IMG/VR virus record: IMGVR_UViG_3300038825_000219
Coordinates: 1-30,110 of that record
Length of the DNA stretch: 30,110 nt
Source of the DNA: a virus
Strand: one strand, 5' to 3'
Below, piece after piece: positions 1-30,110 of the stretch; position 1 is the first letter of the stretch; each line of letters begins with the position of its first letter. The position numbers and the translations under genes were made by a program. Below the pieces are notes generated by a model. It worked only from the letters and a program-made list of their open reading frames with translations. It did no database searches and was not told the DNA's origin.

Positions 1-210
1 ATCCTTTTCTAATGTTCTTGCCTCTTTAGCTAATTCTAAAAGTTTTCTTGTTATCATATTTGTTAAAGTTTCTAAATCATATGTTGCCATACTAGATATG
101 TTTATATTTGGATTTTCATATGTTTTGATATCTTTGATACCTTTAGGTTCATAGATTCCACCAAATTCATATGTTGCTTTTTCTTGTAGATGTTCTTTAA
201 ATTTTTTCAT
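1..210 (-). CDS. hypothetical protein, 3' end outside window
   Basis: Seventy codons are open from an ATG at 210 to the window edge, so this is the N-terminal part of a longer protein. The stop codon of the upstream ligase-like gene shares one base with this ATG (TAATG), which indicates translational coupling and supports the start. The fragment begins MKKFKEHLQEK, has a Gly/Pro-containing stretch (FGGIYEPKG), and then a probable helix (residues 43-70) rich in Leu, Lys and Glu. I do not recognise a family. By position it is the last visible gene of the operon that contains helicase gp41. Confidence 0.7.
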   Translation of the reverse strand, partial: MKKFKEHLQEKATYEFGGIYEPKGIKDIKTYENPNINISSMATYDLETLTNMITRKLLELAKEARTLEKD

Positions 211-1457
211 TATGACTTATCCCATGCTTTGATAGCGGTGAAGTTATTAAAACTAAACTCCATTCTATCTACTAATTTTACAGCGTTACCTGATACCCTA
301 TCTATTGCAACATACCCCTCTGGGTTTGATACTTTAAATCCATTACTTGTTTTAATAAATGTTCCAATACTTCTAACACGATTTAGTTTTTTAACTATTA
401 ACATCTTAGCATTAACAATCGCATTTTGGAATGTAATTATTTGTGTTAAGTTTTTAACATGTTTATTCAGTTCTCTAGTGTACTCTGCTCTTAATTTATT
501 ATACTTGTCTTTTCCAGCTTTACTTTTTGAATTTTTTACTTTATCATTGTACTTATCACCCACATATTTAATATAACCTTGAGCATGTGCTCTAGGATTT
601 GATATTGGTTTACCTTGTCTAACACTAATATTGTTATATGTTTTTATTCCTGCTGATACCATTGCACCTGTAAAACTATCTTGTAAATTTAAAAACTTAG
701 TTAACATAGGTGAGTTAATTGATTGAAATGTTTTACCAGCAATAGATAACTCTTTAGTTATAGCATCTGTTTCTGATTGTGTCATTGTTGCACTACCAGA
801 TACATCTTTAAATGTTGCATCATCTTGCCACACACTAGATACATTATTTAATTTTGATATGTTTACTCCAAAAGATGCTTTCATACCTTGTAATTCTTTA
901 CCTGTATATGTTGTATGCCATACCACACCAATTTTTGCTTTACTAATTTGTTTTCCTAAATCTGAATTAACATCTGCAGCATAAACAATCGTGTTTGGTT
1001 GAAATGTATAATACTTCTTACCATCTATAGTATCTGTAGATACATCATCTGTAAACATTAAGTCACCTTGTAAAACTCCTTTGATACCTAATTTTGGAAA
1101 CTCTGATAAAGCAACTTTAAGTTTTTTATTTAAATCACCAGATGTGTATTTGTCTACATCTGCATTTGTTTTATAGAGTTGTGGTTCTACATTAAAGACT
1201 GATTTCTTTCCTACAAAAAACTTACCATCTGCTGGGTCTACTCCAGCAAAGACTGCAGGAGCACCATCCCACTTAACTGTCATGTTAATAGATGAACGAC
1301 TTGCACCAGCAAACATATCTCTTAGTGACTGTATAAAGTTTATAGATGCACGACCACCTGTGATACCATAGTTAAGTATCTCATCTTCTATATGTTCTAG
1401 ATGAAGGTTCTTTCCACCTTTATCTTCGAATAATAATTGTTGTGCTAGATTGTTCAT
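210..1457 (-). CDS. divergent nucleotidyltransferase / DNA-RNA ligase-like protein
   Basis: A 415-residue protein. Residues 62-65 read KWDG, matching nucleotidyltransferase motif I (KxDG), where the Lys accepts AMP. They are followed by LQGDLMF (129-135), like motif III, and by KIGVVWHTTYTG (174-185), a beta-strand segment resembling the region after motif III in RNA ligases. Near the C-terminus EGYVAID (380-386) resembles motif IV (EGxV), and the Lys-rich strand at 394-398 could be motif V. About 170 helical, Lys-rich residues separate the two halves, more than in classic ligases. I infer adenylate transfer, possibly in nick sealing or RNA repair; the substrate is unknown. The gene starts one base inside the stop of the PD-(D/E)XK-like gene (TAATG), so the two are probably co-translated. 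Phage relatives are usually annotated as hypothetical. Confidence 0.5.
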   Translation of the reverse strand: MNNLAQQLLFEDKGGKNLHLEHIEDEILNYGITGGRASINFIQSLRDMFAGASRSSINMTVKWDGAPAVFAGVDPADGKFFVGKKSVFNVEPQLYKTNADVDKYTSGDLNKKLKVALSEFPKLGIKGVLQGDLMFTDDVSTDTIDGKKYYTFQPNTIVYAADVNSDLGKQISKAKIGVVWHTTYTGKELQGMKASFGVNISKLNNVSSVWQDDATFKDVSGSATMTQSETDAITKELSIAGKTFQSINSPMLTKFLNLQDSFTGAMVSAGIKTYNNISVRQGKPISNPRAHAQGYIKYVGDKYNDKVKNSKSKAGKDKYNKLRAEYTRELNKHVKNLTQIITFQNAIVNAKMLIVKKLNRVRSIGTFIKTSNGFKVSNPEGYVAIDRVSGNAVKLVDRMEFSFNNFTAIKAWDKS

Positions 1458-3022
1458 TAATCTCTCATCCCAAATACAAATCCATTTATGTCTGACGGAA
1501 ATGATGCATTTACTTTATCCATTTCTATTCCTATAAATTTAAATAATCCCTCAAACATCTTAGACCCCATTTGAGCTATTTTACTAAGTGCATTACTTAC
1601 TGCTTTTATAATTTTTCCTATTAAATTTTTTATCCAATTAATTGCATTTCTACCAACATCTTTTAGTTTATCAAAAACTCTACCTATAACAGCAAACTCA
1701 TCTAACTGTTCTATTTCTTCTTTTAACACAGCATTTGCTATGTTATCTTTTCTTACTATTTCTTTTACAAGACTTTGTAAAGTTTCTTCCTCTTTTTGAA
1801 AAGTAGAGCTAATTCTTAATGAGGAATATGGATTACCCGAACCAGATTTCCAAGCTGCGTAAACCTTAACTTTAGATGCCATACTTGCTAACTCTGATGA
1901 AACATTAGGAACATCTCCAAATTTATTTTTACCATCTACAGTTACAGGAATAAATTTAGATATTTGTCCATTGTCAGCATCAAACTCTATACATACACTT
2001 GCTTTTGCTTTCTGTAAAGAAAACTTTTTACTACCAGACATAGCTTCATAAACAAGATATTTCATAAACTCTGGGTTCTTTTCAAAGTTTAAATGTTTTT
2101 TTATTTTTTCATTTAATTCTTTGTGGAATGCTTCTGTTGTAACAAATTGAGATACATCTTTTTTGTCTTTTGCACTTAAATTCTTTTTATTTTCTTTAGA
2201 CATTTTTTCTAATGTTCCTTTACTATACTCTGTTGATATTTTAGTAAAGTTGTCTTCTATTTCTTTTTGTATTTTTTTTATTTGTGTTAAACCTGATTTA
2301 CTAGAACCAAGATATTCCAATGCAGCTGAATACATAGCAATAGTTTCTCCCTTTGCACCAGAGGCAAGTTGTGAACCACCTTTTTTCTTTAAACTAATGT
2401 TATGTGTTTTGGTATACATATCAGTTTTTGGTGTGCCATCTGAACCACCTTTTGATAACCAAAAATTAGATAAGTTCTTCTTACTTTTACCAGCACCAAA
2501 TTGTACCATTCCTGTTTTACCTATTATTTTAGCAAAACTTTTTGCAGATGCCATACCAGCATTTTCATATGTTGGATAAAATTGTATTGCTGCATCTTTA
2601 GCATTTGGGTCAAAATTTTCATTACCTAACAATTTATTATATTGATGACATATTATATTTTCCCAATCTGCTCCACTAGGTGTTGGTACTTTTACATCTT
2701 TACTTTTAGATGGTGAACCTTGACCATACTTTGCTGGTTTAATACGATTGTCTTTAATAAAACTGTCAATTTCTACTTTAAATTTTTTTGCACTACGAAT
2801 TTTATATTCACCATTTGATGGGTCTACTACTATTGGTATATCATCATAGTTTTTTTTCTTTAAATAATTGAATAATTTTTCTAACTTATATTTTTTTGCA
2901 TCTCTTACATTTGTAATAGGTAAAGTAAAAGCTTCAGTTAAAAGTATCTGAACCTTTTCTTGTAAGTCTACTTTTTGAGTACGAGCAGGTCTTAACTGCT
3001 CCATAGAGCGTCTGTATGACAT
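1457..3022 (-). CDS. conserved phage protein with PD-(D/E)XK nuclease-like core
   Basis: The chosen start is the ATG at 3022, preceded by GGAGAAATTG (a good ribosome site). An in-frame ATG at 3034 adds four residues but has no such site. In this 521-residue protein, GADWENII (117-124) supplies a helix with Glu121. TPKTDMYT (198-205) supplies an acidic residue, Asp201, and HNISLKKKGGSQL (207-219) supplies the S-x-K strand. This E...D...xK spacing is the layout of the PD-(D/E)XK nuclease fold. The C-terminal 80 residues are amphipathic or hydrophobic helices (roughly 445-500) and look like a separate membrane- or protein-binding tail. It lies just downstream of helicase gp41 and is coupled to the ligase-like gene. 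A nuclease is inferred from motifs only; a structural role is the alternative. Confidence 0.5.
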   Translation of the reverse strand: MSYRRSMEQLRPARTQKVDLQEKVQILLTEAFTLPITNVRDAKKYKLEKLFNYLKKKNYDDIPIVVDPSNGEYKIRSAKKFKVEIDSFIKDNRIKPAKYGQGSPSKSKDVKVPTPSGADWENIICHQYNKLLGNENFDPNAKDAAIQFYPTYENAGMASAKSFAKIIGKTGMVQFGAGKSKKNLSNFWLSKGGSDGTPKTDMYTKTHNISLKKKGGSQLASGAKGETIAMYSAALEYLGSSKSGLTQIKKIQKEIEDNFTKISTEYSKGTLEKMSKENKKNLSAKDKKDVSQFVTTEAFHKELNEKIKKHLNFEKNPEFMKYLVYEAMSGSKKFSLQKAKASVCIEFDADNGQISKFIPVTVDGKNKFGDVPNVSSELASMASKVKVYAAWKSGSGNPYSSLRISSTFQKEEETLQSLVKEIVRKDNIANAVLKEEIEQLDEFAVIGRVFDKLKDVGRNAINWIKNLIGKIIKAVSNALSKIAQMGSKMFEGLFKFIGIEMDKVNASFPSDINGFVFGMRD

Positions 3023-3061
3023 CAATTTCTCCATTTAAATATAGTTATATGTTTCTATTTA

Positions 3062-4537
3062 TCAAACTTTTAACTTAGAGAATTTGTCATATTTGTCTTC
3101 TTTGGATTGTTCTTGACCTGTTTTTGAGAATGGATTTACATCATCTGGTCTACCAGATAGATTAGGGCCTTGTCCTTTACCGAATCCTTGTCCTTTATCA
3201 GCAACAGGTACCTCACTTTGACCGTGGTCTACAAGTTCATCTTGTGCTTTGAGTTCTACATCAAATAGTTTCATTTTGTTTCTATCTATTCCAATGATGA
3301 ATCTCTTATTCATTGTAGGGTCATTGTATCTGTTCTTTAATTGTTTGACACAGATTTGATTCAGTTCTTCTAGTTCATCTGTGGATATCAATGCAAACAT
3401 TAAGTCAGCCGTTGCAGGTAATCCAAAACTTTCTGATGTATCTTCAAGTCCAACATCTGTATTAGAGAATCCACTTCGAGTAGTTTGTGTTGCAGACATA
3501 ATAGGTACATTTGTTTCTACTGCAAGTCCTCTGAGTTCTTCTGCAATAGATTTAATAATTGTATAAGAGTTCATAGAACTGCCTGGTCTAAATCTACTTG
3601 ATGCACAGATATTTAAATAATCAATAAAGATGATATCTGGTTTGAAAGATTTCTTGATTGCAAGTTCTTTCAGTAGTCCTCTGAAATGTCCACTATGGGC
3701 AGATGCAGTTGGATACTCTTTTATAATTAGTTTACCTTTTGCTTTCTTTTGTAATCTTGTAATCTTATCATCAAACATCTTTTTAGGTAAGTCATGTAAA
3801 TCTGGTATACTGATATTCATCATATTGGCATCTATTCTTTCTGCAATTCTTTCTTCTGCCATTTCTAATGAAATGTATAAAACATTCTTTCCTTGTGATA
3901 AACAGTTTGCAGCTTGATGACACATAAACAATGATTTACCTACACCTGTTCCAGCAAGTGCAATGTTCAAAGTCTTAGGTGGAAGTCCACCTTTAGTAAT
4001 CTTGTTAAAGAATTCTAAGTCAAAAGGAATCCTTTCTTCTTTGTGATGATAGTAATCAAATCTTGATTCAGAATCTTCTAGGTAATCGTGTCCAACAGAA
4101 TTATCAAACGAAACTGCAAGTGCCTCTGTTAAAATGTGTGGGATTGCTTCTGGTGTTTTATCTTTAGACTTACCATCTATAATACCAACACCCTCTACGA
4201 TTGCATTATAGATTGCTTTATCTTTGACAAACTTTTCTGTAGTATCTACTAACCAATCAAAATCTATAGTTTCTTTTTTGAGAGTTTTAATTATCTCAAC
4301 AATCTTTGTATGTTCTACATCATTTAAATCTTTTCTTGTACCTACTTCAATCTCTAATGATGTTTGAGTTGGTATCTTATTATACTTGTCTACAAACTTT
4401 TGTATCTCATCAAAGATTATTCTTTCTTCTTTAACATCAAAGTATTCTGGTTTTATAAATGGTAAAACCTTTCTAGAATATTCTTCGTTATTTAAAAGAT
4501 TAGTTAGAGTTGTCCTTTCTATTGTCTGATTCTGCAT
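3062..4537 (-). CDS. 41: replicative DNA helicase gp41 (DnaB/RecA-fold)
   Basis: This is the hexameric 5'-3' helicase of the T4-type replisome, which unwinds the fork and works with primase. I chose the ATG at 4537 because GAGGAACAAT precedes it; an in-frame TTG at 4549 is possible but overlaps that site. The product is about 491 residues (T4 gp41 is 475). An N-terminal helical domain is followed by a RecA core with Walker A GTGVGKS (196-202) and an EMAEERIAER helix (H1a-like). Walker B is in DIIFIDYLNI, and the ATQTTRSGF segment ends in a Gln typical of DnaB helicase motif 3. The Gly/Lys-rich C-terminal tail is a likely protein-contact region. The gene overlaps the end of the upstream 99-residue gene by 38 bp. 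Confidence 0.95.
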   Translation of the reverse strand: MQNQTIERTTLTNLLNNEEYSRKVLPFIKPEYFDVKEERIIFDEIQKFVDKYNKIPTQTSLEIEVGTRKDLNDVEHTKIVEIIKTLKKETIDFDWLVDTTEKFVKDKAIYNAIVEGVGIIDGKSKDKTPEAIPHILTEALAVSFDNSVGHDYLEDSESRFDYYHHKEERIPFDLEFFNKITKGGLPPKTLNIALAGTGVGKSLFMCHQAANCLSQGKNVLYISLEMAEERIAERIDANMMNISIPDLHDLPKKMFDDKITRLQKKAKGKLIIKEYPTASAHSGHFRGLLKELAIKKSFKPDIIFIDYLNICASSRFRPGSSMNSYTIIKSIAEELRGLAVETNVPIMSATQTTRSGFSNTDVGLEDTSESFGLPATADLMFALISTDELEELNQICVKQLKNRYNDPTMNKRFIIGIDRNKMKLFDVELKAQDELVDHGQSEVPVADKGQGFGKGQGPNLSGRPDDVNPFSKTGQEQSKEDKYDKFSKLKV

Positions 4538-4799
4538 ATTGTTCCTCAATTATATCTACTAAAATGTCACCTATAAGATTCATAAAATCTTCGCCAAATT
4601 GTTCTTTTGGTACTGCATTATTATCTACGATATCAAATTCAAATTTAAATGGCATATTACCATCTTTTGTTTCTTCACCTAGTGAAACATTTCCATACTT
4701 ATAAATGACACCAGCAAACTTACCACCCTTGATACCAATACAAGTTTGGTCTTGTGTTTTACTTTCTACATATACATATGATTCTTCTATATTAGACAT
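4500..4799 (-). CDS. small acidic protein of unknown function
   Basis: Ninety-nine residues, acidic, with no recognisable family. The N-terminal half looks like beta strands (YVYVESKT, CIGIKGGKFAGVIYKYGNVSL). The C-terminal half looks helical (EDFMNLIGDILVDIIEEQYAE) and is followed by a charged, Asn-rich tail. The ATG at 4799 overlaps the end of the upstream oxygenase by 8 bp, and the stop lies inside the gp41 reading frame, so it is embedded in a tightly coupled operon between oxygenase and helicase genes. A small replication accessory factor is possible by position only. Confidence 0.65.
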   Translation of the reverse strand: MSNIEESYVYVESKTQDQTCIGIKGGKFAGVIYKYGNVSLGEETKDGNMPFKFEFDIVDNNAVPKEQFGEDFMNLIGDILVDIIEEQYAESDNRKDNSN

Positions 4800-5337
4800 A
4801 ATGTAAATAAGTTTGCATGATATACTTAGGTTCGTTTATTGGTTTTGTTCCAGCATGTAACCACGGCCACATAGGTGGAAACATTAACATACTACCTTTC
4901 TTACATTCAGCATATATTTTTAAATTTGGAAATGTAGTTTTGCCTTCTTTATTATCTGAAAGATAGATAAAGAAAACTAAAAATCTTGTAGATGTTGGTT
5001 TAGAGTTTACATCTACATGTGGTCTAAATTCATCATAGTCATTTGGCATATATCTTTTTATACGAATAGGTTCCCAAATATACTTACTTGGCATTTGTTG
5101 TGGTGTAACTTTTGTATCTGTCAAATAAGTTGTAAAACCATCTGAAAAAATCTTTTCAAATTTTTCTATTTCTGTTTTCCAAATATCAGGTGACTTCGCC
5201 ATATTTAGTTGTGTGAAAATCATACCACTAACATCAAATGCCTCATGTTGATTTTCAAACTGTTCAAACTTACTAATAACATTGTCGCAAGTTTCTTTAT
5301 CTAGTGTATCATCATATGTTTTAATTAAATTTATCAT
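4792..5337 (-). CDS. 2-oxoglutarate/Fe(II) dioxygenase, prolyl-4-hydroxylase-like
   Basis: A 181-residue enzyme of the double-stranded beta-helix 2OG oxygenase superfamily. The Fe(II) ligands are visible as HVD (His107, Asp109) and a distal His161 in WLHAG; Lys171 or a nearby residue may bind the 2-oxoglutarate carboxylate. The strand FLVFFIYLSD between them and the segment GSMLMFPP are typical of the P4H-like group. The ATG at 5337 overlaps the upstream oxygenase stop as ATGA; the in-frame TTG at 5352 is less likely. The substrate is unknown: candidates are a protein side chain or a modified nucleobase. Phage P4H-like enzymes of this type are common in marine T4-like phages. Confidence 0.85.
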   Translation of the reverse strand: MINLIKTYDDTLDKETCDNVISKFEQFENQHEAFDVSGMIFTQLNMAKSPDIWKTEIEKFEKIFSDGFTTYLTDTKVTPQQMPSKYIWEPIRIKRYMPNDYDEFRPHVDVNSKPTSTRFLVFFIYLSDNKEGKTTFPNLKIYAECKKGSMLMFPPMWPWLHAGTKPINEPKYIMQTYLHYV

Positions 5338-5861
5338 TTTTTTATTGTCCAATCTATTGCTATTCTTTTTTTGTTTGTAAATATGTCTTGTGCCTTATGT
5401 GGTACTCTTGGGTCAAATACTATAAAGTCACCTGGCTCTGGTGAGTGTAAAATACCACCGTGTTCAAATCCACCACCCCAAGATTTTTTCCAATCTGAAT
5501 TTAGTATTCCTAATACTTTAATGATTGGCGTGTCTTGTAGTTCATCTTTTTCATGGTCTGTATGTAAGTTATCTTCTCTATGTTCATCTTTCATAGAGAT
5601 ACCGCAAAACAAAAGGTCTAGGGGAACATTCACATTTTGTTTTTTTGCAGTTTCATGAATCATCATTAATAAACTCATAGACACGCCGCCCAAAAATTTA
5701 TCATGCATTGTGTTACCTTGTATAACATTTATCTTTGCATGTTTATCTTCAAATGGTTTACCCATTGGATAATTAAAGTTCCATTTATCAGATTTTGTAA
5801 TTTGATGTTTAAAGAAATCTAAAAATAAAGGTGAACAACAATTCTTAACTATCGTTGCCAT
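5334..5861 (-). CDS. 2-oxoglutarate/Fe(II) dioxygenase
   Basis: A 175-residue oxygenase, distinct from its downstream neighbour. The metal triad is HTD (His100, Asp102) plus His155 in RVPHKAQ. Arg166 in KKRIAIDW sits where these enzymes bind the 5-carboxylate of 2-oxoglutarate. The segment [18 protein letters not shown] is the classic beta-strand, turn and His arrangement. The start at 5861 overlaps the uvsX end by 17 bp, and the stop overlaps the next oxygenase as ATGA, so the two oxygenases are made together. The substrate cannot be read from the sequence. Confidence 0.85.
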
Positions 5862-6867
5862 ACTTAAACTCTTTTAATGCAACTTCTTCTAATTTTTCCA
5901 TAACCTCTTTTGTGAAATATTTTTCTGGGTCATTGTTAATTGTTTTGGCATATTGTTTACTACCATCTGGTAATTCAATACGAGTGGATACTTGTTTGAA
6001 GATTCCATATTGTACAGCCAAGTCAAGTAATCCATAATACTTATCAAGTCCTTTATCATAAGTTAATAATACATCAACCATTTTATTTTCCATAGTTAAT
6101 CTTGACTTATGGTTTTTACAATGAATGATATTACCTATGACTTCTGTACCATCTTTAAATTTTTTCTTTGAAAGATAGATGATACTTGAAGCAGCATATT
6201 TTAATCCACTACCACCACCCATTTCTTTTTGAGGGAACATTGAACCAATCACATCATATGTATGATTCGTTACAACCATTGGTACTTTTGCTTTTCCAAG
6301 TTTTAAAGTTAAAACTCTAAATGCAGCTTTGAGTATTTGTGCTCTTGACATATCTCTAGTTTCTTTTCCTGCCTCAGTATCTTCTACTTCTTTTGTAGTT
6401 GATAACATACCAAGTGAATCTAAACATATAAAGAGTGGTCTTCTTACATCTACATCTTGTTGCATATATCTATCTAATACTTTGAGTGCTTGATGTCTAA
6501 ACTCTTGTACAGTTGTTACTGGCATGATTACCATTCTGTTTGCATCTATACCTCTATCAACAACCATCTGTTTTGTGATTGCACTTTCTGATTCAAAGTA
6601 CACAACACCAGAGTTTGGATTTTGGTCTAGAAAGTTTTTAACCATCCCCATAAGAAAGAAAGTTTTTCCTGTTGCACTTTCTCCTGCCAGGGCAGTAATT
6701 TTGTTTTGTGGAAGTCCACCATAAAGTGAACCAGAGATGAGAGCATTAAATATATGAGAACCTGTATCTATAAAGTTCTCTACATCTCCAGCCTCTACGC
6801 CATCTGAAACTATTCCAGCATATTCATTACCTGTTTCTTTGATAACATCTTTTAAAAAGTCATTCAT
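5845..6867 (-). CDS. uvsX: UvsX, RecA-like recombinase
   Basis: This is the strand-exchange protein of T4-type recombination-dependent replication; it forms filaments on single-stranded DNA. It is 340 residues long (T4 UvsX is 391, so somewhat short). Walker A is GESATGKT (62-69), Walker B lies in [11 protein letters not shown], and a glycine-rich loop ([14 protein letters not shown]) matches the DNA-binding L2 region of RecA proteins. The ATG at 6867 is preceded by AGGGGAAAATA. The gene lies 9 bp downstream of the CmoA-like gene. The order uvsX then 41 matches T4. Confidence 0.95.
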
Positions 6868-6876
6868 TATTTTCCC

Positions 6877-7581
6877 CTACTTAATTGCAATTGCACCAAC
6901 GAACATATGATTACGCCAGAATGGTTGTGCAGTTTTAAATCCAGCACATTCTAACATACCTTCTAACTCTTTCCAAGTGTTAGGTTTTAACATGTTCCTT
7001 AATGTTTTTTCTTTTTCTAAAATATCTGATGCCTCAAAATGTTTTCTTTTATAATCATAAAAATTAAAAGTTATCATTTCTTGTAATCTTGAATCTTCAC
7101 AAACTGTTTTTTCTGCAAAGATAAAAGCACCACCATGATTTAGTCCATTGTAAATATTTTGTAATACATCAAATCTATCTTTTCTAGGCATAAATTGTAA
7201 TGTAAATATTGATGTCACTAAACTACAATTTTCAAATTTGTAATTACGAACATCTTTCTTTTCAAAATTAACATTTGCCCAATAGTATTCATTTTTCATT
7301 CTTTCATGTCTTGCGTCAAGTTCTGTGAAGAAACTAGGAGCAAGTTCTATACCAACATAATTAGCATACTTACAAAATGATTGATTACCTTTTACAAAGG
7401 CCTCTGTTAATTTTCCTGTAGAACAACCTATATCAATAACATTAGTTTCATCTTCTACAAAGTTTCTAGATAAACTAATTATATCATCTAGTAAGTTTGT
7501 ATATCCACGAATTGAATGTTCAATGTGGTCATCAAAACCTTCTTCTCTTTGAGCGAAGGTAAAGTCATAATTTTTAGACAT
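6877..7581 (-). CDS. cmoA: CmoA-like carboxy-SAM synthase homologue (class I methyltransferase fold)
   Basis: A 234-residue protein that aligns almost without gaps to bacterial CmoA, which converts SAM and prephenate to carboxy-SAM for tRNA wobble modification. Shared features are SIRGYTNL (23-30; E. coli SVPGYSNI), the SAM-binding loop VIDIGCSTGKLTE (48-60), Glu79 for the ribose, SIFTLQF (124-130), YNGLNHGGAFIFAEK (144-158) and YDYKRK (175-180). Against E. coli, as I recall it, Arg199 aligns with Glu191 here, with Lys190, Lys192 and Arg195 nearby, so carboxylate binding may differ. The gene follows two C5-DNA methyltransferases, and its own promoter lies in the end of the upstream one. No CmoB partner is visible. 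I therefore infer that its product serves DNA rather than tRNA modification; a host tRNA role remains possible. Confidence 0.8.
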   Translation of the reverse strand: MSKNYDFTFAQREEGFDDHIEHSIRGYTNLLDDIISLSRNFVEDETNVIDIGCSTGKLTEAFVKGNQSFCKYANYVGIELAPSFFTELDARHERMKNEYYWANVNFEKKDVRNYKFENCSLVTSIFTLQFMPRKDRFDVLQNIYNGLNHGGAFIFAEKTVCEDSRLQEMITFNFYDYKRKHFEASDILEKEKTLRNMLKPNTWKELEGMLECAGFKTAQPFWRNHMFVGAIAIK

Positions 7582-7600
7582 AATTAATACTCCAATTTAT

Positions 7601-7634
7601 GTGCCAGTATATCTGGTTCAACAAGTTTTGTCAA
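7601..7634 (-). repeat. 34-bp exact direct repeat, copy 1 (promoter)
   Basis: These 34 bases are identical to 13276-13309 and in the same orientation. The identical block covers the whole promoter plus five bases downstream of the -10. Its edges are sharp: flanking bases differ at both ends. Confidence 0.9.
7606..7634 (-). promoter_or_regulatory. sigma70-type promoter for cmoA-uvsX-41 operon
   Basis: On the minus strand TTGACA (7634-7629) and TATACT (7611-7606) are separated by 17 bp, a near-consensus host-type early promoter. It overlaps the last codons of the upstream methyltransferase gene and lies about 25 bp ahead of the CmoA-like start. Its sequence is identical over 34 bp to the promoter ahead of gp43. 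Confidence 0.85.
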
Positions 7635-8760
7635 CACTTTTATTGTATGGTTCTATCACATTCTTATAGACAGCTTCAGCAATGGCCTTCATCATTAATG
7701 ATGGTACCATTCTTCCACATCTCTCTATCTTTTGTGACATAGAACCAGTTACTTTAAAATCATCTGGTAAAGCCATTATACGCTTTATCTCATTAATTGT
7801 TAATCTTCTTTTTTCTATAAAATGACATACATCTGCATTTGTTGTAATTGTGGGTGCTGGATGGTGTCTAGACATTTTCTTAACATTGAAATGCCATCCT
7901 TTTGGATGAAAGTCATTTCCACCTAATACTTTGTCTGGGTCATCTGGCATCAGAGATGCCGTATCTTTATAGTGTGCAGAATTTAACCAAGTGTCTGTAC
8001 ACCATTTAACTTCTTCTTTATCTAATTCTAAATCCTCTAGTGCCTCTCCTGCTGTTACTACTTCTTTATTCTCTTGTGGAAAGATACTAGCAATGTTCAT
8101 AAATGTTAATCCTATGGCCTCTGTGACATCCTCACGGACTGCTATGAAGATAACTCGCCTTCTAGACTGTGGTACTCCAAAATGTGATGCATTCAAAATC
8201 TTATATGATACATCATAACCAATTTTTTCAAATGTATTTACAATCTCATTTAATTTTAGCTTGGCTTCTCCCGCCAATAAGCCTGCAACATTTTCGCCTA
8301 TGATTACTTTAGGTTTAATTTCTTCTGCAACTCTAAGATATTCAAAGAATAAGTCTTCTATGTTTTCTACTACCTTATTGTCTGAATACTTTTTAGTTTT
8401 ACCCCAACCATCAGAATGTTTTGAACCAGACTTTCCTAGTGTACCACACATTGAAAAAGCAGAACACGGTGGGGAACCATCTAATATATCTAGTTCACCT
8501 TTTTGTATTCCAGCAGTTTCTAAAAAGTCTTTACCTGTAAGTTCTTTTATATCATCAGGCATGATTATTGTATCTGGGTAATTTTCTTTGTAAGTAATTC
8601 TTGCTTGTTCAACAAACTCATTTACACAAAGTATATTTCCACCAGCAAGTCTGTAACCTGTAGATGAACCACCACCACCTGCAAATGTAGATATTACGGT
8701 AAACTTATTTTGTGCCGATGCTTCTTTTACATCTTTTAAATTATACTTTTGATATTTCAT
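7618..8760 (-). CDS. cytosine-C5 DNA methyltransferase, second copy, motif X Arg variant
   Basis: A 380-residue C5-cytosine DNA methyltransferase. Motif I is FAGGGGSSTGY (26-36). Motif IV is DGSPPCSAFS (94-103) with catalytic Cys99, motif VI is ENV (156-158), and motif VIII is QSRRR (198-202). A short target-recognition region leads into HPAPTITT (300-307). Motif X reads ERCGRMVP (346-353) where most family members have GN(A/S)VP; the usual Asn is Arg350. That Asn lies near the SAM methyl and carboxylate site, and basic replacements are known to permit carboxy-SAM use in one bacterial enzyme. The start lies 20 bp inside the upstream paralogue with no clear ribosome site, suggesting coupled translation. 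About half the residues match the neighbour, with divergence in the recognition region. Confidence 0.9.
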   Translation of the reverse strand: MKYQKYNLKDVKEASAQNKFTVISTFAGGGGSSTGYRLAGGNILCVNEFVEQARITYKENYPDTIIMPDDIKELTGKDFLETAGIQKGELDILDGSPPCSAFSMCGTLGKSGSKHSDGWGKTKKYSDNKVVENIEDLFFEYLRVAEEIKPKVIIGENVAGLLAGEAKLKLNEIVNTFEKIGYDVSYKILNASHFGVPQSRRRVIFIAVREDVTEAIGLTFMNIASIFPQENKEVVTAGEALEDLELDKEEVKWCTDTWLNSAHYKDTASLMPDDPDKVLGGNDFHPKGWHFNVKKMSRHHPAPTITTNADVCHFIEKRRLTINEIKRIMALPDDFKVTGSMSQKIERCGRMVPSLMMKAIAEAVYKNVIEPYNKSVDKTC

Positions 8761-9853
8761 TATAAGGTTTCAATACTTTTTCATAAATTGATTCTGCAAT
8801 TGCTTTCATCATAAGTGGTGGTACCATTCTACCACATCTTTCTGACTGTTGATTAAAACTACCTGTTAGTTTAAAGTCATCAGGTAATGACATCATTCTT
8901 TTTGTTTCTTTAACTGTAAATGTTCTTGGTTCATGCCAATGCATCGCTCCACCTGTTGCTGTAATTGTAGGAGCAGGTTTATGTCTAGATGTTTTTTTCA
9001 TATTAAAGTGATGACCTTTAGGATGATAATCACAACCTGTTTCAACCTTGTCTGGGTCATCTGGCATCTTTAACCAAGTTTCATAGTGAGAAGTTTTTTT
9101 AAATTTTTCTATTAGTGTGTCTGCTTCTTTTCTATCTACTTCTATATCACTTAAACAATCTTCTAATGTAACCACTTCTTTACTTTCATCTGGGAATAAA
9201 CTATTAATATTCATAAATGTTAATCCTACTGCCTCTGTAACATCCTCGCGAACAGCGATAAAGATAGTTCTTTGTCTAGTTTGTGGAACACCATAGTGAA
9301 CAGAATTTAAAACTTTGTATGATACATCATATCCTATTTCTTCAAATGTATTTACAATTTTAAAAAGATAATTTTTTGCTTCTCCAACAGTTAGTCCTTT
9401 AACATTTTCAGCAATAATTACTTTTGGTTTTAAATCTTTTGCTATTCTTAAAAACTCAAAAAATAAATCCTCTATGTTTTCTACCTTTTTACCATCAGAA
9501 TAATTTTTAGTTTGACCCCAACCTTTAGAGTGTCCACCTTGTACCATTGCACCAGATACTGAGAATGCAGAACATGGTGGGGAACCATCAAAGATATCTA
9601 TGTCGCCATACTTGTTAAAATCTTCTGCAGTAAGTTTTTTTATATCATCTGGTAATACAGGTGTGTTAGGATAGTTTTCCTTATATGTATTTATTGCTTG
9701 TTCAACAAATTCATTTACACATAATATTTTACCACCAGCCAAACGATAACCTGTGGAACTACCACCGCCACCAGCGAAAGTTGATACTACTGTAAACTTC
9801 TCTTGTTTAGAAGCCTCAACAACATCTTTTAAATTGTAAGGTTTGTATTTCAT
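8741..9853 (-). CDS. cytosine-C5 DNA methyltransferase, first copy, motif X Arg variant
   Basis: A 370-residue paralogue of the next gene, beginning almost identically (MKYKPYNLKDV). Motif I is FAGGGGSSTGY (26-36), motif IV is DGSPPCSAFS (89-98) with catalytic Cys94, ENV is at 149-151, QTRQR at 191-195 and PAPTITAT at 293-300. Motif X is ERCGRMVPPL (338-347) with Arg342 in place of the usual Asn. The region between the catalytic loop and motif VI, and the segment after motif VIII, differ most from the paralogue, so different target sites are likely. The start overlaps the PP-loop gene stop as ATGA. No restriction endonuclease partner is adjacent, which fits self-protection or hypermodification rather than classical restriction-modification. 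Confidence 0.9.
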   Translation of the reverse strand: MKYKPYNLKDVVEASKQEKFTVVSTFAGGGGSSTGYRLAGGKILCVNEFVEQAINTYKENYPNTPVLPDDIKKLTAEDFNKYGDIDIFDGSPPCSAFSVSGAMVQGGHSKGWGQTKNYSDGKKVENIEDLFFEFLRIAKDLKPKVIIAENVKGLTVGEAKNYLFKIVNTFEEIGYDVSYKVLNSVHYGVPQTRQRTIFIAVREDVTEAVGLTFMNINSLFPDESKEVVTLEDCLSDIEVDRKEADTLIEKFKKTSHYETWLKMPDDPDKVETGCDYHPKGHHFNMKKTSRHKPAPTITATGGAMHWHEPRTFTVKETKRMMSLPDDFKLTGSFNQQSERCGRMVPPLMMKAIAESIYEKVLKPYNEISKV

Positions 9854-10773
9854 ATAAATTCATCTAATGTAGATGTATTATTTAATTCGTACCAATCTCT
9901 GTATACATCTAACATTCTAGTTCTGTTCTTAAAGTTAATCTCTCTATTATTTAGCAGAGTGCCAAACAGTTTATTTACACCACTTCCTATTTGTAAATTT
10001 AAATGATTTTCTACTTTGTCTATTTCGTTAAATTCGTAAAATGCATTTCTGACATGATGTTTTTGAAATGGTTTGTTTAACTGTTCATGGTTGTGTCTAT
10101 AAAAAAATTGTTTTACTGCAGTAGTTAAATATGGTGTTATAAGTTTTTTATTATTCATCTCTGCAACTTTTTTGTGCCATATGTAACCAGCTTGATTTTC
10201 TTCTTGAAAATAATTATCTCTAAACTCATTAAAATTATCACCTGTATAATGTATCATGGCTTTTTTACTTAATCCATAATAACCATCAGCAGCCCAACCA
10301 GATAAAACATAGTTTTCTTTTATTTGTGGATAGATATGTAAGAAAGGAAATGTACATTCAAATTGTGTTTTCTTTTTACATCCTAATCTAACTAAGTTAT
10401 GAAAATCTTCTACTAATTTATCTGTAGGTATAGTTACACCAATAAATCTCCAATTTCTCATTTGTGCAATATCTTTTGCTTTATTATAATCATAAGATTC
10501 ATGATTATCTAATCTAAAACTATATGCTGTTATTTTCTTTCCAAGTCTTTCTGCTGCAAATGCAATAGAGATAGAATCAACACCACCAGATAATAATACT
10601 GCAACTTCTTTTTCTGGTACAGAATCATTTACTTCATTTGTTAATATTTTATCTATCATTAAATGGTCAAACATGTTTTCATTTGGTTTAGCATTAAATA
10701 TTGCATCCCAATTATCAGAATATGTATCTTGTGGTACTTTCATTGGTCTTCTCTTATCTCCTTTTCCTGCCAT
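9850..10773 (-). CDS. asparagine-synthetase-like PP-loop amidotransferase/ligase
   Basis: A 307-residue protein with the ATP-pyrophosphatase signature SGGVDS (62-67) and a second nucleotide loop LSGWAADGYYG (157-167) like the LSGxGADExxxGY motif of asparagine synthetase B. These enzymes activate a carboxylate as the acyl-adenylate and transfer nitrogen to it. The glutaminase domain is absent (the protein begins MAGKGDKRRP with no Cys2), so it would need free ammonia or another amine. The first 27 residues (GKGDKRRP through NWDAIF) resemble a short motif I recall from small stand-alone phage proteins, fused here. It is coupled to gp43 upstream by TAATG and to the first methyltransferase downstream by ATGA. 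I infer it acts on a modified base; free asparagine synthesis is the alternative. Confidence 0.8.
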   Translation of the reverse strand: MAGKGDKRRPMKVPQDTYSDNWDAIFNAKPNENMFDHLMIDKILTNEVNDSVPEKEVAVLLSGGVDSISIAFAAERLGKKITAYSFRLDNHESYDYNKAKDIAQMRNWRFIGVTIPTDKLVEDFHNLVRLGCKKKTQFECTFPFLHIYPQIKENYVLSGWAADGYYGLSKKAMIHYTGDNFNEFRDNYFQEENQAGYIWHKKVAEMNNKKLITPYLTTAVKQFFYRHNHEQLNKPFQKHHVRNAFYEFNEIDKVENHLNLQIGSGVNKLFGTLLNNREINFKNRTRMLDVYRDWYELNNTSTLDEFI

Positions 10774-13268
10774 TAGAAAAACTCCTCTAGTGTTCCTTGT
10801 GTACCATAACTACCATCAATCTGCCATTGTATAATACCTGTAATAAATTTTAATGGTTCTATAAATGACTTTTCAAATTGCATATCATAATCTACTATAC
10901 TATGTAAGTTTAGTTCTTCTGGTAACTTAGTCATAAATGATATTGATGTTGATTGATATGTGTTTGGTACTTTCATATGTAAAAATTTAATCTTATCACC
11001 CTCTTGTATATAAGGATACTTACCTTGTAATTTTTTTTCTTTTAAAAGATGATTATATAATATTGCACCTTTACAATGTATTGGTGCTCCTTTCTTAAAT
11101 AGATTGTGTGATTCAGTCCATTTGTTTAATCCATTTACAGAGCGTGGATACGCAACTAGTTCTGGGTTTAGTGTCATAAATTCTTTTCTAAAATCTTGTA
11201 TAAAACTATTTAGCACTTTTGAATCTTCATTCATTATAATTTTTAATGCTTGTTTAATTTTTTCACGACAAGGTGCAGGGGTTGATGACTTCACAGCTTC
11301 AACACCCATAATTTTTAATTTGGGTTCTTTATAACGAACACCTTCAACATCATGTGTATTTAAAATATATCTTTTCTTTGCAACCCAAATTCCTTTGTCT
11401 GCAATCACTTCTCTTTTCATCTGCATCTTTTGTTCATATGCATTTACATAGTCAGCGAGTTCTTGATAAGACTTATCAATAAAGGGTTCGATTTTATCTG
11501 TAGCCACTTTGTCCAAGAAGTCAACGATTTTGGATTTGTCGGTTTCTCCTTTGAATACTTTGCCAACAAGTTTGTCAAAACAAATATACACCGAGTCCGT
11601 ATCTGATGCAATAATGTAATCTTCTCCATTGGTTTCAAGTATCTTATTAAGATACCCATTAAGACAATGTTCAATATGCCTAATAGCAAATTGACCACTG
11701 GTAGTAATTGCTTCAGCAACCAAAATATTATAATACCTAAACCAGTTATTACCAATAGCACCATATGCACTATTAAGAGAAATCTTTTTGGCCATTTGGA
11801 TATTATTAAATTTTGAAATTGTTTTTTTAAGTTTTGGGTCTTTAGTTCTTTCATAATCTTTCTTTGCCTCCAACATTAACTGTTTGAATTTTACTCTGTC
11901 ATCATACATCTTTTGCATGAGTTCAGGTAGAAAACCTTTTTGAGTTGTTTTAAACAAAGCACCATTTGGTGTCATAGTCGCATCTTTTAATATTGATGTA
12001 TCTACACTTTTATTTAGCATTTTCTCAACAGACATGTTTTTAACTTTTTCATTTGCAACTAATGTTTCTGGTGAAATATTATATTGCATAATCAGATGTG
12101 GGTATAGTGAATTTAAATCAAAAGACATCACCCATTTATGTAAACCCACTTGTGGGTCTTTTACATATGCACCTTCAAACTTTTCAGATTTAGTTTGATT
12201 TACTTTTTGTGGAATTACTATATTCTTTTTTCTAAGTTCATTATAGATTAGTATATCCCAATATTTAACTGAACCAAGTACATCCATATAATTAACCTTG
12301 GCATCATAAGCCATAGTCAAACATAGTTCAATCAATCTCATTTTATCTTCTAGTCTATCAACGATTTCTACATCTTGTATATTGTAGTCAATAAACGATT
12401 GGAAGTCCTTTAAGTACCATTCTCGGAATGTTTCGTATGGATTGTCATCTTTACTCTCACCGAGTTCAATATGGGCAATATGGTCAAGTCTGTAACTCTC
12501 ACGATTGGTATATGTAAACTTCCTATACAAATCATAATAATCTAAATGTGATACTCCTTGAATATCATAGACTTGATGTTTTCTACCCATTTGATAAACT
12601 TCTCTACTTGATACATTACCCCAAGGTGAAAGTTTATTCACTTCTGTTTCATCATATAAATTTTTAATACGATTACATACATAAGGTATATCAAAAAATT
12701 CTGTATTCCAACCTGTAATCACATCTGGTTGATTCTTTTGCCAGAAAGATAAAAACTCTTGTATCAACATTTTTTCATTATCACATTTTACATAAGTTAC
12801 ATCTTCTCTTGTGTTTTTGTATTCACCTGTACCCCAAACTAATATTTGTTTGTTTTGATGATTCTTAATTGTAATTGATAGTAGTGGTTCAATTGCATCT
12901 TCTGGGTTTGGAAATCCATTTTCACACGCCACTTCTATGTCAATCGTTACAATAAGAATTTTATCAACATCCCACTTTACAAAACTAGGATATTCATCTG
13001 CGATATAATTATATTGAAATGTAGTATTACCGAAGATTAAATGTGGTTGGTCTTCATAAGACTTTAACCATTCTTTTGCTTCTTTGATTGTATTATGTTT
13101 TACAGGTGTAACATATTGACCATCTAAAGTTTTATGTTTAGTTTCTTTAATTACTTTACAGAATAGCGTAGGGGAATATTTAACCTTTCGATTAACTCTT
13201 TCTCCATTTACATATTCTCTAACGAGCAGGGTATTACCCCATGGTGTTACATTTGTATAAAAGTTCAT
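10773..13268 (-). CDS. 43: DNA polymerase gp43 (family B)
   Basis: The replicative polymerase with proofreading, 831 residues (T4 gp43 is 898). Exonuclease motifs are DIEVACENG (110-118, Asp110/Glu112), NTEFFD (188-193) and YNIQD (295-299). Polymerase motif A is DLNSLYP (384-390), motif B is KKISLNSAYG (494-503) and motif C is DTDS (556-559). All catalytic residues are present. A near-consensus promoter lies immediately upstream, so it can be expressed separately from the clamp and loader genes. The C-terminus (LEEFF) resembles a clamp-binding peptide. In T4, RegA represses translation of several genes of this cluster; I cannot identify a RegA site here with confidence. Confidence 0.97.
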   Translation of the reverse strand: MNFYTNVTPWGNTLLVREYVNGERVNRKVKYSPTLFCKVIKETKHKTLDGQYVTPVKHNTIKEAKEWLKSYEDQPHLIFGNTTFQYNYIADEYPSFVKWDVDKILIVTIDIEVACENGFPNPEDAIEPLLSITIKNHQNKQILVWGTGEYKNTREDVTYVKCDNEKMLIQEFLSFWQKNQPDVITGWNTEFFDIPYVCNRIKNLYDETEVNKLSPWGNVSSREVYQMGRKHQVYDIQGVSHLDYYDLYRKFTYTNRESYRLDHIAHIELGESKDDNPYETFREWYLKDFQSFIDYNIQDVEIVDRLEDKMRLIELCLTMAYDAKVNYMDVLGSVKYWDILIYNELRKKNIVIPQKVNQTKSEKFEGAYVKDPQVGLHKWVMSFDLNSLYPHLIMQYNISPETLVANEKVKNMSVEKMLNKSVDTSILKDATMTPNGALFKTTQKGFLPELMQKMYDDRVKFKQLMLEAKKDYERTKDPKLKKTISKFNNIQMAKKISLNSAYGAIGNNWFRYYNILVAEAITTSGQFAIRHIEHCLNGYLNKILETNGEDYIIASDTDSVYICFDKLVGKVFKGETDKSKIVDFLDKVATDKIEPFIDKSYQELADYVNAYEQKMQMKREVIADKGIWVAKKRYILNTHDVEGVRYKEPKLKIMGVEAVKSSTPAPCREKIKQALKIIMNEDSKVLNSFIQDFRKEFMTLNPELVAYPRSVNGLNKWTESHNLFKKGAPIHCKGAILYNHLLKEKKLQGKYPYIQEGDKIKFLHMKVPNTYQSTSISFMTKLPEELNLHSIVDYDMQFEKSFIEPLKFITGIIQWQIDGSYGTQGTLEEFF

Positions 13269-13275
13269 AATATAA

Positions 13276-13309
13276 GTGCCAGTATATCTGGTTCAACAAG
13301 TTTTGTCAA
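13276..13309 (-). repeat. 34-bp exact direct repeat, copy 2 (promoter)
   Basis: Exact copy of 7601-7634 in the same orientation. The two copies bracket gp43, the PP-loop gene and both methyltransferases, so homologous recombination between them could remove or exchange the block. Confidence 0.9.
13281..13309 (-). promoter_or_regulatory. sigma70-type promoter for gp43 and the DNA-modification genes
   Basis: TTGACA (13309-13304) and TATACT (13286-13281) are separated by 17 bp on the minus strand, directly ahead of the gp43 start at 13268. That leaves room for only a very short leader. Confidence 0.85.
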
Positions 13310-13315
13310 TGTTTA

Positions 13316-13525
13316 TTATGTTAATAAATCGGGTTGATTGCCGTAGTGTTTATTCAATGTTGCCAACTTATCTTCGGCATCTGCAAGTTTAACCATCTCT
13401 GAATCCACTGCTGCAACTAGGTCTGGGTGTTCACCTATACCTGCAGGGTTTTTCATGTAGACATTAATGTTAGCCTGTGCAGCTGCAATTTCTGCTTCAT
13501 ATTTTTTTCGTAGTGCATTTATCAT
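13316..13525 (-). CDS. small helical phage protein
   Basis: Sixty-nine residues, almost certainly a helical hairpin: an N-terminal helix (LRKKYEAEIAAAQANINVY, residues 5-23), a turn containing NPAGIGEHPD (26-35), then a second helix rich in Ala, Asp and Lys. The start overlaps the upstream RimK-like stop as ATGA. I do not know its function. Its position just ahead of gp43 and its coiled-coil look suggest a small binding protein, perhaps for a replisome component. Confidence 0.75.
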   Translation of the reverse strand: MINALRKKYEAEIAAAQANINVYMKNPAGIGEHPDLVAAVDSEMVKLADAEDKLATLNKHYGNQPDLLT

Positions 13526-14937
13526 TCGGGGTTCCTCATGTCTGTATCATTTTTATCACCTCGTTCTATGTAACTTGATAGAACGAATTTTCTGTCGGGA
13601 TTTACTGCAACTTTTAATCTAGTGAGTAATTCCCTATTAATTAAAAATGTACTTTTAGAATCTCTTGTAGTTAATCCTATTGGAACATCTTTATATAATT
13701 TGTTATTAAATTTTATATCTACTAATACGATTGGTCTTTTATCTATCTGGTCTACATGAACAGGTCTAGATACACCAACAATATTGTTAGTAAATTTTTT
13801 ACCATCTCTTTCCCATTTTGCAATCTTACCTTTTATTTCAAGTTTATCTACATGAAACATAGACGCTTTAGTTCCATTACCTGTATCAAACTTAGCACGG
13901 TATGGGCCTAGACCTACTATCTCTAATCTCTCTACATATCCAGCAACTTGTGTTGAACCCACAAATCTACTTTTAACTTTTGAAATATGAGTTACTACTT
14001 TTTCAATTAGTCTTTCATTTGTTGTTAATTTACCCTCGCCATTTCCAAAGTTAGAGCCGATACCAGGTGAACCATTACATTCTAAAATATATGTTTTACC
14101 ATTTACGATTGTGTGGTCTACTCCAACCATATATGCACCTGTAGAACGATATGCACTTAGTATTGATTCTTTTTCATCATCAGAAAGTTTGTAAGGAAAT
14201 GTTTCTGCTCCTCTGTGTCTGTTAGAACGAAAATCTTCTTTTGGTTTTACTCTTTTTGTAGAGGCAATAATTACACCATCTACTACAATAGTTCTAACAT
14301 CAAACGGCATTTCTAAAAACTCTTGTATTAAAAGTTCAGCACCAAACTTCCATAGTGATTGTACATTTGATATTAAACTTTTATAATCATTTGCAATAGA
14401 TACACCAATACCTTGTGTGCCTGTAATTGTTTTTATAATAACAGGAAATTTACCACCGATTCTTTTATGTGCATCTGTAACTGAATCTTCATTATTAATT
14501 AATGATGTTCTAGGTGTCTGTATTCCATTTTGATGAAAGGTAATATAGGATGTCATTTTATTATCACAAGTTAACATACCATCTCGGTTGTTAATCATAA
14601 ATGCACCTGCCTTTTCAAAAGTAGAAAGTAATGCAAGACCTACTTCATCCTCTAATACTCCAGCACGAACAAACACGACTGTTTTGTTTATATCAAAGTC
14701 TAGTCTTTCTCCCTCTACATTTGATATTGTTAAAGTACCTTTTTCTAAATCGTTATCTGATACCCATGCTTTTCTTGTGTTAACAATATGACATGGAATT
14801 TTATTTTTATCTGAATATTTTTTAAGTTGGTTTGCAACCACTTCTTCTTTTGTTGAGGATACTTTGGTAAGCACAGCAATTTGTATATCACCATCATTCA
14901 CATTTTCTTCTGTGATGAACGATTGAAAGTTCTTCAT
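13522..14937 (-). CDS. RimK-type ATP-grasp ligase fused to retropepsin-like (DUF785/RimB) domain
   Basis: I start this at the ATG at 14937, 7 bp after the iscU stop; an upstream in-frame start at 15018 would overlap iscU by 74 bp. The 471 residues hold an N-terminal pre-ATP-grasp domain, an ATP-grasp domain (about 128-325; IIKTITGTQGIGVS at 167-180, metal-binding ECNGSPG at 286-292), then a C-terminal domain with AKFDTGNGTKAS (348-359). DTG (351-353) is the retropepsin motif of the RimK-associated DUF785 family. RimK adds glutamates to the ribosomal S6 C-terminus, and its partner is thought to remove or process such additions. The fusion suggests one protein that adds and trims amino acids on a protein, or on a small carboxylate or modified base. 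It lies between iscU and a 69-residue gene inside the replisome operon. Confidence 0.85.
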   Translation of the reverse strand: MKNFQSFITEENVNDGDIQIAVLTKVSSTKEEVVANQLKKYSDKNKIPCHIVNTRKAWVSDNDLEKGTLTISNVEGERLDFDINKTVVFVRAGVLEDEVGLALLSTFEKAGAFMINNRDGMLTCDNKMTSYITFHQNGIQTPRTSLINNEDSVTDAHKRIGGKFPVIIKTITGTQGIGVSIANDYKSLISNVQSLWKFGAELLIQEFLEMPFDVRTIVVDGVIIASTKRVKPKEDFRSNRHRGAETFPYKLSDDEKESILSAYRSTGAYMVGVDHTIVNGKTYILECNGSPGIGSNFGNGEGKLTTNERLIEKVVTHISKVKSRFVGSTQVAGYVERLEIVGLGPYRAKFDTGNGTKASMFHVDKLEIKGKIAKWERDGKKFTNNIVGVSRPVHVDQIDKRPIVLVDIKFNNKLYKDVPIGLTTRDSKSTFLINRELLTRLKVAVNPDRKFVLSSYIERGDKNDTDMRNPE

Positions 14938-14944
14938 AATATAT

Positions 14945-15352
14945 TTACTCTTTTGGTTGCCATTTACCCATTGATTCTTGTTTTCCTTTATAGTCTGCAA
15001 GTGCAGCTTTAATAGCATCTTCTGCCAAAACCGAACAATGAATTTTTACTGGTGGTAGTGCGAGTTCTTCTGCAATGTCACTATTTTTAATTTGTTCTAC
15101 TTTATCTAAACTCTGTCCTTTAACCCATTCGGTTAATAGACTTGATGAAGCAATTGCTGAACCACATCCATAGGTTTTAAATTTAGCATCTGTTATGATA
15201 CCATCATCACCTACTTTGATTTGAAGTTTCATAACATCGCCACAAGCAGGTGCTCCGACCATGCCTGTACCAACTGATGAATCATCCTTATCAAGTGTTC
15301 CCACATTTCTAGGATTTTCATAATGGTCTAAAACTTTATCTGAATATGCCAC
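14945..15352 (-). CDS. iscU: IscU-type Fe-S cluster scaffold protein
   Basis: A 135-residue, apparently complete IscU. All ligand residues are present: Cys37 in GAPACGD, Asp39, Cys63 in YGCGSAIASSS, His105 and Cys106 in KIHCSVLAEDAI. The LPPVK motif (99-103), recognised by the chaperone HscA in bacteria, is intact, so the phage protein could plug into the host Isc machinery. No IscS, HscA/B or ferredoxin gene is nearby. It begins one base inside the regA stop (TAATG), in the middle of the replication operon. Likely roles are supporting Fe-S proteins during infection, or diverting clusters or iron. Confidence 0.95.
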   Translation of the reverse strand: MAYSDKVLDHYENPRNVGTLDKDDSSVGTGMVGAPACGDVMKLQIKVGDDGIITDAKFKTYGCGSAIASSSLLTEWVKGQSLDKVEQIKNSDIAEELALPPVKIHCSVLAEDAIKAALADYKGKQESMGKWQPKE

Positions 15353-15762
15353 TACTCTACCTCTTTCTTTTTACCTATGTTATATTTAGTTTCTAACATC
15401 CACTCATCTTTTTCTTTGAATGAAATAATTTTGATTTGACTTAATGGTGCAATAGGTTCTGGTGTACCTTTCATTGTGACCAATCCCCAATCACTTAGAA
15501 GTTTAACTATTGTATTTCTTCTAGCAATATCATTTTCTGATAAGTTTGTATCCTTACCATCAAGTGCAAATAATTCTTTAAAGTGTACTATGTAATACTT
15601 ACCTTGTTTATGAAGTATATGGCAAGACTGATATAACTTTCTTTCTTTTCTTGAAGCAACTCCTATGCGAGATAAAGTTTCTCTTATCTTTAGGAAGTCA
15701 TCTGGTTCTTTTAATAGAACTTCAAACATCTGCTCTTGTTTCCAAACTACATTATTTTCCAT
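15352..15762 (-). CDS. regA: RegA translational repressor
   Basis: A 136-residue homologue of T4 RegA (122 residues), which binds initiation regions of early mRNAs, including clamp and clamp-loader messages, and represses translation. The most conserved block of the family is clear: YQSCHILHKQGKYYIVHFKE (44-63), followed by LFALDG. The start lies 11 bp inside the gp62 gene, as expected from the T4 order 44-62-regA-43. In T4 regA is followed directly by 43; here iscU, the RimK-like gene and a small gene intervene. Confidence 0.93.
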   Translation of the reverse strand: MENNVVWKQEQMFEVLLKEPDDFLKIRETLSRIGVASRKERKLYQSCHILHKQGKYYIVHFKELFALDGKDTNLSENDIARRNTIVKLLSDWGLVTMKGTPEPIAPLSQIKIISFKEKDEWMLETKYNIGKKKEVE

Positions 15763-16147
15763 GTTTACCGCCTTTATCTAAACTATTCATGATAGTTTTT
15801 ATTTGTTCATCATTTAGTATACTAAGAGCTGATTTTGCTTTTTCATTACTATATCCATAATACTCTTTTACATATTCTAAATATTTTTCTTTCTTCGCTT
15901 TCAACCAAGGTGTGTATCTTTGCCTTGTTCTTAGAGTATTTAGTAAAAAGTCAAACTGTAATTTCTTATCTGTCTGATGATTCATGTTCATTTCATTAAC
16001 TAGAAAGATAGTATCTTGAAATGGAGCAAGACATTTATTTACAATATAGGGTGGATATTTCTTTTCCCACATCTCATCTTCACCATCCATAAGTTTTTCT
16101 TTGGAAGTATTGATGGCTTTTAAATATTCTTTTAATTCGTAACTCAT
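15752..16147 (-). CDS. 62: clamp loader small subunit gp62
   Basis: A 131-residue protein at the exact T4 position of gp62, between gp44 and regA. Sequence similarity to T4 gp62 (187 residues) is weak by eye, and the protein is shorter. The begin (ELKEYLKAINTSKEKLM) and the central WEKKYPPYIVNKCLAPFQDT segment, however, match marine T4-like gp62 proteins as I know them. It joins four gp44 subunits to load the gp45 clamp. The start overlaps the upstream oxygenase stop as ATGA. Confidence 0.85.
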   Translation of the reverse strand: MSYELKEYLKAINTSKEKLMDGEDEMWEKKYPPYIVNKCLAPFQDTIFLVNEMNMNHQTDKKLQFDFLLNTLRTRQRYTPWLKAKKEKYLEYVKEYYGYSNEKAKSALSILNDEQIKTIMNSLDKGGKHGK

Positions 16148-16866
16148 TTTTCTAACCTATGCCATGGTATGGTATCTGCATGGTTTATTTCATTATATAA
16201 ATTAACACTATCACCAGCAACTTGTATTCCACTATCTTTTTTAAATCCTTTGTATGACATATTATATGCAATACTTCTTCTTTCACCAGAGCCTTGAAAT
16301 GGATATACTTGATGATACAAACTATTAGGAAATAATATACACATGCCTGGTTTTGGTCTTGCTACAAAAGAACCTGTTGTAAAAATATCATTGTTTGAAT
16401 TAAAAGTAAATTCAATTTGACCATCTTTTTCTTTTGGTTTGTTAGGTATGTTTCTAGGTTTCATAGCAGGAATCTTTAAATATAACACAGCACTTATTTG
16501 ACAATGTGAATGATTGTGTTGTGGATTATATTCATTTTCATATTGAGATACAGACCAAATAGATTGCATTTGAGTTTTTACATCCATAGCGTTATATAAA
16601 TCTTGTTGATGAGAATTTAAATAAGCTTGTTCTATGTAACTTCTAGATAGTGCATGAAAAACATCCATGACTTTTTTTTCTTCCAACATAGAATGTGGTA
16701 TTTCACTTTCAGTTTCAATCACACCAGCAAGTCTAGAGCCCATGTCTTTTTTATCTTTAACTACATCAACTATTTGATTTAATTTTTGAATAAATCCCTC
16801 TGGTAATTGTGCCAACATAACTAAAGGCCCAAAAGGTTTTACCACTTGTACATTTTTTATTTCCAT
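16144..16866 (-). CDS. 2OG-Fe(II) oxygenase, TIGR02466-like, inserted between 44 and 62
   Basis: The ATG at 16866, 10 bp inside the gp44 end, is preferred over an in-frame TTG at 16896. The 240-residue product belongs with the two oxygenases further upstream. It has YNPQHNHSH (113-121; His117 and His119, an HxH instead of the usual HxD), SAVLYLKIP (125-133), and ILFPNSLYHQVYPF (177-190, His185) followed by GERRSIAYN (Arg196/197). The family is a 2OG-Fe(II) oxygenase group common in marine T4-like phages; the substrate is unknown. Its insertion within the clamp-loader gene pair is notable. Confidence 0.85.
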   Translation of the reverse strand: MEIKNVQVVKPFGPLVMLAQLPEGFIQKLNQIVDVVKDKKDMGSRLAGVIETESEIPHSMLEEKKVMDVFHALSRSYIEQAYLNSHQQDLYNAMDVKTQMQSIWSVSQYENEYNPQHNHSHCQISAVLYLKIPAMKPRNIPNKPKEKDGQIEFTFNSNNDIFTTGSFVARPKPGMCILFPNSLYHQVYPFQGSGERRSIAYNMSYKGFKKDSGIQVAGDSVNLYNEINHADTIPWHRLEK

Positions 16867-17792
16867 TTCACATCTACCATAATTTCTGTTAGACAAGCCA
16901 GTAAGTTTATTTCTTGGTCTGCCACAAACGCTGACTGATACTGGTACTTAGATAAGATAAGAACTGCATGAGGTATTGTACCAGCAGTAGCATACTTATA
17001 AAGATTATCGTAAATCCTGCGATAAATACGGACAGGGTCATTGTCCAAATTATGTACAATCCATTTTCGTACATTAGTGAATTCCTGAGCCTTGAGTGCG
17101 GTAATAAGTTCATTTATATTTACCTCTGATATGTTTACAAGAATACCAGCATCTATCTGACCTGATGTAGAGTATCTTTGTAATTCGTTTATTGTTCTAC
17201 GCCAATCTGGGAAATATTTAGTTAATACTTCCATTACAACTCTTGGTTCATATTTTATATTCTCTGATTCAAGAATATTCTTAACACGACCAAAAAAGTC
17301 TTTTGCAAGTTTTGGTTTATCATCTTTTGCAATAATAAAATCAATCACACTACATCTTGAATGTAGAGGGTCAATTAATCTATTCTTATAATTACAAGTA
17401 AGAATGAATCCACAATTCTTGTGAAATTCTTCCATGAATCCACGAAGTGCTGGTTGTGTAGATTGGGGATTTAAATAATCTGCCTCATCAAGTATGACAT
17501 ACTTACGACCACCTTCTAGTGATACTGTTGAAGCAAAGTTTTTAATTTTATTTCTGAGTACATCAATACCAGATTCTTCTGAACCATTTATGAGTAATGA
17601 TGTTGCACCAATCTCATCAAGCATTGCTTTGGCAACAGTAGTCTTACCGACACCAGGCCCACCTGATAAAATTAAGTTTGGTATGTGTTTGTCTTCTACA
17701 AATTCCTTAAAAGTCTTTTTTAAGTTCTCTGGTAAAATACAATCATTGATAGTGCTTGGGCGATGTTTCTCAACCCATAAAAAAGTTTCCAT
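16857..17792 (-). CDS. 44: clamp loader large subunit gp44 (AAA+)
   Basis: The ATPase subunit that opens and places the gp45 clamp on primed DNA, 311 residues (T4 gp44 is 319). Walker A is GGPGVGKT (44-51), Walker B ends in DEAD (102-105) and the arginine-finger motif SRC is at 145-147. The N-terminus (WVEKHRPSTI) is the standard clamp-loader start. It is separated from gp45 by 18 bp. Confidence 0.96.
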   Translation of the reverse strand: METFLWVEKHRPSTINDCILPENLKKTFKEFVEDKHIPNLILSGGPGVGKTTVAKAMLDEIGATSLLINGSEESGIDVLRNKIKNFASTVSLEGGRKYVILDEADYLNPQSTQPALRGFMEEFHKNCGFILTCNYKNRLIDPLHSRCSVIDFIIAKDDKPKLAKDFFGRVKNILESENIKYEPRVVMEVLTKYFPDWRRTINELQRYSTSGQIDAGILVNISEVNINELITALKAQEFTNVRKWIVHNLDNDPVRIYRRIYDNLYKYATAGTIPHAVLILSKYQYQSAFVADQEINLLACLTEIMVDVKWK

Positions 17793-17810
17793 AATATATA
17801 ATCCAATTTG

Positions 17811-18485
17811 TTATTCATAACTTGATTCAGGTTCAAGTGCTACCCAATATTCTACATCTTTATTTGATGATGCTAGATGACTAATATTCTTAGATGAAAT
17901 ATCTACATCATAATCACCATCCATAAGTTTTAGATTTTCCACTTTGAAAAAGAATTTGAAATCACTACCATCTGCAACAGTATCAACATCAATAGAGAAT
18001 GTATTTGCAGTATCATTCTTTTTATCTTTGACTGTTAGAAATACATCAGTATTATTTTTTTCTAATACTAAATCTGGTGCCTGTATAACACCTGCAGCTC
18101 TTTTCAGTTTATTTAAGTTTTCACCATTCAGTTTAAATGATACTTCTTTACTAGGCATAGTAATTGTTTTATTTGGTGAAGTAACAACCGATGGGTCTGA
18201 ATAAAAATACTTCAAAGAATTCTTTGGATTATTTTCTTCTTTAATAGTTACAAACCCTTCATCAAATTCTAGAACAGGATTTGCAAATAATGATATAGAA
18301 GCTAGAAATTCATTTAAGTCATAGATTGCTACTTCCTTATCAAATGATTCTTCTACTTCAGCCTTTGCAACAATATTTTTCATAGCAGACATTGTTGTCA
18401 ATGTGCTACCTTCTTTGATTACAAGGTTTTGATTTATAGATGCAAAGTTTTTTAATACATCTACTGTGTGGTCACTTAGTTTCAT
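17811..18485 (-). CDS. 45: sliding clamp gp45
   Basis: A 224-residue processivity clamp (T4 gp45 is 228). In T4 it forms a ring that tethers the polymerase and activates late transcription. The opening MKLSDHTVDVLKNFASIN, the GSTLTTMS segment and the YDLNEFLASISLF segment are characteristic of gp45. A strong ribosome site, AAAGGAG, precedes the ATG at 18485. The late TATAAATA promoter further upstream (20875) fits a phage that keeps gp45-dependent late transcription. Confidence 0.95.
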   Translation of the reverse strand: MKLSDHTVDVLKNFASINQNLVIKEGSTLTTMSAMKNIVAKAEVEESFDKEVAIYDLNEFLASISLFANPVLEFDEGFVTIKEENNPKNSLKYFYSDPSVVTSPNKTITMPSKEVSFKLNGENLNKLKRAAGVIQAPDLVLEKNNTDVFLTVKDKKNDTANTFSIDVDTVADGSDFKFFFKVENLKLMDGDYDVDISSKNISHLASSNKDVEYWVALEPESSYE

Positions 18486-18496
18486 AATATACTCCT

Positions 18497-19279
18497 TTAA
18501 GATTTAATTTCTTTATTTAATGTTGGTGATTTAAATTGTGCGACAGTTTCTTTACTATCTCTAATATTAAAGTTAGCAGACATTGTTCTTCGTTCACCTT
18601 CTCCGAAAAATGGCATAACACAATGCTGTAACCAATTAGGAAATATCATCATAAATCCTTTTTTGGGTTTTATATATTCTTGTGCATCTAACTTTAATCT
18701 GTAAACATCTGCGATGGTATTGGTCGTTGTTATCAAACCTGTATGACCATCAATGTCACCTGTTGCATTATGTAATTGAGGGAATGATGGTTTTTCTTCA
18801 ATACACTTTGGTACTTTTAAATAAAGTATCATAGACATACCTGCAGGTGTTTGACATCCGTGTGCATGTAAAGGATTGTAATCTCCAGCATAACTATGTA
18901 CAGTCCATGCTTCAAAAGCCTCTGCAATACTATCACGATTATAACCAGTCTTATCATTTAGTAAACTAGTTGCACATCTATCTATAACAGTTTTAAAATC
19001 TTTTCCCATTTTATCATCTAATGGAAAAGTCCATTGTGCAGATTTTTTATCTTGATTAATCTGTCCAACTAACTGACCTTCGTGAGATACATTACTAGGT
19101 ATAATAACTTCATCAATGTGATTATTAATATCATCAATAAAGGCATCTGGGAATTGTACTGCCATTAGTTTATATGACGGTATAGTTTTTATCTGTGCGT
19201 GTGTATCAAAAGATTGATTTTCTTTTTTAGATTCTTCCTTTTTTACGCCTAAAGAATCTGATAAATCTTTTAAACTCAC
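18497..19279 (-). CDS. 2OG-Fe(II) oxygenase, TIGR02466-like, tandem copy 2
   Basis: Two hundred and sixty residues. The first 30 are charged and probably disordered. The catalytic core has AWTVHSYAGDYNPLHAHG (124-141; His138, His140), MILYLKVP (150-157), IFPNWLQHCVMPF (212-224; His219) and GERRTMSAN (228-236; Arg230). It clearly shares ancestry with the adjacent upstream gene, which it overlaps as ATGA, and more distantly with 16144-16866. The substrate is unknown. It stands 11 bp ahead of clamp gene 45, so it is co-expressed with the replisome. Confidence 0.87.
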   Translation of the reverse strand: MSLKDLSDSLGVKKEESKKENQSFDTHAQIKTIPSYKLMAVQFPDAFIDDINNHIDEVIIPSNVSHEGQLVGQINQDKKSAQWTFPLDDKMGKDFKTVIDRCATSLLNDKTGYNRDSIAEAFEAWTVHSYAGDYNPLHAHGCQTPAGMSMILYLKVPKCIEEKPSFPQLHNATGDIDGHTGLITTTNTIADVYRLKLDAQEYIKPKKGFMMIFPNWLQHCVMPFFGEGERRTMSANFNIRDSKETVAQFKSPTLNKEIKS

Positions 19280-20301
19280 GACTGTTCACCAGAGTGGTCT
19301 TTTCTATAATGGTCACCAGTTAGTTTTTCTTTTAAAGTAATATTAATGTTTGCTGAGAATGTTCTTCTCTCATCATCTTCTTTATTACTAAAGAAAGGCA
19401 TCACTCCATGTCTTAACCAACTAGGGAACATAATCAATGTACCAACTTCTGGTTTAATATATTCCTCTGTAATAGGTCTTAACATATTAACATCACGCAT
19501 ACCATTAGTACCCCAAGTTAAATATGTAAAACCATCTACTGCACCTGATGATTCATTTAACCCTTCAAAATTTTCTGATGGGTTTCCTAGTCTTGCAATA
19601 CATCTAGGAACTTGTAAATACATAATACATGATACACCCATTGGTGTTCTTGTGCCATGGTCATGTACAGGATTGTAATCACCACTATAACTATGTACTG
19701 TCCACATTGATTCCATAGAGGTATCACATTCTATTCCAACTGTTCTATTAACATATTCTTTTGCAAGTCTTTGTAGAACACCACTAAACATTTCACCAAC
19801 TTCATCACCTTCGTGTGGGAAAGTTAATTGTGCTGACCTTTCATTCTGTCTAATCTGTCCAACTAAACCTTTTGAATGGTCTACATTATTTGGAATAATA
19901 ACTTTTTCTATATGTTCATTTATTTCTGTTGTGACTTCTGCAGGAAATTGACATCTCATTAAATGAACTGCAGCTTTTGGTCGCATTGCAATTTGAATAC
20001 CACCAGGGTTTTCAGGTACTTCTTCACCTGTATCTATTTGTTGTTCTTCTGAAGCTTTGTTTTGAGCATTTATCATATCTGCTCTTTTCACTTGTTGTGT
20101 TTCTTCACTCATATTCTTTTCACCTTTGTTTTTTGCATCATGTAGTGCTTTGTTATAATCTTCGATAGTAAATGGTCTGTCACCCATTTCATTTGGTCTG
20201 ATGATTTCAGATTTACCTGTTTCACTATTGAATCTATCAATTCCGCCTACGCCAACATCAATATCTTCAACACTTAATTTTATATCTTCTTTATCACTCA
20301 T
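19276..20301 (-). CDS. 2OG-Fe(II) oxygenase, TIGR02466-like, tandem copy 1, long N-terminus
   Basis: A 341-residue protein, first gene of the replisome operon. About 105 N-terminal residues, acidic and Lys/Gln-rich and apparently disordered, precede the oxygenase core. The core has WTVHSYSGDYNPVHDHG (200-216; His213, His215), CIMYLQVP (225-232), MFPSWLRHGVMPFF (291-304; His298) and ERRTFSANI (311-319; Arg312). The core parallels the downstream copy segment by segment, indicating tandem duplication. A promoter with consensus hexamers lies 26-55 bp upstream of the ATG at 20301. Confidence 0.87.
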   Translation of the reverse strand: MSDKEDIKLSVEDIDVGVGGIDRFNSETGKSEIIRPNEMGDRPFTIEDYNKALHDAKNKGEKNMSEETQQVKRADMINAQNKASEEQQIDTGEEVPENPGGIQIAMRPKAAVHLMRCQFPAEVTTEINEHIEKVIIPNNVDHSKGLVGQIRQNERSAQLTFPHEGDEVGEMFSGVLQRLAKEYVNRTVGIECDTSMESMWTVHSYSGDYNPVHDHGTRTPMGVSCIMYLQVPRCIARLGNPSENFEGLNESSGAVDGFTYLTWGTNGMRDVNMLRPITEEYIKPEVGTLIMFPSWLRHGVMPFFSNKEDDERRTFSANINITLKEKLTGDHYRKDHSGEQS

Positions 20302-20326
20302 AATATATTCCTAAATTGTTGTAGCC

Positions 20327-20356
20327 ATTATACATGAAAGGAACAGGCTTTGTCAA
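20327..20356 (-). promoter_or_regulatory. sigma70-type promoter for the replisome operon
   Basis: TTGACA (20356-20351) and TATAAT (20332-20327), both exact consensus, are separated by 18 bp on the minus strand. The spacer begins AAGCCTGTT, like the other promoters of the window. The -35 sits in the loop of a hairpin that follows hsp20. Confidence 0.85.
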
Positions 20357-20365
20357 CCTGTTCCT
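20339..20365 (-). terminator. hairpin after hsp20, overlapping the replisome promoter
   Basis: Perfect 9-bp inverted repeat AGGAACAGG / CCTGTTCCT with a 9-nt loop, 16 bp after the hsp20 stop. It has only a short U-poor tail (TTCATG), so termination may be partial. The loop contains the -35 box of the next promoter, giving a compact stem-loop plus promoter unit like those described as mobile cassettes in T4-type phages. Confidence 0.65.
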
Positions 20366-20380
20366 AACACTTTTTGCTAA

Positions 20381-20812
20381 TTATTTTACTTTAATAGTTC
20401 TTGGCTTCTTGTGTTCTGGCACAATCTGTTCCAAGTCTATTACAAGTAAACCATTTTCTAACTTAGCGTCTTTGACTTCAATATCATCTGCAAGTGTGAA
20501 CTTTCTAGTGAATGCTCTTTTTGCAATACCTTTATGGATTAAATCATCCTTAGGTTTTTCTGTTGTGACTGTATCTCTAGATTTAATCTCTAGAACGCCA
20601 TCAGTTAAGACAACTTCTATCTCATCTTTACTGAATCCTGCCAAAGCAATTTCAATAATATGTTTAAAGTCATCTGTCTTTCTGATATTGTATGGTGGGA
20701 ATCCACCAGTAGTGTAGTTTGTATCATAATCTACTAGTCTATCAAAGACCCTATCAAATCCAACCGAAAAAGGTGTAATTTGATTTATATCAAAATGTGT
20801 TAGTTTTACCAT
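20381..20812 (-). CDS. hsp20: Hsp20/alpha-crystallin small heat-shock protein
   Basis: A 143-residue small heat-shock chaperone that holds unfolding proteins. The N-terminus (SVGFDRVFDRLVDY) is the usual IbpA-like opening. The alpha-crystallin domain runs from about 42 to 132 and includes IEIALAGFSKDEIEV (51-65), GVLEIKSRD and the KRAFTRKFTLADDIEV segment. The C-terminal PRTIKVK strand follows. AAGGAGGT lies 8 bp ahead of the ATG, the strongest ribosome site in the window. A late promoter and a leader hairpin precede it, so it is probably expressed late, which would fit a role in virion assembly. Phage hsp20 genes are typical of marine T4-like phages. Confidence 0.95.
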   Translation of the reverse strand: MVKLTHFDINQITPFSVGFDRVFDRLVDYDTNYTTGGFPPYNIRKTDDFKHIIEIALAGFSKDEIEVVLTDGVLEIKSRDTVTTEKPKDDLIHKGIAKRAFTRKFTLADDIEVKDAKLENGLLVIDLEQIVPEHKKPRTIKVK

Positions 20813-20843
20813 AATAGTTAACCTCCTTAGTTAAGCAAAGTTT

Positions 20844-20874
20844 ATAATGTGAACCCATTAGGCATTCACATTAT
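20844..20874 (-). other. leader hairpin between late promoter and hsp20
   Basis: A perfect 10-bp inverted repeat (ATAATGTGAA / TTCACATTAT) with an 11-nt loop begins immediately after the late promoter element. It could protect the 5' end of the hsp20 late mRNA, or end transcripts from the operon upstream. There is no U-run after it, so the first reading is slightly favoured. Confidence 0.6.
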
Positions 20875-20882
20875 TATTTATA
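20875..20882 (-). promoter_or_regulatory. T4-type late promoter (TATAAATA)
   Basis: Exact TATAAATA octamer on the minus strand in the intergenic region, 63 bp ahead of the hsp20 ATG. This is the -10 element recognised by the gp55/gp33/gp45 late system in T4. No -35 hexamer is apparent, as expected for late promoters. Confidence 0.7.
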
Positions 20883-20921
20883 CAGCTTCTTTGTAATGAA
20901 ACTGAATTATTTTCGTATACC

Positions 20922-21479
20922 TTATGATACAAATTCATTTAATGTACCTATACCACCGTCAATATTTAAATCTTCCATAATAATTTGTTTTGGTAATAAA
21001 TTCCAACAATAATAACTACAACTAAAAGTAATCTTTTTATTGGGTCTACCATCTGGCTGGATAAATTGCATTCTTTTAGTAAACATTAATAATTGTAAAT
21101 CTTTATCTTTAAATAATTTTTTTGGTGCTGAATCATTTAACCAAGTATTAGTCATAATTAAAGCAAAGGGTTTATTAAAAGATAATGCTCTTTCAAAAAA
21201 TAATCTTTTTTTAGCAAAGGGTGGATTTGATATAAGAATATCCCAATGTTTAGGTTCATATGTAAAAAAATCTTGGTCATCCTCAATGTGAGAATACTCA
21301 ACAGGATTATTTTTAGATATTAGTTTTACAAATTCAGAATCTTCTTTATCAAAAGGACACCAAACTGTAATATCTTTTGGAATATATTTTAATATTGGTA
21401 TAACACCATAATCTGGTGTGTAACATTCATCATTAGAGGGAGCACCTACTGGCCCATATAACATAGTTTGGTCTTTCAT
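20922..21479 (-). CDS. adenine-methyltransferase-like protein with NPPF motif
   Basis: A 185-residue protein with ISNPPFAKK (83-91). NPPF is the catalytic motif IV of N6-adenine methyltransferases, and the preceding WDILISNPPF strand is typical. The usual glycine-rich motif I is replaced by VWCPFDKEDSEF (39-50), and the N-terminus has DECYTPDYG (17-25), seen in phage proteins of this type. Some relatives carry doubtful database names such as sugar-phosphate nucleotidyltransferase. It is coupled by ATGA to a 53-residue gene and follows a DUF262-HNH nuclease, so it might protect phage DNA. SAM binding with the altered motif I is uncertain. Confidence 0.7.
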   Translation of the reverse strand: MKDQTMLYGPVGAPSNDECYTPDYGVIPILKYIPKDITVWCPFDKEDSEFVKLISKNNPVEYSHIEDDQDFFTYEPKHWDILISNPPFAKKRLFFERALSFNKPFALIMTNTWLNDSAPKKLFKDKDLQLLMFTKRMQFIQPDGRPNKKITFSCSYYCWNLLPKQIIMEDLNIDGGIGTLNEFVS

Positions 21480-21637
21480 TCTACCTCTCTATTTTCAACA
21501 GCTTTGTCTGCTCTTTTCCTAGCTACTGATGCTTCTTCTGCTAGAATTTTTACAACTTCTTCTTCAAAGTCTTTAAAATCAAAGAACTCATTTTTATGCT
21601 TTTCATACATCTCTTTCATTTCTTTATCTGTAAACAT
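21476..21637 (-). CDS. 53-residue charged helical protein
   Basis: This small ORF fills the gap between the nuclease and methyltransferase-like genes. The ATG at 21637 is preceded by AGGAGATAGA, a good ribosome site, and the stop overlaps the next start as ATGA. The protein begins MFTDKEMKEMYEKHKNEFF and is highly charged (many Glu and Lys), likely two helices. The tight fit on both sides is the main evidence that it is real. Function unknown. Confidence 0.75.
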   Translation of the reverse strand: MFTDKEMKEMYEKHKNEFFDFKDFEEEVVKILAEEASVARKRADKAVENREVE

Positions 21638-21645
21638 TCTATCTC

Positions 21646-22995
21646 CTATTTATTTTCATATAACTTTTTATAATCATACAAATTCATAGTACCCATTGCA
21701 CGATTATGTTCTCTACGAACCATAACCATATTATCCATAGTAGATGGTCCACCATTGTGATAACTTATTATATGTGCAGCTTCAGCATCTGATAAAGATA
21801 AATCTCCACCATCTATGCCACACTTATAATTTTGTTCTGATAGTTTGGTTTCTCTTTCAGTTTTTGTATAAGACCTTTTTGTATCTTGAATACAAAGATG
21901 TTCTCTAACATTAAACTCTAGTAATAACCAAATTACAGTTTGTTTAATTTTCTTAGTATTATCTGGCGCACCTAGATAACTAGTAAATGCTTCTGATATC
22001 ATTCTAGCTCTATTGTCTATACCTGTATCATTAATTAATTTACCATACTTCTTATCATTATTAGAAAGAAGTAAAAACGCATTCCTATAAGACTTCATAA
22101 ATTCTGTATAATCATTAATCTTAAATACTTTATATTTGTCAAGTAAATAAAATCTTAAAAATGATAACATCTTAAAGTCTTGTTGAGTTAATCCACCAGC
22201 AAAATCTTTCTTGGCATTAGCACATTGTAACAAGAAGTCACAATGTTTTTTTAACTCATCTTCTAAATCATTAATCTGTTTTTCATCAAATGAATTTTCG
22301 TACATTGATTTGATATCTCTATCAGCAGATGAACCTAAAAATTTATCTTTTGTAAAACGATAAACAAATCTTGCAATCAATTCTTCTGTTTTTAATCTAT
22401 TGTTATCAAACTCTAGATAATTAAAATTTCGTTTACCTGTCGTTGATGGTTTAAGAGTAAATAATTGATGTGGTATATTATTAACCTGTGGTACTATTCT
22501 TACAGATTCTCTAATTAAATTAGCTAGTGGTATGTCACCAAATGAATTGCACATTTCTTGATGATTAACATCTGTGGTCTCATTTAAGTTTCTAAAAATT
22601 TCACCTCTTTTAGAAACAGATAAATTACCATACACACAAAAAGATAATGGATAATCCATAAATTCTTTTTGAACTTCATCATCTAATTGATTAAAATATT
22701 TTCCGTCAACAGAGAATGCACCAAGTACAAAATCTCTTATGTATCTTTTTCTATGTCCACCATCAACAGAATCTTTTGCATAGCGAAGACTTTTTTCATT
22801 CCCCGCAATAGTTACTTGACCTATAGAATCACCTTTTAACATTGTTCTAATGATACCTTCTCTCTTATACGGAGATTCAGTAACAGGTAATCTTTGACCT
22901 ACAGGTTGACAGTCAATTTTTAAATTAGATAATTCATCATCTGGTGATAAGAATTCTCTAACAGTTTTAGTTTTTACTTCAAAGTTAATTTTCAT
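21646..22995 (-). CDS. DUF262 plus HNH nuclease, GmrSD-like
   Basis: A 449-residue protein with an N-terminal DUF262 domain: DSVDGGHRKRYIRDF (75-89) matches the VDGQQR motif, and GEIFRNLNETTDV matches the later ExF..LN motif. A helical middle is followed by a C-terminal HNH domain (386-449) with Cys392, AHII (407-410), HNGGPSTMDNMV and REHNR (428-432; His430, Asn431). DUF262-HNH fusions include GmrSD, a type IV restriction enzyme that cuts modified phage DNA. A phage copy could attack host or competing phage DNA, with its own DNA spared by modification. AAAGGAGGC precedes the ATG, and a strong terminator lies just upstream, so it probably has a separate transcript start that I could not locate. 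Confidence 0.85.
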   Translation of the reverse strand: MKINFEVKTKTVREFLSPDDELSNLKIDCQPVGQRLPVTESPYKREGIIRTMLKGDSIGQVTIAGNEKSLRYAKDSVDGGHRKRYIRDFVLGAFSVDGKYFNQLDDEVQKEFMDYPLSFCVYGNLSVSKRGEIFRNLNETTDVNHQEMCNSFGDIPLANLIRESVRIVPQVNNIPHQLFTLKPSTTGKRNFNYLEFDNNRLKTEELIARFVYRFTKDKFLGSSADRDIKSMYENSFDEKQINDLEDELKKHCDFLLQCANAKKDFAGGLTQQDFKMLSFLRFYLLDKYKVFKINDYTEFMKSYRNAFLLLSNNDKKYGKLINDTGIDNRARMISEAFTSYLGAPDNTKKIKQTVIWLLLEFNVREHLCIQDTKRSYTKTERETKLSEQNYKCGIDGGDLSLSDAEAAHIISYHNGGPSTMDNMVMVRREHNRAMGTMNLYDYKKLYENK

Positions 22996-23059
22996 TTTTC
23001 GCCTCCTTTGGCATTTGTTAATTGAACATTTCGTTCAGGTTTTCCAGCTCTTATCTCTG

Positions 23060-23089
23060 AAAAAACTGAGGGAACTTTCGCTCCCCCAG
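23060..23089 (-). terminator. intrinsic terminator after the cobT-cobS block
   Basis: On the minus strand a 10-bp stem (CTGGGGGAGC pairing with GTTCCCTCAG, two G-U pairs) closes a GAAA tetraloop and is followed directly by six T residues. This is a textbook rho-independent terminator, 30 bp after the cobS-like stop. Confidence 0.9.
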
Positions 23090-23097
23090 CTGAGGTA

Positions 23098-23115
23098 TCA
23101 AACTATGAAGTTTGA
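23098..23115 (-). other. short hairpin after cobS
   Basis: Perfect 7-bp inverted repeat TCAAACT / AGTTTGA with a 4-nt loop, lying 3 bp beyond the cobS-like stop and just ahead of the terminator. It may block 3' exonucleases or assist termination. Confidence 0.5.
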
Positions 23116-23118
23116 ATT

Positions 23119-24324
23119 CTAGTAGTTAACTGCTCCTCCGTCTTCATCAAGATTTTCATCTTCTGGGTCATCTAGATTTTCATCTGAATCAGATAGGTTT
23201 TGTATATCCTCTCCAGCATCTATCTTAGTGTATAAGTCAAGGAATGATTCTTTTGTATCATCATCAAATCTTGATACACATAACTCAATAGATTTCATTT
23301 TATCTTTGAAGATTGAGAATGCTTTAACAATGTGGTCAAGTCTTCTAGTAGAAATGATTTCATCAACTCCACCATCATAAAAAGTTTTTCTGATAACCTC
23401 TGCCCAAACAGTTAGATTGTCTGCAAACTTTTCATCTATCTTACCATACTTCTCCATAGAACCAAGTATGATTTTCTTTTCAACTTTTGAACTAGGATAT
23501 GGTTGTTCGATTGTAACCGCAAATCTTTCTAAGAAAGCTTCGTTAAGAATGTTAGTACCAACGAATCTACCATCATCAGAACCTTTACCCTTAGTGTTGG
23601 CTGTTGCAATCACATTGAAACCAGGTTTTGGTGTAACCCATTTATTAATCTTTTTAAGGAAGACACCTTTACCTTCAAGGACTGGTTGTAACGCAAGTAA
23701 CTTGTTAGAACCTAAGTCGCACTCATCTAGAAGTAAAGTACAACCTCTTTCCATTGCCTGAATAACAGGGCCAGGAACAAATTTAGTTTCACCATTGATT
23801 AATCTGAATCCACCGAGTAAATCATCTTCATCTGTTTCAATGGTAATGTTTACTCTAATCAATTCTCTTTTTAATTGACTATGTAATTCCTCTACCATTA
23901 ATGTCTTACCATTACCTGATAGACCTGTGATAAAAACAGGATAGAACATTTTAGATTGAATCACTTTTTTAATTGTAGAACAATGACCCCAAGGTACAAA
24001 ACCCTCAAAGTGACTTGGTATCAGATTTTGAGTTTCTGTATTAGCCATAAGATTGATTGTAGCTTCAGGTTGACTTGTAGTAACCTGTGGTGTCATAGTA
24101 ACTTCAGGTGTATCTGATTTAGAACCAGAATTAGATGGTAACTGATATTGACCGTGGCCAACTCTGAATTCATCTTTCTTTAACCACGAAGGTGATTTTA
24201 ATCCAGCAGATTTTGCGAACTCATTAATTTCATTTCTAGTTAGAATGGCACCATCACCAAACTTTTTAGAAGCAGCAATTACGAACTCTTGTTTTGCTGG
24301 GGTTAAGTCATTTATTGTTTTCAT
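23119..24324 (-). CDS. cobS: CobS-like AAA+ ATPase (MoxR family)
   Basis: A 401-residue AAA+ ATPase of the CobS/MoxR type. Walker A is GLSGNGKT (134-141), Walker B is LLLDECD (197-203), and the sensor segment VIATANTKGKG follows. About 100 N-terminal residues contain a small helical domain and a Gln/Thr-rich linker; the C-terminus is acidic. In bacteria CobS powers cobalt insertion with CobT and CobN. Here there is no CobN, and the partner is the VWA protein upstream, so I infer a MoxR-VWA remodelling pair of unknown client rather than cobalamin synthesis. GAGGT precedes the ATG at 24324. It has its own promoter and two Fur-box-like palindromes upstream. Confidence 0.88.
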   Translation of the reverse strand: MKTINDLTPAKQEFVIAASKKFGDGAILTRNEINEFAKSAGLKSPSWLKKDEFRVGHGQYQLPSNSGSKSDTPEVTMTPQVTTSQPEATINLMANTETQNLIPSHFEGFVPWGHCSTIKKVIQSKMFYPVFITGLSGNGKTLMVEELHSQLKRELIRVNITIETDEDDLLGGFRLINGETKFVPGPVIQAMERGCTLLLDECDLGSNKLLALQPVLEGKGVFLKKINKWVTPKPGFNVIATANTKGKGSDDGRFVGTNILNEAFLERFAVTIEQPYPSSKVEKKIILGSMEKYGKIDEKFADNLTVWAEVIRKTFYDGGVDEIISTRRLDHIVKAFSIFKDKMKSIELCVSRFDDDTKESFLDLYTKIDAGEDIQNLSDSDENLDDPEDENLDEDGGAVNY

Positions 24325-24370
24325 ATTGATACCTCACATATCTCATTATTTATTTTTGACTTGAAATGTA

Positions 24371-24389
24371 ATTGAGAATGATTCTCATT
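24371..24389. promoter_or_regulatory. Fur-box-like palindrome, between promoter and cobS
   Basis: ATTGAGAATGATTCTCATT: a 9-1-9 inverted repeat with one mismatched pair. It matches the 7-1-7 layout of Fur boxes (TGATAATxATTATCA) at most positions. It lies about 43 bp downstream of the -10 of the cobS promoter. Confidence 0.55.
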
Positions 24390-24431
24390 TAGGATTTTCT
24401 CTCTCATTACTTTATTCATCATCATATGGCT

Positions 24432-24461
24432 ATTATGACAGGTTGAAACAGGTTTTGTCAA
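24432..24461 (-). promoter_or_regulatory. sigma70-type promoter for cobS
   Basis: TTGACA (24461-24456) and CATAAT (24437-24432), spacer 18 bp, on the minus strand in the 196-bp cobT-cobS intergenic region. The spacer contains AACCTGTT and CCTGT, and TGACA/TGTCA form a dyad reaching from the -35 towards the -10. Confidence 0.75.
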
Positions 24462-24503
24462 GTGCCTATAGCCCCTATACTTACTAGACTTTTGAAAATA
24501 GTT

Positions 24504-24522
24504 ATTGAGAATGATTCTCATT
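24504..24522. promoter_or_regulatory. Fur-box-like palindrome at the cobT stop
   Basis: The same 19 bases as 24371-24389, 115 bp apart from start to start. It overlaps the cobT-like stop codon and lies 43 bp upstream of the cobS promoter -35. An intramolecular hairpin in RNA is also possible (7-bp stem, 5-nt loop). Confidence 0.55.
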
Positions 24523-26956
24523 AAGCAATCATTCCTATAAACTTATTCAATAATGGTCTAGAATTCTTTCTACCAGAAGACATTTTTCCAAATGCTTTTT
24601 TCAATTCTGATTTCTTAGCTCCAGGTTGAATGTCTGACATATTATCTTCTGATATATCTAGTTTTTTTCCACCTGGTAAAACATACATTTCATCCCAAGC
24701 TTGAGTGGTACAAACTGCAACATTGTTTTTTCTAATTTCTTTTTGAATACTTTTAATTTTGTCTGCATCATCCCAAGAATTTAAATTAAAGATATAAGAA
24801 ATATCACTTGTAGAAACTGTGCCTTTTCTATTACCAGAAGCAATAAAGAAATTAGTAATTGACATATCTGGTACTCTTGCTTTTAAGAAAGATATTAATA
24901 CCTCTGTTTGATTACGATACTCAAAATCATTATAGCCATATTGATTAATTTGACTAGTATATTTTTTTCTAGTAATTGGGTCTGTTAAAACTACTTTCTT
25001 ACCATTAGCTCCATACTCTCTAAATTTAGTAGAATGTATTTGACCTATATAATCATCTGGTAAAGGAATTTCTTCACCTGTAATTCTGTCATATCTTTCT
25101 CTGTATTCTCTATTATCTTCTTTAGAGAACTGATATTTTGTATCAATACTATTACTAGCACCATCAGTCAAGAATACTGTATGTACTTTTTGTAAACCAT
25201 AATTCTTTTTAAACTCTGGTACCAAATCCATAGCAGCAACTATTGAATGATTCAATGGTGTACTATGTAATTGATAATTTGATTGTGGATAAATTGGATA
25301 AATTCTTGAATAACCATCTCTATCTTTAGGATATCTATCTTTGTTAATACCTCTGGCATCACCATAGTAATTTGCATATGCCCACAAGTTATTTAAACTT
25401 TCTTGCATATCTTTAGCATTTGCTCTACTTGATACTATATTTAATAATCTTAATTCATTAATAATGATATCATTATGTTTTACTTTTTGAATCTTAGGGT
25501 TTTTGTTAGTATCATCTCTTTGACCATAACCATTTGTAAATCCATAAACTTCAAAAGGAATTTTTACTCTCTCACAAAACCAAACTAAATTTAAAGTCTG
25601 TTTGATTGTACTGTAAAAGTTATCATACATAGAACCTGACCAATCCACGAACATAACTAGTCCGTGATTAGTAGCTCCAGGTTCAACATTCATTTTTAAG
25701 AATATATCTTCATTGTAAGAATAACTATGTAACTTATCCATATTTAAACTACCTGTTTTAGCAACAGTACTTCTTTTATATAAGTCAGCAGCTTTTCTCA
25801 TTTCAAATTCTTTAACCATATATGATATAGTTTGTGCTTGTTCTTTTTTAAAATCAATAATATCTTTTTTAATCCAATTCATATAATCGGTATTGTAATC
25901 TCTACCTGTAGATTTACTGGTATAATGTTCTGTCAATTCTTTGTTAACTTGTTTGTAATCTATAATTAATTCTTTAAGATTTACTTTAGGTATATTTAAG
26001 TGTTCAATACTAGTTGCATTTTTATCAGTAGCTTCACTTTGAGATGCAACATAGTTTTTATCAGTCAATGATTCAATACCACCATCACCACCAGCATCTT
26101 TTGTATCACCTTCTTGTATTGATTCTGATTCTGATTCATCTTCTAAATCTACACCTTTAGATGATTTACCACCATCATCTTTTTCAATTTCACCATCTGA
26201 ATCTTTTTTATCATCTGAATCTGAATCACCATTACTATCGCCATCAGTATCTTTTGATTCTTGGTCACCATCTTCGGAACTATTAGAATCATTTGATTCA
26301 GAATTTTCACCATCTGAATCTTCTTCAGTATCACTTTGTACGATATCCATTTTAAACATATCATCTGATTCAGTATCTTTATCTTGTGTATACATCCATT
26401 CTTGTAATTCAATAGCAAGATTTAAAACATCTTCAGGTGTTTTAGTTTGATTTGCTTTTTGAACCCATTCTAATTCATCATTATCAAAAGGTACATTTGG
26501 TACATTCTTATAATGCATATTAATTCTATCAATTAAATTAAGTTTAGATAAGTCTTTTCCATTAATACCGAAAAAGTCTTTTTCTAATAATTCTGTATAA
26601 GCAGTTTTGAAAACTTTTCTAGAACCCAAATATTTGTCTTGAATCATTTTTTCAATTCTAACATCTTCTAGAACATTCATAAAAGAGTGTTTAACATTTT
26701 TGTTATGTGCATCTTCTAATAAAGTTTCGGGTGTATATAAAGCGTGACCCACTTCGTGAAGTGACATCATATCCATAACTGATTCTGATTTATCTTTCCA
26801 TATAGGAAGCACTACTTCTCTAGTGACAGGGTTGAAACTAGCAGTTTCTGCTTTCTGATAAGATACAGTAACATCTTCCTCAGCTAACAATTTAACTAAA
26901 GTAGATTTATCTTTTACAGATTCTAGTTTGATTTTTTGGGATTTTTGTCTTGTCAT
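24521..26956 (-). CDS. cobT: CobT-like VWA protein with N-terminal HEVGH motif
   Basis: An 811-residue protein. The N-terminal domain has SLHEVGHALYTP (65-76), an HExxH zinc-peptidase-type motif, followed by NVLEDVRIE (94-102), where an acidic residue could be a third ligand. Residues 205-285 are a highly acidic Asp/Ser/Glu stretch, as in CobT proteins. The von Willebrand A domain starts near 430, with the MIDAS motif DWSGS (438-442), STPLNHS (565-571) and LTDGAS (596-601). It pairs with the AAA+ protein downstream, as CobT pairs with CobS, but the client is unknown. The promoter lies 37-65 bp ahead of the ATG at 26956. Confidence 0.87.
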   Translation of the reverse strand: MTRQKSQKIKLESVKDKSTLVKLLAEEDVTVSYQKAETASFNPVTREVVLPIWKDKSESVMDMMSLHEVGHALYTPETLLEDAHNKNVKHSFMNVLEDVRIEKMIQDKYLGSRKVFKTAYTELLEKDFFGINGKDLSKLNLIDRINMHYKNVPNVPFDNDELEWVQKANQTKTPEDVLNLAIELQEWMYTQDKDTESDDMFKMDIVQSDTEEDSDGENSESNDSNSSEDGDQESKDTDGDSNGDSDSDDKKDSDGEIEKDDGGKSSKGVDLEDESESESIQEGDTKDAGGDGGIESLTDKNYVASQSEATDKNATSIEHLNIPKVNLKELIIDYKQVNKELTEHYTSKSTGRDYNTDYMNWIKKDIIDFKKEQAQTISYMVKEFEMRKAADLYKRSTVAKTGSLNMDKLHSYSYNEDIFLKMNVEPGATNHGLVMFVDWSGSMYDNFYSTIKQTLNLVWFCERVKIPFEVYGFTNGYGQRDDTNKNPKIQKVKHNDIIINELRLLNIVSSRANAKDMQESLNNLWAYANYYGDARGINKDRYPKDRDGYSRIYPIYPQSNYQLHSTPLNHSIVAAMDLVPEFKKNYGLQKVHTVFLTDGASNSIDTKYQFSKEDNREYRERYDRITGEEIPLPDDYIGQIHSTKFREYGANGKKVVLTDPITRKKYTSQINQYGYNDFEYRNQTEVLISFLKARVPDMSITNFFIASGNRKGTVSTSDISYIFNLNSWDDADKIKSIQKEIRKNNVAVCTTQAWDEMYVLPGGKKLDISEDNMSDIQPGAKKSELKKAFGKMSSGRKNSRPLLNKFIGMIA

Positions 26957-26992
26957 ATAAATTTACTCTCTCACAATTTAATTTACAAGACC

Positions 26993-27021
26993 AGTATGAC
27001 AGGTCCAACAGGTATTGTCAA
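26993..27021 (-). promoter_or_regulatory. sigma70-type promoter for cobT
   Basis: TTGACA (27021-27016) and CATACT (26998-26993) with a 17-bp spacer on the minus strand. The spacer holds ACCTGTT and CCTG, and a TGACA/TGTCA dyad spans the element, matching the cobS promoter. Confidence 0.8.
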
Positions 27022-27111
27022 GGGTTATATGCTGTTGATTTATATAGGATTTTTGAGATTTATGAAAATAAAATTGTACAAATATTGAACAATTTCAATA
27101 ACTTATATGAT

Positions 27112-27130
27112 AATGAGAATCATTCTCATT
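27112..27130. promoter_or_regulatory. Fur-box-like perfect palindrome at the deformylase stop
   Basis: AATGAGAATCATTCTCATT is a perfect 9-1-9 inverted repeat. It overlaps the stop of the deformylase gene and lies 91 bp upstream of the cobT promoter -35. It closely resembles natural Fur boxes (AATGAGAATnATTnTCATT). A weak RNA hairpin at the end of the deformylase mRNA is the alternative. Confidence 0.6.
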
Positions 27131-27641
27131 TAGACTTTTGTAGTTTTCTGACTGTTTTATTGAGTTTTTTCATTGCTCTCTCTATTTTTAATCTAGATAC
27201 CTTCTGTGTAAAGTCGGTACCTTCCATATGGTCATATTCGTGTTGAAAGATTCTAGAGGATAAACCATCAAATGTTCTTTCATATTTTTCACCTTTCTCA
27301 TCTTCAAACTCAACTTTGATTGCAATCGGTCTTTTAACTTTAAGCCAAACACCAGGGTATGTCAAACAACCCTCATCTATTGATATTTCTTCTTTTGATG
27401 TTTCCACTATTTTAGGATTGAAACATGTAAGTATCTTTCTAGTATTAACATCTTCATACATAATAAAAACTCTTTCTGAAATACCTATTTGATTTGCAGA
27501 TAAACCAACACCTTGATAATGTTCCATAGAATCAATTAAATCTTGTCTAACTTTTTCTCTATCACAATCTTTACTTACAGATTCCATTCGGGTTCGTAAT
27601 ATAAGATTATTTGGTTCTAATAATTTTGATACTTCACTCAT
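27126..27641 (-). CDS. def: peptide deformylase
   Basis: Removes the N-formyl group from nascent proteins at the ribosome, using Fe(II) or Zn. All three active-site motifs are present: GVGLSANQ (44-51), EGCLTYPG (90-97, metal ligand Cys92) and HEYDH (134-138). The second motif has Thr where bacterial enzymes usually have Ser. At 171 residues it keeps a basic C-terminal helix (148-171), as in cellular enzymes, whereas some cyanophage deformylases are shorter. It is coupled by ATGA to the membrane protein gene and ends the gp47-gp46 operon. Confidence 0.95.
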   Translation of the reverse strand: MSEVSKLLEPNNLILRTRMESVSKDCDREKVRQDLIDSMEHYQGVGLSANQIGISERVFIMYEDVNTRKILTCFNPKIVETSKEEISIDEGCLTYPGVWLKVKRPIAIKVEFEDEKGEKYERTFDGLSSRIFQHEYDHMEGTDFTQKVSRLKIERAMKKLNKTVRKLQKSK

Positions 27642-27850
27642 TTAGATTCTCCATACTTAAATACATATTTTGACCACAGGTAACTTCTAGTAATACCTAC
27701 AACTGTAAATATTGCTGCTAAATCAATCATGGCCCAGACATCAATATGTATACCATAATAGGGAAATATTGTTAACTGTATTATAATAGAAAGTATTAAT
27801 CCACTTCCAATATCTAATGTTCTATGTACTAAATGTTTTCTACTTGTCAT
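27638..27850 (-). CDS. small two-helix membrane protein
   Basis: Seventy residues with two predicted membrane helices (about 13-32 and 38-58) and a charged C-terminus after TRSYLWSKYVFKYG. A short protein with two membrane helices and an ending like RSYxxR/K recurs in many tailed phages and is unnamed; holin-like or membrane-anchoring roles have been guessed. The start overlaps gp46 and the stop overlaps deformylase, both as ATGA. Confidence 0.7.
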   Translation of the reverse strand: MTSRKHLVHRTLDIGSGLILSIIIQLTIFPYYGIHIDVWAMIDLAAIFTVVGITRSYLWSKYVFKYGESK

Positions 27851-29559
27851 ACTATCACCATTTTACTAAAGTTTTTATTCTTCTCAAATTTAAGTGTGTG
27901 CTTAAACTTGTCTACTAATACATCTTGTTTGTGACTGATTACAAATACATTCTCACCTTCAAGTGTATTCAATATTTTTAGAAACTCATCTGTTCCAGCA
28001 CTATCTAATGAACTATCAAATATTTCATCTAGTATTAATAGATTTGTATTGGTACTGTTTTTCATTTTTGCTATGGCTCTCCATGTAAACAATAATGCCA
28101 AATCTATTCTCATTTTTTCACCTTCACTAAATGAAGCATAATTAAAGTTATCACGAAATCTTGATTTGATTGTTTCATCAAAGTTTTCATCTAATGTAAA
28201 GTTTACATAGAACTCCATAGATGCCAGGTACTTATTAATCAACTGATTCATAATAGGCAGGTATTGTTTTATAATCTTAGTCTTAATACCTGTATCCTGT
28301 AACATAGCTCTAGATGCTTCTTTATAAACCTTTTCCTCTTTTAAATCTTTTCTATTTTTTTCTATACCACTAAATTCTTCTTGAAGTGTTTTTAGTTTTT
28401 CTTCATCAGAATTATTAATAGTACTCTTTTCTAATTCTGTAATTTCGTTAGATAATCTTTCTTGGTATTTTTCTAATTCTTTTATTGATGTATTTAATTG
28501 TGCTATCTCTATAGAGTTATCCTGTATCTCATTTGTAATTTTAGATATTTCACCTAATCTGCTTTGTGTCTTATCTAATTCAGATTCCATTTTGTATAGA
28601 CCATCTAAAATATCATTTGATTCATCCTTTTTAATATCTATCATTTTATTTTTAAAGTCTTTGTCTATGTGTTGTTCACAAGCAGGACAGTCTTCATTCT
28701 CTGATAAGAACTTAATCATTCTATCTTTTTCTTTCTTTTTTTCTATAAGTGTAGAGCGTAAGTCTTTTAATTTTACATCTTTAGATTCTATATTGATTTG
28801 GTCTGTTACTGATTCAAATAATGTTTTTTGAGTTTCTTCTAATGTTTTTTTATTATTTACTTTTTCATCTAACTTTTTAAAATTATCTTCATAACTTTTT
28901 TGTTTTTCTTTTATTATAATTCCTGCATTGTTTTTTATGTTTTCAATATAAGATTCTTGCATAGTTATCTTTTCACCAGATAACTTATAATTATATTCTA
29001 CTTCTTGTAATTCTATAACTAAATCTTTTAGTCTTTGTTTAAGTAACATATTCATTAACGAGAATATTTTGATATCTAATAAATCTTCAACAACCTCTCG
29101 CCTGAATCTAGCTTTAAGTTGCATAAATGGTACAAAGGTTGAACTACCTAATATAACTACTTGTGTAAATGAACGATAGTTTAGTTTTAGTATTTGTTGT
29201 TCTAATATTTTTTGATAGTCACGATTATTGGCTTCTTGATTTAACATCTTATCGTTTTGCCATATCTCAAACTTATTTGGTTTGATACCACGAATGACTT
29301 TGTATCTACGACTTGCAATACTAAACTCAATCTCTACAACAGTTTCCATAGCATTAACTGTATTGACTAATTGAGATTTACTAATTGTTCTAAATGGTTT
29401 TCCAAACAATGCAAAACATAATGCATCAAGCACTGTTGATTTACCAGCACCATTCTCACCTATGATAAGTGTAGTTTCATTACGATTCAAATCTATTTCT
29501 GTAAATTGGTTTCCTGTAGAAAGAAAATTCTTCCAACGAACCTTTTCAAATATAATCAT
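27847..29559 (-). CDS. 46: gp46, SbcC/Rad50-like recombination nuclease subunit
   Basis: The ATPase subunit of the gp46-gp47 complex, which processes DNA ends for recombination-dependent replication and host DNA breakdown. It is 570 residues (T4 gp46 is 560). Walker A is GENGAGKS (34-41), a coiled coil interrupted by a zinc hook CPAC (291-294) fills the middle, and the ABC signature FSEGEKMR and Walker B LLILDEIFDSSLD lie near the C-terminus. It begins inside the gp47 stop (ATGA). Confidence 0.97.
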   Translation of the reverse strand: MIIFEKVRWKNFLSTGNQFTEIDLNRNETTLIIGENGAGKSTVLDALCFALFGKPFRTISKSQLVNTVNAMETVVEIEFSIASRRYKVIRGIKPNKFEIWQNDKMLNQEANNRDYQKILEQQILKLNYRSFTQVVILGSSTFVPFMQLKARFRREVVEDLLDIKIFSLMNMLLKQRLKDLVIELQEVEYNYKLSGEKITMQESYIENIKNNAGIIIKEKQKSYEDNFKKLDEKVNNKKTLEETQKTLFESVTDQINIESKDVKLKDLRSTLIEKKKEKDRMIKFLSENEDCPACEQHIDKDFKNKMIDIKKDESNDILDGLYKMESELDKTQSRLGEISKITNEIQDNSIEIAQLNTSIKELEKYQERLSNEITELEKSTINNSDEEKLKTLQEEFSGIEKNRKDLKEEKVYKEASRAMLQDTGIKTKIIKQYLPIMNQLINKYLASMEFYVNFTLDENFDETIKSRFRDNFNYASFSEGEKMRIDLALLFTWRAIAKMKNSTNTNLLILDEIFDSSLDSAGTDEFLKILNTLEGENVFVISHKQDVLVDKFKHTLKFEKNKNFSKMVIV

Positions 29560-30110
29560 TCTAAGTCTAAGTCTTGTGCCTCTGTATATAAAGATTTCAT
29601 TTGATTCTTTAATCTATCTTTACTTAAATCAATAGGTAAGTCATCAATGTATTTGTTTAGTAGTGTTACTGTGTCCTCTGTATTTTCTACAATATCATCT
29701 GATACTGAACTTGCATCTAAGTCTGAAAAATCTTCGACAATTTTTATATCAAAAGCATCTGCCGAATATAACTTGTCTAGGAATTGGTCAAACTGATATA
29801 AATCTTTTTTAACTACTACAATGAGTTTTACATATTTGTTTTGATACTTTGATGTATCATGTTCTTTATAGTTTTCTTTTGAATCATCATAATATATCTT
29901 TTCATATATCGTATATGGATTGATTATTCTTTCTAACTCTCTTGTTTCTGTATCGTAAATATGAAATCCTTTTTTATCTTCCCAGTCATTCCAATACAAT
30001 TCGTATGGTGTGCCAAGATAATAGATTTGACCATCATCTGACTTGTGATGAAAATGTCCACTCATAACTGTGTCAAACTTTCTAAAGAATTCTTTCTCAC
30101 GGCCTCCTTG
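29556..30110 (-). CDS. 47: gp47, SbcD/Mre11-like nuclease subunit, 5' end outside window
   Basis: The reading frame is open to the window edge, with 15 codons upstream of the ATG at 30065, so that ATG is internal and the gene is a 5' partial. The visible 184 codons are the C-terminal half. SGHFHHK is the last metal-ligand motif (GHxH) of the Mre11-type phosphoesterase core, followed by IYYLGTPYELYW, also typical. The remainder is the capping and gp46-binding region. T4 gp47 is 339 residues, so roughly half is missing here. Confidence 0.93.
   Translation of the reverse strand, partial: QGGREKEFFRKFDTVMSGHFHHKSDDGQIYYLGTPYELYWNDWEDKKGFHIYDTETRELERIINPYTIYEKIYYDDSKENYKEHDTSKYQNKYVKLIVVVKKDLYQFDQFLDKLYSADAFDIKIVEDFSDLDASSVSDDIVENTEDTVTLLNKYIDDLPIDLSKDRLKNQMKSLYTEAQDLDLE

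Follow-up and report, generated by a model that had tools for sequence, protein, structure and literature searches.

A conserved tandem pair of predicted CmoX-type cytosine C5-carboxymethyltransferases in a marine T4-like phage lineage

Introduction

Two adjacent open reading frames on a 30,110-nucleotide stretch of viral DNA (IMG/VR record IMGVR_UViG_3300038825_000219; hereafter the window) encode cytosine-5 methyltransferases that both carry an arginine in motif X, at a position where an asparagine is the expected residue. This raises the question of which cofactor the two enzymes use, and why the phage keeps two of them. The first-pass annotation proposed that a basic residue at the position of M.HhaI Asn304 and M.MpeI N374 pairs with the carboxylate of carboxy-SAM (Cx-SAM), and exactly this has been established for the CmoX enzyme of Synechococcus phage S-B43 (SpCmoX), characterised by Yang et al. 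(Nat Commun, 7 December 2025; PMC12783734). In the S-B43 pathway, CmoA produces carboxy-SAM, CmoX carboxymethylates cytosine C5 in GC motifs and CmoY adds glycine (PMC12783734). Wild-type SpCmoX accepts Cx-SAM as its sole cofactor, the R350N variant uses neither cofactor, and Arg350, which replaces the Asn304 of HhaI, contacts the carboxymethyl group and carboxylate of Cx-SAM in the 1.9 Å crystal structure 8YF3 (PMC12783734).

Since the motif X arginine is described in that study, we do not present it as new biology. The same paper catalogues 5,615 phage sequences that combine SPPC with an Arg at the Arg350 position, a selection made on the arginine itself, and its main text, taken apart from the supplement, includes no non-Arg control and does not speak of CmoX genes that are duplicated or arranged in tandem. 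It also draws the parallel with M.MpeI N374K, which it cites as a case where a basic residue replacing the motif X Asn permits the use of Cx-SAM; M.MpeI is a bacterial methyltransferase specific for CG into which the Lys was engineered, whereas the window enzymes carry a natural Arg.

Results

Two intact C5-methyltransferases with an arginine in motif X

The upstream gene of the pair, cmoX-a (P0002; 8741-9853, minus strand), encodes 370 aa with SPPC, ERCGRMVP including Arg342, and the recognition loop TATGGAMHW. The downstream gene, cmoX-b (P0001; 7618-8760, minus strand), encodes 380 aa with SPPC (Cys99), ERCGRMVP including Arg350, and the recognition loop TTNADVCHF. Both products are intact, full-length cytosine-5 methyltransferases (PF00145, E 8e-57 for P0001 and 4e-61 for P0002) that are 66% identical overall, and both retain SPPC, ENV, QxRxR and GRMVP. 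Motif X reads KIERCGRMVPSL in ORF 7618-8760 and QSERCGRMVPPL in ORF 8741-9853, and direct reading of the sequence located the codons of Arg350 (7711-7713) and Arg342 (8828-8830), both AGA on the minus strand. When compared with HMMER, R342 of P0002 fell on Asn304 of M.HhaI in an ungapped alignment (QQSERCGRMVP against QAYKQFGNSVV). The presence of ERCGRMVP in both proteins, with Arg at the Asn304 position, was confirmed.

The best PDB match of both proteins was the carboxymethyltransferase structure 8YF3 (E 3e-136 for P0001 and 3e-146 for P0002), with no gap around its GRMVP motif, and this structure was also the top fold match of an AlphaFold model of P0001 (pLDDT 89.5; E 1.9e-41, TM 0.83/0.95). 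SpCmoX is 57% identical to P0001 and about 60% identical to P0002 (61% between P0002 and the close relative RN05-S); it shares the SPPC cysteine and the Arg at the HhaI Asn304 position, numbered 350 in SpCmoX and P0001 alike. In 8YF3, a structure of this homologue, the Arg lies at the carboxylate of the cofactor and not away from it. Reading the arginine of the window enzymes as a Cx-SAM residue is thus supported, as already published for the homologue.

The first-pass annotation had also taken the preservation of the Arg in both paralogues as a sign of selection. In homology searches that were blind to the residue, motif X carried an Arg in 166 of 166 relatives of P0001 and P0002, and in 80 of 80 relatives of the enzyme of Streptomyces phage TurkishDelight. 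The codons used were AGA and AGG in cmoX-b genes (class b), AGA only in cmoX-a genes (class a), and AGA, AGG, CGC, CGT, CGA and CGG in other Arg clades. Since the residue is fixed while its synonymous codons vary, the motif X arginine is not there by chance. The accompanying statement that Asn is the family norm held only in part: ordinary phage enzymes do have Asn (78 of 78 in a Streptococcus-phage set), while some other phage clades are fixed for Met or for Leu. The first-pass annotation also cautioned that eukaryotic DNMT3 enzymes read GRSW here and use SAM; if the SVP residues are aligned, DNMT3A would have a Trp, not an Arg, on the HhaI Asn304 position.

A complete predicted carboxymethylation cassette between polB and uvsX

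The whole predicted pathway lies in one run of minus-strand genes, in the order polB, cmoY, cmoX-a, cmoX-b, cmoA and uvsX. Calculated from the coordinates, successive genes first overlap by 1, 4 and 20 nt and are then separated by 36 and 9 nt, and such overlapping or closely spaced junctions suggest that the run from polB to uvsX forms a single transcription unit. The upstream neighbour is a T4-type family B DNA polymerase gene (polB; 10773-13268, minus strand; phrog_262, PF00136) and the downstream one encodes the RecA-like recombinase UvsX (5845-6867, minus strand; phrog_97, E 4e-93); the genes around the cassette form a T4-type replication module. Pelagibacter phage HTVC008M has the same polB-uvsX neighbourhood with the cassette absent. 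The cassette of S-B43 likewise has cmoA and cmoY as neighbours of cmoX, but a single cmoX is shown there, in the order cmoX-cmoY-cmoA and adjoining a primase-helicase gene, whereas in the window two non-identical cmoX genes follow one another in the polB-uvsX interval and have other recognition loops.

The cmoA gene (P0003; 6877-7581, minus strand; phrog_4752), which lies 36 nt downstream of cmoX-b, encodes a predicted carboxy-SAM synthase that shares 58% identity with SpCmoA, the active enzyme of S-B43. Its PDB matches were E. coli CmoA (4gek, E 9e-27) and YecO, with no others, and its top NCBIfam model was TIGR00740 (CmoA; E 1e-36), with a score of 127 bits that is below the 193-bit cut-off, as other phage CmoA proteins also score below the NCBIfam CmoA cut-offs. 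Over its full length, P0003 is thus a homologue of CmoA and not of other class I methyltransferases, and carboxy-SAM synthesis is its predicted activity.

The cmoY homologue (P0004; 9850-10773, minus strand), adjacent to the cmoX pair, encodes a 307-aa relative of asparagine synthetase with the PP-loop motif SGGVDS, predicted to be an ATP-dependent, AMP-forming amide ligase. It is 44-45% identical to SpCmoY in alignments (44% by tblastn to S-B43/S-B05), and K135, T136, E139 and C140, among other residues, are invariant in the CmoY alignment. A model of P0004 gave fold matches to beta-lactam and asparagine synthetases, and a domain scan returned PF00733 (E 2e-11) and a weaker QueC match only, with no glutaminase (GATase) domain. 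TurkishDelight also has an asparagine-synthetase-type ligase within its cmoX-cmoA cluster, but that protein carries an N-terminal glutamine amidotransferase domain (GATase_6/7; ammonia donor), which the window ligase lacks. When loci of the window lineage extend as far as polB, cmoY separates polB from cmoX-a in 35 of them and is missing there in six; in one of these six, whose CmoX proteins are 92-97% identical to those of the window (L015), no cmoY match was found anywhere in the 123.7-kb record. The presence of cmoY is thus optional in the lineage, and bare 5-carboxymethylcytosine (5cxmC) is the predicted end product in L015.

Several other genes of the window may be of interest. A RimK-family ATP-grasp ligase gene (13522-15018, minus strand) lies just upstream of polB; we considered whether the pathway might use it as an additional ligase and set it aside, as it is found near polB in relatives with or without cmoA, including the cmoA-less phage Melnitz. 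Five genes of the 2OG-Fe(II) oxygenase type lie within the 30 kb (4792-5861, 16144-16896 and 18497-20301, minus strand). A short protein encoded at 20922-21479 (minus strand) matches the phrog_799 DNA methyltransferase family, with weak similarity to Eco57I/EcoRI methylases, and the gene beside it (21646-22995, minus strand) encodes a product with an endonuclease VII-like C-terminus.

cmoA accompanies Arg-type enzymes across phages

The association between the motif X residue and cmoA was examined in IMG/VR loci gathered with six protein queries (P0001, P0002 and the C5-methyltransferases of Melnitz, TurkishDelight, phi18:3 and Streptococcus phage 11865), in which the residue at the Arg350 column was scored and cmoA was sought by profile. 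On the fetched stretches, cmoA was present on 163 of 189 Arg contigs versus none of 236 Leu, Met or Asn contigs; of the 26 Arg contigs on which cmoA was not found, most stop short of its expected position. When at least 2 kb of flank was available on both sides, cmoA was found near 42 of 43 Arg-type genes versus 0 of 134 Asn-, Met- or Leu-type genes. An equal frequency of the Arg motif in phages that lack cmoA, which the first-pass annotation had named as an outcome that would refute its proposal, was thus not seen: Arg at motif X is nearly restricted to phages with cmoA. These counts come from a few clades, and the state of the seeds was partly known when they were chosen, so that loci are not independent samples and Fisher p-values would be no formal test; the co-occurrence shows strong consistency, short of independent sampling. 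Complete genomes give the same picture: cmoA is present in those of Y3, AD1, fHe-Yen9-02 and Mcat8 and absent from those of Melnitz, phi18:3, FPSV-S18 and LoVEphage.

Two apparent exceptions dissolved on inspection. Moraxella phage Mcat8 seemed to have an Arg enzyme without cmoA when tblastn with P0003 missed the gene, but the profile found a divergent CmoA directly adjoining; jumbo phages of Erwinia, Dickeya and Yersinia have no cmoA within 3 kb, but carry it elsewhere in the genome. The 43-kb record of one Arg locus (L298, with relatives L296 and L297) does lack cmoA. Conversely, the Staphylococcus phages PhiSepi-HH3 (L134, 8672-9679) and vB-SscS-F1 (L136, 9461-10468) have cmoA next to a C5-methyltransferase with GGVIN as its motif X, Gly standing in for Arg, and vB-SscS-F1 also carries a cmoY homologue at 8643-9458. 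Since these two phages pair cmoA with a Gly-type enzyme, Arg is not the sole companion of cmoA, and such enzymes would escape the published Arg350 filter.

The survey also brought up other types of enzymes. Bacteroidetes-phage enzymes (L301-L380, phi18:3, FPSV-S18 and LoVEphage) invariably have Met where motif X would have its Asn (GMSVPP), with neither cmoA nor TET nearby. The Arg-type enzymes of the Erwinia, Yersinia and Dickeya jumbo phages (L126, L128 and L129) are interrupted at the catalytic SPPC by an insert spanning about 365 alignment columns, which starts with CFT, ends with VHNC and is intein-like, in the active site. Finally, the 78-kb genome of Alcaligenes phage Afa-NA1 (L135; PV550095), deposited as complete, has a cmoA homologue at 7932-8684 and two D12-class adenine methyltransferases, with no PF00145 C5-methyltransferase in the genome, making this phage a candidate for a modification that depends on Cx-SAM but targets another base than cytosine; PMC12783734 reports no adenine candidates.

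A Leu clade nested among Arg enzymes is associated with TET/JBP oxygenases

The enzyme of the Methylophilales phage Melnitz (EXVC040M) and its relatives resembles the window enzymes in being about 43% identical to them, nested in the same clade and adjoining polB; it differs in having Leu at the Arg position, in a complete genome that lacks cmoA and with a TET/JBP oxygenase alongside. In our tree, this Leu clade was nested within the clade of Arg enzymes with cmoA (SH-aLRT 97 for the joint group and 91 for the nearer group). Leu occupied the Arg position in 80 of 80 loci of the clade, made up of Melnitz and marine relatives; these loci lack cmoA, and a TET/JBP oxygenase (PF12851) was close by in 65 of 81 genes, while it was found in no Arg locus. 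The simplest reading, drawn from tree and gene neighbourhoods, would be that the Leu lineage reverted to SAM, and that it makes 5mC which is then oxidised; the Melnitz enzyme is accordingly predicted to be a SAM-dependent methyltransferase supplying 5mC to TET. The same arrangement, a Leu enzyme followed by a TET/JBP oxygenase without cmoA, is seen in L005 (4140-6324) and in the Melnitz-type loci L141-L220, where a pathway from 5mC to oxidised 5mC, in a sister clade of CmoX, is likely.

The tandem pair is conserved and its recognition regions differ

Classes a and b occurred together in 43 loci, always with class a upstream (some contigs were fetched twice, so that the number of contigs is slightly lower). 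The 18 loci with a single class lie at contig ends or nearly so: six b-only loci have at most 124 nt on the partner side and twelve a-only loci at most 1.5 kb. Between P0001 and P0002, identity falls from 73% in the catalytic region to 56% in the recognition domain and 47% in loop II, and the recognition domains of P0001 orthologues are 83-99% identical. Across loci, the class b recognition loop TTNADVCHF is nearly invariant, and the class a loop TATGGAMHW has the variants TAHAGAMHW and TAKFPPMHW. A second tandem pair (L108, L109, L115, L118 and L120-L122) consists of a sister of class a and a divergent CmoX near the Leu clade, whose recognition domains are 28-30% identical to each other. The doubling of CmoX therefore arose on two or more occasions. 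This recurrence speaks for distinct target sequences rather than plain dosage, and the pair may thus carboxymethylate two sequence contexts.

Discussion

Our data make it very probable that both genes encode CmoX-type C5-carboxymethyltransferases, with the motif X Arg as the residue that selects Cx-SAM; from homology, neighbouring genes and anatomy, we infer that Cx-SAM is the cofactor of the two window proteins. Phage CmoA would convert SAM and host prephenate into Cx-SAM. The SPPC cysteine of CmoX-a and CmoX-b would then attack C6 of a flipped cytosine, and the carboxymethyl group, its carboxylate held by Arg342 or Arg350, would be moved onto C5 to give 5-carboxymethylcytosine. The asparagine-synthetase-like CmoY would adenylate the carboxylate and then couple an amine; since CmoY has no glutaminase domain, this amine is probably an amino acid such as glycine. 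Each enzymatic step has been demonstrated in the homologue from S-B43 (PMC12783734), and the window proteins would follow the same steps, with dual contexts and a glycine-like amine as presumed features. The resulting hypermodified DNA would withstand host restriction.

A conventional explanation would be that these are ordinary SAM-dependent C5-methyltransferases that tolerate the Arg and make 5mC, while CmoA would act in tRNA modification. In their fold and in motifs I to X the two proteins do match ordinary C5-methyltransferases, and cmoA-less clades show that residues other than Asn (Met, Leu) occur at this position. We nevertheless consider this explanation very improbable, as SpCmoX, at 57-61% identity, rejects SAM, as cmoA sits between cmoX and uvsX in a single gene run and accompanies Arg-type rather than Asn-, Met- or Leu-type genes, and as no CmoB homologue was found among the window proteins scanned. 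It is also unlikely, if less so, that only one CmoX is catalytically competent, and that the other binds DNA or regulates as its partner, or is a duplicate in decay. Some C5-methyltransferase systems do act as two polypeptides, and the recognition loop of CmoX-b (TTNADV) departs from that of the active homologue (TASGGL); against this, both proteins keep SPPC, ENV, QxRxR and GRMVP, the pair is kept in 43 loci with single copies confined to contig ends or their vicinity, and the class b loop is nearly invariant, as expected for a selected function.

If both enzymes are CmoX-type carboxymethyltransferases, they could still share one specificity (GC) as a dosage duplication, a possibility that rivals only the proposal of dual specificity. 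Extra dosage would help to modify a whole genome, and recognition domains that remain 56% identical would fit with it. Still, the second recognition loop has diverged well beyond the catalytic region (47% vs 73% identity), the loop typical of each class is conserved from locus to locus, and the separately formed second pair has recognition domains with 28-30% identity, so that we regard simple dosage as rather unlikely. Our tentative proposal, to which we give a little under an even chance, is instead a dual system in which paralogous CmoX enzymes with different targets were paired at least twice, and in which the presence or absence of CmoY among near-identical relatives would switch the product between an amide and bare 5cxmC. 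What we add to published work is the conserved, non-identical tandem pair and the natural Arg/Leu contrast, the rest being of low novelty.

Carboxymethylcytosine, discovered in 2025, is a handle for hanging amides on phage DNA. Our analysis extends the CmoX system to a marine T4-like lineage that is related to Pelagibacter phage HTVC008M in the cassette region. It also brings to light a natural set of variants: Arg with CmoA versus Leu with TET within one enzyme clade, two CmoX enzymes with different recognition loops per genome, and close relatives with or without CmoY. With such variants, the choice of cofactor, the choice of target and the end product become open to testing by simple swaps.
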